From the NCBI RefSeq assembly GCF_007988945.1, contig NZ_BJVC01000003.1, positions 1 to 64,000 of the forward strand: DNA of 64,000 bases. The letters run 5' to 3'. The notes under the pieces are model-generated. The model worked only from the letters and a program-made list of their open reading frames with translations, was not told the origin of the DNA and did no database searches. This DNA is from Swaminathania salitolerans (GTDB lineage Bacteria; Pseudomonadota; Alphaproteobacteria; Acetobacterales; Acetobacteraceae). Shown here piece after piece: positions 1 to 64,000 of this stretch (position 1 is the first letter of the stretch; the number at the start of each line of letters is the position of its first letter). Made by a program: the position numbers and the translations under genes.

Positions 1-77
1 AAAGGTCCGTGCGACTTGCATGTGTTAAGCATGCCGCCAGCGTTCGCTCTGAGCCAGGATCAAACTCTCAGGTTCAA
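1..77 (-). rRNA. rrs: 16S rRNA, 5' end only (partial)
   Basis: Read on the minus strand, positions 70 to 1 give the conserved 16S start: AGAGTTTGATCCTGGCTCAG, then the GAACGCTGGCGGCATGC stretch and the ACATGCAAGTCG segment. Only about 77 nt of the gene lie in the window; the rest is off the left edge. The exact mature 5' end is estimated from homologous genes and may be off by a few bases. The sequence type fits Alphaproteobacteria. Confidence 0.97.
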
Positions 78-334
78 TTCCAGCCAGCACAAAGGCCAAC
101 CAAAACCAAACTATAGATCCCGAAACAAAAAAAACTGACGTCTGTAGTTCTTTCCAAAAAAAGAATAAATCAGTCAGCACTCTCATCATCAGAACCACTG
201 GTTCAGACAACACCAAAGCGCCGCCAACATATCCCTTCCATTCCATCTTCACTTGTCAAAGAACCTACCTAACCTACTGATCTTACTCAGTCTTTCAGGC
301 AGTCGCCGCAGCATGTTCCGCTGCGGTGAACGGG
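78..334 (-). promoter_or_regulatory. rRNA operon leader with boxA antiterminator
   Basis: This is the untranslated leader between the rrn promoter and the 16S gene. On the minus strand, positions 264-254 read GTTCTTTGACA, which matches the boxA element of rRNA leaders (E. coli TGCTCTTTAACA) that loads the Nus antitermination complex. Several A/T runs, for example near 127-135 and 155-162, are present. Open frames crossing this stretch show no protein-like features and are not genes. Confidence 0.75.
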
Positions 335-363
335 CTTTTACGGAAACCGGGGGGGGTTGTCAA
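335..363 (-). promoter_or_regulatory. rRNA operon promoter (-35 TTGACA, -10 TAAAAG)
   Basis: Minus-strand TTGACA (363-358) is separated by exactly 17 bp from TAAAAG (340-335), followed by a GC-rich discriminator (CCCG), as expected for a growth-rate-controlled rRNA promoter. The spacer contains an uninterrupted run of eight C (plus-strand G at 349-356). It lies about 260 bp upstream of the 16S 5' end, with boxA between. Seen directly; transcription itself is inferred. Confidence 0.8.
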
Positions 364-744
364 ACACTTCCTCAATCCCCCCAAAACCCACGCCACATAT
401 GGACCACACCCGATTCCCGACAAAACCACTCACAAAAAACAGGGAAAAAAATCGTCCGGAAAACAGATTCCTCACAAACACGGGAAAGAGACCGTCTTGC
501 GGGCGCCTCCAAACCGGATAATCTCGACTCCCCATGGCAAAGCAGTGCTCCTCCGTCGTCGTCGTCTCCGTTTCCTGCAAGGGCAGGGCCGGATCGGTGT
601 GCGCACAGGAAGTCTTCTGAGCCCTCCCCCCAGCCCCGCCGCCACGGCGGGGTGCGTTCGGATCTTGCCGGGTGGCCTTCTAAAGGTCTGTCCTCAATGC
701 AAGCATCGTTCCTTTCCGGGATTTCCCTGGGCCTCTCTCCATAG
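364..744. other. non-coding stretch upstream of the rrn promoter
   Basis: No gene is supported here. Overlapping open frames on both strands have unlikely compositions (long Ser/Arg/Pro runs) and no ribosome-binding sites. The one visible structure is a perfect hairpin at 634-652 (CCCCGCCG-CCA-CGGCGGGG), without a T-run on either side. The right edge borders the LysE-family relic. Confidence 0.6.
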
Positions 745-1096
745 GCCACGGCCTCTTTTCTGGTCTTCGCGCTGACAAGCTCTGCAAGTCCGGGGCCGAA
801 CAACCTGCTCATCATGACCATCGCCGCACGTTCGGGCCTGAGAAATACTCTGCCAGGCATTGCGGCCATCACTGTAGCATTCGGTTCGATGCTTGCGGTC
901 TGGGCAATGGGGAGTGGCCTTCACTATCGCGACAAAACTCGTCATCGGACTTGCTGCGCAACTCGGCTGGGCGGCGCTCGGTCTTTATCTGTACCGGCAC
1001 CTGCATCGGCCGGGCGGGACGCCGGAGCATATGATCCGGATCAATCGCGTGATGGGTGCTCTGTTGGCTGCATCGGCTCTCACCATGCTCGTCTGA
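745..1096 (+). pseudogene. LysE/RhtB-family amino-acid exporter, decayed relic
   Basis: Two frames hold matching pieces of one family. From 745, the frame of position 814 reads a hydrophobic stretch leading into SPGPNNLLIMTIAARSGLRN, which fits the LysE/RhtB N-terminal signature (PGPNN). From about 893, another frame reads a hydrophobic segment and ends RINRVMGALLAASALTMLV, which resembles the family C-terminus. An intact member is about 200 residues; here roughly 110 remain, so the middle is deleted and the two ends are out of frame. No start codon with a ribosome-binding site precedes the first piece, and a stop (TAG 742-744) lies just upstream. The family exports amino acids, but this copy cannot encode a working protein. 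Alternatively the 893-1096 piece could be a small membrane protein of its own. Confidence 0.7.
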
Positions 1097-1124
1097 CGCA
1101 GGTTTCTCGCACGGATGCAGATAT

Positions 1125-1163
1125 GAGAAAGCCGCCCGCATTGTCATGCGCGGCGGCTTTCTC
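1125..1163 (-). terminator. hairpin terminator after csbD-like gene
   Basis: A 12-bp perfect inverted repeat (GAGAAAGCCGCC at 1125-1136, GGCGGCTTTCTC at 1152-1163) is extended inward by CGCA/TGCG with a one-base bulge. It sits between the 3' ends of the LysE relic (plus) and the CsbD gene (minus), so it can end transcription in both directions. There is no long external T-run; the AAA/TTT within the stem may supply weak pairs. Confidence 0.7.
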
Positions 1164-1178
1164 ACATAATGAGGATAC

Positions 1179-1391
1179 TCAGAGCTTGTTGAGGCCGTCT
1201 TTGACGCTGTCGATGCCATCATTGACGGCACCTTTCACCTCGCCCTTTGTTTTCTCGGCCTTGCCTTCGAGGTTCTGTCCTTCGCCCTCGGCCTGAAGCT
1301 TCTCGTTATCCGTCAGCTTGCCGACTTCTTCCTTGATCGAGCCGACCACCTGCTTGACGGTTCCGCTGACCTTGTCCGTGATTGAACTCAT
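1179..1391 (-). CDS. CsbD family stress-response protein
   Basis: A 70-residue, highly charged, hydrophilic protein. It has the CsbD layout: repeated amphipathic helices with Gly spacing and the motifs GTVKQVVGSIKEE, LQAEGEGQNLEGKAEKTKGE and a final amphipathic helix. Family members are small cytoplasmic general-stress proteins, induced by sigma-B in Bacillus and abundant under stress in other bacteria; their biochemical role is unknown. The start at 1391 is preceded by AAGGA at proper spacing. It is transcribed alone, away from the DMT transporter, and ends before a strong hairpin. Complete length for the family. Confidence 0.9.
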   Translation of the reverse strand: MSSITDKVSGTVKQVVGSIKEEVGKLTDNEKLQAEGEGQNLEGKAEKTKGEVKGAVNDGIDSVKDGLNKL

Positions 1392-1630
1392 GACACTGTT
1401 CCTTCTCGCCTGTAGCTACCGGTCGGGGCTACCGCGTGGGGATAGTCTGGGTACATCCCCCTGGAGGTCTGCTTCCGGCAGCACTGACCATTCAACGCAG
1501 TATCCCGGACAAAGTCGCATCGGCGGCGCTTTTTCCGGACAAACTCCGTCTTTTTTCCCGGGGTCCGTTCCCGTAAGATGAGGCCCCCCTCGCCACGAAG
1601 CGAGAAACCCCCGAACGAGAAAGCTCGCGA
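1392..1630. other. divergent intergenic region csbD / DMT transporter
   Basis: The 239-bp spacer carries the divergent start signals for the CsbD gene (minus) and the DMT transporter (plus). A small hairpin CGGA-CAAAC-TCCG followed by six T lies near 1532-1555 but is too short to call a terminator. The long minus-strand open frame crossing this spacer (1388-2581) is an antisense shadow of the transporter gene. Confidence 0.4.
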
Positions 1631-2530
1631 ATGGCCCTTTTCCTGTTTTTCGCCGTCGTGATCCTGTGGGGGCTGACCTGGTTTTCCATCCACCTCCAGA
1701 TCGGGGGAACGAGCGCGGACGTCGCCATTTTCTGGCGGTTCGTCCTGTCGGCGTCTCTCATCGGGGGCGGTCTGGCAGCAACGGGCAAATTGCGCACGCC
1801 CCCCAAGGCGGCATGGCCCTGGATCGCCGGCATGGGCGTGTGTCTGTTTTCCTGCAACTTTCTCGGGATCTACAGCTCGGAACTCTTTCTGCCGAGCGGT
1901 ACCGTTTCCGTCGTGTTCAGCATGGCGACGCTGTTCAACACACTCAATCTCTGGTTGTTCTTTCGCAGGACACCCGATCTGCGCGTGTTGGCAGGCGGTA
2001 TCCTCGGTGTCTGTGGCGTGGCCCTGCTTCTGGCGGGCGACATGGCGCATGAGAACTGGCATCTCATGCTGGCGGGGATGGGGTTTGCCTTGTTCGGCAC
2101 CTATCTGTTTTCCTGCGGCAACATGCTCTCGCGTCATCTGGCCGGATTCGAGATCAGCCTGACCAATACCGTCTTCTGGGGCATGCTCTGCGGTATTGCG
2201 TTGCTGGCCGTCATCATCCCGCTTTCGGGACATGGCTACGGCTTTCCCCTCACATCTCGCTGGCTGGGTGGGCTGCTTTATCTGGCCCTGTTCGGCTCGG
2301 TGGCGGGATTTCTGTTCTATCTCGAGCTGGTGCGACGCATCGGCGCCGACAAGGCCGCCTATGCCACCATCCTCTCGCCCGTGATCGCGCTGGGCATTTC
2401 GGCTCTCTTCGAGAGGGTCTATTGGTCCGTGCCCATGCTGGCCGGGCTTCTTCTGATCCTGCTCGGCAATGTCCTGGCCTTCCTGCGCAGGAAACCCCTC
2501 CCCCAGCCTGTCGAGGTGGAGCAGGGCTGA
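1631..2530 (+). CDS. DMT superfamily (EamA) transporter
   Basis: A 299-residue integral membrane protein with about ten hydrophobic segments arranged as two EamA repeats (roughly residues 5-135 and 145-290). The first repeat has the typical N-terminus ILWGLTWFSIHLQIGG and the second the motif AALFERVYWSVPMLAG near the end, where EamA proteins have FLGE. Members export or import metabolites across the inner membrane; the substrate cannot be read from sequence. The start at 1631 is the first ATG of the frame and lies about 10 nt after a GAGAAAG stretch. The downstream deacylase gene follows after 68 bp on the same strand. Confidence 0.88.
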   Translation: MALFLFFAVVILWGLTWFSIHLQIGGTSADVAIFWRFVLSASLIGGGLAATGKLRTPPKAAWPWIAGMGVCLFSCNFLGIYSSELFLPSGTVSVVFSMATLFNTLNLWLFFRRTPDLRVLAGGILGVCGVALLLAGDMAHENWHLMLAGMGFALFGTYLFSCGNMLSRHLAGFEISLTNTVFWGMLCGIALLAVIIPLSGHGYGFPLTSRWLGGLLYLALFGSVAGFLFYLELVRRIGADKAAYATILSPVIALGISALFERVYWSVPMLAGLLLILLGNVLAFLRRKPLPQPVEVEQG

Positions 2531-2598
2531 CCGGTTTGACAGAATGAAAGCCCGGTTTTCTGATGGTCGTCCGGACTGCATAATCGGGAGACGATCTG

Positions 2599-3084
2599 AT
2601 GAAACCCGCCTCTGGCCAGACGCCTGGCCTCGCCCTGCTGGAGAAAGCGGGCATCGCCTATACGCTGCACAGCCATGATTACGACCCCGAAGCCGGTCGC
2701 AAGGGATTGCAGGCGGCAGAGTCGCTCGGCGTCTCGCCCGAGCGCGTTTTCAAGACGCTGATGATCTGGCTGGACAAGGAAAAGCCAGCCTGCGCCGTCA
2801 TCCGGTCGGATCACAAGCTGAATTTGAAGGCCGTTGCCGCGGCGCTGGGAGGCAAATCGGCCGCCATGATGGCGCCACCCGACGCCGAGCGCCTGACCGC
2901 CTACAAGACCGGCGGAATCAGCCCTTTCGGGCAGAAAAAGCGCGTGCCCGTCCTGCTGGACAAGCACGCGCTCGGTCAGGAGCGGATTTTCGTCAATGCA
3001 GGGCGCAGGGGCCTGCAATGCGAGATCGACCCCGCCGCCGCTGCCAGTCGTTTCGACTGGACAGTCGGGGCTGTCGCAGAGTGA
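2599..3084 (+). CDS. ybaK: Cys-tRNA(Pro)/Cys-tRNA(Cys) deacylase, YbaK/EbsC family
   Basis: The 161-residue protein matches the family length (E. coli YbaK 159). It shows the essential-lysine segment ERVFKTLMI (around residue 53) and the YbaK signature GGISPFGQKKRVPVLLD. YbaK hydrolyses Cys mischarged on tRNA-Pro in trans, together with prolyl-tRNA synthetase, in the cytoplasm. The start at 2599 follows a GGGAGA ribosome-binding site. The stop codon directly abuts the stop of the convergent TonB-dependent receptor gene. A second, different YbaK-domain protein is encoded at 26503-26967. Confidence 0.92.
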   Translation: MKPASGQTPGLALLEKAGIAYTLHSHDYDPEAGRKGLQAAESLGVSPERVFKTLMIWLDKEKPACAVIRSDHKLNLKAVAAALGGKSAAMMAPPDAERLTAYKTGGISPFGQKKRVPVLLDKHALGQERIFVNAGRRGLQCEIDPAAAASRFDWTVGAVAE

Positions 3085-5535
3085 TCAGAAGCCGGTCGAA
3101 AGCGTGACCATGGCCGAGAAAGGCGGGTTCAGGTAATAGGACGGCATTCCGCCCGACGCGATGGTCGTGCCGTAAACGCCCTTGACGGGGTTGGCATTGG
3201 TCGAGAAGCCATAGACGCCGTTGCGGAACTTGGCACCCGTGAGGTTGGTCATGTTCAGCTGGATCTGGGGCGATTTGAGATAACCGGCATTCTTGAACCG
3301 GTATCCCATGCCGACCTGGTTGGTGATGTATTGCGGCACAGAGTTGTCGTTCATGAAGGTCGCATATTGCTTGCCGACATATTTCACCTGACCGGAGAAC
3401 CAGAAGCTTCCGTTATCCCAGTCGAGGCCGATACCCGCCTGCTGCTTGGGAGACCGGATGGCGATCTTGCCTTTGGTCGGCAGGAGATCGGCGCCCACGC
3501 GGATATTGTTGTCGATGGTCGCGTGCAGGTATTCGAACGTCACATAGGGACGCAGATGGTGCCAGGGACGGGTGCCGAGCTGGATATCGACGCCGCGCGT
3601 GGTCTGACCGCCGGCATTGACCGTCTGGCTGTAGCTCGCGCCCGACGCGCCGTCATAATAGTTGAGCGTCTGCTGACGGTTGGTCAGGTTGTAGTTGAAG
3701 AACGAGATCGAACCCACCAGAAGGTCGCCGTTATAGCGATATCCCAGCTCTTCCTCGATCGTGTATTCCGGCTTGGACGCACCGCCGCGCTGGGTCTGCA
3801 CGCCCGCGATGTTGTAGTAGTCGACCAGCGAGGTGCTGGACGGGATCTTGAAGTTGGTATTCCCGGCCACGTAGATCTGGTGATGGCGGTTGAAGTTCCA
3901 CGCAATACCGATCTGCGGCAGGGGCTCAGGCGTGTGCAGGTTGCGGTTATAGGTCGTTCCCGGGGTGTAGTTGTACACCCGACGCGTGATCATGGCCTCC
4001 TTGAAGCCGACCGTGATGTTCAGGCGATCGTTGAAATACTTCATGGTATCGCCGATGAACAGCATGTTCACCTGGGTGAGCGACAGGAAGTCGCGTGCCT
4101 TGAAGGGCTGGCCGTCGGTCGTGGTGATCAGATCGGTCGTGCCCCAGATATTGTTCGGGACGCCCGTCTGCTGGTTCACGATTCCATAGGGTGAGTACTG
4201 GGACTGGTTCGAATATTCGTACCACCAGCCGAACTGGATATCGTGATGATTGTTGGGTCGGTAATGCAGGGAGATCGTATTGCCCGTACGGAACTGCTCC
4301 TGATTCGAGGGGGCGAAAGCGAGCACGCTTTTCGCACCGTCCAGATCGAGGGAAACGGGCTGGTTCCCCATATAGGCCTGGGACGGGATGACCGACGCGC
4401 CCGTACCGTTACCGATACCGTGCCAGAAATAGAGCGAGTCCTCGAGGGTCAGCTTGGGCGTGATGACGAGATGGGTCGGCAGCACCGCCACCACGTTCTC
4501 GAACGGATTGACGTGAAGCTTGTAATACGCGGCACCTGCGGCGTTGGGCCCTGCGTAATTCGCCGCATAATTGGTGCTGTATCCGGTCCTGAGCCACTGG
4601 GTGTAGTTCGGGGCCAGATAGAAGTCGTTCGTCTGGTTGTTATAGGCGACCGTCAGCCCGGTATGGCTCCCGTTCTGGAAATCCTTCACCAGCTTGAAGT
4701 CGTAGTGATATTTCTCCGCCTGCCCCGGACCGCGCCAGTTATTGCCCTTCGTATGGCTGAAGGCGAACATGGCGCGCACGCCGCTATTGCCGATATCGCC
4801 GGAATTCAGACGCAGGAACTGACGGAACGTATCGAAGGAGCCGAACGAGACATCCATCACCCCGCCGCGATGATGCGAAGGATTGCTCATGGTCATGGAG
4901 GTCAGACCGGCCGAGGCACTCGTGACCGGAGAGCCGATATCGACCGAACCGGGCTGGAGCGAGACCGTCTCGAGATTTTCGGATTCGAGCACCTCGTTCG
5001 AGTAGAACTGGCCGCCGCCGATATCGTTGAGGGGCGCGCCATCGAGCAGCCAGCCCACTTCGGTCTGGTCGAAGCCGCGCACGTTCACCTGACCGGTGAA
5101 CAGGCCGAACGGGTCGGCCTGCGCCACGTTGACGCTCGGCAGCATGGCCAGAACCTGCTGCACGTTCACGGATGGGGCGAGCTTCGCGATGAAATCATGC
5201 GTGACGGTCTGGACGGCCTTGGGCGCCGTCTCGACGCGAAGCAGCCCGCCACCGGGCTGACGCGTGCGCTGGCTTCGTCCCGTTACGGCGATTTCTTCGG
5301 GGCGCGCGCTGGCCATGAGCGGCGCGGAGACCGTTGCGGCGCGGGGGGACGTTGCCGTGGCCTGTGCCGCAGGCACTGCCGCCGGCGCTCCCGTCCGGGA
5401 CGGATGAGCGGACCGATGGCTGGACGCATGGTGCTTGTGACGGGTCGGCGCAGCGGTCGAGACCTGGATGCTGCCGGCAAGGGCGGTGCCCCCGAGCAGC
5501 ATCAAAAGACAACGATGCGTGAAACTGGACGGCAT
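3085..5535 (-). CDS. TonB-dependent outer-membrane receptor
   Basis: An 816-residue protein with a signal peptide (about residues 1-29, ending in an Ala-rich stretch), a His/Ala-rich linker, and a TonB-box-like PEEIAVTGR near residue 78. A plug domain follows (about 95-210, with FGLFTGQVNVRGFDQTEVGW and LLDGAPLND), then a large beta-barrel rich in aromatic residues ending in a terminal Phe (LSTGF). Such receptors import siderophores, cobalamin, sugars or other ligands using the TonB complex. The ligand is not evident and no transport or siderophore gene flanks it. The start at 5535 is preceded by a GAGGGG motif 13 nt away. Its stop abuts the deacylase stop (TGATCA), so the convergent genes have no spacer. 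Confidence 0.92.
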   Translation of the reverse strand: MPSSFTHRCLLMLLGGTALAGSIQVSTAAPTRHKHHASSHRSAHPSRTGAPAAVPAAQATATSPRAATVSAPLMASARPEEIAVTGRSQRTRQPGGGLLRVETAPKAVQTVTHDFIAKLAPSVNVQQVLAMLPSVNVAQADPFGLFTGQVNVRGFDQTEVGWLLDGAPLNDIGGGQFYSNEVLESENLETVSLQPGSVDIGSPVTSASAGLTSMTMSNPSHHRGGVMDVSFGSFDTFRQFLRLNSGDIGNSGVRAMFAFSHTKGNNWRGPGQAEKYHYDFKLVKDFQNGSHTGLTVAYNNQTNDFYLAPNYTQWLRTGYSTNYAANYAGPNAAGAAYYKLHVNPFENVVAVLPTHLVITPKLTLEDSLYFWHGIGNGTGASVIPSQAYMGNQPVSLDLDGAKSVLAFAPSNQEQFRTGNTISLHYRPNNHHDIQFGWWYEYSNQSQYSPYGIVNQQTGVPNNIWGTTDLITTTDGQPFKARDFLSLTQVNMLFIGDTMKYFNDRLNITVGFKEAMITRRVYNYTPGTTYNRNLHTPEPLPQIGIAWNFNRHHQIYVAGNTNFKIPSSTSLVDYYNIAGVQTQRGGASKPEYTIEEELGYRYNGDLLVGSISFFNYNLTNRQQTLNYYDGASGASYSQTVNAGGQTTRGVDIQLGTRPWHHLRPYVTFEYLHATIDNNIRVGADLLPTKGKIAIRSPKQQAGIGLDWDNGSFWFSGQVKYVGKQYATFMNDNSVPQYITNQVGMGYRFKNAGYLKSPQIQLNMTNLTGAKFRNGVYGFSTNANPVKGVYGTTIASGGMPSYYLNPPFSAMVTLSTGF

Positions 5536-5589
5536 AGAACGGTGTTTCCCCTCGGAACCAGGTTGCGCAAGCGATTGTTGCGCGCGTGA

Positions 5590-5602
5590 ATTATCGTTAC
5601 GA
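5590..5602. promoter_or_regulatory. 13-bp palindrome upstream of the receptor gene
   Basis: TATCGTTACGATA is a perfect odd palindrome lying 55 bp upstream of the receptor start. On the minus strand it overlaps a GATAAT sequence that could serve as a -10 box, so a repressor bound here could control the receptor gene. The size and symmetry fit an operator; the regulator is unknown. Confidence 0.35.
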
Positions 5603-5774
5603 TATCAAACAGAACTACCCTCCCGGGCTACCAGTTGCCTTACGGGACGGCAACGAAACTCCATTCAGATATGGCCGCGGGGTGACAGAATCGTCACGCG
5701 GTGTCACCAATCTGCATCATCGGCGCGCTTCCCTTGCCCCTGCCCCCGCTGCTAAGTCGCCGGAGACGTGATCA

Positions 5775-6515
5775 ATGGAGGCTCTTCCCCTGGCCGGTTC
5801 TTCGCATTCGGGTTTCGCCCTGCCCGCCGCCCTCTGGAAAACGGGGGGAACGCTCGTCCTTCTCGCCTGTCTGCTTCTGCTTGCGCATGAATTTTCGGTG
5901 ACACGCTCGCTGCTGGCGCTGATCCGTGGGTGGAAGGACCAGAGAGGCGCGCCGTTCCTCTTCCTGCTGGTCGGTATCCCGTACAGTTTTTTCGGCCTTC
6001 CCCGGCAGGGCCTCTGTCTCGCAGCAGGGCTCGTATTCGGCACGCTGACAGGATTCGTTCTGGCGAGTGCGGCCAGTCTCTCGGGTGCCGTTCTCGGCTT
6101 CGTATGGATTCGCCGTCTGGCAAGCCATGCCCAGCGCCGCCATCTCCAGACCCGCTTCCGCGGCAGGCTCGCCCTGATCGGCCGGATCCTCGAGCGGACC
6201 CCGTTCCAGGCGGTTCTGACCCTGCGGCTTCTTCCCGTCGGCTCCGCCGTCATGGTCACCGCGGCAGCCGGTCTCTATGGCGTTCCGCTTGCGGCCTTCA
6301 CCTGGGCCACATTCCTCGGCGCGCTACCCCAGAATCTGGTCTTCGTCCTCATCGGCGCGGGCACCGAACTCGGCCAGAGCTTCCAGATCGGTCTCGGCAT
6401 CCTTCTCTTCGCGGGGTCGTCCCTGCTCGCCGCGATGCTGCTGGCCCGGGCACGGCGCGAAGGAAACGCGATAGCCGCCCTGGCCGAGAAGACGGAACCG
6501 CCCCCAGCCGCCTGA
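5775..6515 (+). CDS. TVP38/TMEM64 (VTT domain) inner-membrane protein
   Basis: A 246-residue membrane protein. An N-terminal membrane segment (about 18-40) is followed by the VTT/SNARE-associated core: FLLVGIPYSFFGLPRQGLCLAAG, a Gly-rich re-entrant stretch, a basic loop, then LRLLPVGSAVMVTAAAGLYGVP and two more hydrophobic segments. These correspond to the conserved G-x-P and R-x-x-P motifs of the family. DedA/TVP38 proteins act in lipid flipping or membrane homeostasis; the exact role here is unknown. The start at 5775 follows a GGAG site. It is the first gene of a plus-strand run but is separated by about 240 bp from the next. Confidence 0.85.
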   Translation: MEALPLAGSSHSGFALPAALWKTGGTLVLLACLLLLAHEFSVTRSLLALIRGWKDQRGAPFLFLLVGIPYSFFGLPRQGLCLAAGLVFGTLTGFVLASAASLSGAVLGFVWIRRLASHAQRRHLQTRFRGRLALIGRILERTPFQAVLTLRLLPVGSAVMVTAAAGLYGVPLAAFTWATFLGALPQNLVFVLIGAGTELGQSFQIGLGILLFAGSSLLAAMLLARARREGNAIAALAEKTEPPPAA

Positions 6516-6756
6516 CACCGCATCCCGCCATTTCGCGCGCAGGCCATGCCCGGAAGATCGGGACACCGGGAGGAAAGTTAAAAAAAGAGATTGAAAAACC
6601 CGGCGCCTGCGATATCTGACACGGGATCGTCAGAGACCGGCCCGAAAAACGCCTTTCTGTCATGGGCGTATGCGTATCACCCGACCGGCTCAGCCGACCG
6701 GCAGGGGAAATCTGGACCACAATTCTCGCAGTTCAAACATCCAGCAGGAGCGCCTC
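6516..6756. other. intergenic spacer, nothing distinctive
   Basis: The 241-bp spacer between the TVP38 gene and the Bcr/CflA transporter has a short A-rich patch (about 6577-6597) but no hairpin with a T-run and no recognisable operator. It presumably holds the transporter promoter. Confidence 0.3.
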
Positions 6757-8061
6757 ATGGCCTCTCCCGACGGGATCCCTGTCACTGTCACTCCCGACAC
6801 CGTGTCGAAGGCGAACGCGCCCTCGCCGGAAACGGCAGCCTTGCCTGGCTGGCTTCCGCTCCTTCTCGGGTTTCTGACCGCCGTCGGTCCCGTCTCGACC
6901 GATATCTATCTGCCCGCCTTCCCGGCGCTCGAGCGCTCTCTTCACGCACCGGCGGGCAGTGCCGGGATGACGCTTTCGGCCTGGATGGTCGGGCTTGCGA
7001 TCGGCCAGATTACCATGGGGCCCCTTGCCGACCGGTTCGGACGGCGCATTCCGATGCTCATCGGCATGATCGTCTATACGATCGGCAGCGTCGGCTGCGC
7101 CATGGCCACGACCATGACCTCGATGTGTCTCTTCCGCCTCGTCGCGGCCATCGCGGCCTCGGCCAGTATCGTGATCCCGAGTGCCTGCGTGCGCGATCTT
7201 TCCTCCGGGAACGAGGCCGCACGTCTGATGTCCAAACTCATCCTGATCCAGGGCATCGTTCCCATCCTCGCCCCCATGCTGGGAGGAATCGCCCTGGATT
7301 ACATAAGCTGGCGGGCCATCTTCTGGGTCTCGTCGCTTTATGGCGCTGTCTGCGTACTGTTCCTTCTGCGCGCCTTTCCGGAAACCCTGCCTCAGGAAAA
7401 GAGACGGGAGCTTCGTCCCCTGTCCCTGCTTCATCGCTACGCCATCATCGCACGCGAGCGCAGCTTCATCACCAATGCGCTCGTCTGGGGGTTCTGCGGT
7501 TTTCTCTCCTTCACCTATCTCACCGCCGCGCCAACGGTTTTCGAGCATATCTTCGGGTTCACCCCCGCCCATTACGGAATGCTCTTCGGCCTCTTCGCGG
7601 TCTGCATGATCGGCTCCTCCCAGATCAACGCCGCCCTCGTCGGACGGGTCAGCTCCTCTGCCATGCTGGGATGGGCTCTCGTCATTTCCATCCTCGGCGC
7701 GATCGCCCTGCTGGTGGTGGTCATGCTGGCCGAGCAATATCCCGGCTCCGGACATCACATCCGGCAGATCATGCTCGTTCCGATCGTGGGCTGCATGATG
7801 ATCACACTCGGCATGACCGGAATCATCGGTCCGAACGCGATGGTGGGCGCTCTTTCGAACCAGTCCCATTATGCCGGTAGCGCCTCCGCCTTTGCCGGGA
7901 CGATGCAATATGCTCTCGGCTCGCTCGCCAGCACGGCCATCGGGCTTCTTCCTGCGGATACGCCCATGCCGATGGCAGCCCTGATGCTGTTTGCCGCGTT
8001 GATGATGGGGGTCTTCGCTGTCATGCGCCCGCATGTTGCCCCCCCGGCCCAGCCCGGTTAG
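6757..8061 (+). CDS. Bcr/CflA family drug-resistance MFS transporter
   Basis: With the start at 6757 the protein has 434 residues, twelve hydrophobic segments, and the Bcr/CflA N-terminal signature AVGPVSTDIYLPAFPAL. MFS motif A is present as GPLADRFGRRIPM. An in-frame ATG at 6670 would add 29 residues of non-conserved sequence; 6757 is preferred because AGGAG lies 8 nt upstream. These proton-coupled exporters act on bicyclomycin, chloramphenicol, cysteine or other small molecules; the substrate cannot be assigned. The C-terminal end is short and alanine/proline rich. A response regulator gene follows 63 bp later, without evidence that they are linked. Confidence 0.9.
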   Translation: MASPDGIPVTVTPDTVSKANAPSPETAALPGWLPLLLGFLTAVGPVSTDIYLPAFPALERSLHAPAGSAGMTLSAWMVGLAIGQITMGPLADRFGRRIPMLIGMIVYTIGSVGCAMATTMTSMCLFRLVAAIAASASIVIPSACVRDLSSGNEAARLMSKLILIQGIVPILAPMLGGIALDYISWRAIFWVSSLYGAVCVLFLLRAFPETLPQEKRRELRPLSLLHRYAIIARERSFITNALVWGFCGFLSFTYLTAAPTVFEHIFGFTPAHYGMLFGLFAVCMIGSSQINAALVGRVSSSAMLGWALVISILGAIALLVVVMLAEQYPGSGHHIRQIMLVPIVGCMMITLGMTGIIGPNAMVGALSNQSHYAGSASAFAGTMQYALGSLASTAIGLLPADTPMPMAALMLFAALMMGVFAVMRPHVAPPAQPG

Positions 8062-8124
8062 CCCCGGATCCGTTCAACGAGGGCATGTCCATGCGTGACA
8101 TCCCCCAACAGGGAGTTTGTCCCC

Positions 8125-8496
8125 ATGCCCGCTGCCACCGTACTTCTTGTCGAGGATGACGATTCGATAGCCCTGATCGTGGATACGATCCTGACCGGTG
8201 CGGGCTACAGGGTCATGCAGGCCCGCAGCGCAGACGAAGCCCTTGTCCTGGCGGGGGAGATTCCTCCGGCCATTCTCGTCTCCGATCTCAATCTTCCGGG
8301 CGGGATGGGAGGCGATGCGCTCGCGCTCGCGCTGCGCGAAACCGTTCCGACGCTGGGTATCGTTCTCATTTCGGGTGATTTCGAGGATTCGTCGCGCCGG
8401 GACGATCTTGTCCCGGGTGCGATCATCCTGCCCAAACCTTTCCGGCGTGCGGAGCTGATGGCGGCCCTCGCAGAAACGGGCCGCGAGGCCTCCTGA
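8125..8496 (+). CDS. single-domain response regulator (CheY-like receiver)
   Basis: A 123-residue stand-alone receiver domain: VLLVEDDD (acidic pocket Asp11-13), phospho-acceptor Asp54 in LVSDLNLPGG, Ser in LISGDFE, and the conserved Lys in ILPKPFRRAE. There is no output domain, so it probably acts by protein-protein contact or in a phosphorelay. The in-frame ATG at 8095 is less likely, because GGGAG precedes the 8125 ATG at normal spacing. No sensor kinase is encoded nearby. The apt gene follows 65 bp downstream on the same strand. Confidence 0.88.
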   Translation: MPAATVLLVEDDDSIALIVDTILTGAGYRVMQARSADEALVLAGEIPPAILVSDLNLPGGMGGDALALALRETVPTLGIVLISGDFEDSSRRDDLVPGAIILPKPFRRAELMAALAETGREAS

Positions 8497-8561
8497 CATT
8501 TACAACCGGGACGCGACGCGGCTAGATGCCGCGCCCCTTGACGATGGAGACAGGCAGGATC

Positions 8562-9113
8562 ATGGCCCAGGATACGCAACGCGGTGAGCAACCGGAACTC
8601 GATCTGAAGAACTACATTCGCGAGATCCCCGATTTTCCCAAGCCGGGTATCCTGTTCTACGATATCTCGACCCTGATCCGGAATGCCGATGCGTGGCAGA
8701 TCGCAACGGCCCGCCTCACCCGCGCGATCGCGCCCTGGCAGCCGGACCTGCTCGCCGGAATCGAAAGCCGTGGCTTTCTGACGGCGGCACCTGTCGCGAT
8801 GCGTCTCGGCTGCGGGTTCATCATGCTGCGCAAGCCCGGCAAGCTTCCGGGCAAGACGATCTCGCTGCAATACGGCCTGGAATACGGTCAGGACGAGCTG
8901 CATATCCAGGAAGATGCCGTCAAGCCCGGCCAGCGCGTCGTGGTTCTGGACGATCTTCTTGCAACCGGCGGCACGCTCGCGGCCTCGATCCGTCTGCTCC
9001 AGAAGGTCGGTGCCGAAGTGGTCGGCACGTCGGTTCTGGTCGAGCTCGACGGTCTGGGCGGGCGCGACAGGCTCGATGTTCCGCTCCATTCCCTTCTGAC
9101 CTACCCGGCCTGA
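8562..9113 (+). CDS. apt: adenine phosphoribosyltransferase
   Basis: The 183-residue protein carries out purine salvage: adenine plus PRPP gives AMP and pyrophosphate in the cytoplasm. It shows the Apt hallmarks [18 protein letters not shown] at the N-terminus, AGIESRGFL, the RKPGKLPG loop and the PRPP-binding motif [16 protein letters not shown]. Upstream in-frame starts at 8526 and 8544 exist; the 8562 ATG is preferred because the result has normal Apt length and because CAGGCAGG precedes it. It is possibly co-transcribed with the nitroreductase gene 121 bp downstream. Confidence 0.95.
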
Positions 9114-9116
9114 GCC

Positions 9117-9153
9117 GCAGGCCCCGGCCGAACCGGAGGCCCGGACTGAACCG
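9117..9153. repeat. imperfect 18-19-bp tandem duplication after apt
   Basis: Directly after the apt stop, a unit of the form AGGCCC(C)GG(C/A)C(C/T)GAACCG occurs twice with a few differences. It is one of several short duplications that follow stop codons in this window. Confidence 0.45.
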
Positions 9154-9234
9154 TCTGGAGGAGGAGCGCTTTCCCATCCCGGACGGTCAGGCCTTCCGGA
9201 CGGACCTGCCTTTTTCCATCGAAGGAGAAGACCC

Positions 9235-10068
9235 ATGACGGACCGCCTCGAGGCCCTGTGGCACGCACGATATCGCAACGCCCTGCCCGACAGGGTGGAC
9301 CGTGCCGTTCAGGCAGGGGGCGATCTGCTCGAGAGCCTGCTCGGGCATCGTTCCGTCCGGTCCTATCTGCCCGACGCGCTCCCGCCGGGCACGCTGGAGA
9401 AAGCCGTCGCAGCAGCCCAGTCGGCGGCGACCTCGAGCAACCTGCAAAGCTGGAGCGTGGTGGCGGTCGAGGATGCGGCCCGACGGTCCCGCCTTGCCGC
9501 CCTGTGCGGGAACCAGGCGCATATCGCGGTTGCGCCGCTCTTCATGGTCTGGCTCGCCGACCTCTCGCGCGTGGAGCGTATCGCCACGCGCGCCGGGCTC
9601 GACCATGGGGCGCTCGACCATACGGAGACATTCCTGGTCGCCACCATCGATGCAGCTCTTGCCGCCCAGAACGCGGTGGCCGCCCTGGAGGCAGCAGGGC
9701 TCGGCACCGTCTATATCGGCGGATTGCGCAATCATCCGGCAGAAATCGCAAAGGAACTGCACCTGCCGCAGCGCTGCATGGGAATGTTCGGCCTGTGCGT
9801 CGGATGGCCGGATCCGGGGCATCCCGCATCGATCAAGCCGCGCCTGCCCCAGGACGTCGTTCTGCATCGCGAGCATTACGACCCACGACAGGAGGAGGCA
9901 CTGATCGCCGCCTATGATGCCTGCGCCGATACCTTCCAGAAAGAGCAGGGCCTCCCCTCGCGCGCATGGTCCCTCACGGTCGCGGAGCGCCTGTCCGGAG
10001 CCGAACGTCTCGGTGGGCGGGAAACCATGCGCGAGAGCCTTGCGGCGCGGGGCTTTCCTCTCGCCTGA
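9235..10068 (+). CDS. nitroreductase family oxidoreductase (NfsA-like)
   Basis: A 277-residue flavin oxidoreductase of the NfsA/FRP type. Features are LLGHRSVRSYLPDALP near residue 40, AAQSAATSSNLQSWSVV (FMN phosphate binding), and the C-terminal GMFGLCVGWPDP with a following KPRLP segment characteristic of NAD(P)H-dependent nitroreductases. Family members reduce nitroaromatics, quinones or flavins; the physiological substrate is unknown. The start at 9235 has a strong GAAGGAGAA ribosome-binding site. It ends convergently with the lactate dehydrogenase gene, with a duplicated 15-mer between the two stops. Confidence 0.88.
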   Translation: MTDRLEALWHARYRNALPDRVDRAVQAGGDLLESLLGHRSVRSYLPDALPPGTLEKAVAAAQSAATSSNLQSWSVVAVEDAARRSRLAALCGNQAHIAVAPLFMVWLADLSRVERIATRAGLDHGALDHTETFLVATIDAALAAQNAVAALEAAGLGTVYIGGLRNHPAEIAKELHLPQRCMGMFGLCVGWPDPGHPASIKPRLPQDVVLHREHYDPRQEEALIAAYDACADTFQKEQGLPSRAWSLTVAERLSGAERLGGRETMRESLAARGFPLA

Positions 10069-10097
10069 CCCCCCGGACGCGCCTCGCCGCGCCCCGG

Positions 10098-10127
10098 GAT
10101 ATCGCAGCCGGTGATATCGCAGCCGGG
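10098..10127. repeat. 15-bp tandem duplication between nitroreductase and lldD
   Basis: GATATCGCAGCCGGT at 10098-10112 is followed by the near-identical GATATCGCAGCCGGG at 10113-10127. It fills the short spacer between two convergent genes. No terminator-like hairpin with a T-run is visible here. Confidence 0.75.
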
Positions 10128-10134
10128 CAACCGG

Positions 10135-11271
10135 TCAGAGACGCGCGAGACTCTGCGAAGACAGCTCACCGATCGAACGGGCACCGGTGAGGGTCATCGC
10201 AACGCGCAGTTCCTTTTCCATCAGCTCGAGCAGGGTCTCGACGCCGCACCGCCCGGCAGCGGCAAGGGCATAGATATAGGAGCGCCCCAGCAGCACGGCA
10301 TCGGCGCCCAGAGCGATCATCCGTGCGATGTCGAGCCCCGAGCGGATTCCGGAATCGGCGAGAACCGCAATCTCCCCCTTCACGACCTCGGCAATGGCAG
10401 GCAAGGCGCGACAGCTCGAGAGAACGCCGTCGAGCTGCCTGCCGCCATGGTTGGAGACGACCACGCCATCGGCGCCGAAACGAACGGCGTCGCGTGCATC
10501 TTCCGGGTCGAGAATACCCTTGATGATCATCGACCCCTTCCAGAACGTCCTGATCCATTCCAGATCCCGCCAGCTGATCCCGGAATCGAAATTGCAGGCC
10601 AGCCAGCCGATATAGTCTTCCAGCCCCGTCGGATTGCCCCGATAGGCCGAGATATTGCCGAGATCGTGCGGCCTTCCGTTCAGCCCCACATCCCACGCCC
10701 AGCGCGGGTGCGTGGCGGCCTGGACGATCCGCCGCAGGGCCGCGAACGGACCCGACATGCCCGAATGAACATCGCGATACCGTGCGCCGGGCGTCGGCAT
10801 GTCCACGGTGAAGACAAGGGTCGTGATGCCCGCCGCCTGCGCCCGTTCGAGCACGTTGCGCATGAAGCCCCTGTCCCGGAGGACATAGAGCTGGAACCAG
10901 ATCGGTGCCGGGGACTGACTCTGCACCTCCTCGATCGGGCAGACAGAGACGGTCGAGAGCGTGAACGGTATGCCCTTGCGTGCCGCCGCGCGGGCTGCCT
11001 GAACCTCACCCCGGCGGGCGTACATACCGGTCAGCCCGACCGGCGCCAGCGCGGCTGGCAGGGCCAGTTTCTGACCCAGCAACGTGGTCGAGCAGTCCAG
11101 CCCTGACACGTTGCGCAGGATGCGCTGGCGCAGCGCGATATCCGACAGATCCAGCTGGTTGCGCTGCATCGTGTGTTCCGCATAGGCGCCACCATCGATG
11201 TAGTGGAACAGGAATGGCGGCAGCCTGCGGCGGGCAGCCTCGCGGAAATCGGTCGGCGCGGATATCAGCAT
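10135..11271 (-). CDS. lldD: FMN-dependent L-lactate dehydrogenase / alpha-hydroxy-acid dehydrogenase
   Basis: The 378-residue protein oxidises L-lactate (or a related 2-hydroxy acid) to pyruvate and passes electrons to the respiratory chain from the inner face of the membrane. It shows the family N-terminus [21 protein letters not shown], the [12 protein letters not shown] segment typical of LldD, the active-site motif [12 protein letters not shown] with catalytic His, and the FMN-phosphate loop [29 protein letters not shown]. Length is normal. The start at 11271 is preceded by GGGGGA. No LldP or LldR is nearby. The upstream beta-propeller gene ends only 52 bp away, so co-transcription is possible. 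Confidence 0.93.
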
Positions 11272-11323
11272 GGTTCGGTCCCCCTTCCTTTTCCTGTTCT
11301 TCCCCGCTCCCGGGACGACCGGC

Positions 11324-12658
11324 TCAGCGCAGGATACCCGTATGCCCCACGCTGTAGCGCCCCGGCTGCGGCCATACCGTCAGGCCGTGCGGCTCGGCGC
11401 CAACGGGGATCTTCCTGACGGCCCCCGTTTGGGTATCGATCGCATAGACCACGTCGTCGAAGCGTCCGGAAAGCCAGAGCAGCTTTCCGTCGGCGCTGAC
11501 ATTGCCCATATCGGGACTGCCACCACCGGGAATCGGCCAGGTCCTGACCACCTTGTCCGTGGCGAAATCGATCACGGAGACGCTGCCCGGGCTGTGACGC
11601 GGACCGTGGATCCTGTGCGAGCCGCGATTGGCCACATACATGAACTTGCCGTCCCTGCTGGGATATTCGCCATGCGTGCCCGGACCGGTCGGGATGAAGC
11701 CCGTCTCCTTGAAGCTGTCTCCATCGACCACGAAGACACCATCGGCATGCATGTCGGCAATATAGAATTTATGCCCGTCCGGTGCCGTCAGGATATCCTG
11801 CGGCATGCCGCCCCTCGAAAGCTTGAGATAGCCCATGAGCTTGAGATTGACCGTATCGACCTTCGCCAGATAGCCGCCGAACTCGCAGGTGAAGATGGCG
11901 TAACGACCGTCGATCGAGAAATCGGCGTGATTGATGCCCTTGCATTGCGGGGCCTCGACCGAACCGAGCAGCGCCATGCTGTGCGGATCGCGGAAGTCCA
12001 GACGCTTGTGCGCCTCCGCCACCGTGATGGCATATTTTCCGTCCGGCGTGAAATACATGTTGTACGGATCGTCGACGGTCACCGCCGGGCCGGGCTTGCC
12101 CGTATGCGGGTCGATCGGTGTCAGGCTGCCGTCATTGCTGCCCTCGGCATTGTTCGTGACCCATAGCGTGCGCAGATCCCAGCTCGGCACGACATGTTGC
12201 GGGCTGCGACCGACCTTGAACGTATCGATGACCTTGAAGCTGGCCGGATCGATGACAGAGACGCTGTTGCCGCGCAGATTCGGCACATAGACCCGGGCCG
12301 GATCTCCCGCGACGGCCGGAGCGATCTTGCCTGCCTCGGTCTCGCTGTAGATGTTGTGCGGATCGACGACCGGCGGCATTCCGGGAATCGTCTCGACAGC
12401 CGCACTGGCGGCTGCTGCGGACGAACCCGGGAGGGCGGCGCGCTCTGTCTGGCCCGATGCTGTCGAGGCATTTCCGGCGCCAGAGGAGGGGGTGCCAGAG
12501 GAAGGCGTGCCTGAGGGGGAGGTGCCAGTAGCGGCCGGGTTAGCGCCCGGGTTAGCGGCCGGGGTGGCAGCCGGGGGGGTGGTCTCCTGCGCGAGCGCGG
12601 TGGTCGCGAGCATCAACCCGGCAAGCGACGCGATGACTGAGTGACGTGAGAACTTCAT
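11324..12658 (-). CDS. exported YVTN-type beta-propeller protein
   Basis: The 444-residue protein begins with a signal peptide (about residues 1-23, ending ATTALAQ). A Pro/Ala/Gly/Ser-rich linker (about 24-90) contains short repeats ([20 protein letters not shown]). The rest is a seven-bladed propeller with YVTN-like repeats such as [52 protein letters not shown] and [15 protein letters not shown]. Such propellers are periplasmic or surface proteins, sometimes linked to PQQ enzymes or metal metabolism; no catalytic site is recognisable. The longer open frame up to 13276 is rejected, because it would overlap the creatininase-like gene and remove the signal peptide from the N-terminus. That gene ends 25 bp upstream on the same strand, suggesting an operon. 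Confidence 0.85.
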
Positions 12659-12683
12659 CGATACTCCTTGATGACACCCCGCC

Positions 12684-13526
12684 TCAGCGGGTTTTGCCGA
12701 GAGCGGCAAGCGCCGCCTCCAGCTGGATATCCGTGCCGATCCGCCCGAGCGCCGCCGTGGCCGGTCGCGGATCTCCCCCATAGACGCCCTCGGCGGCGGT
12801 CGGCAGACCGGCCTTGCGCAGAGCGTCCTGCCGCACCATCGTGGGGTCGATGGCGAGCATGAGCGCGGTATCGCTGAGATCGGCATGCTTGCCGAGATCG
12901 CCACCGAACCCCCTCTCGCGCAACGCCTGTGCATAGCGCGTGCCGATACTGTCGTAATAGGCACCGAGATAGAGGGCCTGGGCCGCATTGTGCCACTTAT
13001 GATCCAGCTTCGCGACCGCTGCCTTGAGATAGGACAAATAGCCGCCGTGATCGGCGATGAAAACGATGCGTCTGAATCCCTGCACGCGGAAGCTCTCCGC
13101 CGCCCCCTCGAGAAGCCCCTCGAACACTGCCGGGGGAATCGAGATCGTGCCGGGAAAACGCATATGCGAGGTCCGGGGCGTCGTGCTGCCCTCGGGAACA
13201 TAGGCGATGACGGGCGCGACGAGCGCATCGCCGAGACGGCGCGCGATGCGCTCGGCCTGGGCCGCCGCCCGGACATTATGCTTGCCGACCGCGATATAGG
13301 GACCGCTCTGCTCCGTACCGCCTACAGGGATGATGATCGTGCGCGTGCCCTCACGAAGACGTGCCGCGATTTCGGTCCAGGTCAGCGCAGCAAACGCAAC
13401 GGTTCTTTCCCGCACCACGCTGCCGGAGCCGGCCTGTGCTGCGGCGGATCCGGAGAAGATGACGGTCGCCAGACCGCAGAATACCGCGGAACGAACGGCC
13501 TGTTTCAGACGTCGGAGAACGTGCAC
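12684..13526 (-). CDS. exported creatininase-family protein
   Basis: With a GTG start at 13526 the 280-residue protein has a signal peptide (basic start, hydrophobic AVFCGLATVIFSG, cleavage after SAAAQ), followed by a creatininase-family domain. That domain has IIIPVGGTEQSGPYIAVGKHN near residue 60, RFPGTISIPP, IVFIADHGGYLSYL and KHADLSDTALMLAIDP. The family contains metal-dependent amidohydrolases (creatininase, MftE, FAPy deformylase) that usually read EQHGPHLPLxTD at the first site. Here the His after Gln is Ser and the Asp position reads His, so the metal site is atypical. An exported member is unusual. The ribosome-binding site is weak, so the start is uncertain. Likely co-transcribed with the propeller gene. 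Confidence 0.78.
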   Translation of the reverse strand: MHVLRRLKQAVRSAVFCGLATVIFSGSAAAQAGSGSVVRERTVAFAALTWTEIAARLREGTRTIIIPVGGTEQSGPYIAVGKHNVRAAAQAERIARRLGDALVAPVIAYVPEGSTTPRTSHMRFPGTISIPPAVFEGLLEGAAESFRVQGFRRIVFIADHGGYLSYLKAAVAKLDHKWHNAAQALYLGAYYDSIGTRYAQALRERGFGGDLGKHADLSDTALMLAIDPTMVRQDALRKAGLPTAAEGVYGGDPRPATAALGRIGTDIQLEAALAALGKTR

Positions 13527-13920
13527 GACCGGATATCCCGCCCTGTCAGAGGTAAAGCTTCTGGAACAGATCCCGCGCCAGCGATATCGCCCCGATGAGA
13601 AAAGCCGCACCGGAGAGAACGGAACACGAAGCGACGCGGTGGCGGTGCGCCACCGACCGTCTCCTGCACCCGTCTCTTCCGCCCGGACCCTTGTCGCTGA
13701 ACCGTCCACCTGAACCGCCACCCCGAACCGCCATCCTGAATATCCAACCCGCATCTTCACCCGGGACGCCCGCTCCGGGACGATCCCCAGGACCGATCCC
13801 CAGGGTCGGTCCTCCGGGCCTATCCCCCGGGCCGGTCTTGCATCGAGTGTTGCAGAGTTTTGCCTCGCAGGCCATATCTCCCCCCTCCCTTCTTCCCTCC
13901 CTGCAAGGAATGCCGTCCTC
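13527..13920. other. GC-rich spacer with inverted and degenerate repeats
   Basis: No gene is supported in this 394-bp divergent spacer. Positions 13760-13845 are built from runs of the type CCGGGAC, GATCCCCAGG and TCCCCCGGGCC. They include an inverted repeat AGGACCGA (13789-13796) / TCGGTCCT (13806-13813). Open frames here are Pro/Arg/Gly-rich artefacts of composition. The spacer must hold the divergent promoters of the creatininase-like and DUF2721 genes. Confidence 0.45.
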
Positions 13921-14433
13921 ATGGCTCTCGATCCCGTCGGGCTCAACGCCCTTCTCGCGCCGGAACCGATCGACAGCGTTGCCCATGTCATTCAGGTTGC
14001 TCTCACCCCGGTCTTCATGCTGTCGGGCGTGGCCTCCCTGCTGACGCTCTTCAACACGCGCCTTGCACGGGTTTCCGACCATGTGGAAGAAGTGGCGCAT
14101 CGTCTGCAGGACCAGACGGACGACCCCCGGGAAACAGCGCGGCTCGAGCGGCATCGCGCGCGTCTGCGTCAGCGCGTCTTTGCGCTGGATTGCGCGATCA
14201 TGCTGGGTGGGGTCGGCGGCGCCTCGACATGCGGGGCTGCTCTGGCCCTGTTTTTCGGCAGTCTCCACAACAGTCAGACGGTTGCGTGGCTCATCGTCCT
14301 GTTCGGCGGCGCGCTGGGATGCACGGTTGCCGCGCTCTCGGCCTTTCTCGCCGATACGCTTCTCGCGTGGCACGGGCTGAAAAGGGACGGTGCGCTGCCA
14401 AAGCCCGTTTCCGTCGTCAAGGCAACAAGATAG
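13921..14433 (+). CDS. DUF2721 membrane protein
   Basis: A 170-residue protein with three hydrophobic segments (about 20-45, 85-110 and 118-145). It shows the DUF2721 pattern: a start near HVIQVALTPVFMLSGVASLLTLFNTRLARVSDHV, then a basic/acidic coiled stretch RLERHRARLRQR, and the paired C-terminal membrane helices. The family function is unknown; it is widespread in Proteobacteria and predicted to sit in the inner membrane. The start at 13921 follows AAGGA at about 13 nt. It is monocistronic by spacing; the next small gene has its own ribosome-binding site. Confidence 0.85.
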   Translation: MALDPVGLNALLAPEPIDSVAHVIQVALTPVFMLSGVASLLTLFNTRLARVSDHVEEVAHRLQDQTDDPRETARLERHRARLRQRVFALDCAIMLGGVGGASTCGAALALFFGSLHNSQTVAWLIVLFGGALGCTVAALSAFLADTLLAWHGLKRDGALPKPVSVVKATR

Positions 14434-14512
14434 CGGCTGCCTGTGCCCGCAGCGTAATTTAATTTCTATTTGCGCCGATAAATAAAGAGGAAAATAAAAC
14501 AGGGAGTGTTCC

Positions 14513-14545
14513 ATGCGCTTCTTGCATTGCTGGAGCGCGTTTTAG
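14513..14545 (+). CDS. possible 10-codon leader peptide
   Basis: An ATG with a good site (AGGGAGTG 5-10 nt upstream) opens a 10-codon frame (MRFLHCWSAF, stop TAG) 69 bp before the 43-residue membrane peptide. It follows an AT-rich patch at 14455-14500 that could contain a promoter. It contains His, Cys and Trp, but the following sequence does not form clear alternative hairpins. It could be a leader peptide, or chance. Confidence 0.25.
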   Translation: MRFLHCWSAF

Positions 14546-14613
14546 GCGATTGTCCCGGTTCGGGTTTGAGCGTTGTTAGCGCAGCCACACACAGACCAAA
14601 TCAGGAAAAACCA

Positions 14614-14745
14614 ATGTTCTCCGCCGAATTCCTCATGCTCGTCTCTCATCCGCTCAGCGCGCTCAGCGCTCTGACCATGATCTCGTTCATCCCCGTCATT
14701 GGCGCACTTCTCGTCGCAACGATCGCGGCCGACCGTACCGCCTGA
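14614..14745 (+). CDS. small membrane protein, 43 residues
   Basis: The short gene has an AGGA site 8 nt before the ATG and encodes a peptide with one strongly hydrophobic segment (about residues 14-36, containing SALTMISFIPVIGALLVATI). A longer frame from a GTG at 14506 is less likely, because its first 36 residues show no typical protein pattern. No family is recognised. It is followed by an inverted repeat. Single-span peptides of this size often modulate membrane complexes, but nothing here points to a partner. Confidence 0.5.
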   Translation: MFSAEFLMLVSHPLSALSALTMISFIPVIGALLVATIAADRTA

Positions 14746-14754
14746 GTATCGATA

Positions 14755-14789
14755 AAGTAACGGATTCCTTTCCGGACTTCCCGTTACTT
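14755..14789 (+). terminator. inverted repeat after the small membrane gene
   Basis: AAGTAACGG (14755-14763) and CCGTTACTT (14781-14789) form a perfect 9-bp stem with a 17-nt loop, 10 bp after the stop codon. There is no T-run, so a terminator role is only likely from position. Confidence 0.45.
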
Positions 14790-14985
14790 CGTGGACTGCG
14801 ACCGGGGCGCAGTTCGCATCCTGTTACGGGTCGCCCCGTCTCCGGTTCGTCCTCTCCCCCGGCTTTTCTCTTCCGACAAGCCCGATCATCCCGCGGGCAC
14901 GCATGCGGGACACCCCACCCGACCGGATTTCCCGGTCCCGCCCTTTCTCCGGTCCCGTGGCCTCTCAGGTCCTTCTCCTGCGCTT

Positions 14986-16638
14986 CTATCTCTTCATCGG
15001 CGCGTAGAGGCCGAGATCCAGATGATGGCCGTTCGAATAGTTGAGACCGTTGACCCGGCCGTACTCGGTCAGATCGTATCCCTGCGCCGTCATGGCCGTC
15101 GTCAAAGCGGGCAGGTCCTTGCGATCGACGAGCACCAGCGCACAGGCGTCGTGCCGGCTCAGGAACTCCGCTGCATCCCTCACACCGAGAAACCGCGTGT
15201 TCGACCCGGTCAGAAAGGCAAGACTCGGCTCCGAATACGAGACCGAGACGAGAATGCTCTCATTGCAGGGACGGTAATCGTCGAAAAGCGAGGCCGCACG
15301 CGGCGCAAGCTGGAGCAGGCCCAGATTGGGAATGACGGTCAGGAAGATCCCGGCATGAATGATGACGGCCGACGCGATCGCCATCCATGCCGCCCGCAGG
15401 CGCTGCGCGCGGTAGAGCAGCCAGAGAGCCCCGAGAATGAGGGGGAGCGCACCGAGCGAAGCGATCAGGGATGCCGGTTCGATCCGATGCTCGCTTTTCC
15501 ACAGCAGAACCGTTCCGGCGACGGCAAAGGCGAGCGAGAGAACGGACCAGAGCACCGCATACAGCCCCAGCAGCCCTCTGGCCCAACCCGCAGCCGGCCG
15601 ACGCAGGGGCCAGCAGACGAGGCTTGCTGCCGTGAGAAGCGCAATGGCCGGATAGGTCGGCAGGACATAATGAGGGAGCTTGGTCGCTATGGCCTCGAAG
15701 ACGAGCCAGTGAGGCACGATCCAGCACAGGAGAAACCGTATTGCGGGTTCGCGATGCCGGGCCCAGATGGCCGGCAGCCCAAGCACGAAGAACAGCGAAC
15801 CGGGCCAGAATGCGAGAAGAAAGACGCCGACATGAAACCCGGGTGGCAGGCCGTGTGCCTGCTGACCATGGCCTATCTTCCCGAGGAAATTGGTTCCGAC
15901 GGCGCGTGAGAAGAACGTGCCGTGACTGACGACACCGATCGCGATACACCAGGGCGCGACCACTGCGAGGGTGACGAGCCAGCCCCAACGGGGGCGCAGA
16001 CGCGAGAACCAGCGCGCCTGACGCTCGATCACACGCAAGGCGAGCGGGGTCGCAATGCCGGGAATCAGAACCACAGGCCCCTTGAGCATCAGACCGCAAC
16101 CCAGGGCGCCCCAGTAGAGCCAGGCGAAACCCACCGGCGTGTCACGCCCCTGCCTGTCATCCATATAGGCGCGCAGCAGGGCCGTCTCGACCAGAAGAAT
16201 ATCGAGCAGCAGCACCGTATCGATCGTGGCCATCCGCCCTTCGGCGGTAAGGAGCGTCGAGACCGCAAGCAGGGCCGCAGCGAGAAGACCGGCCACCCCT
16301 CCGAAAAGGGAGGCGCCGAGATAGGCCGTGAGCGTGACGGCGGATACGGCTGCGATCAGGCTCGGAATCCGGTAGGGCCAGGCCACATGACGCTCGCCGC
16401 GACCCGAGAAGATCTGCTGCGCCGCCGCCTCGAGCCAGTAGATTCCGGCAGGCTGAAGGTAACGCGGCTGGTCGAGAAAGCGCACATCGACGAAATTGCC
16501 GCTCTCGATCATCTGCGCCGAGGCTTCCATATAACGCGGCTCGTCACGATCGAGGGGAACGAGGCTCATGCGTCCGGGAAGGAAGATGAGGAGGGTCAGC
16601 AGAGCCACACCGCAATAGTGGCGCCAGGTCAGTGTCAT
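14986..16638 (-). CDS. ArnT/PMT-2 family membrane glycosyltransferase
   Basis: The 550-residue protein has the GT-C layout: an N-terminal membrane helix, then the acidic periplasmic loop motif PLDRDEPRYMEASAQMIES (catalytic-type Asp/Glu) and YLQPAGIYWLEAAAQ. About eleven hydrophobic segments and a C-terminal soluble domain follow. Such enzymes transfer a sugar from a polyprenyl phosphate carrier to lipid A or other periplasmic acceptors. An upstream start at 16695 would overlap the previous gene by 49 bp; 16638 fits with GAGGG upstream and an 8-bp gap. It is translationally linked to the GT2 gene, which probably makes its donor. The sugar and acceptor are unknown. Confidence 0.85.
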   Translation of the reverse strand: MTLTWRHYCGVALLTLLIFLPGRMSLVPLDRDEPRYMEASAQMIESGNFVDVRFLDQPRYLQPAGIYWLEAAAQQIFSGRGERHVAWPYRIPSLIAAVSAVTLTAYLGASLFGGVAGLLAAALLAVSTLLTAEGRMATIDTVLLLDILLVETALLRAYMDDRQGRDTPVGFAWLYWGALGCGLMLKGPVVLIPGIATPLALRVIERQARWFSRLRPRWGWLVTLAVVAPWCIAIGVVSHGTFFSRAVGTNFLGKIGHGQQAHGLPPGFHVGVFLLAFWPGSLFFVLGLPAIWARHREPAIRFLLCWIVPHWLVFEAIATKLPHYVLPTYPAIALLTAASLVCWPLRRPAAGWARGLLGLYAVLWSVLSLAFAVAGTVLLWKSEHRIEPASLIASLGALPLILGALWLLYRAQRLRAAWMAIASAVIIHAGIFLTVIPNLGLLQLAPRAASLFDDYRPCNESILVSVSYSEPSLAFLTGSNTRFLGVRDAAEFLSRHDACALVLVDRKDLPALTTAMTAQGYDLTEYGRVNGLNYSNGHHLDLGLYAPMKR

Positions 16639-16646
16639 GAAAACCC

Positions 16647-17384
16647 TCAGCGTTCTGTCACGCGGCCCGGCAGTCTCGTCCTGTTGAGCAGCCACATGAC
16701 ACCGAGCAGGTCCCGGATGCCGACGAGCGCGCGATTGAAATTGGTATATTTGGAGTGACCGTGCAGGCGCGCCCTGTGACGGGTCTCGACACAGATCAGC
16801 TCCGCCCCGTAACAGCCGAGCAGTGCAGGCAGGAAACGATGCACCCCCTCGAACTGGGGAATACGCAGGAAGGCCGCACGGCTGAAAAGCTTCATGGGCG
16901 CGCCCGTATCGGGGCAGCCATCCTTGAGCAGACGCCGGCGCAGACCGTTGGCGAAACGGGTTGCGATGACCCTGGAGAGGGAGTCGTTGCGCTTGAGCCG
17001 GACGCCGACGACAAGAGGTGCTGCGCCGCCTGCGCCCTTCGACAGGGCCTCGGCCCTGTCGAGCATGGTGACGATGACGGAGGGATCGTCCTGACCGTCT
17101 CCATCGAGGGTGGCGATCCAGTGCCCGCGTGCGGCCTCGATGCCCGTGCGCAGGGCTGCGGATTTTCCGAGACGCCGGTCATGAACGAGAAGGCGCAGGG
17201 AGGGAAGATACGCGTCCCGCGCAGCGAGCAGCGCATCGCCGGTGCCGTCCGTGCTTCCGTCATCGACGAAAACGATTTCCGTATCGGATCGGCTTCCGAA
17301 AACACCCGCCAGCTCCGCGCAGACGGGCTGGATGTTCTCCACCTCGTTGAGCACGGCGATGACGACGGACAGACGGATGGTCAT
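16647..17384 (-). CDS. GT2 polyprenyl-phosphate glycosyltransferase (DPM1-like)
   Basis: A 245-residue GT-A enzyme: LSVVIAVLNEVENI at the N-terminus, the nucleotide-binding FVDDGSTDGT, the DxD-like ATLDGDGQDDP, the KLFSRAAFLRIP segment, and the terminal GHSKYTNFNRALVGIRDLLGVMW. That last element resembles ArnC/dolichyl-phosphate mannose synthases and anchors the protein to the membrane. It should load a sugar from a nucleotide donor onto undecaprenyl phosphate on the cytoplasmic face. It lacks the two C-terminal membrane helices of ArnC. It precedes the ArnT-like gene by 8 bp, so the two form a donor-transferase pair. It starts 55 bp after the atpF stop. Confidence 0.88.
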   Translation of the reverse strand: MTIRLSVVIAVLNEVENIQPVCAELAGVFGSRSDTEIVFVDDGSTDGTGDALLAARDAYLPSLRLLVHDRRLGKSAALRTGIEAARGHWIATLDGDGQDDPSVIVTMLDRAEALSKGAGGAAPLVVGVRLKRNDSLSRVIATRFANGLRRRLLKDGCPDTGAPMKLFSRAAFLRIPQFEGVHRFLPALLGCYGAELICVETRHRARLHGHSKYTNFNRALVGIRDLLGVMWLLNRTRLPGRVTER

Positions 17385-17407
17385 GGCTGGAACCGCTCCC
17401 GGCTCTC

Positions 17408-17433
17408 GTCCGGGGCCGGAAACTGGCCCGGAC
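17408..17433 (-). terminator. possible hairpin between atpF and the GT2 gene
   Basis: GTCCGGG (17408-17414) pairs with CCCGGAC (17427-17433) around a 12-nt loop in the 55-bp gap after atpF. It has no T-run, so it may be a weak terminator or RNA-processing site rather than the operon end. Confidence 0.35.
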
Positions 17434-17439
17434 GGGTAA

Positions 17440-17967
17440 TCAGGCCGCGCTCCGATCGCGCGGTCCTGTCTCGTTCGACGCCTTCAATGCGCCGGGCAGA
17501 TCGCCGATCGCACGATCGAGAAGCGTCGAGGCACTGGCGTGCTCGTCTGCGAAATGCTGAGCCAGCAACGTGCGTGTCGCCTGGATCGCGACACTGGCCG
17601 CCATCTCGCGCACCTCGCGAACGGCTGCGCGCTCGGATGCGGTGATACGGTCGCGCGCCATCTGCTCCCGCCGGGCTGCGATGGCCTCTGCCTCGTGGCG
17701 GGCACGCTCGGCAATGGCCGCAGCTTCCTCGCGGGAACGCTCGATCAGGGCCCGGGATTCGGCGAGTGCCTGCTCGCGCTCGCGGGTCGCATCCTCGAGC
17801 ATCTTCTCGGCCTCGCGACGCAGGCGGCTGGCCTCGTCGAGATTGCTCCGCACCTGTTCGGCGCGCGCATCGAGGATGCCGGCAATGGCCGCCCAGAGCT
17901 TGCGTCCGAAAATCAGGAAGAACAGGACGAAGGAAACGGCGACATAAAACCGCTGGTCGTGAAACAT
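17440..17967 (-). CDS. atpF: F0 ATP synthase subunit b
   Basis: The 175-residue protein is the peripheral stalk subunit b: one N-terminal membrane helix (about 8-28, YVAVSFVLFFLIFGRKLW) and then a long Ala/Glu/Arg-rich coiled coil that holds F1. The frame extends upstream to 18048, but the ATG at 17967 follows GAGGAAACC and gives the canonical MFHDQRFYVAVSF start, clear of the b' gene. It is the last gene of the F0 operon; order and spacing (13 bp after b') fit co-transcription. F1 genes are not in the window, as in other Alphaproteobacteria with split F0/F1 operons. Confidence 0.93.
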   Translation of the reverse strand: MFHDQRFYVAVSFVLFFLIFGRKLWAAIAGILDARAEQVRSNLDEASRLRREAEKMLEDATREREQALAESRALIERSREEAAAIAERARHEAEAIAARREQMARDRITASERAAVREVREMAASVAIQATRTLLAQHFADEHASASTLLDRAIGDLPGALKASNETGPRDRSAA

Positions 17968-17980
17968 CGCTCTGGTTTCC

Positions 17981-18583
17981 TCAGCCTTTGCTGGACGAAA
18001 GCCCGGCCTGGACGACGTCCTGTATCCGGGCACGGGAGACGGACGCATCGAGGCCCGCCGGGCGCAGGAGCTTCTCGATGAGGCTCTGTGCGGTTTCCGT
18101 CGCTACGGCCGGCAGGCTGGCCAGCGCTTCTTCCCGGGCGCTCGCGATGCGCTTTTCCGCATCGGCGATGTCGGAAACGAGCCGACGGTTCATCTCTTGG
18201 GTCTGGGCGTCGGCAGCCATGCGGGCTTCCTGGACCACCCGGTCGATATTGGCCTGAGCCTGCGCCGCAGCATCGTGGCGGGCACGACGCAGCTCGTCGA
18301 CGGCACGGTCGGCATCGTCACGCGCACGACGTGCGATATCCAGATCGCCCTCGATGCGATTGCGTCTGTGGGTCAGGACCCGGTCGATACGCGGCAGGGC
18401 GGAACGACTCAGAATGCCATAGAAGACCGCAAATATGATCGCTCCCCAGACCACCTGCCCGAGAAGCAGGGGGTTCGAGAAGTCGAGCTGCGGCATGCCT
18501 GCTGCCCAGGCCCGTCCCGGCACAGCGCCGAGCGCGAGCGCAACGGCCAGCGAGGCAGCGAGATTTCGAGACGGAAGGCGCAT
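17981..18583 (-). CDS. atpF': F0 ATP synthase subunit b'
   Basis: A 200-residue b-type subunit with a longer N-terminus (a basic, hydrophobic, signal-like segment 1-28), then MPQLDFSNPLLLGQVVWGAIIFAVFYGIL as membrane anchor and a long coiled coil. The PQLDF...Q..W motif marks the b' (AtpG/AtpX) form found in Alphaproteobacteria and phototrophs, which pairs with b in a heterodimeric stalk. It lies between atpE and atpF with gaps of 20 and 13 bp. Confidence 0.93.
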   Translation of the reverse strand: MRLPSRNLAASLAVALALGAVPGRAWAAGMPQLDFSNPLLLGQVVWGAIIFAVFYGILSRSALPRIDRVLTHRRNRIEGDLDIARRARDDADRAVDELRRARHDAAAQAQANIDRVVQEARMAADAQTQEMNRRLVSDIADAEKRIASAREEALASLPAVATETAQSLIEKLLRPAGLDASVSRARIQDVVQAGLSSSKG

Positions 18584-18603
18584 GACGATAACCTGCCTTT
18601 CGA

Positions 18604-18828
18604 TCAGACGAAGAGGATCAGGAAGGCGATCAGAAGAGCGAAGAGCGCAACGGCTTCCGTCAGGGCGAAGCCGAGCATGCCGAGACCGAAGACATGCGAG
18701 CGGGCGGCGGGGTTGCGGGCGATGGAGCTCACCAGCGTGGAGAAGATGTTGCCGAGACCGATGCCGACACCGGCAAGAGCGATAACAGCGATACCGGCAC
18801 CGATTTCGCGAGCAGCAGAGACGTCCAT
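18604..18828 (-). CDS. atpE: F0 ATP synthase subunit c
   Basis: The 74-residue proteolipid has two membrane helices joined by the polar loop ARNPAARS. The proton-binding carboxylate is Glu58 in [18 protein letters not shown], and the first helix carries the Gly-rich GIGLGN pattern. It forms the rotor ring that converts proton flow to rotation. Nothing in the ion-binding site suggests sodium use (no Gln/Ser pair is evident). Sits 60 bp after atpB. Confidence 0.96.
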
Positions 18829-18888
18829 GAGTCAGGTTCCTTGGTTAATACGACTGAACAACGAGCAAACGTGAGGGGCGATGATCGC

Positions 18889-19638
18889 TCAGTGCGCCAC
18901 GGCCTCACGCAGATAGATGCAGGTGAGAATGGCGAACACATAAGCCTGGAGAACGCCCACCAGCAATTCGAGAGCCGTCAGCGCGACGTTGATGGCGACG
19001 GGCGCCACGGCCAGCGCAGGCCCGAAAAGTCCGAGACCTGCCAGCATCAGCGTAAAGCCGGCAAAAACCTCGAGAAGAACGTGACCGGCCATCATGTTGG
19101 CGAAAAGTCGGATCGACAGGCTGACAGGTCGCGAAAGAAAGGAAAGGATCTCGATCGGAATGAGAAGCGGCGCGAGGAAGACGGGCGCTCCCTCGGGCAT
19201 GAAATGCGCGAAGAACTTCATGCCCTGCGCCTTCAGGGACGCGAGGATCGACACCAGAAACACGAGCAGCGCCAGAGACACCGTCACGACGATATGGCTC
19301 GTGAAGGTGAAGCTGTAGGGAACGAGACCCAGATAATTGCCCGCGAGAATGAAGAAGAAGATCGCGAAGACGAAGGGGAAGAATGCCGTCCCCTTCTCGC
19401 CGATCGTGTCCGTCGCCATGTTATGGATGAAATCGTAGCCGATTTCGGCAGCCGCCTGGAGACGACCGGGCACGACGGCAGCAGGACGCATTCCCAGATA
19501 GAGGAAGGCCAGCACGAGAACGACCGCGATCAGCATGAAAAGCGGCGACTGGCTGAAGCGAAGCGCCTCGCCGATCTGCCCGAGAACAGGATGAAGCTCG
19601 AACTGGCCGAGCGCGTCAATCGTTGATTCGGCGGCCAA
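18889..19638 (-). CDS. atpB: F0 ATP synthase subunit a
   Basis: The 249-residue subunit a has about five to six membrane helices. It contains the essential Arg in VSLSIRLFANMMAGHVLLEV and the C-terminal ALELLVGVLQAYVFAILTCIYLREAV element that lines the proton half-channels. It is the stator part facing the c-ring. Preceded by atpI (89-bp gap) and followed by atpE, in the usual order. Confidence 0.96.
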   Translation of the reverse strand: MAAESTIDALGQFELHPVLGQIGEALRFSQSPLFMLIAVVLVLAFLYLGMRPAAVVPGRLQAAAEIGYDFIHNMATDTIGEKGTAFFPFVFAIFFFILAGNYLGLVPYSFTFTSHIVVTVSLALLVFLVSILASLKAQGMKFFAHFMPEGAPVFLAPLLIPIEILSFLSRPVSLSIRLFANMMAGHVLLEVFAGFTLMLAGLGLFGPALAVAPVAINVALTALELLVGVLQAYVFAILTCIYLREAVAH

Positions 19639-19727
19639 GCTGCCTCTCCCGCTACCCTTGCTGATCTTCCGGCGAACCGGTCGATCGTTAAATCCATCAC
19701 CGTGGCGAGGCCTGACGCGTCATGCGC

Positions 19728-20069
19728 TCAGACCTGAGCATTCCTGACCGCGCGCCAGACATTCAGCATCCCCGACGCGCCGCCAGCGAGCGAGAAAAGG
19801 ATCAGCAGGACCGGTTTCGTGCCGCACAGGCGATCGAGCCCGTACCCCACGACCACACCGACGATCAGAGCGGCAACCATCTCGGTGCCGAGCCGCATCG
19901 CCAGCCCGAATGCCGAATAATCGGCATTTCCGTCCTTCGTTCCGGTCGCAGCGTCGTCCTTCACGCTCTTGCCGCGCATGCGGGCCTCGGCCTCGGCCAG
20001 CCTCCGATCGAAGCTTTCCGCGCCCTTGTCCGTCTGCGAGGAAACGTTCAGGTCGTCCTGTGCGCCCAC
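19728..20069 (-). CDS. atpI: AtpI/AtpZ-type F0F1 assembly protein
   Basis: A 113-residue protein that heads the F0 operon. The N-terminal half is hydrophilic and charged. The C-terminal half has two membrane helices with the conserved MRLGTEMVAALIVGVVVGYGLDRLCGTKPVLLILF and GMLNVWRAV pattern of alphaproteobacterial AtpI. The family helps c-ring assembly or divalent-cation supply. It starts with GTG at 20069, with GGGA 6 nt and GAGG 12 nt upstream. Confidence 0.9.
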   Translation of the reverse strand: MGAQDDLNVSSQTDKGAESFDRRLAEAEARMRGKSVKDDAATGTKDGNADYSAFGLAMRLGTEMVAALIVGVVVGYGLDRLCGTKPVLLILFSLAGGASGMLNVWRAVRNAQV

Positions 20070-20088
20070 GAGTCCCTACCTCACTCGC

Positions 20089-20149
20089 CTCCCTCTCATG
20101 AGGGAGTCCTTGGTGGGCGGTTGCTACCCATGAAGCGTTGTTCTGTCAA
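20089..20149 (-). promoter_or_regulatory. atp operon promoter and leader hairpin
   Basis: On the minus strand a perfect TTGACA (20149-20144) is followed after 17 bp by TAGCAA (20126-20121), a moderate -10. Downstream, a perfect 7-bp hairpin with a four-base loop (20089-20106, GAGGGAG/CTCCCTC) sits 19 nt before the GTG start and could influence mRNA stability or translation of the operon. Confidence 0.45.
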
Positions 20150-20187
20150 CGTCTCGTCTCGGCATGAAACCGATTTCTTGCCCGGGT

Positions 20188-22014
20188 TCAGGAGGGTCTG
20201 CCGGTGCAGAGGTCGCGCCGCGTCTCTCCCGCCAGCTCCCGACGGGTACGGTCGAGTGCCTCGGCGTAGCGCCGCAGGACGTAACGCTCCGTCAGAAGCC
20301 CGATGACATGCCGGGTCTCGAGAGAATCGACGACGACGAGGGCATCTGTCTCGGCCTGCTCGAAGGCGCGCGCGGCATCGCGGATATCCATACCGGGGAG
20401 CAGCATCGTCCCCTCGTTCTGGGCGAGCGCTGCAAGCGGCCGGTCCGGCGGGGTGCCGGGCAGATGGATATCGGGCACGAGCACGATTCCGCGATAGCGC
20501 CGGTCGGAATCGCCGAGGACGATCTGGGGCGCATGGCCGGGCGGGCACAACTGGCGGGCACGGGAGAGCGGCATCTCCGGCGGATACAGCGTTACGGGCT
20601 CCTGCATCATGCGACGAACGCTCAGGCGTCGAAGCCAGCTGACATCCACCGCAGACCGGATCGTCTCGCCCCGCTGGTGGAACCGCCAGGTCGCGAAGGA
20701 ATAGCCGAACAGCCGCCTTACCGTGAGCAGGGAAAGAATGCTGGCAAGAAGGACCCCGCTGGCCAGGGTCAGATCCGCTGTCATTTCGAGAATGAGGCAG
20801 GTCATGGTCATGGGCACGCCGATGATCGCAACGGCCATGGCACTCATGCCCAGAACCGCGCAGGTCGGAGGCGGCAGGGCCCCGGACCACAATGCACCCG
20901 GTATCGCCGCCATGAGAGAACCCGCCAGCACCCCGAGATAGAGAGAGGCGAAGAACAACCCACCACGAAAGCCGCTCCCGATCGAGATGCAGGACGCAAG
21001 CGCCTTGAACAGCAGGAGCACGGCCAGGGTTTGCAGCGGCACGCCGCCTGCCAGCACTTTCGTCGCTGCGGCATGACCGGCAGAAAGGATCGAGGGCGAA
21101 TACAGGGCAAGGCCGCCCACCAGCGCACCGCCCAGAACGGGACGCAGGACGGCGGGAGCGCCTGTCCGGCGAAACACGGCCTCGGCGATGGTAACGCCTC
21201 TCATCACGGCAATGCCGAGCAGACCGCATCCGATTCCGATCCCGGTCACTGTTGCGACATCCCCCGCCGCGAGCGCGCCATGCGCCGGAAGAGCGAGACT
21301 CGCAGTCACCCCGCCCAGAAGCCGGACCGTACCGATCGCCGTGATCGACGCCAGGGCGACCGGGGCGAGATTGACGAGGGAATAGGTGCCGATCACGAGT
21401 TCGAAGGCATAGAAGGAGCCTGCGATCGGCGCGTCGAACGCGGCGCCGATCGCGCCCCCGGCGCCGCAACCGACCAGAATCCTGAGATCGGCCCTGCGGA
21501 CGCGAAACAGCAGCCCCGCCCGGGATCCGAACGCGGCCGCGATCTGCGAGAATCCCGCCTCCAGCCCCAGAGAGGCCCCGCATCCATTCGACAGGAATGT
21601 CTGGAACGCCACGATGGCGCTGTCGCGCAGGGACATGCGTCCCCCATGCAGGGCATTCGCCTCGACCGGATCCACGGGACGGTGGGAGAAATGCCTGGAC
21701 AGAAAGAGGCCGAAAAGCCCGAGAACGAGGCCGCCCAGGGTGGGCACCAGCAATGTCCTGACGGGATCGAGGCTTTCGAGACCGGAAAGACGCCCGTCAT
21801 TCTGGAGGGCGTAGAGCACCCGATGCGCCCAGAGCGTTGCCCGCGTGACGACCCAGACGCTCAGCCCGGCCAGAACCCCGACGCATCCCGCGAGCCCGGT
21901 CAACCAGATTTCATTGGATCGGACGAGCGCGCGCACATAGTACGGAGCATGAACCACATGCCGGAACCGTTTGGCAGTTCTGGGGAACCTCGAAGTCACG
22001 GAAGATCCAGACAT
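20188..22014 (-). CDS. ClC-family chloride channel/antiporter with CBS pair
   Basis: A 608-residue protein: a ClC membrane domain (about residues 35-440) followed by a soluble region that looks like two CBS domains (about 455-590). The family motif GREGP reads GLEAG here (in GASLGLEAGFSQ), so the gating Glu is kept while Arg and Pro are lost. The third motif reads GSGFRGGLFFASLYLG. The GSGIP motif is not recognisable at its usual place. ClC proteins exchange chloride and protons or act as channels; the altered filter makes ion selectivity uncertain. The CBS pair may sense nucleotides. The start at 22014 has only a weak ribosome-binding site. The gene is convergent with nothing and lies just upstream of the atp operon on the same strand. 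Confidence 0.88.
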   Translation of the reverse strand: MSGSSVTSRFPRTAKRFRHVVHAPYYVRALVRSNEIWLTGLAGCVGVLAGLSVWVVTRATLWAHRVLYALQNDGRLSGLESLDPVRTLLVPTLGGLVLGLFGLFLSRHFSHRPVDPVEANALHGGRMSLRDSAIVAFQTFLSNGCGASLGLEAGFSQIAAAFGSRAGLLFRVRRADLRILVGCGAGGAIGAAFDAPIAGSFYAFELVIGTYSLVNLAPVALASITAIGTVRLLGGVTASLALPAHGALAAGDVATVTGIGIGCGLLGIAVMRGVTIAEAVFRRTGAPAVLRPVLGGALVGGLALYSPSILSAGHAAATKVLAGGVPLQTLAVLLLFKALASCISIGSGFRGGLFFASLYLGVLAGSLMAAIPGALWSGALPPPTCAVLGMSAMAVAIIGVPMTMTCLILEMTADLTLASGVLLASILSLLTVRRLFGYSFATWRFHQRGETIRSAVDVSWLRRLSVRRMMQEPVTLYPPEMPLSRARQLCPPGHAPQIVLGDSDRRYRGIVLVPDIHLPGTPPDRPLAALAQNEGTMLLPGMDIRDAARAFEQAETDALVVVDSLETRHVIGLLTERYVLRRYAEALDRTRRELAGETRRDLCTGRPS

Positions 22015-22197
22015 GGCTTTAAAGACAGGCGCGAGACGAGGCCCTTATGATCGTTCCGGCTTGCCGCAGGCAACAGAAAACCCCAGAGTTGACGTCCTGC
22101 CCGGAACGCCCGCTCCGGTCAGAAGCGTGGCCAGTCCGGCCCGGGCACGCCCTCTGACCCGCATCTCTTCTTTCCGTGACACAAGGATTTCCTGATC

Positions 22198-22977
22198 GTG
22201 CAGCTCAACGTCATCGAACGCCTTCCGGCTCAACCGGGCGGACATCCGCCGGTCGTGTTCCTGCATGGCCTTTTCGGACGCGCGCGCAACATGGGATTCC
22301 TGCAGCGTCAGGTTTCCAGAACCCATCGCACCCTCGCTCTCGATCTGCGCAATCACGGGGACAGCCCGCACGGTCCGATGGATTATCCGACCATGGTCGA
22401 CGACGTCGTCGAGACCCTGCGCGCGCATGAGGCGCTTCCGGCCATCGTCATCGGCCACTCGATGGGCGGCAAGCTCGCGATGATCCTGGCATTGCAATAT
22501 CCGGAACTCGTCGCCGGGCTGCTGATCGGCGACATGGCACCGGCGCGGACGGGATACGGACAGGCCGCTCTGGGCGAGGCGATGCTCCATGTCCATTTCC
22601 CCGATCAGCTCGATCGCCAGCAGGCCGATCAGCTGCTCGCCAGGACCATTCCCAATCGCAGTGTCCGCGACCTGATGCTCCAGAACGTCCGGCTCGGAAC
22701 CGAGCCGGGCTGGCAGATCGGCCTGCAGGACATCGTGAACGCAATGCCCAATATCGAGAACTGGCCCTATATGCCCGAGGGCTATGTCTATGACGGACCG
22801 ACCCTGTTCCTCAGGGGAGAGCATTCTCCCTATATCAGCCGCGATCACGAGCCGGTCATGAGACGGCTCTTTCCGCATTTCCGTCTGGAGACCGTGCCCG
22901 ATGCGGGGCACTGGCTCCATGCCGATAATCCCCGTGTCTTCTCCGACCATATGCTCGCCTTCATCGAGAGCATCTGA
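22198..22977 (+). CDS. alpha/beta hydrolase (esterase, YbfF-like)
   Basis: The 259-residue protein has the alpha/beta-hydrolase fold with an oxyanion motif FLHGLFGRARN, DLRNHGDSPH, the nucleophile elbow GHSMGGK (Ser), a late Asp, and catalytic His in VPDAGHWLHADNP. This pattern is closest to YbfF-type esterases acting on small acyl esters. No signal peptide is present, so it is cytoplasmic. The start is GTG at 22198 with AAGGA upstream. The M20 peptidase gene follows after 27 bp and is probably co-transcribed. Confidence 0.9.
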   Translation: MQLNVIERLPAQPGGHPPVVFLHGLFGRARNMGFLQRQVSRTHRTLALDLRNHGDSPHGPMDYPTMVDDVVETLRAHEALPAIVIGHSMGGKLAMILALQYPELVAGLLIGDMAPARTGYGQAALGEAMLHVHFPDQLDRQQADQLLARTIPNRSVRDLMLQNVRLGTEPGWQIGLQDIVNAMPNIENWPYMPEGYVYDGPTLFLRGEHSPYISRDHEPVMRRLFPHFRLETVPDAGHWLHADNPRVFSDHMLAFIESI

Positions 22978-23004
22978 CCCGATACCGACAAGCAAGACCT
23001 GCCC

Positions 23005-24417
23005 ATGATCCGACGCGCCGCACTGGCTTTCCTGCTCGCTTCCGTGATGGGAGGCATCCCGTTCCGGGAGGCCGCCCGCGCGCAGCCTCTGCCTTCCCTC
23101 ACGCAGGAGGGACTCGAGGCCCTGACGCTGGCGAAGGAATCGATCTCCCTGCGTTCCGTCGCGGGTCCTGGCAACCGGACACCGGATGTAGCGGGCCTCT
23201 ACCGGCGTGCGCTCATTGCGGGCGGCTTTCCGCCGGGCGCCATTGCGATCGCCCGGGTCGGCGATACGGCCTATCTCGTTTTCCGCTGGGCCGGGCAAAC
23301 GCACGGCCTCAAGCCGCTGGTGATTTCGGGCCATATGGATGTGGTGGCGGCAAACCCCGCTGACTGGACGCGCGACCCCTTCACGCCGATCGTCGAGGAA
23401 GGCTATCTTTACGGGCGGGGGGCGACCGACATGAAGCTCAGCAATGCCCTCGTCATCACCGCGCTCGTCAATCTGCACCGGCATGGATACAGGCCGCGCC
23501 GCGATATCGTTCTCGCTCTCTCCGGCGATGAGGAGACCGCCATGGTCACCAGCCGGATCCTTGCGGAAAAACTGCACGATGCGGGCATGGTGCTCAATAT
23601 CGATGTCGGCGGAGGCACGCTGGACGAAAAAACGGGCCAGCCCCTCTATTTCGTCTGGTCAGGCGCGGAAAAGACCTATGCGGATTACCGGCTGGTCGTG
23701 ACCGATCCCGGCGGCCATTCCTCCGAACCGCGCGCGAGAAACGCCATCGACGTTCTGGCACGAGCGCTCATCAGGGTGGAGACACATGAATTCACGCCCG
23801 AGCTCAACGCACTGACCCGCAGTTATTTCGTCAATGCGGCACGCCTCTCCCCGGCACCGCTCGCTGCCGCCATGCGCGCCTTTGCGGCAAGCCCGGGCGA
23901 TCGCAAGGCGATCGCGACCCTGCGGGCCGAGCCTTCCCTGACCGGCATGATCGGAACGACCTGCGTCGTCACGACCGTCAGGGGCGGTCACGCCCTGAAT
24001 GCCCTTCCGCAACGCGCGGAGGCGAACATCAATTGCCGTATCTTCCCCGGTCACTCGCGACGTGACATCCTGCACGAACTCTCCGCTGCCATCGGAGACG
24101 GGAGCGTGAAGATCACCGATGAAACGGCGAATTCCGTCGAGACGGATGCATCGCCTCTCGACCCCGTTTTCTCGTCGGCGATCTCGGAAGCCGCCGATGC
24201 GGCCTTCCCCGACGTGCCGGTATTTCCCGGCATGAGCGCAGGTGCGAGCGACAGCATGTGGTTCCGCCAGCGCGGCGTGCCGAGCTACGGGGCGAGTCCG
24301 ATCTTCATCAAGGCGTCTGACAATTTCAGCCACGGTCTCAACGAGCGCAGTCCGCTTTCGACCATCACGCCCGGCATGCATTATTTCGAATCCCTGATCC
24401 CGGCCCTGTCACGCTGA
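23005..24417 (+). CDS. exported M20/M25/M40 family metallopeptidase
   Basis: The 470-residue protein has a signal peptide (residues 1-28, hydrophobic ALAFLLASVMGG, ending AARAQP). The zinc-site sequence of M20 enzymes is present: ISGHMDVV (His and Asp), GRGATDMKLSN (bridging Asp), GDEETAMV (catalytic Glu then Glu), and the dimerisation-domain VTDPGGHSSEPRARNAID. A final metal His is in FSHGLNER. The family includes carboxypeptidases, aminoacylases and dipeptidases acting in the periplasm when exported. Substrate unknown. It ends in a run of 12-bp repeats that begins inside its stop codon. Confidence 0.9.
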   Translation: MIRRAALAFLLASVMGGIPFREAARAQPLPSLTQEGLEALTLAKESISLRSVAGPGNRTPDVAGLYRRALIAGGFPPGAIAIARVGDTAYLVFRWAGQTHGLKPLVISGHMDVVAANPADWTRDPFTPIVEEGYLYGRGATDMKLSNALVITALVNLHRHGYRPRRDIVLALSGDEETAMVTSRILAEKLHDAGMVLNIDVGGGTLDEKTGQPLYFVWSGAEKTYADYRLVVTDPGGHSSEPRARNAIDVLARALIRVETHEFTPELNALTRSYFVNAARLSPAPLAAAMRAFAASPGDRKAIATLRAEPSLTGMIGTTCVVTTVRGGHALNALPQRAEANINCRIFPGHSRRDILHELSAAIGDGSVKITDETANSVETDASPLDPVFSSAISEAADAAFPDVPVFPGMSAGASDSMWFRQRGVPSYGASPIFIKASDNFSHGLNERSPLSTITPGMHYFESLIPALSR

Positions 24418-24487
24418 GCCACACGCTGAACCACGCGACGAACGACGCGCAGAACGACACGCAGAACGACACGCAGAACGACACGGG
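24416..24487. repeat. six 12-bp tandem units starting at the M20 gene stop codon
   Basis: Units of the form GAACGACACGCA: GAGCCACACGCT, GAACCACGCGAC, GAACGACGCGCA, GAACGACACGCA twice, GAACGACACGGG. The first unit overlaps the TGA (24415-24417). The units are more alike toward the 3' side, which fits slippage expansion. Confidence 0.85.
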
Positions 24488-24518
24488 CGGCTGCCCCGGC
24501 ATCGGACCGGCGTGACCC

Positions 24519-25160
24519 TCAATCCCCTGTCAGCGCATTCCTGACGGATTTCCCTTCCTCGCTCAGCCGCCAGAGATACCACGCCAGAGCCGAGCGGAAG
24601 GGAGAGAAGCGCTCGCCTTCCGCTCGCAGGGCGGCAGGCCGCGGTGGCGTATCGAGCCCACGCAGCTTCTGCCAGCCCGCACGGACCCCGAAATCATCGA
24701 CGGGCAGGACATCCGGCCGGTCCAGGGTGAAGATCAGCATCATTTCGATGGTCCATCGTCCGATCCCGCGCAGGGGAAGCAGGCGGGCAATCAACATCTC
24801 GTCGCTCATCCGTGCCGCCCCGGCGAGATCGGGCACGATCCCGTCTTGCGTCGCCCGGGCAAGCCCGCGCAGGGCCATGTATTTCGCAGCGGAGAGGCCG
24901 CACCCCCTGAGCGCATCTTCGGAGAACGCGAGAAGCATTTCCGGTTCCGGCGTTGTCCCGCCCGCAAGCGCACAGATACGCGCAAGGATCGCCTCCGCCG
25001 CACGGCCATGAAGCTGCTGGCCGACGATGGCCCTCACCAGCGCCTCATAAGGCGTTTTCCCGTCGCGCCCTCTCAGGCGACACGGGCCGATCCGCGCGAT
25101 GAGCGCGGCAAGATCCCGGTCCTGCGAGAGGCAATCGTACATGCCCCTGTCCTCGGTCAT
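24519..25160 (-). CDS. DNA-3-methyladenine glycosylase (AlkA type)
   Basis: A 213-residue helix-hairpin-helix glycosylase. Visible are YEALVRAIVGQQLHGRAAEAIL, the HhH motif LLPLRGIGRWTIEMMLIF and the catalytic Asp in LPVDDFGVRAG, as in AlkA/MAG proteins. The N-terminal TBP-like domain of E. coli AlkA is absent, as in the short MagIII/yeast-MAG-like group. It removes alkylated purines in base-excision repair. The open frame runs to 25253, but ATG 25160 is preceded by GGAGGGAGA and gives a normal N-terminus. It lies alone, convergent to the M20 gene and divergent from the TonB gene. Confidence 0.9.
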   Translation of the reverse strand: MTEDRGMYDCLSQDRDLAALIARIGPCRLRGRDGKTPYEALVRAIVGQQLHGRAAEAILARICALAGGTTPEPEMLLAFSEDALRGCGLSAAKYMALRGLARATQDGIVPDLAGAARMSDEMLIARLLPLRGIGRWTIEMMLIFTLDRPDVLPVDDFGVRAGWQKLRGLDTPPRPAALRAEGERFSPFRSALAWYLWRLSEEGKSVRNALTGD

Positions 25161-25349
25161 GAAGGCTCTCCCTCCGGAACGCTGCCGCGTAACGTTCCGA
25201 TGCTTGGCAAGATGACGGCTCCAATGCCATGATAGCGCCAATTGCCCGATCATGTCGCCTTGTGGAGCTTGCCTTCCTCCCCGGTCGTGTGGCGGCGTGT
25301 GGTCTGATTCTCGACAGGTGTTCTTCTGAAACGCGCCCAGCCCGCCGAT

Positions 25350-26495
25350 ATGGACCCGCTCGCGACCAACGCGGTGCCCCCAGAGGGGAAGCGCACCCGT
25401 AACGAGCCGTCACTTTTCGCCACGCCCCATGCGCCGCCGCGTACTCCCCCGGTCATGCGCGGCGTGCGCGTTCCGCTGCGCCATTACGAGCCGAAAACGG
25501 ACGGAACGCACGCGCTCCGTCCCGCGAGCGCATCGCTCATCCGTCCGCAGATCCTCGAGGATCCCGGAGTCGTCACGGTTCTCGTCGCTTCGGCCCTGGC
25601 CCATGCGCTCCTGATCGGGCTGCTTCTTTACGAGGGCGCCCATCATGCGCATGGCCTGCCCGACGGCATGGAAGCGCCCCAGGTCGAAATGATGTTCGCC
25701 CCTCCGTCCAGAAGCGGTATGGCGGGCCCCCATACGGACTCGCCCGGAGGCGAAGAGACCCCCTCTCCCGCAAAGGACTCCCCGTCGAACGGCGCAGCCG
25801 CGCCGAGCGATGCGCAGAACCGGCCGGGAGAAGAGGAATCGGCGCCCACGCCTGCCATGCCGACACCCACGCCGCCAGCGGCCCCCCCTGTGCCTGACGG
25901 TCCATCGACCGAGATTCCCAGGACCGATACCGATCGCCCGGTCTCTCCCGGCGTGGCCAAACCGGGCCGGAAGACGCGCAACAACGCGCATGGCCATCGG
26001 GCAAGCCGCAAGCCCAGCCCGAAACATGCGGATAATCCGTTTGCGAACATGACGACGCTCGATTTCAGCGAGGCGCCTTCGACCCCGCGTCGTCGTCGCG
26101 GCCATCGTGGCGGATCGGGCGGCCCCATCGACATGTCGCTCGGCCCGCTCTCGACGAACGGCAAGATCAACGCTCCGTTCATGACGCGCAACTCGATCAG
26201 GGGTGTGAGCGACGATTACGGAACCGAGATAGACAGGTGGATCCGGGCCCATCTCTACTATCCCGAAGATGCGATCCGCAACGGAGAAGATGGCCCGTCC
26301 TCGGTCCATGTCGTGCTCGACCGATCGGGCCGCGTGCGCTCGGTGCGCCTGACCGGCCAGTCGGGCTCGTATTCGCTCGATGCCGCGACCACCGGCATGT
26401 TCCAGAACGCGCATCTTCCGCCCGTCCCGCCGGACATGAAGGGGGATCACTTCGATATCGATCTGACGATCAATTATATCCTGATCAGACGATGA
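25350..26495 (+). CDS. TonB-like energy transducer
   Basis: The 381-residue protein has a long N-terminal cytoplasmic part (about 70 residues), a single membrane helix (about 75-93, VVTVLVASALAHALLIGLLLYE) and a Pro/Ser/Ala/charged periplasmic spacer. A TonB-like C-terminal domain follows (IDRWIRAHLYYPEDAI, VHVVLDRSGRVRSVRLTGQSGS), ending in LTINYILIRR. It should span the periplasm and drive TonB-dependent receptors such as the one at 3085-5535. The 70-residue cytoplasmic extension is longer than in classical TonB. No ExbB/ExbD is in the window. No ribosome-binding site precedes 25350, so the true start may be internal. The next gene begins 7 bp downstream. Confidence 0.82.
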   Translation: MDPLATNAVPPEGKRTRNEPSLFATPHAPPRTPPVMRGVRVPLRHYEPKTDGTHALRPASASLIRPQILEDPGVVTVLVASALAHALLIGLLLYEGAHHAHGLPDGMEAPQVEMMFAPPSRSGMAGPHTDSPGGEETPSPAKDSPSNGAAAPSDAQNRPGEEESAPTPAMPTPTPPAAPPVPDGPSTEIPRTDTDRPVSPGVAKPGRKTRNNAHGHRASRKPSPKHADNPFANMTTLDFSEAPSTPRRRRGHRGGSGGPIDMSLGPLSTNGKINAPFMTRNSIRGVSDDYGTEIDRWIRAHLYYPEDAIRNGEDGPSSVHVVLDRSGRVRSVRLTGQSGSYSLDAATTGMFQNAHLPPVPPDMKGDHFDIDLTINYILIRR

Positions 26496-26502
26496 GGGCG
26501 TC

Positions 26503-26967
26503 ATGAGTCTCGAATCCGTCAGGGCGGAACTCGCCCGGATCGCGCCCGACCTCACGATCGTGGATGACGGTCGCAGCACGGCGACCGTGCTCGAGGCCGC
26601 TGCCGTCCACGGTGTCGCACCCGACCAGATAGCCAAGACCCTCTGTGTCGAGGCCGGCGGCCGGATCGCACTCGTCGTGATGGCGGGAACGGCGAAGCTG
26701 GATAACCGGCGTGCCCGGGAGGTTCTCGGTGGCAAACCGCGCTTTCTCGGGGCCGAGGCAGTGATGGACGCGACCAGTCACCCCGTCGGCGGCGTCTGCC
26801 CTTTCGGCCTCCCCTCGCCTCTGCCCATCTATTGCGATCTCTCGCTTCAGGCCTTCGGAGAGATTATCCCCGCGGCAGGTGCGGTCACCGCATCGATTCG
26901 CCTGTCGCCGTCCAGACTGATCGCCCTGACAGGCGGCGTATGGGTGAATGTCCGACAGGCGACCTGA
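26503..26967 (+). CDS. YbaK/prolyl-tRNA editing domain deacylase
   Basis: A 154-residue single-domain protein of the YbaK superfamily: AKTLCVEAGGRIALVVMAGTAKLDNRRAREVLG near the centre (with the editing-site Lys of AKTL) and the HPVGGVCPFGLP motif of the INS/ProX-like group. Unlike the protein at 2599-3084 it lacks GGxSPxGxKK, so it belongs to another subgroup and probably clears a different mischarged aminoacyl-tRNA. It follows tonB by 7 bp, likely in one transcript, though no functional link is obvious. Confidence 0.85.
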   Translation: MSLESVRAELARIAPDLTIVDDGRSTATVLEAAAVHGVAPDQIAKTLCVEAGGRIALVVMAGTAKLDNRRAREVLGGKPRFLGAEAVMDATSHPVGGVCPFGLPSPLPIYCDLSLQAFGEIIPAAGAVTASIRLSPSRLIALTGGVWVNVRQAT

Positions 26968-27481
26968 GTCCGGATAATCCGGTATGCCGTAACCGGTAGT
27001 CTGCCCGATCGGGCGCACGCCGACAGTTTCGCGCGCGCCAATATCGCCCGGCGAAAGGCGCTTCCCCCGACGGATGGGAAGCCGAAGCCCCGGCGCTACC
27101 GATGACACGGAGTCGCATCATACCGCCCGGCTCCTCCCGAAATCGGAAGACCGCCGGGCCAGACGAGAACACGACCTTGTTGCAATGAAAACCCGTCAAA
27201 CCGGACACGCATACAAGCAAGTCCGGATCTCCGAGCTACATTGGAGATATTTTCTGAATTTACTATCGCACGCTATATGGGTTTATTTACACAATATAAT
27301 ATATTTAGGATATTTATCAAAATATCTAAATTTATCCGAATCACTATTCTATCTATTGCTTCCTGCACATTCGATCATTAACCGGCAGCGAGAATTGGTC
27401 GCTTATTTGTCGTGTCGGTCAGTTTTCACGAAGAGCGCTATCCCCTTGCGCTTCAGGACGAGCAGTTTTGCCGCTTCCGGA
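26968..27481. other. spacer with AT-rich block before the polysaccharide genes
   Basis: The 514-bp spacer changes from GC-rich to strongly AT-rich at about 27230-27400. It includes a perfect hairpin GATATTT (27309-27315)-ATCA-AAATATC (27320-27326) and stretches such as AATATAATATATTTAGGA. This is the most AT-rich segment of the window and a likely promoter or regulator-binding region for the export genes. One reading frame stays open through it from 27074 and joins the KpsE-like gene, but it lacks a ribosome-binding site. Confidence 0.6.
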
Positions 27482-28681
27482 GTGGATACCGAACGAAACA
27501 CCACTGCCGCGATCCCAGGAACAGGATTGTCCGAATTGTCCAGCAGCAAGAACAAGGTGAATATCGAGCCGCAGTCCAAGCTCCGTGCGTTTCCGGCGCT
27601 CGTCCAGAACGGTACGGGCCCCGTCGCGTCCAGACCGAAACCGCTCTGGAAGTATGCGCGTTTCTGGAGTCTGTTCGGAATTCCGAATCTGTGCGCGATC
27701 ACCTATTTCGGCCTGATCGCCTCTCCCGTCTATGTATCGCATGCGTCCCTCGAAGTATCCGGATCGGGGAAGAGTAGCGAGACATTGACGTCGCTTCTGA
27801 GTGCCGCTTCCGAACCGTCGGGAGGCGGCGCCTATGTCGTGCAGGATTTCATAGCGACACCTGACGAATTCGCGCGCGTGAACCAGAAGTTCGATCTGGC
27901 GAGACTCTACGGACGGTACGATTTCATTCGCCGGTTCGGAAGCTTCGGGAGCTGGTTTTCACGCAGCGACGTCTCGTTGTGGGATGCCTATCGGAAAGCG
28001 ACCGAAGTTGCGATCAGCAAGAGCGGCATCGCGCAGATCATGGTCAGTGCGCCCTCACCCGAGGATGCGCACGCCATTGCCCTCTTCATCCTGACGGATA
28101 CCATCGCGCATATCAGAGAGCTGAACAGCCGCGAAAACGAGGATTATACGCGGGCCGCAAAACTGCAGGTCGATACACTCGAGAAAGCCCTGCAGGACGA
28201 CGACCGGAACCTGCAGACCTTCCGATCCGCAACGGGGATATACCATCCCGATACGTTCTATACGGCGATGATGAATCACAGGACGGAATTGTTGCTGAAG
28301 CGACTGGATACGTCCGCCAAGATCGCCGGCCTGCTCGGAGCCACGCCGAACAGCGCAGCCGCAAGCGCTTTCCGGTCGCAACTCGACATCGTCGAGACCA
28401 TGATCTCCGACGCCGATTCCCGTCTGCGAGACATGAATGGCCGATCGTCCGAATTCGCAGCCCTCGAGACACGGCACGAAATCGATGCCCGCCTTCTGGG
28501 TGAGGCACGGACCGCATTGCTGCAATCGACGATCAAGGCGAGCCAGGATCATTATTACATCCATCAGATCGGCTATCCCTCGAAACTCCAGGGTGCGGAA
28601 TATCCCCATCGCATTCTGAGCATTCTGCTCGTCCTCGGATTGAGCGCCCTGCTCCTCGCTATCGCACGTCCGACACGCTGA
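27482..28681 (+). CDS. KpsE/CtrB-like capsule export inner-membrane protein (PCP-3)
   Basis: The protein from the GTG at 27482 has 399 residues, the usual KpsE/BexC/CtrB size. It has a short cytoplasmic part, a first membrane helix (about 60-82, WSLFGIPNLCAITYFGLIAS), then YVSHASLEVSG, and a large periplasmic domain with a helical coiled region (ENEDYTRAAKLQVDTLEKAL). After the typical YYIHQIGYPSKLQGAEYPHR comes a C-terminal membrane helix. These proteins bridge the inner membrane and periplasm for capsule export. The frame is open back to 27074 through an AT-rich block; no start has a convincing ribosome-binding site, so the N-terminus is unresolved. The export lipoprotein gene follows. Confidence 0.82.
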   Translation: MDTERNTTAAIPGTGLSELSSSKNKVNIEPQSKLRAFPALVQNGTGPVASRPKPLWKYARFWSLFGIPNLCAITYFGLIASPVYVSHASLEVSGSGKSSETLTSLLSAASEPSGGGAYVVQDFIATPDEFARVNQKFDLARLYGRYDFIRRFGSFGSWFSRSDVSLWDAYRKATEVAISKSGIAQIMVSAPSPEDAHAIALFILTDTIAHIRELNSRENEDYTRAAKLQVDTLEKALQDDDRNLQTFRSATGIYHPDTFYTAMMNHRTELLLKRLDTSAKIAGLLGATPNSAAASAFRSQLDIVETMISDADSRLRDMNGRSSEFAALETRHEIDARLLGEARTALLQSTIKASQDHYYIHQIGYPSKLQGAEYPHRILSILLVLGLSALLLAIARPTR

Positions 28682-28781
28682 ACCGCCCCTCGAGGCGAAG
28701 AGGCCTCGTATCGGCCGGACGCTTCCTCCCGGACTTTTTCCTCCCCCTCCAGCACTGACCTCATCGTCAGGAGTTTTCCCC

Positions 28782-29927
28782 ATGCGCGCGACTGCGTTTC
28801 GCTCTCTCTCCATGTTCTCCCTGCTCGCTGCCCTCGGCGCCTGCACGCTTCCCGAAGCCGGTCCGTCTGTCGCTGCCCTCAGGAAGACGGCGGATGTCAC
28901 GCTCGTCCCCGCGACGCGCGCGCTCGTCGATGCTCTTGCGCGCGATGCTGCGATACGCCGCACTACGCGCCTCGAGAACGCGCTGAGCGCCATCAGGGGC
29001 ACGGGAGGTCATGTTCACGATCATCGTCTCGGTATCGGCGACACGGTTCATGTCAGCCTGTGGATCTTTTCCCAGGGCGCCGGACAGGAGGGCGATGTCA
29101 GCTCTGCCCCCGGGCCGACCGTCACCGATATCGGAACGTTTCCGGTGGCAAGCGACGGGACGATCACGCTTCCTTATGTCCGCAAGGTCAGGATCGTCGG
29201 ACTGAGTGTTCCCAGAGCGCAGGAGGTTCTCACCGACGCCTACAGGCGTCTTGGCACCATGCAGAATCCCGCAGTGGCCCTCACCTCGGGACCTGCGACC
29301 GGCGCATCGGCCGATACGGATGGAATCATCGTGACCGGAGCGACCGGTCATCCGACGATCCTGCCGTGGAATGCGGGCGGCGTTACCATGGCACGCGCCC
29401 TCACCACCGCGATGGGCGACGGTACCACCGTTTTCGGTGCGCAGCACAATGCAGCAGGTGATCATGCCGATGCATGGGTGAGCGTCTCGCGCAACAACCG
29501 TCGTATCGCCCGCCTCCCCATGCTCGAAGCCCTCGAGCAGGACATTCCCCTGCAACCGGGCGACCATCTGATCGTACGGCGCGATGCCAGCGTACGGATC
29601 ACCATGCTCGGTGGCGGGGTTTCGCATAATACGCTTCTCGGTTTTTCGGAATCTCCGACACTCGTACAGGTCGTCGCCGCAGCGGAAGGGCTGAACCCGA
29701 ATACGGCGAACGATCGCGAGATCTTCGTTCTCCGGAAAAAAGGAAACGGCGCGCGTCCGTCTCTCTACAGTTTTCCCATGAACAGCGGCGAAGGGCTGAT
29801 CACGGCACAACGCTTCCCGGTCGAGGACGAGGATATCGTATATATCGGAGAAGCGCCGATCGTCCCGGTCGAGCGGGTCATTACTGCCTTCCTCCAGCTC
29901 GGCCTCATCGCTGCCGTCGCCCGTTGA
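28782..29927 (+). CDS. polysaccharide export outer-membrane lipoprotein (KpsD/CtrA-like)
   Basis: The 381-residue protein has a lipoprotein signal with lipobox LLAALGAC (Cys21), then a poly-export domain (IGDTVHVSLWIF, FPVASDGTITLPYVRKVRIVGLSVPRAQEVL) and SLBB-like repeats (IMVTGATG-type IIVTGATGHPTI, ITMLGGGVSHN). It ends with a C-terminal helix that would span the outer membrane (VERVITAFLQLGLIAAVAR). Length matches CtrA/BexD (about 390) rather than Wza or full KpsD. It should form the outer-membrane exit pore for a polysaccharide, together with the inner-membrane partner 100 bp upstream. No ABC transporter (KpsM/T) genes are nearby. Confidence 0.88.
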   Translation: MRATAFRSLSMFSLLAALGACTLPEAGPSVAALRKTADVTLVPATRALVDALARDAAIRRTTRLENALSAIRGTGGHVHDHRLGIGDTVHVSLWIFSQGAGQEGDVSSAPGPTVTDIGTFPVASDGTITLPYVRKVRIVGLSVPRAQEVLTDAYRRLGTMQNPAVALTSGPATGASADTDGIIVTGATGHPTILPWNAGGVTMARALTTAMGDGTTVFGAQHNAAGDHADAWVSVSRNNRRIARLPMLEALEQDIPLQPGDHLIVRRDASVRITMLGGGVSHNTLLGFSESPTLVQVVAAAEGLNPNTANDREIFVLRKKGNGARPSLYSFPMNSGEGLITAQRFPVEDEDIVYIGEAPIVPVERVITAFLQLGLIAAVAR

Positions 29928-29976
29928 CCTATCTCCAATCGCCCTCGACGAGACTGGATCAGCACCGGTGGAACGC

Positions 29977-32316
29977 ATGCCCGACTACACACATTACCTG
30001 ATCGAGGGCGGGGTCGATCCTGTCGATGCCGCCCGGATCGGCCCTCTCATCCGCAGTCAGGACGATCTCCGGGAATGGCTCGACAGCCATTATCCCGACG
30101 AGCAGCATCCCGCTCCGGACCGGCTGCCCATCGGCGCGCCTCCCATGGAGACGCGATGGAAACGCAATATCCGGAGCATGTTCCAGCGCATGCAGAGCCG
30201 GGGGGCTCCTGTCGGCGCCGCGCCGGACTGGATCAGGGTCGCAGAGAGACGGCGGCTGAGAGCCAAACTCGCCACATTGCTGACGACCTTCGTCATGGTC
30301 TGGCTGACGGCCACGACGATGAAATTCCAGATCGACCAGCATACCCGGCTCGGGCAGAGCCTTTATCTGGTCTGGAGCGTCCTGAACGCCATCATGATCT
30401 ATCTGATGGTTGCCAGCTTCTACAAACTGGTCATCGGCAGCTATCATGCCGCCCGGGGACCGGAAAAGAACCCCCATCACCCCATGCATACGGCCCGGGA
30501 TCCGGAACCCGAGGCGCGGGTCGCCATCATCTATCCCGTCTATCACGAGGATGCGGCTGCCGTGGCCGCCCGCCTCGCGGCGGCCTGGGTGACGCTGACC
30601 GAACACGCACCCGAACACGCACATCTCTACGATCTTTTCCTGATCTCGGATTCGCGGAAGCTGGAATACTGGGTGGCCGAACAGGCCGCGGTCTACAAGC
30701 TGCGCAAGCTCTACCCGGATGCACGTGTCTATTATCGCTGGCGGCCATCCAATCACCACGCGAAGCTCGGCAATATCGTCGATTTCTGCCGCCGATGGAG
30801 CGGTCGATATCGCTATATGTGGATGATGGATGCCGATTCGCTGATGGACGGCAAGGCAATCCATACCACCCTGCGCATGATGGAAGGCAATCATCGTCTG
30901 GGTATTCTGCAGACCAATCCCAAACCGATTCTGCGCAGCAGCATTTTCGGCCGGATGCAGCAATTCACGTCCCATATATGCGGCACGGCGTTTTCACACG
31001 CTATGACGGCCATGCATATGGGCCACGCCTCGTATATCGGCCATAATGCGATGATCAGAATGGAGCCGTTCGTCAGACATTGCATGCTCCCATCGCTCGA
31101 GGGATCCGCTCCCTGGGGCGGCAAGCCGCTCTCCCATGACATTCTGGAAGCCGCCATGATGGCCAGAGCGGGTTATGAAGTCTGGTTCCTTCCCGAGATA
31201 GAGGGCAGTTACGAGGAAATTCCCTCCAATCTCGGGGCATTCCTGCAGCGTGAGCGACGCTGGATGCAGGGCAATCTGCAGCATATGCGCTTCTTGCTGA
31301 TGGACGGGATCACCGGGCTGCATCGCGAGACGTTCTTCACGGGCGTGATGGGATATCTCACCTGCCCGATCTGGTGCGTGTTTCTCCTGATCGCCTTGCA
31401 TAATTCCACCTCCTTCCTGAGATCGGGCCATATCGCGCCGCAATTCATCACCGCGATTGAACTCCCCGCACTCATGCTTCTCGGTGCGACGATCATCTTC
31501 CTTTTCCTGCCGCGTCTGATTGCCATCGGCACGCATATGAAAAGCAGCAAGGCGAAGCGCTATGCAGGACAGGACAAGATCATCATCTCGACCCTGATCG
31601 AGGTCGTCTTCTTCTTCTTCATCTCCCCCGTGATCATGGTCTGTCTGAGCCGCTTCTTCTGGCTCTGGCTCCGTCGCAGCACGATCTCATGGGGAACCCA
31701 GCAACGCGACGACGCCGCGACACCGTGGAAAGACAGCTGGGCGCAATTCGGATGGGTCAGTCTCACCGGCCTCGCTCTGGCAGGATATGTGCTTTTCCAG
31801 ATCAACCGGATTCCGGAGCAGCAGATCGCCATGCTTGCCGCGATCTCGAATCATCGGCTGACGCCGATGTCGATCCTGTTCTGGTTCATGCCCCTCATCC
31901 TCGGGCTGACCCTGAGCCCGCTCCTGGTCCGCCTCTCTTCGGAGAGCCATGGCTGGATACGCAAGGCGGGGCTTTTCTGCATTCCGGAGGAGCTGGACGA
32001 GCCGAGGGTCATTACCCTGATGCATGATGCGCTCGCCTATTTCCGCACGCAGATGCCCGACCCCGAGGATCGCGATGCGACCCTGTCCTATGCCGTATCG
32101 AGCCCGTTTTTCTATCTGAATCACCGCCCGCACACGCGCAGCAAATCCCATATAGGGGACCGGCTCAGAACGAAGATCTCGGATGAGTTTCCCGTGACCA
32201 TCAGCGAGTTTCATCACGCATTGCGCGAGCGCAGCTGTTTCGATGAACTCCATCGACGCTTCGGCCTGCAAAGCGTCGAGAACCGGGCGTCCTGTCCGGC
32301 CCCTCTCACGGAGTAG
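29977..32316 (+). CDS. opgH: OpgH/MdoH-like membrane glucosyltransferase
   Basis: A 779-residue processive GT2 enzyme. Two membrane helices near residues 100-150 precede the cytoplasmic catalytic domain, with MMDADSLMDGK (DxD) and ERRWMQGNLQH (Q/RxxRW acceptor motif). At least five further hydrophobic segments follow (about 460-660), then a soluble C-terminal domain. OpgH makes beta-1,2 glucan backbones of osmoregulated periplasmic glucans from UDP-glucose. The periplasmic partner OpgG/D is not encoded here; instead the gene follows a capsule-type export pair by 50 bp. ATG 29977 is chosen over a GTG nine bases upstream (29968). Confidence 0.88.
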   Translation: MPDYTHYLIEGGVDPVDAARIGPLIRSQDDLREWLDSHYPDEQHPAPDRLPIGAPPMETRWKRNIRSMFQRMQSRGAPVGAAPDWIRVAERRRLRAKLATLLTTFVMVWLTATTMKFQIDQHTRLGQSLYLVWSVLNAIMIYLMVASFYKLVIGSYHAARGPEKNPHHPMHTARDPEPEARVAIIYPVYHEDAAAVAARLAAAWVTLTEHAPEHAHLYDLFLISDSRKLEYWVAEQAAVYKLRKLYPDARVYYRWRPSNHHAKLGNIVDFCRRWSGRYRYMWMMDADSLMDGKAIHTTLRMMEGNHRLGILQTNPKPILRSSIFGRMQQFTSHICGTAFSHAMTAMHMGHASYIGHNAMIRMEPFVRHCMLPSLEGSAPWGGKPLSHDILEAAMMARAGYEVWFLPEIEGSYEEIPSNLGAFLQRERRWMQGNLQHMRFLLMDGITGLHRETFFTGVMGYLTCPIWCVFLLIALHNSTSFLRSGHIAPQFITAIELPALMLLGATIIFLFLPRLIAIGTHMKSSKAKRYAGQDKIIISTLIEVVFFFFISPVIMVCLSRFFWLWLRRSTISWGTQQRDDAATPWKDSWAQFGWVSLTGLALAGYVLFQINRIPEQQIAMLAAISNHRLTPMSILFWFMPLILGLTLSPLLVRLSSESHGWIRKAGLFCIPEELDEPRVITLMHDALAYFRTQMPDPEDRDATLSYAVSSPFFYLNHRPHTRSKSHIGDRLRTKISDEFPVTISEFHHALRERSCFDELHRRFGLQSVENRASCPAPLTE

Positions 32317-32343
32317 CCCCCCCCCGGGGGAAAGAGGGGGGGG
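32317..32343. repeat. C9-G5 / G8 homopolymer block between opgH and gcvP
   Basis: Directly after the opgH stop there are nine C, five G, AAAGA and eight G. The C run can pair with either G run, so it may act as a bidirectional terminator hairpin between the convergent opgH and gcvP genes. Runs of this length are prone to slippage and sequencing error. Confidence 0.6.
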
Positions 32344-32369
32344 CGAGCGTCTGCCGGGGGTGTCGTGCG

Positions 32370-35264
<2,895 letters not shown>

Positions 35265-35288
35265 CCTCGTCAGGAACGGGGCGATAGC

Positions 35289-35307
35289 GGGGTGGAGGCG
35301 CCACCCC
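35289..35307 (-). other. hairpin in the gcvH-gcvP gap
   Basis: A perfect 7-bp stem GGGGTGG/CCACCCC with a five-base loop lies in the 52-bp spacer between gcvH and gcvP. There is no T-run. It could adjust the relative expression or stability of the downstream gcvP message. Confidence 0.4.
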
Positions 35308-35316
35308 GGATCATGG

Positions 35317-35682
35317 TCAGAGCGAAGCCTTGTAGGCGTCGGAATCGAGCAGGGATTCGAGCTGTGCGGAATCGCTGATCCGCAGCTGGAAGATCCATCC
35401 CTCCCCTTCCGGGTCGGCACCGATCAGCGTCGGCTCTTCCGACAGGCGGGTATTGAACCCGGCCAGAACGCCACCGACCGGCGCGTAGATATCGGATGCG
35501 GCCTTGACCGATTCCACGACGGCGGCAGCGTCTCCCTGCGACAGTTCCGTGCCTTCGTCCTTCGCCTCGACAAAGACGAGCTCGCCCAGCTCCTCGGCGG
35601 CATGCGCCGTGATGCCGACGGTCGCGATATCGCCGTCAAGCCGGAGCCATTCATGCGAAGGCGTGTAATAGGTTGTGCTCAT
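35317..35682 (-). CDS. gcvH: glycine cleavage system H protein
   Basis: The 121-residue lipoyl carrier shuttles the aminomethyl group between GcvP and GcvT. Motifs are [14 protein letters not shown] at the N-terminus, [19 protein letters not shown], and the lipoylation site [17 protein letters not shown] (Lys). ATG 35682 has AAGAGA upstream. Normal size; it lies between gcvT and gcvP in the usual operon order. Confidence 0.97.
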
Positions 35683-35771
35683 GAGCGGATCTCTTTGTCA
35701 GTTGAAGCGGATTACGACCGGATGCCGTCCGGCGGATGCGGACGGTAACGGGGAGCGGCGCTCCTGCGGGC

Positions 35772-36905
35772 TCAGCGCTTGAACCCGGGAGGAACGAAGG
35801 GAAGGGCACGGATCTCGACCGGGACCAGACGGCCGCGCAATGCACCGAAAAGCGTCGTGCCGACCGCGGCATGCGATGTCGCGACATAGCCCATGGCCAC
35901 GGGAGCGCTCACGCTCGGGCCGAATGCGCCAGAAGTGACATGACCGACTTTCTCCCGTCCTTCCGCATCGGCAAAAAGCTCGGTGCCGGCACGGATCGGC
36001 GCACGCCCCTCCGCCGCAAGCCCGACACGCAGGCGACCGACCCCCTCGCGGGCCTGGGCCATCACGATATCGGCGCCGGGATATCCCCCTGCCCGGACAC
36101 CGCCCTCGCGCCGGGTTTTCTGTATCGCCCAGCCGAGCGCGGCCTCGAGCGGGGTCGTCGTCTCGTCGAGATCGCTGCCGTAGAGACAGAGCCCTGCCTC
36201 GAGACGCAGGCTGTCGCGCGCACCGAGACCGACAGGGAGAACGCGCTCATCGGCCAGAAGCGCCCGGGCGATCTGTTCGGCGTGATCTGCCGGGATACCG
36301 ATCTCGAATCCGTCCTCACCCGTATAGCCAGACCGGGTCACCGTGCAGGGAATGCCATCGATATCGGCCTCGATCGCATCCATGAACCGCATGGTCGCCG
36401 CCTCGGGGCAAAGCTCGGACAGGACATGGACCGCCTCGGGGCCCTGGAGCGCGAGAAGCGCCCGATCCGCCAGCGTCTCGATCACGAGACGATCGCCCAG
36501 CCTGTCCTGCAGCAGGGCCGTATCCTGCTCCTTGCAGGATGCGTTGACCACCACGAACAGCCAGTCGCCCATATTGGCAACCATGAGATCGTCGCGGATG
36601 CCGCCTCGCTCATTGGTCAGGAAGCCGTAACGCTGACGATTGGCGGCAAGGCCCGCCAGATCGACCGGAATGAGGCTCTCGAGCGCCAGCGCGGCCTCCG
36701 TACAGCCTCCAACCCGCGCCGTGATCCGCAGCTGCCCCATATGGGACACGTCGAACAGGCCTGCCTTGTTGCGCGTGTGGAGATGTTCCGCCATCAGCCC
36801 CGCATTGTATTGCAGGGGCATCGCGTAACCGGCGAACGGCACCATGCGGGCACCGAGCGCGCGATGAAGGGCATCGAGCGGGGTGAGAGAGAGAGCGTCG
36901 GACAC
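35772..36905 (-). CDS. gcvT: aminomethyltransferase, glycine cleavage T-protein
   Basis: The 377-residue protein releases ammonia from the aminomethyl-lipoyl intermediate and transfers the methylene group to tetrahydrofolate. Seen are LHRALGARMVPFAGYAMPLQY, FDVSHMGQLRI, the folate-site RSGYTGEDGFEI and the C-terminal VGHVTSGAFGPSVSAPVAMGYV. It starts with GTG at 36905, GGGGAG ten bases upstream. It is first in the operon, directly under control of the glycine riboswitch. Confidence 0.96.
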   Translation of the reverse strand: MSDALSLTPLDALHRALGARMVPFAGYAMPLQYNAGLMAEHLHTRNKAGLFDVSHMGQLRITARVGGCTEAALALESLIPVDLAGLAANRQRYGFLTNERGGIRDDLMVANMGDWLFVVVNASCKEQDTALLQDRLGDRLVIETLADRALLALQGPEAVHVLSELCPEAATMRFMDAIEADIDGIPCTVTRSGYTGEDGFEIGIPADHAEQIARALLADERVLPVGLGARDSLRLEAGLCLYGSDLDETTTPLEAALGWAIQKTRREGGVRAGGYPGADIVMAQAREGVGRLRVGLAAEGRAPIRAGTELFADAEGREKVGHVTSGAFGPSVSAPVAMGYVATSHAAVGTTLFGALRGRLVPVEIRALPFVPPGFKR

Positions 36906-36942
36906 AGGGTGGACTCCCCAGGGACAGGAAACGAGAAAAATC

Positions 36943-37103
36943 GTCGCCCCTTCTGTCGCCTTTGCCTGAGATCGCTATCCCGTCGGCGGACATCCCCCAG
37001 GGATGCCTCTCTCCAGAAGTTCCAGCCGATCCCGGTCCTTTTGCCTGAGAGTTTCCGGGGCGGTTGCTCCTTCGGCGCCGGAAAATGTGTCCGGTCTCTC
37101 CCG
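36943..37103 (-). ncRNA. tandem glycine riboswitch controlling gcvT-H-P
   Basis: On the minus strand two glycine aptamers follow each other. The first (37103 to about 37032) reads GGGAGAGACCGG, CGCCGAAGGAGCAACC and ACTCTCAGGCAAAAGGACC. The second (37020 to about 36943) reads CTGGAGAGAGG, CGCCGACGGGATAGC and ATCTCAGGCAAAGGCGACAGAAGGGG. The GGAGAG and CTCAGGCAAA signatures are the strongly conserved parts of this RNA. It lies 38 nt before the gcvT start, without an obvious terminator stem with a U-run, so control of translation or an anti-terminator arrangement is possible. Glycine binding normally turns gcv expression on. Confidence 0.92.
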
Positions 37104-37117
37104 TAAATCGGTGTTTA

Positions 37118-37147
37118 CTCTTGGCAGGTTTGCGGCAGAAAAGTCAA
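37118..37147 (-). promoter_or_regulatory. possible gcv operon promoter
   Basis: Minus-strand TTGACT (37147-37142) lies 39 bp upstream of the first aptamer and is a good -35. The expected -10 region reads CCAAGAGT, a weak match. The monooxygenase-fold gene diverges from the same spacer. Confidence 0.3.
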
Positions 37148-37173
37148 TTCTCCAACCATCAGGAATTCATGCC

Positions 37174-37476
37174 ATGTCACAGCATTTCACGGTCATTGCC
37201 GAGTTCGCCGCTCCGAAGGTCAATTTCGATGCTTTCCTCGACATCTGCCGTTTCGACAGCGAGCGCTCCCTGGCCGATGAGGAGGGCTGTCTCGCCTTCG
37301 ACGTTCTCACGCAGGAAGACGCTCCCGACATCATCGTGCTGCATGAAGTCTATACGAGCCGGGCCGCCTTCGACATCCATCTGAAGACGCCCCATTTCGA
37401 GACCTTCGCCACCGCCCTGCGCGATCTGGGGATCGAGGAGCGCAATGTACGCTTCTTTACCCGGCGTCATCCCTGA
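37174..37476 (+). CDS. antibiotic biosynthesis monooxygenase (ABM) domain protein
   Basis: The 100-residue protein is a single ferredoxin-like ABM/YgiN fold: FTVIAEFAAPKVNFDAFLDICRFDSERSLADEEGCLAFDVLTQEDAPDIIVLHEVYTSRAAFDIHLKTPHFETFATALRDL in pattern (short motif LHEVYTSRAAFDIH is diagnostic). Such proteins act as small quinol or phenol monooxygenases, or as sensors of reactive electrophiles. The longer frame from 37003 crosses the riboswitch and is rejected; ATG 37174 follows AGGA. Nothing links it to a biosynthetic cluster here. Confidence 0.85.
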   Translation: MSQHFTVIAEFAAPKVNFDAFLDICRFDSERSLADEEGCLAFDVLTQEDAPDIIVLHEVYTSRAAFDIHLKTPHFETFATALRDLGIEERNVRFFTRRHP

Positions 37477-37599
37477 CCCGTTTTCCCGGCCCGGCGTGCT
37501 CCTGACGCAACGTCGGTCATGAAGCAGGGCCGGAAGGGTTTTCCTCTCTCCGGCGCTCCTCTATCGTGCCGTTTTAGGTCCCTGCCCGACTGAGACAGC

Positions 37600-40500
37600 A
37601 TGACAGCGTTCGCCACCCCCCTCTCCACGGTCTCGCGGTCGATACAGGAGAGAGAGGCTCTCCGACAGGCCGTATCCCTCCCGGAGGCGAGCAGCCTCGC
37701 GCCGATGATCGACCGGGCGACCCTGCCCGCCGACAGTGTCGCGCGCGTCGAGGCGGATACGCGCTTCCTGACGGAGCGGCTCCGCGCCCGTCTCGACAAG
37801 GACGGTGCGGAAACGATGATGCAGGCCTTCCCGCTCGGGACGGTCGAGAACACCGCCCTGCTCTCCCTGACCGAGGCGCTTCTGCGTATTCCCGACGCGG
37901 CAACACGCGATCTCTTCATCCGGGAGATGGTCGGCCAGGGCGACTGGCAGCATCATGCCGGGCATGACCGGCCTCTCTTTCTCGGCGCGGCGGCCTGGGC
38001 AATGGCGAGCGCGACCGACCGGGACCTCTCCGATCCGGATACGAAAGAGGCGGGCGGGCGTGAGCCGGGTCCGGGCGGGTTGCGCGGGTTCGCCGCACGC
38101 AGCGGGGCGCCCTTCATCCGCCACGGCGTCGAACGCGCCATAAGGCGCCTTGGCGCACAGTTCATCCCGGATGACACGCTCGGCCGGGCGCTCAGACACT
38201 GCAAGCGGGACGCGCAAGGCGGTTTCGTCACGCTTTTCGCGCTGATGGCCCCTCAGGCCCGCACAAGGAAACAGGCCGAGCGGGCCGTTCACCTGCTCAC
38301 CGATGCCATCGAGACGGTGGGGCGTCATGCCCGTGGCAGCACCCCGACCGGGCGGCCGGGCGTGACCTTCGCCCCCGAAGCCCTGCATCCGCGTTTCGAG
38401 ACCGCCTTTCACGATCGGGTGGTCGAATCCCTGGCCCCCGTCCTGATCGCTCTGGCGGCACGCGCGCGCACCCATGATATCGGCTTTCAGTTCGATGCAG
38501 GATTATACGGGACGCTCGATCTCTCCCTGAGTCTCTTCACGGCCCTGTGCGAGGCGCCTGAACTCTCCGGATGGGATGGCCTCGGCTTTACGGTGCAGGC
38601 TTCGGGCAAATGGGCGATGCCCCTGATCGATCTCCTGACAGATCTCGCAACCCGTACCGGCCGGCGTATCATGCTGCGTCTGGTCAAGGGGCAGCACTGG
38701 GAAGAGGAGATCAGGCTGGCCCAGACGCTGGCTTTGCCCGAATATCCCGTATTCACACGCAAATGCCACACGGATGTGAGCTATATCGCCTGCGCGCGAA
38801 AGCTCCTCGAGCGACCCGATGCGATCTTCCCGCAATTCGCGACCCAGGATGCGCGGGCAATCGCGACGATCAGGGCTCTGGCCGATCTGGTTCCGCCGGA
38901 GCCCGACAGCGCAGCGCGGCTCGAATTCCAGTGCCGTCGCGGTATCGGCGAGGCGCTTCATGCATCGCCCGCTCGCCTCCCCGCTCATGACAGACCGCGA
39001 AACGGAGACGGCAGCGTCCGCTTCCGTATGCTCACCCCGTTCGGGGAGAAAGACGCTTTTTCCCCCTATGTGATGGACCGTCTGTTCGAGATCGCCGCAC
39101 CTTCCGGCTTTCTCAACCGGGCAACGACCAGAACCTCCGGGACGGATACATGGGCCGCCACTTCATGGGCCGCCGATCCTGCCATCGAGGCCCGGGCGAT
39201 CCTGCCGCGGGGTGCGCCCAATCCGGAGCTTCCCCTGCCGATCGCTCCCGGCGCATCCGGTCCGGTCTTCGACGCCGTGAAACAGGATCCGCCGACGCTG
39301 CAGGAGAGGTGGGAAACTTGGGAAACCCGGGAGATCCGGGAGAGCTGGGGACAGGACGTAAACGATCCTGTGTTCCGCATCGCCCTCGGGGAAGCGCTTG
39401 CAGACCGGGATATGCACCGTCTCTCCGGGCCGATCGGCCCCGCCATGCCACGGACCGACATGCGCGCGCGCATCGTGAGAAACCCGGCGGACCAGGAAGA
39501 TCATGTCGGCACCGTCCTTCATGCCCGCCCCCGGGACATAGACGCCGCGCTCAATGCCGCGGAGGCCGAGCGGGACTGGCGTCGCTTTTCCCCCGACGCG
39601 CGCGCGCGCTGTCTGGAAGCCATGGCCCGGGCGGTGATGGAAGACCGTTTCGCGCTTCTCGCATTGCTGATCCGCGAAGCCGGCAAGACCGTCGCGGATG
39701 CGCGCGACGAACTGCGCGAGACGATCGATTTCCTCAATTTCTACGCTTCCGAACTCCGCGCGCTGGACGGCGCCTCCCGCCTCGGTGCACCGCTCGGAAT
39801 CGTTCTGTGCATAAGCCCCTGGAATTTCCCGCTCTCCATCCTGACCGGGCAGATCGCCGCCGCACTCGGCGCAGGCAATGCCGTGATCGCGAAACCGGCC
39901 GAGGAAACGCCCCTCATCGCGGCTCATGTCGTGCGTCTGTTCCTTGCCGCCGGGCTTCCGCCCGGCGCGCTTCAGCTTCTGCCCGGCGAGGGCAATGTCG
40001 GCGCATCGCTCGTCGCCGATTCCCGCATAGACGGGGTGATGTTCACCGGCTCGACCGCCGTCGCAAAGACGATCAGCCGGGAGCTTCTCGGCCGGACCGG
40101 CCGCACGGGACAACCCGTCCCGCTTCTGGCCGATACGAGCGGGCAGAATGCGATGCTGGTCGACAGCACGGCCGCCACCGACCGGGTCGTCAGCGACGTT
40201 CTGCGCTCGGCCTTCAACAGCGCCGGGCAGCGCAGCGCATCCCTGCGTATCCTGCTGGTGCAGGAGGACTGCGCCGATGCCCTGATCGAGCGGCTTCTCG
40301 GCGCCATGGCCGAACTGCGTGTGGCAGCCCCCGAAGCCCCGGATACGGATATCGGGCCGGTCATCTCCTCCATTGCGCGCGTGCGGATCGAGGAGCATGT
40401 CGCGCGTATGGGCCGGGCCGGGCATCGCATATGGCAGCCGCCGCTCGAGGCCGCGACCCTCAAGGGGCATTTCGTTCCCCCGACCCTCATCGAGATCGGA

Positions 40501-41376
40501 CGCATCGCCGATCTCGGGACCGAGATCTTCGGCCCGGTTCTCCATATACGACGCTTTGCCCGCCATGAGCTCGAAGGGACGATCGACGCGCTCAATGCGA
40601 CCGGCTACGCCCTGACTTTCGGCGTGCAGAGCCGCGTGCCCTCGACCCTGCGCCGCTGCTGCGCCCGCTCCCGCGCCGGCAATCTCTACGTCAACCGGGC
40701 CATGATCGGTGCGCGGGTCGGCAGCCAGCCTTATGGAGGCAAGGGAATGTCGGGCTCGGGCCCCAAGGCGGGGGGACCGTTGCTGCTGCCTCGCCTGACC
40801 TATGGCGCGCCATGCCCGCTGCAGCCCTTGCCGAATGCCTTCGTTCCTCCCGCCGCCCGCGCCCTGCTCGCCTTTCTCGAGCCGCGCGACCCACCCTCGG
40901 CCCGACGTCTGCGCGGCGCGATCGCTCATGGTCTGTGCGGCTATACCATCGCCCTTCCCGGTCCGGCGGGAGAGACCAACCGCTACAGCCTCCAGCCTCG
41001 CGGCACGATACTCTGTGCGGGCGAGAGCTGGCCTGCCGTCCTGCATGCCGTGGGTCTCGCCCTCGCCACCGGAAACACCGTGCTCGTCCTCGCGCCGGAT
41101 TCCGCCGTCGAATGGCTGGGGCAGGTCTCGCGGCATCTTTCCGACATGATCACCCGGGTCGATCCCGGCGCCCTGCCCGAATGCGATGCCATGCTGATCC
41201 AGCGGGGCACGGCTCTGGCGGATCAGGCTGCCCTCACGGTCACGGCCCGCGAGGGCAGGGTCGTACCCGTCCACGATCTCGACACGGTGCGCCCGGAATG
41301 GCTCCTGAGCGAGGTGGTGCTGACCACGAATACAGCCGTTCTCGGGGCGGATGCCGCCTTGCTCGCCCTGCGCTAG
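37600..41376 (+). CDS. putA: PutA-type proline/P5C dehydrogenase homologue with altered active sites
   Basis: The 1258-residue protein follows the PutA layout: N-terminal helical arm, proline dehydrogenase barrel (about 270-510), linker with low-complexity repeats (about 515-620), P5C dehydrogenase domain (about 640-1075), and a C-terminal ALDH-like domain (about 1080-1258). There is no N-terminal ribbon-helix-helix, so it is not an autorepressor. In the barrel, Lys in RLVKG and Asp in HTDVSYIA are kept, but E. coli Tyr540 is Leu (RMLTPFG) and Arg555 is Asp493 (YVMDR); Arg556 is kept. In the ALDH domain the catalytic Cys is Ser879 (SAGQRSASL) and the general-base Glu is Asp845 (LLADTSGQNAM). 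The pattern suggests a diverged or inactive enzyme. Residue mapping is by eye. Confidence 0.85.
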   Translation: MTAFATPLSTVSRSIQEREALRQAVSLPEASSLAPMIDRATLPADSVARVEADTRFLTERLRARLDKDGAETMMQAFPLGTVENTALLSLTEALLRIPDAATRDLFIREMVGQGDWQHHAGHDRPLFLGAAAWAMASATDRDLSDPDTKEAGGREPGPGGLRGFAARSGAPFIRHGVERAIRRLGAQFIPDDTLGRALRHCKRDAQGGFVTLFALMAPQARTRKQAERAVHLLTDAIETVGRHARGSTPTGRPGVTFAPEALHPRFETAFHDRVVESLAPVLIALAARARTHDIGFQFDAGLYGTLDLSLSLFTALCEAPELSGWDGLGFTVQASGKWAMPLIDLLTDLATRTGRRIMLRLVKGQHWEEEIRLAQTLALPEYPVFTRKCHTDVSYIACARKLLERPDAIFPQFATQDARAIATIRALADLVPPEPDSAARLEFQCRRGIGEALHASPARLPAHDRPRNGDGSVRFRMLTPFGEKDAFSPYVMDRLFEIAAPSGFLNRATTRTSGTDTWAATSWAADPAIEARAILPRGAPNPELPLPIAPGASGPVFDAVKQDPPTLQERWETWETREIRESWGQDVNDPVFRIALGEALADRDMHRLSGPIGPAMPRTDMRARIVRNPADQEDHVGTVLHARPRDIDAALNAAEAERDWRRFSPDARARCLEAMARAVMEDRFALLALLIREAGKTVADARDELRETIDFLNFYASELRALDGASRLGAPLGIVLCISPWNFPLSILTGQIAAALGAGNAVIAKPAEETPLIAAHVVRLFLAAGLPPGALQLLPGEGNVGASLVADSRIDGVMFTGSTAVAKTISRELLGRTGRTGQPVPLLADTSGQNAMLVDSTAATDRVVSDVLRSAFNSAGQRSASLRILLVQEDCADALIERLLGAMAELRVAAPEAPDTDIGPVISSIARVRIEEHVARMGRAGHRIWQPPLEAATLKGHFVPPTLIEIGRIADLGTEIFGPVLHIRRFARHELEGTIDALNATGYALTFGVQSRVPSTLRRCCARSRAGNLYVNRAMIGARVGSQPYGGKGMSGSGPKAGGPLLLPRLTYGAPCPLQPLPNAFVPPAARALLAFLEPRDPPSARRLRGAIAHGLCGYTIALPGPAGETNRYSLQPRGTILCAGESWPAVLHAVGLALATGNTVLVLAPDSAVEWLGQVSRHLSDMITRVDPGALPECDAMLIQRGTALADQAALTVTAREGRVVPVHDLDTVRPEWLLSEVVLTTNTAVLGADAALLALR

Positions 41377-41560
41377 GGGCCACTGGCCGGATTCATGTTC
41401 CGCAGTCCTCCGCAGTCATGCATCGGGCTCCGTCCCTCCGTCGCGGCACCCTATGACGAAGATTATCGCCTCCGATCGGGCGGCATGGCTTGCCACGACC
41501 GGTGCTTTCCGGTCTGGTAACGAAAAATACCGATCCGATCCTTTTTGGGAGTATGCCTTC

Positions 41561-43573
41561 TTGACGACCCGCCTCCTTCGCGCCGGGACCTTTCTGGCGA
41601 CCTGTGCGCTCTGCTCCCAGATATCCCTCGCCCGCGCGGCATCCACCGATCCCCAGTCCCAGACCAAAGATCAGTCCCAGTCCAAAGATCAGGCCCAGGC
41701 GCAGCCGGAGGCCGCTCCCCTGCCGACGCCCCTGCCCCAGGCGAAGGACGTCGCCTTTCCGGGCACGATCGGATTGTCCGTGGACGCCACGGATCTTGCC
41801 CATCACGTCATGACGGTTTCGGAAACCGTGCCCGTTCCCGAAGCGGCGCGCGCGGCTGGCGAACTGATCCTGCTCTATCCGAAATGGATCCCGGGCGGTC
41901 ATGCGCCGGAGGGGACCATCACCCAGCTCGGCGGGCTGGTCGTGCGATCCGGCGACAAGATCCTGCCCTGGCAGCGCGATACGGTCGATGTGTTCGCATT
42001 CCATATCCCCGTCACGAAGGACCAGAAGCAGCTCGACGTCTCGTTCAAGCTGCTCTCACCGGTCAGCGACGAGGAAGGGCGTGTCGTCATGACGCCTCAT
42101 ATCGTGAATGTGCAGTGGAACGAGGTCTCGCTCTATCCCGCCGGATATTATTCGCGTGACATACAGGTCCAGCCGGATGTGACCCTGCCGCATGGCTGGC
42201 AGGCCGGCACGGCCTTGCGCCCCCGGGGCAAGGCCACGGGCGACACGCTTCACTTCCAGACCGTGTCCTACAACACGCTCGTCGATTCCCCGATCTTCGC
42301 GGGGGCGTATTTCCGCAAGGTTGCGCTCAATGCGCCGGGCGGCGTGCCGGTCACGCTCAACATGGTTGCCGACAAGCCGGGCGATCTGGCCTATACGGAT
42401 GCCGAACTCCAGATCCATCGCAATCTCGTTCGTCAGGCGCTTCTGACCTTCGGATCGCAGCATTACGCGCATTACGATTTCCTGATGGCGCTGACCGACG
42501 AACTCGGACGCATCGGTCTGGAGCATCACCAGTCGAGCGAAGACAGCGTCACCGAGGATTACTTCACGGACTGGGCGCACTCCTTTCCCCAGCGCGATCT
42601 TCTCGCTCATGAATATACGCATTCATGGAACGGGAAATATCGCAGACCCGCCGATCTGTACGGCGCGACCTTCAACGCACCCCAGCGCGGATCCCTGCTC
42701 TGGGTCTATGAGGGTCAGACGGAATTCTGGGGCAATATCCTGGCTGCGCGTTCCGGCCTCGTGAGCAAGGACCAGGGGTTCGATTCGCTGGCGCTCATGG
42801 CCGCGACCTATGACGCGCAATCCGGCCGGAGCTGGCGCCCGGTGGCCGATACGACCAACGACCCCATCATCGCCCAGAGAGCCCCGCTCTCCTGGCGCGA
42901 TTTCCAGCGTTCGGAGGATTACTATGTCGAAGGCGAGCTGATCTGGCTCGATGCGGACATGATGATCCGGAAACTCTCGAAGGACACGAAGTCGCTCGAC
43001 GATTTCGCGAAGGCTTTCTTCGGGACCCATGACGGCAGCATCATCGTCAGCACATATGGCTTCGACGATGTCGTGCTGACCCTGAACAAGGTCGTTCCCT
43101 ACGACTGGGCGACGTTCCTGCGCGACAGGATCAGCCGCGTGCAGAAACGCGCGCCGCTGGGCGGTCTGGAAGCCGGTGGATACAGGCTGGTCTTCACCGA
43201 CCGGGAAAACGCGTTCGAGGCTCAGAGAGCGAAGATCCGCCACCAGCTGGATTTCCGCTTCTCGCTCGGTCTGGCCGTCAAGGAAAAGACCGGCGCGCTC
43301 ACGACGGTGGCGTGGGACAGCCCTGCGTTCGAGGCAGGTCTTGCCATTCACGACGTGATCGTCGGGGTCAACGGGTCCGATTTCTCGAAGGAGAGGATGA
43401 TCGATGCCGTAAAGGAGGCAAAGACCGGACAGACGCCGATCACGCTGATCGTCAGGTCGGGAACCCATCTGCACACCGTCACGATCCCCTATCATGACGG
43501 TCTGCGCTATCCGCATCTCGAGCGGATCGGCAATACGCCCGACCGCCTGACAACCCTGTTCTCGCCGCGCTGA
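41561..43573 (+). CDS. exported M61 family peptidase with PDZ domain
   Basis: The frame is open from 41351, but a TTG at 41561 has GGGAG nine bases upstream and gives a clean signal peptide (hydrophobic LLRAGTFLATCALC, ending LARA). The product has 670 residues. A Gln/Ser/Lys-rich repeat linker (QSQTKDQSQSKDQAQAQ) precedes the glycyl-aminopeptidase N-terminal fold. The zinc motif is HEYTHSW (HExxH) with a downstream Glu in LLWVYEGQTEFWG. The C-terminal region has a PDZ domain (VAWDSPAFEAGLAIHDVIVGVNG). M61 enzymes cleave N-terminal Gly/Ala from peptides in the periplasm. An ATG at 41453 is the alternative start. Confidence 0.87.
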   Translation: MTTRLLRAGTFLATCALCSQISLARAASTDPQSQTKDQSQSKDQAQAQPEAAPLPTPLPQAKDVAFPGTIGLSVDATDLAHHVMTVSETVPVPEAARAAGELILLYPKWIPGGHAPEGTITQLGGLVVRSGDKILPWQRDTVDVFAFHIPVTKDQKQLDVSFKLLSPVSDEEGRVVMTPHIVNVQWNEVSLYPAGYYSRDIQVQPDVTLPHGWQAGTALRPRGKATGDTLHFQTVSYNTLVDSPIFAGAYFRKVALNAPGGVPVTLNMVADKPGDLAYTDAELQIHRNLVRQALLTFGSQHYAHYDFLMALTDELGRIGLEHHQSSEDSVTEDYFTDWAHSFPQRDLLAHEYTHSWNGKYRRPADLYGATFNAPQRGSLLWVYEGQTEFWGNILAARSGLVSKDQGFDSLALMAATYDAQSGRSWRPVADTTNDPIIAQRAPLSWRDFQRSEDYYVEGELIWLDADMMIRKLSKDTKSLDDFAKAFFGTHDGSIIVSTYGFDDVVLTLNKVVPYDWATFLRDRISRVQKRAPLGGLEAGGYRLVFTDRENAFEAQRAKIRHQLDFRFSLGLAVKEKTGALTTVAWDSPAFEAGLAIHDVIVGVNGSDFSKERMIDAVKEAKTGQTPITLIVRSGTHLHTVTIPYHDGLRYPHLERIGNTPDRLTTLFSPR

Positions 43574-43604
43574 GCCGTCACGCGCTGCGGCGTCCGCCGC
43601 GCGC

Positions 43605-43660
43605 GCACCAGATATCTGGCACCAGATATCGGGCACCAGATATCGGGCATCGGGCATCGC
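43605..43660. repeat. three 14-bp tandem units after the M61 gene
   Basis: GCACCAGATATC(T/G)G at 43605-43618, 43619-43632 and 43633-43646, followed by two partial GCATCG(G/C) units to 43660. Each full unit contains the palindrome GATATC. It begins 32 bp after the M61 stop and ends 52 bp before the convergent RidA stop. Confidence 0.85.
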
Positions 43661-43712
43661 ACCCGGGTCTTCCTGCCTCGCCTGTGCCCGGCGGGAAGAC
43701 GGATGCCGGGCC

Positions 43713-44057
43713 TTACGGCGAGGCGATGAAATTGAACTCCAGACGCTGACCCGGCGTGTCGAAACCGGGCTTGACGCGCAGGGTCAGCGCGGGCCGGGCC
43801 GGGCCGAGAACCTCGGCCACGATCCTCTGGCAGGACGCGAAGACGGAACTGTCCGGAATCATGTAGGCCAGATGGGTGATGTCCTCGGGGACGAGATCAT
43901 GGGTCGCAAGTATGGCCCGGATGCGGGCCATCGCGTTCTGGCATTCCTCGATGACGCTTTCGGGCGCCCGACCGTCCTGGTCCAGCCCTGTCACACCATA
44001 ATACGTCACGCAGTCCTTCAGGACCGGACGGGAAGGAGAGGAAGGATACTCATGCAT
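43713..44057 (-). CDS. RidA/YjgF/YER057c family protein
   Basis: A 114-residue RidA-like protein: YYGVTGLDQDGRAPESVIEECQNAMARIRAILATHDL, then DITHLAYMIPD and the conserved Arg in GPARPALTLRV. RidA enzymes hydrolyse reactive enamine/imine intermediates made by PLP enzymes. The ligand position ending FNFIAS differs from the E. coli IEAIA. The first ATG (44057) lies within the ATGCAT that also holds the start of hprK on the other strand, leaving no room for a separate leader. A start 12 bp upstream (44069) is possible. No good ribosome-binding site is seen for either. Confidence 0.8.
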   Translation of the reverse strand: MHEYPSSPSRPVLKDCVTYYGVTGLDQDGRAPESVIEECQNAMARIRAILATHDLVPEDITHLAYMIPDSSVFASCQRIVAEVLGPARPALTLRVKPGFDTPGQRLEFNFIASP

Positions 44058-44564
44058 GGCGCCGAGCATACTGCACAAAGCCCGCCCTGCACATCGCTTA
44101 TCCATGCCTCCTGCGCAGCGTGGAACGGACAGGGCGTGCTGCTGACCGGCGCCTCCGGCAGTGGAAAATCGAGCCTCCTGCTGCGTCTGGTCGATGCGGG
44201 GTTCGCTCTCGTCGCCGACGATCGGGTGGAGTTGCGGGGGGGAGAGGCCTGCGCCCCGCCCGCTCTTGCCGGGCTGATGGAGATACGCGGCCTTGGCATC
44301 GTCTCGATGCCCAGCCTCCCGCGATGCCGTATCCGCCTTCATGTCGAGCTCGACTCCGAAACGCCTCCGGAGCGGCTGCCCCGATCCGCGCTGCATGTCG
44401 CAAGCGGCGCATGGTCGATACGGCTCGACGCGTTCCACGCAGACGCGGTCTCGATCATCCGTACGGCCCTGCACTGCGCGGAGGGGCGATATACCCTGGT
44501 TTGCGGGGTCAATGGCGGCACGGCGTTCAGCAAACCTCTCCCCTTCGGAACGGAAGAGGACTAG
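44052..44564 (+). CDS. hprK: HPr kinase/phosphorylase, short alphaproteobacterial form
   Basis: The 170-residue protein is the catalytic C-terminal domain of HprK only: Walker A in LLTGASGSGKSSLLLRL, the VADDRVELR segment, and the signature MEIRGLGIVSMP. Short HprK proteins are typical for Alphaproteobacteria and phosphorylate HPr on Ser46. The frame is open upstream to 43872, but ATG 44052 has AGGAAGGA at good spacing. It heads a run of five plus-strand genes with RapZ, EIIA, HPr and EI, matching the regulatory PTS of this class. Its 5' end overlaps the ridA start on the opposite strand. Confidence 0.92.
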   Translation: MHGAEHTAQSPPCTSLIHASCAAWNGQGVLLTGASGSGKSSLLLRLVDAGFALVADDRVELRGGEACAPPALAGLMEIRGLGIVSMPSLPRCRIRLHVELDSETPPERLPRSALHVASGAWSIRLDAFHADAVSIIRTALHCAEGRYTLVCGVNGGTAFSKPLPFGTEED

Positions 44565-44608
44565 ACTGCGATCATGCACCCCCGACCCGAGATGGAGAAG
44601 GCCCGCCC

Positions 44609-45592
44609 GTGACCACAATGTCAGTGACCGCAGTGCGACGCATCCTGCTCGTCACGGGGCTGTCAGGCGCCGGAAAATCCTCCATTCTCAGGATCATGGA
44701 GGATCTCGGCTATGAGGTAACCGATAATCCGCCCCTGACCCTGCTCGAGGCGCTCGTGACGCGTTCGGACAATCCGCTGGCGATCGGGATCGATGTGCGC
44801 ACGCGCGGTTTCGAGGCCCGGGCAGTGCTCGATGCCCTTGCGCGTCTGCGTGCACTGGCAGGACTGCATGTCGAACTGCTTTTCGCCACGGCAGAAACGG
44901 ACATCCTCCTGCGTCGCTTCACCGCCACGCGCAGGCGCCACCCTCTGGACAATTCGACGGGAGCGGCGCCCGGGCTCAGCGCCAGTATCGCCCAGGAGGT
45001 CGCGCTCCTCGCCCCCCTGCGTGCCGCGACGGATCTGGTGATCGACACCTCGGACCTGCCGCCGCCAGATCTGCGCAGGCTGATCGAATCGCGCTTCGGC
45101 CGGCCCGATGACGCCGAGTCCCTGACCGTCACGCTGATGTCGTTCGCCTATCCTGCGGGGCTTCCGCGTGAGGCCGACATGGTGTTCGACGCCCGCTTCC
45201 TCCGCAATCCGCATTATGACGGTGCCCTCAAGGCCATGACCGGACTCGACGAGGCCGTACGCGACTATGTCCATGGCGATCCGGATTATCCGGTCTTCTT
45301 TTCCAGAATCATGGATCTGCTGCGTCTCGTGCTGCCGCGCTTCGTGACCGAAGGCAAGAAACACGCAACGATCGCCGTGGGATGTTCGGGCGGTCAGCAC
45401 CGGTCTGTAACACTTGTTGAAGAGATTGCGGCGGCTCTGGGCCACTCTGCGGACATTACACACTTGTCAGACGGACCGATCGTCGTCATGCATCGGGAAC
45501 TGGCACGTCAGGGACGCAGCGCCTGGCGCTGGGTGCGTCCTCCCAGCCCTCGTGCCACGCCGGATGAACAGATACGGATCGAGCCGTCTTGA
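44609..45592 (+). CDS. rapZ: RapZ/YvcJ family nucleotide-binding regulatory protein
   Basis: The 327-residue protein begins with the P-loop TGLSGAGKSS (Walker A), then EDLGYEVTDNPP, and continues through the RTRRRHPL-like TATRRRHPLDN motif and DTSDLPPPDLR. The RapZ C-terminal half includes MSFAYPAGLPREADMVFDARFLRNPHY and VGCSGGQHRSVTLVE. In E. coli RapZ senses GlcN6P and guides RNase E to small RNAs. In Alphaproteobacteria it usually sits with hprK and ptsH genes as here. The start is GTG 44609 with GGAGAAGG upstream; ATG 44618 is the alternative. It carries a short, Arg/Pro-rich C-terminal tail. Confidence 0.92.
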   Translation: MTTMSVTAVRRILLVTGLSGAGKSSILRIMEDLGYEVTDNPPLTLLEALVTRSDNPLAIGIDVRTRGFEARAVLDALARLRALAGLHVELLFATAETDILLRRFTATRRRHPLDNSTGAAPGLSASIAQEVALLAPLRAATDLVIDTSDLPPPDLRRLIESRFGRPDDAESLTVTLMSFAYPAGLPREADMVFDARFLRNPHYDGALKAMTGLDEAVRDYVHGDPDYPVFFSRIMDLLRLVLPRFVTEGKKHATIAVGCSGGQHRSVTLVEEIAAALGHSADITHLSDGPIVVMHRELARQGRSAWRWVRPPSPRATPDEQIRIEPS

Positions 45593-45668
45593 TAACGCCT
45601 TCCGATTGCCAATATGTCATGAGCTCGTCATTTCCGACGATTGGCACGCCCCCTGAAGGAATGCCCCG

Positions 45669-46169
45669 ATGATCGGGATCGTCCTTGTCACCCACGGCTC
45701 GCTCGCCCAGTCCCTTCTCGAAATCGTCACCCATGTCGTCGGCCCGCAGGCCCAGATCGCGACCTTGGGCGTATTGCCCGACGACGATGTCGTGATTGCC
45801 CGTGCCCGGCTGACCGCCGCGATCCGCGCGGTCGATTCCGGCGACGGCGTGCTTCTTCTGACGGATATATTCGGCAGCACGCCCTCCAATGTCGCTCTCT
45901 CCCTGCGCGTAGAGGGGCGGATCGAGGTTCTTGCCGGCGTCAACGTTCCCATGCTGGTCAAGCTTGCCAAGACGCGACGGACGCTCAACCTTGCGGAATG
46001 CGCCGAACTCGCGACACTGGCGGGACGCAAATATATCGCCGCCGCCTATCAGCTGCCCCCATCTTGCCTTCAGGGTGGAAAAAGCTGTGAAATGGTGGTC
46101 AATACAACCATGAGCTATGTTCCTCCCCTCTCCCCCCATCTCGGCACGCGGCGTCAGGCGGCACAATGA
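45669..46169 (+). CDS. PTS EIIA component, mannose family
   Basis: A 166-residue EIIA-Man type protein: MIGIVLVTHGSLAQSL with the phospho-acceptor His in THGSLA, then GVLLLTDIFGSTPSNVAL, which packs against the active site. The last 35 residues form an extra Ser/Pro-rich tail. It receives phosphate from HPr. No EIIB/EIIC permease genes occur here, so it probably regulates other proteins rather than transporting sugar. ATG 45669 follows GAAGGA; the stop overlaps the ptsH start (ATGA). Confidence 0.92.
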   Translation: MIGIVLVTHGSLAQSLLEIVTHVVGPQAQIATLGVLPDDDVVIARARLTAAIRAVDSGDGVLLLTDIFGSTPSNVALSLRVEGRIEVLAGVNVPMLVKLAKTRRTLNLAECAELATLAGRKYIAAAYQLPPSCLQGGKSCEMVVNTTMSYVPPLSPHLGTRRQAAQ

Positions 46170-46450
46170 ATGCGGCCCCGACGCTGGAACGCGATGTCGT
46201 CATCGTCAACCGCCTCGGGCTTCACGCACGGGCAGCGGCGAAATTCGTGACTCTCGCCGAGAGCTTCGACGCGCAGATCGAGGTGAGCCGACAAGGTCAG
46301 ACCGTTTCCGCCCTGTCGATCATGGGGCTGATGATGCTCGGCGCCGGACGGGGCGAGACGATTGCCCTCAGCGCGACCGGCCCCCAGGCCGGGGCGGCCC
46401 TCGATGCGCTCGTCGCCCTCGTAGCCGACGGCTTCGGCGAGCGTGATTAA
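46166..46450 (+). CDS. ptsH: phosphocarrier protein HPr
   Basis: The 94-residue protein contains the catalytic His in NRLGLHARAAAKFV and the regulatory Ser in ALSIMGLMMLGAG (Ser46 equivalent), so it can be a target of both EI and the HprK encoded upstream. It is coupled to EIIA by a 4-bp ATGA overlap and to EI by an 8-bp overlap, indicating one translational unit. Confidence 0.95.
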   Translation: MNAAPTLERDVVIVNRLGLHARAAAKFVTLAESFDAQIEVSRQGQTVSALSIMGLMMLGAGRGETIALSATGPQAGAALDALVALVADGFGERD

Positions 46451-48266
46451 GCGTCTGAGACGGCCTGCGGGCAGTACGCTCCTCCCTGACGGCCTGCCGA
46501 TGATCTCCCTGCAGGGACTCGGCATCTCGCCGGGTGTGGTGATCGCCCGGGCAAGCCTCGCTCATGAGCGGCCGCTCCCGCATATCGAACCGACTCCCAC
46601 CCAGCGCACGGTCGAGGCCGAACGCGAGCGTCTCGACCAGGCCATTACCCTGACGCTCAAACAGCTGCGCAAGCTGCGGTCGAAGCTCGATGCGCTTCCC
46701 GAGGAAGGGCGCATCGAGATCGATGCCCTGCTCTCTGTCTATGAGCGCATGCTCAGTCATTCGCGCCTCGTGCGTGCAGCGCATCGCCGTCTGACGGAAG
46801 ACGGGCTGACTGCGGAATCCGCCGTCCAGCTCGAGAGCGACGTGCTGGCAGCGCAAGCCGGGCCGCAGCCCGGGATGCCGGAAGAGGAAATCGAGGGTGC
46901 GCGCCGCCGCGAGGGAGAATTCCGCGAGGTCGCAAGGCGCCTCCTGCGCAATCTGACAGGCGTCTCGTTCAGGGCGTTCAGCGATATTCCGGGCGGCTCG
47001 GCCCTGCTGGCCGAACAGATCCGTCCCGCAGATGCCGCGGTCATCGATCCGAACCGGATAGCCGCCGTTGTCTCCGAAGGCGGCGGCGTGACCGATCATA
47101 CCGCGATCATGCTCCGGGCGCTCAACGTGCCCGCAGTGCTGGCGGTGCCCGATCTCCTCACCCATGTCAGCGACGGCAGTCTCGTGATCGTCGATGGCAG
47201 CACGGGACGCGTGACGGTACATCCGGATTCCGCGACCCTCGCCTCGGCCCGGGAGGCCATGGCGGAAGAGGCCCGCGAACGCAAGGGAATCGGCCGGTTG
47301 CGCCGGCTGCCCAGCCGCCTGCTGAGCGGTGAGGATATCGAGCTCCTCGCCAATGTCGAAATCCCGAACGAACTGCCTCTGCTCCATCGGAACGGAGCGA
47401 CCGGGATCGGGCTGCTTCGCACCGAATTCCTGTTTGATGAAAGCGCTCCCCTGCCCGATGAGGACGGGCAATACGCGGTCTATGCACGCATCGTGACCGA
47501 GATGGCGGGGATGAACACGACGATACGCGTGCTCGACTGGGGTGGGGAGAAAGGGCTGGCCCGCCTCAGGCAGCTCGGAATCGACGACCATCAGGAAGAG
47601 GAAAATCCGGCACTGGGCGTGAGGGGGCTGAGGCTTCTCCTGCGGCATCCCGAAATTCTCGAAACGCAGCTCTGCGCGTTGCTGCGTGCCAGCCTCGACG
47701 GTCCTGTCCGTATTCTTCTGCCCATGGTCAGCTCGGTCAACGAGGTGATCGCCACCCGGCAGATATTCGAACGCTGCGCGAGACGCCTCCGCCGCCGCGG
47801 GGTCAGGCTTCCTGCGGAGCTGCCCCCGCTTGGTGTCATGATCGAGACGCCTGCCGCTGCCCTGACCGCAGGCGCCCTCGTCATGCAGGCCGATTTTCTG
47901 GCGCTCGGCACCAACGACCTGACGATGTACACCCTTGCGGTGGATCGTGCGGCCTCGATGGGATCGGCGCTTTATACCACGCTGCACCCCGCGGTCCTGC
48001 GCCTTCTTCGCTTCTCGGTCGATGAGGGTCTTCGGGCCCGTCGTTCCGTCTGCGTGTGTGGCGAGATCGCTGCCGATCCCCATGCCGTTCCTCTCTTGAT
48101 CGGTATGGGGTTGCGCTCGTTTTCGATGTCGGCGGCCTCCCTGCCGCAGGTCAAGCGCATGGTGCGCTCCCTGACCATCGAGGCCTGCGACGATCTCTAT
48201 CGCCGCGCCATTCTGACCGAAGATCCCGTGCAGCTGCACGAAATGGTCAGTCAGTTCGCCGCCTGA
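46443..48266 (+). CDS. ptsI: PTS enzyme I
   Basis: The 607-residue EI uses phosphoenolpyruvate to phosphorylate itself and HPr. It has an N-terminal GISPGVVIARASL start and an HPr-binding helical region. The phospho-His lies in GGGVTDHTAIMLRALNVPAV (TSH of the consensus reads TDH), followed by a PEP-binding barrel with GIGLLRTEFLF, LGVMIETPAAAL and the active-site Cys in CVCGEIAADP. The start is GTG 46443, overlapping ptsH; ATG 46500 is possible. No N-terminal GAF domain is present, so it is not a PtsP. Confidence 0.93.
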   Translation: MIKRLRRPAGSTLLPDGLPMISLQGLGISPGVVIARASLAHERPLPHIEPTPTQRTVEAERERLDQAITLTLKQLRKLRSKLDALPEEGRIEIDALLSVYERMLSHSRLVRAAHRRLTEDGLTAESAVQLESDVLAAQAGPQPGMPEEEIEGARRREGEFREVARRLLRNLTGVSFRAFSDIPGGSALLAEQIRPADAAVIDPNRIAAVVSEGGGVTDHTAIMLRALNVPAVLAVPDLLTHVSDGSLVIVDGSTGRVTVHPDSATLASAREAMAEEARERKGIGRLRRLPSRLLSGEDIELLANVEIPNELPLLHRNGATGIGLLRTEFLFDESAPLPDEDGQYAVYARIVTEMAGMNTTIRVLDWGGEKGLARLRQLGIDDHQEEENPALGVRGLRLLLRHPEILETQLCALLRASLDGPVRILLPMVSSVNEVIATRQIFERCARRLRRRGVRLPAELPPLGVMIETPAAALTAGALVMQADFLALGTNDLTMYTLAVDRAASMGSALYTTLHPAVLRLLRFSVDEGLRARRSVCVCGEIAADPHAVPLLIGMGLRSFSMSAASLPQVKRMVRSLTIEACDDLYRRAILTEDPVQLHEMVSQFAA

Positions 48267-48862
48267 GGACCGGAGCCGACCGGTATCCGGCGCTCACCCT
48301 TCACGCAACGCAGGATTTCGGACCGGACCGCGAGGCAATATTGCCTCTCCGGGGCGATGATTTCTTTCCTGACTGACCGGTTATAGTGATCCAGAACACG
48401 ATTCTCGCCTCTCCAAGATAAACGGAATCTTAAATCTCTCTCATCTCCATCGATTTTTTCGGTCTTTTCCTCATCGAGAGTTATGCACACAGATCATCTC
48501 CATGATCGGAATCATACGTGCGATGCATACTTCGTTTTCAGATTAATGCGGTTTGAGTCATGAGTGAGCGCGAGGCGGTACTGTTCCGTTTTCCGATCGA
48601 TTGCCTCGATCCTCCACCCGAAATCACAGAAACTGGCGATCTGTCGACCTGATATCGACCTGAAACGGGACGAAAGCGTCCCGATCGAGCGAGGAAGACG
48701 TCTATCTCTCTTTGCGAGAGGTCGGCGATTACCCCTATTTCATTCATTAAACAATCGCGATTACGTGATATCCAATCTGAATATTTGTTAAACTATCACA
48801 TTACCCGTGTTTAACGTCTCACATTCCGCGTTGCGGAACGGGGGACCAGAAACGAGGGTCGA
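48267..48862. other. long intergenic region upstream of the sugar-use genes
   Basis: The 596-bp spacer has no supported gene; small frames on both strands lack conserved features. It becomes AT-rich in places (48400-48560 and 48720-48800). The 3' end probably holds the promoter of the sugar permease gene, with a 7-bp inverted repeat (48787-48815, separate entry). No strong T-run terminator is seen after ptsI. Confidence 0.5.
48787..48815 (+). promoter_or_regulatory. inverted repeat, possible operator of the sugar genes
   Basis: GTTAAAC (48787-48793) and GTTTAAC (48809-48815) are a perfect inverted repeat with a 15-bp centre, about 50 bp before the permease start. Its place suggests a repressor or activator site for the permease/glucosidase/porin genes. 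Confidence 0.35.
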
Positions 48863-50266
48863 ATGAATCAAGAAACAATGACCGGGCGTACAGACCCCAA
48901 AATTCCCCTGGTCGGAAAAATGATGCTGGCGGCCGTGCTCGCCGCCGTGGCCGGATTGATGTTCGGCCTCGATATCGGGGTGATCTCCGGCGCCCTCAAA
49001 TTCATCGCGCAGGAATTCAAGGCGAGCGATGCAGAGCAGGAGCAGATCGTCTCGTCCATGATGCTCGGCGCGGCACTCGGCGCGCTGTTCGCCGGGCAGC
49101 TCTCCTTCCGGCTCGGGCGCAAGAAGGCGCTCGTGCTCAGCGCGATTCTCTTCATGCTCGGCGCTTTGTTCTGTGTCATCGCCCAGTCGGTCGCGGTGCT
49201 CGTCATCGCACGCGCCCTGCTCGGCCTCGCCATCGGCATCGCAAGCTTCGTCGCCCCGCTCTATATCTCGGAAGTGGCCGACGAGCAGCATCGCGGCGGG
49301 CTGATCTCGGTGTATCAGCTCATGATCACGCTCGGCATCCTGCTTGCCTTCATCTCGGACGCGCTCTTCTCCTATTCCGGCGCCTGGCGCTGGATGCTCG
49401 GGATCGTCGCCATTCCGGGGGCCGTCTTCCTGATCGGATCGCTCTTTCTGCCCGACAGCCCACGCTGGCTCATGCTGCGGGGCCGTCCGGACGAGGCGCT
49501 CGAGACCCTCGCCGCATTGCGCCCCTCGCGCAACGCCGCCGAGGCAGAGATCCGCGAGATCGAGGGCAGCCTCGATCACAAGCAGCGCGGCCTCGCCATG
49601 TTCCGCGAAAACCCCAATTTCCGCCGCTCCGTGATGCTCGGCATCGGCCTGCAGATCGTTCAGCAGCTCACCGGCATCAATGTCGTGATGTATTACGCAC
49701 CGCGCATCTTCGAGGTCGCAGGCTTCGGACAGGACGGACAGATGTGGGGCACGGCCGTCGTCGGTCTCGTGAACATGCTCGCAACCTTCATCGCCATCAG
49801 CTTCGTCGATCGCTGGGGCCGTCGCCCGATGCTGATCGCAGGATTCATCATCATGGCAACCGGCATGGGCGCCCTGGCCGTGCTGCTGTCATTCGGTGCC
49901 GGATCCAGCGTCATGATGCATTATCTCGCCGTCGCGGTGCTGCTGCTTTTCATCACCGGCTTCGCCTTCTCCGCCGGACCGCTGATCTGGATCCTCTGTG
50001 CAGAGATCCAGCCGCTCCAGGGCCGCGATTTCGGGATCACCTGCTCAACCGTGACGAACTGGGTCGCCAACTGGGTCGTGGGCATGACCTTTCTCACCCT
50101 GCTCGGCACGCTCGGCGCCTCGCATACCTTCTGGCTCTACGCGGCTCTGAACGCGGCCTTCATTCTCGTCACCCTCGCCTTCGTGCCCGAGACCCGGGGC
50201 GTCTCGCTCGAATCCATCGAGCAGAAGCTCAACAGGGGCATTCGCCTGCGCAAGATCGGGCGCTGA
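48863..50266 (+). CDS. MFS sugar:proton symporter (GalP/XylE-like sugar porter)
   Basis: A 467-residue sugar porter with twelve membrane helices: FGLDIGVISGALKFI in helix 1, RLGRKKAL (motif A), PLYISEVADEQHRGG, LFLPDSPRWLMLRGR in the central loop, GINVVMYYAPRIFEVAGF in helix 7, the DRWGRRPML repeat, and FVPETRGVSLESIEQKL near the C-terminus (PETKG signature). These residues place it among hexose/pentose proton symporters. It leads a unit with a beta-glucosidase and a porin, so glucose or another product of glycoside cleavage is a plausible substrate. Confidence 0.93.
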   Translation: MNQETMTGRTDPKIPLVGKMMLAAVLAAVAGLMFGLDIGVISGALKFIAQEFKASDAEQEQIVSSMMLGAALGALFAGQLSFRLGRKKALVLSAILFMLGALFCVIAQSVAVLVIARALLGLAIGIASFVAPLYISEVADEQHRGGLISVYQLMITLGILLAFISDALFSYSGAWRWMLGIVAIPGAVFLIGSLFLPDSPRWLMLRGRPDEALETLAALRPSRNAAEAEIREIEGSLDHKQRGLAMFRENPNFRRSVMLGIGLQIVQQLTGINVVMYYAPRIFEVAGFGQDGQMWGTAVVGLVNMLATFIAISFVDRWGRRPMLIAGFIIMATGMGALAVLLSFGAGSSVMMHYLAVAVLLLFITGFAFSAGPLIWILCAEIQPLQGRDFGITCSTVTNWVANWVVGMTFLTLLGTLGASHTFWLYAALNAAFILVTLAFVPETRGVSLESIEQKLNRGIRLRKIGR

Positions 50267-50330
50267 AGCGCGCGCCCTCCCCCCTCATCCCTCATCCCAC
50301 TCTGCTGAACGCAGCATCAGGAGACGCATC

Positions 50331-52580
50331 ATGGCATTCCTCCGCCTCACCGCACGCCGTCAGGCCACGCTCGCAACATGCCTCAGTGCCCTGCTTTCGG
50401 TCGCTTCACTCTCATCCTCGCACGCTGTCGCGGCCCCCGTCTGGCAGGATCCCGACCAGACTCCCGAAGCCCGGACGAACGCGCTCCTCAAGGCCATGAC
50501 CCAGAAGGAGAAGCTTGCCCTCGTCACGAGCGCCCTCGCGCTGAAGCTCAAATCGAACAGGAAGCCCGAAGGCGCGATCGGATCGGCTGCCTATGTGCCG
50601 CCCATTCCCCGCCTCGGCATCCCGGCCTTGCAGATCAGCGATGCAGGTCTCGGTGTCACGAACCCCCTCGACACGCGGCCCGGCGACGGCGCAACGTCCC
50701 TGCCCTCCGGACAGGCGCTCTCCGGCTCGTTCGACGAGACGCTTGCTCGCGAGGCGGGCGCCATGATCGGCACCGAGGCACGCCATCGCGGTTTCAATGT
50801 CCTGCTCGCAGGAGGAATGAACCTGGTGCGCGATCCCCGGGGCGGGCGCAATTTCGAGTATCTCGGAGAAGATCCGATTCTCTCCGGTCAGATCGCAGCG
50901 GCCACCGTCGACGGCGTGCAGAGCCGCCATGTCATTTCGACGGTCAAGCATTACGCGCTGAACGCCTACGAGACCGGACGCATGAGAAGCAGTGCCGATA
51001 TCGCCATTCCGGCCCTGCAGGAATCGGATCTTCTCGCTTTTCGTATCGCCGTCGAGCGCGGTCATCCCGGCAGCATCATGTGCGCCTATAACAAGGTGAA
51101 CGGCGATTATGCCTGCGAGAGCGCCTATCTTCTGGACAAGGTGCTGCGCAAGGAATGGGGCTATGACGGCTTCGTCATGAGCGATTGGGGCGCGGTGCAT
51201 GACGGCGCGAAAGCCGCGCATGCGGGCCTCGATCAGGATTCTGCCGTCGTGCTCGATGCGAAGGCGGGATTTGTCGACGCCGTCCGTCGCGACGCGGAGA
51301 CGACATCGGGCGCGAAACGCCTCGATGAGAAACTGCGCCACATTCTCGCACCCATGTTCGCGAACGGTCTGTTCGACGATCATGCCAGACCCACTGAAAC
51401 GCCGGACGATATCGCCGCGCACAGGGATGTCGCACGCCGGGTCGAGGAAGAAGGCGCCGTGCTGCTCAGGAACGTGCGGGATACGCTCCCTCTTTCCACC
51501 CATGACGCTCATATCCTGATCATCGGCGGCCATGCCGACAAGGGCGTCATCGCCGGTGGAGGCAGTTCGGCGGTCCTGCCCCGCGGTGGCAACGCCGTAC
51601 CCGATCCGGTTCCGGCAAGCCTCCTGAACATGCCTCATCCGACCATCTACGATCCCGATGCGCCCGTCGATGCTCTCAGAGCCGCACTCCCCAATGCCAG
51701 GATCGAGTATATCGACGGTTCGGATGCACAGAAGGCAGCAACTCTGGCGAAGAAGGCCGATGCCGTCGTCATCTTCGCGACGAAATGGCAGGGGGAAACG
51801 CTCGACGCGGCCGACCTCTCGCTCGACCCCGCAACCGACGCGCTGATCGGGCGGGTTGCCGATGCGAACGATCATGTGACCGTAGTGCTCGAGACCGGGA
51901 ACCCCGTGACGATGCCCTGGCTGAGCAAGGTCGGTGCCGTTCTGGAGGCCTGGTATCCGGGATCCGCGGGCGGAAAGGCCATTGCCAACCTGCTGACGGG
52001 AAAAGCCAATCCCTCCGGCCGGACCACGACCACCTGGCCGCGCAGCCTGAAGGATCTGCCTCGCCCGGTCATCCCGGGGGCCGGCCATCACACAGGGGTC
52101 ATGAGCGATGACGAAAGTCCGATCCCCTTCCTCAGGAACATCGATTTCAACATCGAAGGCGCCGATGTCGGCTATCGCTGGTTTGCCAGACAGTCTCTCG
52201 CCACGGCTTTCCCCTTCGGCTTCGGTCTGAGCTACACGTCCTTCGCACATGACGCCATATCGGTTTCCCGGAAGGGCAAGGATCTGGTGGCAAAGGTCAC
52301 ATTGAGGAACACCGGCAATCGCCCCGGCGACGATATCGTGCAGATCTACGCCGAAGGGCCCGATCACAGCCCGCTGCGTCTGGCCGGATACACGCGTGTT
52401 CCCCTGTCTGCAGGCGAACAGAAAACGGTCGAGGTCACACTCTCGCCCTATGCCGTCTCGCGCTTCGATGATGCCCGTTCCGCATGGAAGCGCATCCCCG
52501 GACAATATCGTTTCATCTTCGCCCACAACGCAGAAGAGCGGAACGGTCCGGCCAGCACCGTCCAGATCGAAGCACGCTGA
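50331..52580 (+). CDS. bglX: exported GH3 beta-glucosidase (BglX-like)
   Basis: The 749-residue protein has a signal peptide (about residues 1-36, ending AVAAP). The GH3 domains follow in order: a TIM barrel with GVTNPLDTRPGDGATSLPSG and VKHYALNAYE, and the nucleophile Asp in GFVMSDWGAVHDG. Next is the (alpha/beta)6 sandwich with AVIFATKWQGE, then a fibronectin-III-like C-terminal domain (LRNTGNRPGDDIVQIYAEGP). It should release glucose or related sugars from oligosaccharides in the periplasm. Genes before and after handle import, so the three form a glycoside-use unit. It lies 64 bp after the permease. Confidence 0.93.
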   Translation: MAFLRLTARRQATLATCLSALLSVASLSSSHAVAAPVWQDPDQTPEARTNALLKAMTQKEKLALVTSALALKLKSNRKPEGAIGSAAYVPPIPRLGIPALQISDAGLGVTNPLDTRPGDGATSLPSGQALSGSFDETLAREAGAMIGTEARHRGFNVLLAGGMNLVRDPRGGRNFEYLGEDPILSGQIAAATVDGVQSRHVISTVKHYALNAYETGRMRSSADIAIPALQESDLLAFRIAVERGHPGSIMCAYNKVNGDYACESAYLLDKVLRKEWGYDGFVMSDWGAVHDGAKAAHAGLDQDSAVVLDAKAGFVDAVRRDAETTSGAKRLDEKLRHILAPMFANGLFDDHARPTETPDDIAAHRDVARRVEEEGAVLLRNVRDTLPLSTHDAHILIIGGHADKGVIAGGGSSAVLPRGGNAVPDPVPASLLNMPHPTIYDPDAPVDALRAALPNARIEYIDGSDAQKAATLAKKADAVVIFATKWQGETLDAADLSLDPATDALIGRVADANDHVTVVLETGNPVTMPWLSKVGAVLEAWYPGSAGGKAIANLLTGKANPSGRTTTTWPRSLKDLPRPVIPGAGHHTGVMSDDESPIPFLRNIDFNIEGADVGYRWFARQSLATAFPFGFGLSYTSFAHDAISVSRKGKDLVAKVTLRNTGNRPGDDIVQIYAEGPDHSPLRLAGYTRVPLSAGEQKTVEVTLSPYAVSRFDDARSAWKRIPGQYRFIFAHNAEERNGPASTVQIEAR

Positions 52581-52594
52581 GGAGGCCCCCCGTC

Positions 52595-53974
52595 ATGTCA
52601 ACCCGACAGACCCTGCGCGTGCGTTCGACGCGCTTTTGTCTCGGCTGCGCAATTCTCGGCGCGTCGCTCCCTCTCGTCAGCGCACCGGCCATGGCCCAGG
52701 AGGAGAACTACTCCAACCTCCCTTCTCTGGCCGAACAGAGAACCACCGTCCACCCGTCACATGACTGTCATGACTATGACAGTCTCATCACCAGAGGGTC
52801 CGAAGCGCCGATCATCACCACCTGCGATACGCTCGTCCCCGATCAGTTCGGAGCGCGGGACTGGCTTGCGGATCGCGGATTGCTGTTCGAAGGCTATTAC
52901 ACGTTCGGAGAAATCTACGATGTGCTCGGCCATCAGGCCCAGCCGCAGGCCTATAACGGTCAAAGCCCCAATTTCTCGGGAAATCTGTGGCTGAACATGA
53001 CCTACGACATGGCGCGTATAGGCATGAACAAGGGTTCGCAGCTGACGCTTTCGATGAATAGCTGGCAGTCTGCCTATCCTGGCGCCGGTATCCGGGCGAC
53101 CGCGCTCAGCCAGGCGACCATCCTGCAGACCTTTTTCAACGGGCGCGTAACCGCCCAGTACGGATATTACGGTCTTCTGGGGCAGTTCTACGGCCTTTAT
53201 CTCGGCACGAGCACCGCATCCAGCGCTCTGGGGCCGCTGAGCATCATCCCCAACCAGGTCGGTATGTCGATGTATATCCCGACCCCTGGCATCGATATAC
53301 GCATGTATGCGCACGACCGGCGCTTCTACAACCATTTCGGTTTCGCACGCAGTCAGAGCCCGCAAGGTTTCGGGGCCGATTCGAGAGCCAATCCGTCCGG
53401 CGTCAATTTCAAGGTCAATGGCGCGCGTCCGATCTATGTGGACGAGATCGGATTCCGTCAGAAGCCGGGCAAGGACAAATCCATGACATGGTTCCGCGCT
53501 GGCGGGATCTATAACAGTTCTTCGTATTACAACTACCGGACCAATCGTTACGATCGCTCGAACTGGGCTTTCTACGTGGTCTTCGACCGGCAGTTGCTCA
53601 AGACCAATGCGGAGATACCCTATCTCGGCTGGTATATCGATCTGAAGACCGATCACGCAGCGAGGGAGAAGAACGTCTTCACGGACGACTATGCCGCGAC
53701 CCTCTATGCACTGGGTCCGTTTCCCAGCCGCAAGAAGGACATGCTCTCCATCGGCTTCACCTACAACAAGATCGGATCCGCTGCACAGCAGCGTCTGCAA
53801 AGGCTTTCACCCCGTAAATTCGACCATAGTACGACGACCTCTGTCGCCTATGCTGCCCATCTTCGCCACGGGATCTATTTCGTGAGCACGACGAGCTACA
53901 CGACGCAGCCGGTGGCTTCGAGATTCCACGACGATGCGCTCACGCTGCAGGGACGTTTCACTCTGTCTTTCTAG
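52595..53974 (+). CDS. OprB-family carbohydrate-selective porin
   Basis: With the start at 52595 (GAGGAGG upstream) the protein has 459 residues: signal peptide ending APAMAQ, then a beta-barrel with aromatic-rich strands such as GLLFEGYYTFGEIYDVLG, GNLWLNMTYDMA, WAFYVVFDRQLL and a terminal LQGRFTLSF. OprB-type motifs and size match carbohydrate-selective porins. It lets sugars cross the outer membrane to the glucosidase and permease encoded upstream. It follows bglX by 14 bp and so is co-transcribed. The Cys pair (HDCHDY...TTCDT) near residues 54-75 is unusual for the family. Confidence 0.88.
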   Translation: MSTRQTLRVRSTRFCLGCAILGASLPLVSAPAMAQEENYSNLPSLAEQRTTVHPSHDCHDYDSLITRGSEAPIITTCDTLVPDQFGARDWLADRGLLFEGYYTFGEIYDVLGHQAQPQAYNGQSPNFSGNLWLNMTYDMARIGMNKGSQLTLSMNSWQSAYPGAGIRATALSQATILQTFFNGRVTAQYGYYGLLGQFYGLYLGTSTASSALGPLSIIPNQVGMSMYIPTPGIDIRMYAHDRRFYNHFGFARSQSPQGFGADSRANPSGVNFKVNGARPIYVDEIGFRQKPGKDKSMTWFRAGGIYNSSSYYNYRTNRYDRSNWAFYVVFDRQLLKTNAEIPYLGWYIDLKTDHAAREKNVFTDDYAATLYALGPFPSRKKDMLSIGFTYNKIGSAAQQRLQRLSPRKFDHSTTTSVAYAAHLRHGIYFVSTTSYTTQPVASRFHDDALTLQGRFTLSF

Positions 53975-53990
53975 GCGTCTTCACGGCGAT

Positions 53991-54028
53991 CGTTTTTGTA
54001 ACGGTCGTTTTTGTAACGGCCGTTTTCG
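53991..54028. repeat. 15-bp tandem duplication after the porin gene
   Basis: CGTTTTTGTAACGGT (53991-54005) is followed by CGTTTTTGTAACGGC (54006-54020) and a partial CGTTTTCG. It begins 17 bp after the porin stop. The T5 runs are not preceded by a stable stem, so it is not a clear terminator. Confidence 0.8.
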
Positions 54029-54154
54029 CATCGATGTCTGCGCGATCTGACGGCTACAGGAGAGGATCGCCCTCTTCCGTAGCCGTTCTCCGCCTGTATG
54101 GGCAACCGGATGCTTCCGGTTCCGACAGCCGGGAGACTGACTCAGCGCAACGGT

Positions 54155-54583
54155 TCAGTGACGCAGATCCTCGGGGACCTTGCCGCCGTTTTCCGCCAGC
54201 TTCTGCATGACCTGACGGATCAGCCATACATTCATCGTCGCGGTGTCATCGGTGCTTTCGGTATAGTGCAGTTCCTGCGCCAGATGCTTGCGTGCGTCGA
54301 GGGAGCTGTCCATGTCGAGCAGCTTGAGCAGATCGACGATAGAGGTGCGCCAGTTCAGGGTCTGTCCCTTCCCGGACGCAAGACGCGTCAGCACCGCCTC
54401 GACATCGACCGGAGCGCCCGGCGCCGTCGGGGGTGCGGCATTCGTCGCGCCGCCCGAAGCGGAGGTCGCGCCGGATGGCGTAGCCCCGGAAGACGCGGCT
54501 CCTGCCGAGCCCGTCGATCCGCTCGCAGGGGCGGCATCGGCGTGACCGAAGATCTTCGACATGATTGTGCTGAAAATACCCAT
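54155..54583 (-). CDS. DUF3597 family protein
   Basis: The 142-residue protein starts MGIFSTIMSKIFGH, has an Ala/Ser/Gly/Pro linker (about 20-65), and ends with the conserved DUF3597 domain. That domain has VDVEAVLTRLASGKGQTLNWRTSIVDLLKLLDMDSSLDARKHLAQELHY in pattern (LNWRTSIVDLLKLLDMDSS is diagnostic) and resembles LysM-linked proteins such as YgaU in context. Function unknown. Longer frames to 54625 or 54767 are rejected in favour of ATG 54583 with AAGGA. Convergent with the porin gene. Confidence 0.85.
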   Translation of the reverse strand: MGIFSTIMSKIFGHADAAPASGSTGSAGAASSGATPSGATSASGGATNAAPPTAPGAPVDVEAVLTRLASGKGQTLNWRTSIVDLLKLLDMDSSLDARKHLAQELHYTESTDDTATMNVWLIRQVMQKLAENGGKVPEDLRH

Positions 54584-55018
54584 GACATATCCTTTGCATC
54601 GACCGTCCGGCATCCGGGGAGGCATATGCTCTCCGGGCTTCGCGGGCGGTGTTCTCTACTCCGGTCGTCCCGGAACAGGGTGCTCCGGGTCCGATGTCCC
54701 CGGAAGCCCCGGGGACCTTGAGGACCTCGCGCAGAAAAACGCAGCGCCCCCGCTTTCGTTGCCTCATCCGCGATGCTCGACGCTGCGCCCCATCATCCAG
54801 GTCTGGACCCGAAAGGATATTTCAGGGAGTAATAATATGTGAGACGTTGCTGTAATGTCACATATATGAGCGTTATCGAAGTAAAAACTCCCGAAATTTC
54901 GGAACACACCTGCAGATATGTTGCATAATTGTTTCGTATCTGCGGCACACAAGCCAGATTGCCAAGGCTCTTTCCGAACGGTAGCCGCATCGTCTTCAGG
55001 GAGAGATCGAATACCGTC
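54584..55018. other. AT-leaning divergent spacer with two symmetric elements
   Basis: The 435-bp spacer separates DUF3597 (minus) from the sulfotransferase (plus). It contains the perfect palindrome CCGAAATTTCGG (54891-54902) and, ten bases later, an inverted repeat GCAGATA (54912-54918)/TATCTGC (54937-54943) framing a CATAAT-like -10 sequence at 54924-54929. The layout looks like an operator-bearing promoter for the sulfotransferase gene. No gene is supported. Confidence 0.45.
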
Positions 55019-55855
55019 ATGACTGCGCATTCCCGTGTCCATTTCGTTTCCGGCCTGCCACGATCGGGCTCGACACTTCTCAATGCGCTTCTCTCGCAAA
55101 ATCCCGGTCTGCGGGTCTCGGGGCGCTCCTCTCCGATCGCGCCCATGATCCTCACTCTGACATCCGTGATGACGGAGAGCGAATACCGGCACGATTTCCC
55201 TCCGGCGCGACGCGACCGGATCCTCACGCAGATTGTCGACGGATATTTCGGCGTCTCTCCGACCGATTCCCGGCGCCCGGTCCTGATCGACACGCACAGG
55301 GACTGGTGTGCGCGCCTGAACCTGATCGAGGCGCTGTTTCCCTCCGCGCGGATCGTCTGCTGCGTGCGTGACCCGGTCTGGATTCTGGACTCGCTCGAAC
55401 GTCTGATCATACGGGACCCGCTTCTTTCGTCCCGCATCGTGCCCGTCGGACACAGAGCGACGCAGCATGGCAGGCTCGAGCATCTCCTCTCCCCGGACGG
55501 CGTGTTTGGCTATGCGTGGCGCGTTCTGACGGAGGCCTTTCATGGCCCCTTTGCCGATCGTCTCATTCTCGTGGATTACGAATATCTTGCGCGCTATCCC
55601 GGTGATGTGCTGCGCCGTCTCGAACGTCTTCTCGATCTGCCGCGTCACGATTACGACACCGACAATCTGACGCAGATGGACGCGCATGCCTACGATACCG
55701 CCTTGGCGACACCGGGGTTGCATGTCGTGCGCCCGCAGATCCGCTTCGAGCCGAGGCGAACGATCCTCCCGCCAGCCACCGTGGATCGCCTCCAGGGAGG
55801 AATGTTCTGGCGCACTCCCGATGCCGTGGCGCGAGGCGCCGAAATTCTCGCCTGA
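55019..55855 (+). CDS. sulfotransferase family protein
   Basis: A 278-residue protein with the PAPS-binding 5' loop FVSGLPRSGSTLLNALLSQ near the N-terminus, and a plausible 3'-phosphate motif with VCCVRDPVWILDSLERL. It also has a later VDYEYLARYPGDVLRRLERLLDLP element typical of sulfotransferase-3 type enzymes. Acceptor unknown; such enzymes sulfate sugars, lipids or peptides. The frame is open from 54929, but ATG 55019 fits the start of the fold. A GGGAGAG site lies 15 nt away, so the start is moderately certain. Not in an evident operon. Confidence 0.85.
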   Translation: MTAHSRVHFVSGLPRSGSTLLNALLSQNPGLRVSGRSSPIAPMILTLTSVMTESEYRHDFPPARRDRILTQIVDGYFGVSPTDSRRPVLIDTHRDWCARLNLIEALFPSARIVCCVRDPVWILDSLERLIIRDPLLSSRIVPVGHRATQHGRLEHLLSPDGVFGYAWRVLTEAFHGPFADRLILVDYEYLARYPGDVLRRLERLLDLPRHDYDTDNLTQMDAHAYDTALATPGLHVVRPQIRFEPRRTILPPATVDRLQGGMFWRTPDAVARGAEILA

Positions 55856-55897
55856 AGCAGGGCCCGAGCGGAAGGCCGGGGGGTGGGGCGGGAAATG

Positions 55898-56899
55898 TCA
55901 GTCGAGGAGAACGACCGTCTTGCCGATGCTTCGCCCTGTCTCGCTGTCGCGATGAAGCTGCGCCATCGTCGCCGCATCGAACCGCGTCACGCGGCGGGTT
56001 TCGGTCGGCACGATGTCGCCCGACTGGACCAGAAGCGAGATCTGCTCGAGAATATCGTGCTGTCTGTCCATATCCCAGGTGCCGAACAGCGAGCGGGTGA
56101 ACATGAACTCCCATGAGAGCGTGGCGCTCTTGCGCTTGAAAGGCAGGATATCGAACGTCTCCGGATCGTCGATCAGACACAGATGTCCCTGGGGCGCGAG
56201 ACTCTCCGCATAGGCTGCCGCATGACGATCGCTGGCGGTCAGGGATGCGATATGGGTCGCCCGATCCAGCCCCAGCTCCCGGAGCTGCGCCATCATGTCG
56301 CGACGATGATCGATGACATGATGTGCGCCCATCTCGCGGATCCAGGCTTCGCTCTGCGGACGCGATGCCGTAGCAACCACCGTAAGCGCGGTCAGCTTGC
56401 GTGCGAGCTGGACAAGAATGGACCCGACCCCGCCGGCAGCCCCGACCACGAGTAGCGTACCCGTATCGCCCGATGCGATCCGCATCCGGTCGAACAGCAT
56501 TTCCCATGCCGTGACACCGGTGAGAGGCAACGACGCCGCCTGCCCCCAGTCGAGCCGCGCGGGCATGTGGCCGACAAGGCGCTCGTCGACGTTCTGAAGC
56601 TCGGCATTGCTGCCCTGGGACATCAGGGCTCCGGCGTAATACACTTTGTCGCCCGGGCGGAACCGGGCGACATCCGCGCCGACCGCCTCGACGATCCCGG
56701 CGGCATCCCAGCCGGGAACACGCCACTCATCCCCCGGCAAGGGGCCTGTCCGGCTCCGTATCTTGGTATCGACCGGATTGAGGGAAACCGCCCGGACCCG
56801 GACGCGGATCTGGCGTCCCCGGGGCGGTGCGGGATCGGGTATCTCGATATCCTGCAAAACGCCGGCATCGCCGGGCGCGGCATATCCAACGGCTTTCAT
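55898..56899 (-). CDS. zinc-less MDR oxidoreductase (quinone reductase-like)
   Basis: The 333-residue protein is a medium-chain dehydrogenase/reductase: MKAVGYAAPGDAGVLQDIEIPDP start, GWDAAGIVEAVGADVARFRPGDKVYYAG, LPLTGVTAWEMLFDRM, and the NAD(P)H-binding LLVVGAAGGVGSILVQLARKL. No zinc-ligand Cys cluster is visible, so it belongs to the quinone-oxidoreductase-like (zinc-binding-family by name only) group. It likely reduces quinones or enones with NADPH. ATG 56899 follows AGGGAGGG; the longer frame to 56983 is rejected. Substrate unknown. Confidence 0.88.
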   Translation of the reverse strand: MKAVGYAAPGDAGVLQDIEIPDPAPPRGRQIRVRVRAVSLNPVDTKIRSRTGPLPGDEWRVPGWDAAGIVEAVGADVARFRPGDKVYYAGALMSQGSNAELQNVDERLVGHMPARLDWGQAASLPLTGVTAWEMLFDRMRIASGDTGTLLVVGAAGGVGSILVQLARKLTALTVVATASRPQSEAWIREMGAHHVIDHRRDMMAQLRELGLDRATHIASLTASDRHAAAYAESLAPQGHLCLIDDPETFDILPFKRKSATLSWEFMFTRSLFGTWDMDRQHDILEQISLLVQSGDIVPTETRRVTRFDAATMAQLHRDSETGRSIGKTVVLLD

Positions 56900-57023
56900 C
56901 GGGCGACCCTCCCTCTGTGCATATCTCCCGTGCGCATCCCGTGCGCGCATGAGACAGAAAAGCCTAGCACGGTCTCGACGCAAGGCGGGAGAGAAGAGAC
57001 GAAGAGGTGCTCCCGAACGCGGC

Positions 57024-57800
57024 TCAGCCTGCGCGCACGAGTTCGTAGAGCGCGACTGCCGCCGCGTTGGACACGTTCAGACTCTCCATGGAGCCGGGCA
57101 TGAAGACGCTCGCGATCTCGTCGCAGCTCTCCCGGGTGAGGCGACGCAGGCCCGCGCCCTCCGCCCCGAGCACCAGCGCAACGCGTCGGCCGCGAAACGC
57201 AGCGCCATCGAGACGTGTGCCCCCGGCATCCAGCCCGACGGTCCACAGACCGGCATTCTGCAGCTGGGCGATGATGCGCGACAGATTCACCTCGCGCAGG
57301 ACCGGGACGCTGTCGAGCGCGCCGGACGCGGCCTTCGCCAGAGCACCGCCTTCCTGCGGCGTGTTTCTGTCCTGGACGACGAGAGCGGCAGCGCCGAAAG
57401 CGGCGGCAGAACGCAGGATGGCACCGATATTGCGCGGGTCCGTCACCTGATCGAGAATCAGGATCGGCCCCTCGCGCTGCTCCAGTATCTCGTCGAGGAA
57501 GGGGGCTGTCAGGGGCTCGACCCGCAGAAGAACGCCCTGATGGACCGCATCCCGTTCGCAAAGCTGATCGAGACGCTGACGCTCGACGATATTCGGCGTG
57601 ATACGAACCGGCACCTGCTTCGCTTCGAGGGCGGCAAGGCCCTCTTTCGTGACCAGAAGCTCATGCAGGTGACGCCGGTCGTTGCGCAGGGCCGCCTCTA
57701 CGGCATGGAGCCCGTACATCCAGTATCCATGGGCAGCTTCACGCCCTGCTGCTGAGCGGGCGGTGCGGGAAGACGGAGAGCGGAAAGGACGTTTCGACAT
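57024..57800 (-). CDS. rlmB: 23S rRNA (guanosine-2'-O-)-methyltransferase, SpoU/TrmH family
   Basis: The 258-residue protein has an N-terminal L30e-like substrate domain (YGLHAVEAALRNDRRHLHELLV) and a C-terminal trefoil-knot SPOUT domain: ILDQVTDPRNIGAILRSAAAFG, the SAM-binding LVLGAEGAGLRRLTRESCDEIASVFMPGSMESLNVSNAAAV. It matches RlmB, which methylates G2251 of 23S rRNA, though other TrmH-type targets are possible. The frame is open to 57878, but ATG 57800 gives a normal N-terminus. It diverges from the tRNA-Tyr gene, whose promoter lies 55 bp upstream. Confidence 0.92.
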   Translation of the reverse strand: MSKRPFRSPSSRTARSAAGREAAHGYWMYGLHAVEAALRNDRRHLHELLVTKEGLAALEAKQVPVRITPNIVERQRLDQLCERDAVHQGVLLRVEPLTAPFLDEILEQREGPILILDQVTDPRNIGAILRSAAAFGAAALVVQDRNTPQEGGALAKAASGALDSVPVLREVNLSRIIAQLQNAGLWTVGLDAGGTRLDGAAFRGRRVALVLGAEGAGLRRLTRESCDEIASVFMPGSMESLNVSNAAAVALYELVRAG

Positions 57801-57854
57801 GCAGGCTCTTCTAGAGGAACGCCCTCGTCTTGCAACAAAAATGAAGAAAGCCCG

Positions 57855-57881
57855 TTGACACCGCAGCCGATCCACCATAAT
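57855..57881 (+). promoter_or_regulatory. tRNA-Tyr promoter
   Basis: TTGACA (57855-57860) is followed after 15 bp by CATAAT (57876-57881), five of six matching TATAAT. It ends 14 bp before the tRNA, so transcription would start at or just before it. Confidence 0.6.
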
Positions 57882-57895
57882 TCCCGTGCCGACCC

Positions 57896-57981
57896 GGAGA
57901 GATGCCCGAGTGGCTAAAGGGGGCGGACTGTAAATCCGCTGGCGTGCGCCTACGTTGGTTCGAATCCAACTCTCTCCACCA
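57896..57981 (+). tRNA. tRNA-Tyr (anticodon GTA)
   Basis: 86 nt. The acceptor stem GGAGAGA (57896-57902) pairs with TCTCTCC (57971-57977), followed by discriminator A and encoded CCA (57979-57981). The anticodon stem GCGGA/TCCGC encloses loop CTGTAAA with GTA at 57930-57932. The T arm shows GTTGGTTCGAATCCAAC. The long variable arm fits a class II tyrosine tRNA. It stands alone, without the usual neighbours (tRNA-Gly, tRNA-Thr or tuf) seen in many bacteria. Confidence 0.97.
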
Positions 57982-58108
57982 GGTCACCTTCGAAAAATCC
58001 GACAGAGTCCAGATGTGACGACGGCTCATGGCCGCATCGCGCACGTCGTGCATCCGGTGTGATGACAGACATCCGCCCGCACGGTCGATGTTCGTGACGC
58101 GCACTCCA

Positions 58109-58148
58109 CCGACAGGAGACGCCCCTGCACGGGAGCGCCCTCTGTCGG
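58109..58148 (-). terminator. long hairpin after the PfkB kinase gene
   Basis: CCGACAG (58109-58115) pairs with CTGTCGG (58142-58148), and the inner sequence extends the stem with GGAG/CCTC-type and CCC/GGG pairs. It begins 11 bp after the kinase stop on the minus strand. No T-run follows, so it is a likely but not typical terminator. Confidence 0.45.
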
Positions 58149-58159
58149 GCTGAACGGTC

Positions 58160-59113
58160 TCAGAACCTGAGCGAGCCGAAACCGGGAAGTTCTTTCCGCC
58201 ACGGGGCATTCGCGCCGCGGCGCGCGCAGGTCGCGCTTGCAACCATCTGCCCGCATGACAGAACGCTTGCGATCGCATCTCCCGACGGATCGCCCAGCGT
58301 TTCCGGCGAGAGAAGATCGCGGTCATGCAGCCCGGCCAGGAATCCGGCCGTGAAACTGTCGCCCGCGCCGACGGTATCGACCACTTCGGTCGGTATGGCA
58401 TCGGCATGACCCCGTGCGACACGGCTCCATCCGCTGACGCCGTCCTTGCCCTGGGTGATCACCACGAAGCGGGCGCGGCCTTGCAGCCAGGCCGCAGCCG
58501 CAGAATCGTGCGATACGCCCGGCTTGAGCCATTCGAGATCGGCGCCGCTGATCTTGATGATATCGGCCTGGCTCAGAAGACTGTCGAGGCGCGCGCGATA
58601 GGCGGTTTCGTCCCGGATATGGCTCGCGCGGATATTCGGATCGATACTGACCAGTCTCCTCCCGCCGGCCTCTCTCAGAAACAGGGTTTCATAGGCAGAC
58701 GCGGCCGGCTCTCTCGCGAGGGCGATAGAACCGAAATGGAGCAGCCCGACCGGCGCAAGAGCGTCGTCATCGGGAATCCCGGTGCATATCCTGTCGGCAG
58801 CACCCGTATCGTAGAATGCGTAAGCCGGTTCCGTCCGGTCGAGGCTGACGAAACCCAGCGTGGACGGGGCATCCAGACGCTCGAGAAAGCGGGTGCCCAC
58901 CTGACTTTGCGCCAATCCCTCCATGAACTGATCGCCGAACATGTCCGTGGAAAGCGCCAGACCGAACTCGGCCGGAATGTCGAGACGACCGAGGGCGCGC
59001 GCCACGTTATAGGGCGACCCACCGAGGCAGGGTCGATACCCTCCCTCTCCCTCCGTAGCGGCAGGGATGAAATCGATGACAGCCTCACCGAGGGAGAGAA
59101 TACTGGCTCTCAT
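58160..59113 (-). CDS. PfkB-family carbohydrate kinase (fructokinase-like)
   Basis: A 317-residue ribokinase-fold enzyme: ILSLGEAVIDFIP and the substrate-binding GGSPYNVARALGRL near the start, VSIDPNIRASHIR, VVITQGKDGVS, and the ATP/anion-hole motif DTVGAGDSFTAGFLAG with catalytic Asp. The LGEAVIDFIP and GGSPYNVA pattern fits fructokinases. It would convert fructose to fructose 6-phosphate. ATG 59113 follows AAGGAAG; the longer frame to 59176 is rejected. The transaldolase-like gene is 190 bp upstream on the same strand, suggesting linked fructose/pentose phosphate use. Confidence 0.9.
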   Translation of the reverse strand: MRASILSLGEAVIDFIPAATEGEGGYRPCLGGSPYNVARALGRLDIPAEFGLALSTDMFGDQFMEGLAQSQVGTRFLERLDAPSTLGFVSLDRTEPAYAFYDTGAADRICTGIPDDDALAPVGLLHFGSIALAREPAASAYETLFLREAGGRRLVSIDPNIRASHIRDETAYRARLDSLLSQADIIKISGADLEWLKPGVSHDSAAAAWLQGRARFVVITQGKDGVSGWSRVARGHADAIPTEVVDTVGAGDSFTAGFLAGLHDRDLLSPETLGDPSGDAIASVLSCGQMVASATCARRGANAPWRKELPGFGSLRF

Positions 59114-59220
59114 GACGGAACTTCCTTGTTGGGACAGGCTATGTTTCTGCGCGTTCCGCATAACCGGAACGGGCAAAAAGCAGAACGAAAGGCAGACCGC
59201 TGACGCCCCGCAGACAGGGT

Positions 59221-59254
59221 ATCATGGCAGACGGTGCATCATGGCAGACCGCAA
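59221..59254. repeat. 17-bp tandem duplication between kinase and transaldolase genes
   Basis: ATCATGGCAGACGGTGC (59221-59237) is followed by ATCATGGCAGACCGCAA (59238-59254), identical over 12 bases. It lies 49 bp after the transaldolase stop on the minus-strand direction. Confidence 0.7.
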
Positions 59255-59303
59255 ACCGCTGCAGAAGGAATGGTGGAGGAAACACAGTTCCCGGACGAGG
59301 CGT

Positions 59304-59993
59304 TCAGAGGCCTGCGGCCATCCGCTCGAAGGTGGCGGCTGCCTCTACGGTCTGGGGATCGGCGAAAAGCTGTTCGGCCACGGCGGGGCTGAACGTGAAC
59401 GTATCGCACCCGGCTGCGCAAAGGGCCGCGAGGTCGTCTGCCTGACGCAGGCTCGCCACAAGGAGACGCGTCCGGTCTCCCGCGTGACGCAGCACCGCGC
59501 GCATCGCATCGATCGTCGCGAAGGCATCCCGCCCGCTATCGCCGATCCGGCCGAAATAGGGCGCGACATAATCGGAACCGGCAGCGGCGGCGGTCACGGC
59601 CTGATGCACCGCATAGACCGCAGTAAGGGTCGTGCGCACCCCATGGGCATGGAGCCTCGCCACAGCCCGGATGCCGTTCTCTGTGATCGGGACTTTCACG
59701 ACCATACGCGGGTCGATCGCCGCCAGGGCTAGCCCCGTCTCGATGAGGGCGTCCGTTTCGGTGCCCCAGCACTGGGCCTGGATTTCGGCAACCGGATAAT
59801 CGAGACAGCGCCGCAAAAGCGGCGTGAGCGTCTCGATGGTGCAGGAGAGACCGGACCGCGCGAGGATGGTCGGGTTCGTGGTGACGCCATGGAACAATCC
59901 GGTAGGCAGCCAGCGCGACCAGGCATCCCGATCCGCCGTATCCAGAAACAGGCGCAGGCCGGTTGCAGAAACAGGACAAGCACGAGGGGCCAT
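59304..59993 (-). CDS. transaldolase-family protein (short, fructose-6-phosphate aldolase-like)
   Basis: A 229-residue Schiff-base aldolase: LRLFLDTADRDAW, GVTTNPTILARSG, MVVKVPITENGI (catalytic Lys), TLTAVYAVHQAV, and VAPYFGRIGDSG with the phosphate loop. The short size and pattern fit the TalC/FSA group rather than long classic transaldolases. It interconverts sedoheptulose 7-phosphate or fructose 6-phosphate with glyceraldehyde 3-phosphate or dihydroxyacetone. ATG 59993 follows GGGAG; upstream ATGs at 60011 and 60113 are less likely. Confidence 0.88.
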   Translation of the reverse strand: MAPRACPVSATGLRLFLDTADRDAWSRWLPTGLFHGVTTNPTILARSGLSCTIETLTPLLRRCLDYPVAEIQAQCWGTETDALIETGLALAAIDPRMVVKVPITENGIRAVARLHAHGVRTTLTAVYAVHQAVTAAAAGSDYVAPYFGRIGDSGRDAFATIDAMRAVLRHAGDRTRLLVASLRQADDLAALCAAGCDTFTFSPAVAEQLFADPQTVEAAATFERMAAGL

Positions 59994-60143
59994 GATGTTC
60001 TCCCGGGTCATCGAACGATCGGCAATGTCGATCAGGACCGGAAGACTGGCAAAATCCGTACCCGAACGGAAAACACAACTTCGTTGATACCGGGACGACC
60101 GCCGAAGACGCACGCACCCCGGAACGCATGGTCGCTACGCACG

Positions 60144-60173
60144 AAAAAACCCGTCCGCCTCATGGCGAACGGG
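60144..60173 (-). terminator. rho-independent terminator
   Basis: On the minus strand CCCGTTCGCC-ATGA-GGCGGACGGG forms a 10-bp stem (one T-G pair) followed by six T (60149-60144). It is the clearest factor-independent terminator in the window and lies about 90 bp after the stop of the small secreted protein gene. Confidence 0.9.
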
Positions 60174-60264
60174 CCGATCTCGTCACGCTCCGACAGAACT
60201 CCCTCAGGGAAAGAAGCCTTCCGACCGGAGCCAACTGGTTGGAGCCTGCCAACCAGGATGCGGA

Positions 60265-60768
60265 TTATTTCAGCTTGGCATTACATTGCGAATAATAGCC
60301 GCCGCCCTTCTGGATCCACTTCAATCCGCCATTTCCGCCCGTGCTCTGATTGGCATGATACTGGTCAAGACAGGTTTTCATCCGGGCCTTGCCGGGGGAC
60401 AGCTTGGCATATTCGGCTGAAAGCGCTGTCGGAAAGACAACGTTGCCCGTGGCGGTGGTCGAGGGCTTCGAGGCGATACCGGCACCGGGCGCGGCAGGCG
60501 CTTCATGGGTCACCGGGCGGTCGTTTGCCGCCTGACGCTCGGCAGGCTGCATGGCCTCCTTCGCCTTGCCGGCGCTCACGTCACCGCATTCGGCCGCCTT
60601 GAACGCCTTGTAGGACTGGCCGTTCAGTGTTCCGGACTTTTTCGCGTCCTGGAACTTCGCATGACACGCCTTTGCAGAGAGCGCCATGGCCGATGGGGCG
60701 ACGGTCGCCCCCCCGCAGAGAAGGAGAGCCGCGGCGATACCGCGGCGACAAGATGATTTCGACGCCAT
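60265..60768 (-). CDS. small exported Cys-containing protein, PsiF-like
   Basis: The 167-residue protein has a signal peptide (about 1-29, ending PSAMA) and two similar Cys-bearing segments. They are KACHAKFQDAKKSGTLNGQSYKAFKAAECG near residue 35-60 and ARMKTCLDQYHANQ...YYSQCNAK near the C-terminus, separated by a Pro/Ala/Thr linker. This layout resembles PsiF-type repeats of phosphate-starvation proteins, but the match is loose. It may form two disulfides in the periplasm. Function unknown. ATG 60768 has GAGGGA upstream; the frame to 60855 overlaps amtB and is rejected. Confidence 0.72.
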   Translation of the reverse strand: MASKSSCRRGIAAALLLCGGATVAPSAMALSAKACHAKFQDAKKSGTLNGQSYKAFKAAECGDVSAGKAKEAMQPAERQAANDRPVTHEAPAAPGAGIASKPSTTATGNVVFPTALSAEYAKLSPGKARMKTCLDQYHANQSTGGNGGLKWIQKGGGYYSQCNAKLK

Positions 60769-60799
60769 GTGAGATCCCTCACTCCTGCCGGTTTGCGGA

Positions 60800-62520
<1,721 letters not shown>

Positions 62521-62546
62521 TCACAGGCGGTCCCATCGATTCACAT

Positions 62547-62563
62547 GAACGTAAATCGTGCCA
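62547..62563 (-). promoter_or_regulatory. weak sigma-54-like promoter of glnK
   Basis: Minus-strand TGGCACG (62563-62557) is a perfect -24 element about 70 bp before the glnK start. The -12 position reads ACGTT instead of TTGCA, so the match is incomplete. A nitrogen-controlled promoter would be expected here. Confidence 0.3.
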
Positions 62564-62663
62564 GTTTCATAACGAGATTGGCAAGAGCAATAGCGCGGCA
62601 TTCCCCATTTCCTTCCGCTGCTCTAGAAAAGGCAGCATCATGGTGCCGGGGGACTGAGAACAC

Positions 62664-63878
62664 ATGAGACAACTCGATATCTGCATCAATGGTGCCGGTC
62701 CGGTCGGTGCGACCCTTGCCTGTCGCCTCGCCACGGCAGGGCTGCGCGTGCTTCTGATCGATCATGCGCCCCTGCCGGGGATGGAGCATCCCTCTCTCGA
62801 TGGCCGCGCCTATGCGATTGCCGAAGGGTCGCGGCGGATGCTCGAGGCCGCCGGTATCTGGAAGAATCTGCCAGGCCCTTCCCAGCCCATACGGAGCATC
62901 ACCGTCACCGATGGCCGTCCCGGTCGCTCCGCCTCGCGCCCGGGCCTCCTTCTGGGGCAGGAGGATGCACCCGAAATCGACGGAGCGCCTTCCCCGCTCG
63001 GCTGGATGATCGAGGCCCGGAACCTGCGACTGGCCCTGAACCGGACCCTTGCGGCGCATGAGGGACGGCTCATCGTCGCAGCTCCCGATACGGCGCGTTT
63101 CTCCTTCCGTGACGATCACGTCCATATCGCGCGCGCCTCGGGGGCCACGCATGTCGCGCCGCTGGTCGTCGCGGCAGAGGGGCGCCGGAGCCCGCTACGC
63201 AAGCAGGCAGGCATCATGATCACGCGTCTGCCCTACAACCAGTGCGGTCTGATCAGCATCATCCATCACGAACGCCCCCATGAGGGGCGAGCCCTCGAGC
63301 ATTTCCTGCCGGAAGGTCCCTTCGCCCGCCTGCCCCTGCCGGCGACAGATGCGCATCCGCACCGCTCGGCAATCGTCTGGGCGGAGGCAACGCGACGCGC
63401 CGAGCGTTTCCATGCCCTCGACGAGGCGGGATTCGCCCATGCCATCATGCAACGCCTCGGCGACGATGTCGGCGCCGCGACGCCGGTCGGGCGCCGCTGG
63501 ATCTATCCGCTCTCCGCGCAATATGCCCAGCGCTACGTCGCGCCCCGTCTGGCTCTGGCCGGGGATTCGGCGCACGGACTGCATCCCATCGCCGGACAGG
63601 GGCTCAATGTCGGATTTCGCGACGTGGTCGCCCTGAGCGATCTGCTCGAGGCGCGTTTCGCCCAGGGCGGCGATCTCGGGGCTTCCGATCTGCTCATGCG
63701 CTATCAGCGTCGTGTACGCCCGGGAAATATGCTGATGATGGCAGCCTGTGACGGTCTGGAGCGTTTGTTCGGAAACGACAATCCGATCCTGCGAATGGGA
63801 CGGGATTTCGGTCTCGACGCCATGAGCCGTCTCCCCGGTCTGAGACGCGCTTTCGTGCGAAAGGCGATGGGAGTATGA
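62664..63878 (+). CDS. UbiH/UbiF-family FAD-dependent ubiquinone hydroxylase
   Basis: A 404-residue class A flavoprotein monooxygenase: CINGAGPVGATLACRLA (FAD Rossmann), LDGRAYAIAEGSRRML, VVAAEGRRSPLR (DG motif variant) and the second FAD site LALAGDSAHGLHPIAGQGLNVGFRD, typical of UbiH, UbiF and UbiL. It hydroxylates the benzoquinone ring in ubiquinone synthesis; which position cannot be read. No strong ribosome-binding site is seen before 62664, but the start sits right at the fold. It overlaps the next gene by 4 bp (ATGA). Confidence 0.92.
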   Translation: MRQLDICINGAGPVGATLACRLATAGLRVLLIDHAPLPGMEHPSLDGRAYAIAEGSRRMLEAAGIWKNLPGPSQPIRSITVTDGRPGRSASRPGLLLGQEDAPEIDGAPSPLGWMIEARNLRLALNRTLAAHEGRLIVAAPDTARFSFRDDHVHIARASGATHVAPLVVAAEGRRSPLRKQAGIMITRLPYNQCGLISIIHHERPHEGRALEHFLPEGPFARLPLPATDAHPHRSAIVWAEATRRAERFHALDEAGFAHAIMQRLGDDVGAATPVGRRWIYPLSAQYAQRYVAPRLALAGDSAHGLHPIAGQGLNVGFRDVVALSDLLEARFAQGGDLGASDLLMRYQRRVRPGNMLMMAACDGLERLFGNDNPILRMGRDFGLDAMSRLPGLRRAFVRKAMGV

Positions 63879-64000
63879 CGACGACGCCGGATCTCGACGC
63901 TGTCTGGCAGGACATGCTGGTTCAGAGCGATGTCTGCTGCGACGTTCTCATCCAGGGCGTCTTCGCAACCGGCATCAGCGATCATCGCAGCTTCCAGGGC
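63875..64000 (+). CDS. start of an unrecognised gene (partial, runs off the window)
   Basis: An ATG overlapping the UbiH stop (ATGA) opens a frame that stays open for 42 codons to the window edge: MTTTPDLDAVWQDMLVQSDVCC followed by DVLIQGVFATGISDH in parts. The strong translational coupling supports a real gene in one operon with ubiH. The fragment is too short to assign a family. Confidence 0.55.
   Translation, partial: MTTTPDLDAVWQDMLVQSDVCCDVLIQGVFATGISDHRSFQG

Follow-up and report, generated by a model that had tools for sequence, protein, structure and literature searches.

The window analysed in this study, a stretch of 64,000 nucleotides from Swaminathania salitolerans (contig NZ_BJVC01000003.1, positions 1 to 64,000), carries on its reverse strand two adjoining genes, the first specifying an exported creatininase-fold protein and the second an exported beta-propeller (Table 1). 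The creatininase-like ORF comprises 280 aa when read from a GTG codon at 13526, the frame staying open to 13991, and the propeller gene starts at an ATG codon at 12658, which lies 25 bases past the creatininase stop codon and which is buried within a 650-aa frame in the mechanical ORF list.

Table 1. Features of the creatininase-propeller locus, in window coordinates
Feature	Position	Strand	Basis
Exported KH-type creatininase-fold protein	12684..13526	-	PF02633, PDB matches, AlphaFold2 model, hydrophobic N-terminus
Rebuilt first metal motif, E-Q-S-G...G-K-H	13278..13313	-	Conservation in 96 distinct pairs and column mapping
DHGGY motif: H120 equivalent kept, Gly at the E122 position, new Asp132	13038..13052	-	D132 and H133 in 96/96 distinct pairs
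Exported YncE/YVTN-type seven-bladed beta-propeller, 444 aa, dedicated partner	11324..12658	-	PF21783, AlphaFold2, 1l0q match
Pro/Ala/Gly/Ser/Thr linker with short tandem repeats	12400..12586	-	TRF arrays 12479-12528 and 12529-12575; length survey

The creatininase-like protein was assigned to PF02633 (E = 4.1e-41; 141.4 bits against a cut-off of 31.3), being the single match to this family across the 2.92-Mb genome, and PDB sequence matches were obtained to 3no4 and 1j2t. Its AlphaFold2 model, built from 39 sequences (pLDDT 91), aligned with creatininases over approximately 230 residues at VIA-align Z scores of 22.9–25, the next fold scoring 8.7, and a Foldseek comparison with creatininase returned an E-value of 3e-14. 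The mature domain begins at approximately residue 28, following a hydrophobic N-terminal segment that ends in AAAQA, and the creatininase-family domain with a signal peptide claimed by the initial annotation is thereby upheld. The characterised family members creatininase, ArfB, MftE and IolN are cytoplasmic and possess canonical metal sites. The window protein scored 85.9 bits against the equivalog model of creatininase proper (TIGR04448; cut-off 235) and 77.6 bits against that of MftE (TIGR03964; cut-off 172), and no NCBIfam equivalog reached its cut-off for either this protein or the propeller.

For the propeller, a PF21783 (YNCE-like) match was obtained at 75.1 bits (E = 8.3e-21; cut-off 27.1), which agrees with the earlier claim of a propeller close behind the creatininase, and the generic YVTN repeat model was likewise exceeded. 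Scores remained below the cut-offs of the YncE equivalog NF052280 (33.6 versus 400 bits), TIGR03866 (88.3 versus 287.3), the L-NosZ model NF052460 (69.4 versus 700), the AztD model NF038015 (19.2 versus 400) and the gluconolactonase-type family PF10282 (20.4 versus 21.7). The AlphaFold2 model (32 sequences; pLDDT 93) most closely resembled 1l0q among solved structures (Z = 37, rmsd 2.2 over 295 residues), followed by many propellers near a Z score of 30; lactonase, NosZ and thiocyanate dehydrogenase (TcDH) chains scored 29–33, and PpgL scored 31.3, tied with many others. The seven-bladed fold is thus common to lactonase-type, NosZ, thiocyanate dehydrogenase and AztD propellers and does not separate these classes, although the window propeller differs from L-NosZ and AztD in lying far below their NCBIfam cut-offs. 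Assignment of a class by fold was discarded, as the scores of lactonases, NosZ, BtuG and TcDH lie too near each other to be separated.

Concerning the location of the two proteins, 120 of 121 creatininases and 104 of 106 propellers have a hydrophobic stretch ahead of the domain, as judged by simple hydropathy, as distinct from a signal-peptide predictor; the export signal that had been proposed for the creatininase-like protein is supported. In the available text of an Asaia study (PMC4670117), a PhoA screen yielded a 151-residue N-terminal fragment of a ‘YVTN beta-propeller repeat protein Ybp’, and when this fragment, rather than the full-length protein, was fused to PhoA, the fusion was found in the culture supernatant; that study employed only the PhoA-fused fragment, as a secretion signal. 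The fragment shares 70 identities over its 151 residues with the window propeller, from the first Met through VYVPNLRG, and Ybp, as far as the published fragment extends, is evidently its orthologue. Both proteins would thus be expected to work outside the cytoplasmic membrane, be it in the periplasm or extracellularly. The linker that precedes the propeller domain comprises approximately 60 residues, with DNA tandem repeats (TRF) of 15 bp (3.3 copies) and 12 bp (3.9 copies). The initial annotation was correct in noting a repeat linker, yet its composition is Pro/Ala/Gly/Ser/Thr instead of Pro/Gly/Ser, and its standing as a defining feature is not maintained, since the stretch between the hydrophobic core and the conserved beginning of the propeller domain varies from 1 to 110 residues among 106 propellers (median 35), being very short in many orthologues. 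The linker is variable and incidental.

Linkage of the two genes was observed at 106 loci, corresponding to 96 distinct pairs because two locus collections overlap, and in all 106 the creatininase gene comes first and on the same strand. The distance from the creatininase stop codon to the first in-frame propeller ATG has a median of 18.5 bases across 104 loci, the remaining two, devoid of an in-frame ATG, being omitted. Among 299 genomes of the family, the propeller (E ≤ 1e-40) was found in 57 and a creatininase with 48% identity or more, a cut-off set after a gap down to 42% had been seen, in 58; both were present in 57, the propeller alone in none and the close creatininase alone in one (G050). 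A further nine family genomes carry a creatininase of a wider branch (36–42% identity) without a propeller. In two genomes (G294 and G116) both genes are present though far apart or on different contigs. Similarly, nine Acetobacter loci among the top 80 of at least 576 relatives carry a propeller without an adjoining creatininase, one of them (L151) with the propeller at a contig edge, and eight of these nine genomes carry the creatininase elsewhere or on another contig, the exception being G998. Outside the family, ten propeller genomes were found in a sample of 398 genomes of the phylum, eight of them with a creatininase and two (G780 and G676) without, so that three of the 19 re-checked propeller genomes are devoid of a close creatininase. 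Since these counts are drawn from related species that share ancestry, and are not independent, the Fisher value calculated for the co-occurrence within the family carries no independent weight, and the unlinked and transferred cases weigh more heavily.

A Pfam scan of flanking genes in several taxa, picked by an imperfect filter on codon-position GC, yielded nothing consistently shared as a third partner, and as the flanking genes vary between taxa, the module consists of two genes. The lldD gene was rejected as an operon member: its start lies 52 bases downstream of the pair in the window, yet the two adjoin in only a few Asaia-like genomes (three of 37 loci in one collection, and two of the 80 highest-ranking of at least 576 relatives in another), and it is therefore placed outside the conserved module. 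The creatininase and the propeller constitute a dedicated two-gene module, and the pairing suspected from the window sequence holds in order and strand at every linked locus, both genes being present in all 57 propeller-bearing family genomes. The propeller is apparently split between frames or contigs in four family genomes (those of loci L061 and L062, as well as G221 and G241), which may reflect errors in sequencing, breaks between contigs or genuine decay.

The first metal motif of the creatininase-like protein reads GGTEQSGPYIAVGKHN, whereas in three Acetobacter genomes the ordinary creatininases have EQHGPHLPLNVDQ and NGHFEN in the equivalent columns and retain H36, D45, H120 and E122. 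Columns were mapped by HMMER alignment to a Pseudomonas-type creatininase, counted along the chain numbering, which gave the correspondences (window residue first) E45 to E34, S47 to H36, H56 to D45, H133 to H120, G135 to E122, Y164 to W154, H187 to H178 and D192 to E183. E34, H36, D45, H120 and E122 are taken here to be the dinuclear metal ligands of creatininase, and the titles of PDB entries for creatininase mutants name E122 and W154. By this reckoning E34 and H120 are kept, and H36, D45 and E122 are replaced by Ser, His and Gly, so that the canonical dinuclear set is incomplete. The changed motif reported previously (EQSG...KHN), with S and H at the H36 and D45 columns, and the retained His of ADHGG are accordingly both recovered by the alignment. 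The initial annotation had also considered that His or Asp ligands might be placed elsewhere in the domain, and here the outcome was mixed: three of the canonical ligands are indeed replaced, but the new His56 falls exactly at the column of the bridging Asp and an Asp132 has been gained, and a re-formed metal site is therefore possible.

Across the 96 distinct pairs, E45, Q46, G48, K55, H56, D132, H133, H187 and D192 are invariant, and S47, H94 and G135 are each present in 95. Pairwise dN/dS values of the creatininase against its relatives L032 and L033 were 0.145/1.131 and 0.165/1.347 (approximately 0.12–0.13), and those of the propeller 0.054/0.746 and 0.058/1.093 (approximately 0.05–0.07), its dN being the lowest among the five genes compared with these two relatives. 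Such invariance, together with dN/dS ratios well below 1, marks the altered site as a fixed signature, beyond chance. The creatininase-fold protein is a new variant within a known fold, for which the mechanism given here is a proposal. In comparison with creatininase (1j2t and the 3a6 entries), with which it shares the fold (Z of approximately 25) and the E34, H120 and H178 positions, it differs in having Ser for H36, His for D45, Gly for E122, Asp for E183 and Tyr for W154, and moreover in being exported and adjoining a propeller.

Based on these findings, we give roughly even credence to the proposal that the pair forms a dedicated exported two-protein system, in which a hydrolase of the KH branch of the creatininase fold is combined with a ligand-binding propeller. 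In the KH pocket, Glu45 (E34) and His133 (H120) are kept, the second-metal ligands are replaced (H36 by Ser, E122 by Gly) and the bridging Asp45 gives way to the invariant Lys55-His56, with Asp132 added. The domain is most likely still a hydrolase with a rebuilt site, and would cleave a C-N bond, be it of an amide, a lactam or a peptide-like compound. A single divalent metal may be held by Glu45, His56 and His133, with Lys55 standing in for the second metal; in the main sub-variant of this proposal the site would be a metal-free Glu/Lys/His/Asp site. The propeller would bind the substrate or product of the enzyme, or a cofactor for it. Hydrolysis, the metal state, the ligand of the funnel and a physical contact between the two proteins are put forward as proposals.

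The wider KH branch, whose members occur without a propeller, bears on the choice between these sub-variants. Its motif reads EQNG...GKH[ND], and some members have Ser or Asn in place of H133 (Asn in L058, as DNG) while D132 stays, which argues against metal binding through H133 as the chemistry shared by the branch. This counts against a one-metal site, and a metal-free site is thus nearly as likely. When a wider-branch member was used as query against 249 genomes of the phylum, ten matched at 1e-20, six of which have the pair. Four members (L200, L201, L206 and L209) read GDSGG at the His-ligand position, a further canonical ligand being lost. In one of these (L209:6666-8504, + strand) a KH-type creatininase domain is fused to a fatty acid hydroxylase, and in another genome (L208:4694-6483, + strand) a KH-type creatininase directly follows a separate fatty acid hydroxylase gene, an association which may point to a substrate related to lipids in the wider branch. 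Arginine-rich, Tat-like N-termini were also observed in Acetobacteraceae proteins related to the KH branch that have no adjoining propeller (L051-L055).

The replacement of three of the five canonical ligands, and the loss of H133 in the wider branch as well, would also fit a creatininase fold that has lost catalysis and is secreted to bind a target, the propeller serving as its co-receptor or scaffold. We nevertheless consider this decidedly unlikely, as the polar pocket (E45, Q46, K55, H56, D132, H133, H187 and D192) is complete in all 96 distinct pairs, which is unusual for decay. With respect to the secreted binding or modifying pair that the initial annotation suggested in place of an amidohydrolase, so strict a conservation of the pocket speaks against a decayed enzyme, and a hydrolase with one metal or none would be compatible with it. 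At the opposite extreme, membership of PF02633 might suggest an ordinary creatinine amidohydrolase that merely shares an operon with an S-layer-like structural propeller, given that an S-layer role was proposed in the Asaia paper, in its available text (PMC4670117), and that the closest solved propeller, 1l0q, is an archaeal surface-layer protein. This explanation is barely credible in view of the equivalog score noted above, the differing ligand and W154 positions and the co-retention of both genes when they are non-adjacent, the last of which counts against a merely shared operon.

Returning to the proposed hydrolase with its ligand-binding propeller, the inner-strand starts of the seven blades carry H, N, H, D, H, D/M and H in 94–96 of the 96 distinct pairs, the remainder being gaps, and two Cys residues are invariant throughout. 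YncE/YVTN propellers (1l0q and Escherichia coli YncE) share the YVTN repeats and the seven blades, but lack a dedicated creatininase partner, and in the blades shown in its alignment 1l0q has Gly or variable residues at the invariant funnel positions, so that the funnel His/Asp are unshared with it there. The invariant His/Asp/Asn/Met residues would constitute a candidate binding funnel.

The funnel and the two invariant Cys residues would also suit a maturation pair, in which one protein activates the other by either of two routes: the exported creatininase-like protein may cleave or modify the propeller, much as MftE, a creatininase homologue, cleaves a peptide according to the available text of PMC10885120, or the propeller may hand a metal or cofactor to the creatininase in the manner of AztD-like metallochaperones. 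Weak AztD similarity was detected in 17 of 32 propellers, and the propeller is rarely found without the creatininase whereas KH creatininases occur alone, which suggests that the propeller depends on the creatininase. Against this, no conserved cleavage or modification site was found, the N-terminal linker being variable, and the scores against the AztD and MftE models lie far below their cut-offs, for which reason such a maturation role is regarded as unlikely. The likeness to MftE, the mycofactocin peptidase, extends beyond the creatininase fold in that an FMN dehydrogenase gene is nearby in the window too; however, this neighbour is LldD (723.9 bits against a cut-off of 550) as opposed to MftD (246.4 against 470.85).

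It is also conceivable, though very improbable, that the pair is an accessory to the periplasmic PQQ-dependent oxidation of sugars and alcohols in acetic acid bacteria. The propeller gives weak matches to a PQQ-associated propeller model, and pqqC was found in 13 of 20 hand-picked propeller genomes as compared to 20 of 120 genomes in a sample of the phylum, which includes some of them. The other seven of the 20, family members G045, G209 and G213 among them, are without pqqC, indicating that PQQ synthesis is not required.

Among the 80 highest-ranking of at least 576 relatives, propeller carriers include Asaia, Gluconobacter, Komagataeibacter, Acetobacter, Bombella and Saccharibacter, as well as Rhodanobacter, Dyella, Fulvimonas, Burkholderia, Paraburkholderia and Roseomonas mucosa. 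The pair itself is found in acetic acid bacteria and in some soil bacteria unrelated to them, and it is present in Burkholderia, Dyella and Rhodanobacter. For tree comparison, 19 of the 96 distinct pairs, from other families and Roseomonas mucosa, were set apart from the remaining 77. Thirteen of the 19 fell inside the clade of the other 77 in the creatininase tree (support 0.97), as did 17 in the propeller tree, which was midpoint-rooted and carried no support at this node; in a rooted tree no outgroup sequence lay inside the paired clade, whose node had a support of 0.0. Rhodanobacter, Burkholderia and Dyella sequences sit among those of Acetobacteraceae in both trees, and the nearest neighbours of Roseomonas mucosa and of the Burkholderia group agree between them, with some Rhodanobacter and Dyella placements differing in detail. 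The divergence of the two proteins is correlated (r = 0.83, a value that includes shared ancestry). The trees thus support the view that the pair moved horizontally as a unit. One locus of the family of the window (L060, genome G226) has a creatininase and a propeller near those of Rhodanobacter, and, with 3% contamination listed for that genome, this may represent recent transfer or contamination.

A more specific and more tentative form of the proposal, which we consider possible rather than probable, is that of a horizontally mobile exported system in which a Glu-Lys-His-Asp site replaces the dinuclear centre and the propeller funnel holds a ligand or metal bound by His/Asp. If true, a mobile two-protein enzyme system would be widespread among acetic acid bacteria, bee-associated species with small genomes included; the chemistry of the creatininase fold would be broadened by an exported branch that is strictly paired and has a rebuilt site, and a function would be assigned to a pair which industrial acetic acid bacteria and insect symbionts have both retained. 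In the literature searched on the creatininase family, YVTN propellers and acetic acid bacteria, with subscription papers thinly covered, no paper on the pair was encountered, and the available main text of the Asaia Ybp paper (PMC4670117) does not contain the string ‘creatinin’. The exported pair is real and conserved and, as far as these searches reached, uncharacterised.

With regard to the remainder of the window, PADLOC returned no match to anti-phage defence systems, no RNA element was found at the pair at the gathering threshold, and a promoter and terminator scan yielded no more than would be expected by chance. An ordinary glycine riboswitch is located at 37023-37114 (- strand), upstream of two same-strand ORFs, one GcvT-like (35772-36905) and one GcvP-like, these two names being assigned by eye, and positions 1-75 (- strand) correspond to a partial 16S rRNA gene at the window edge.
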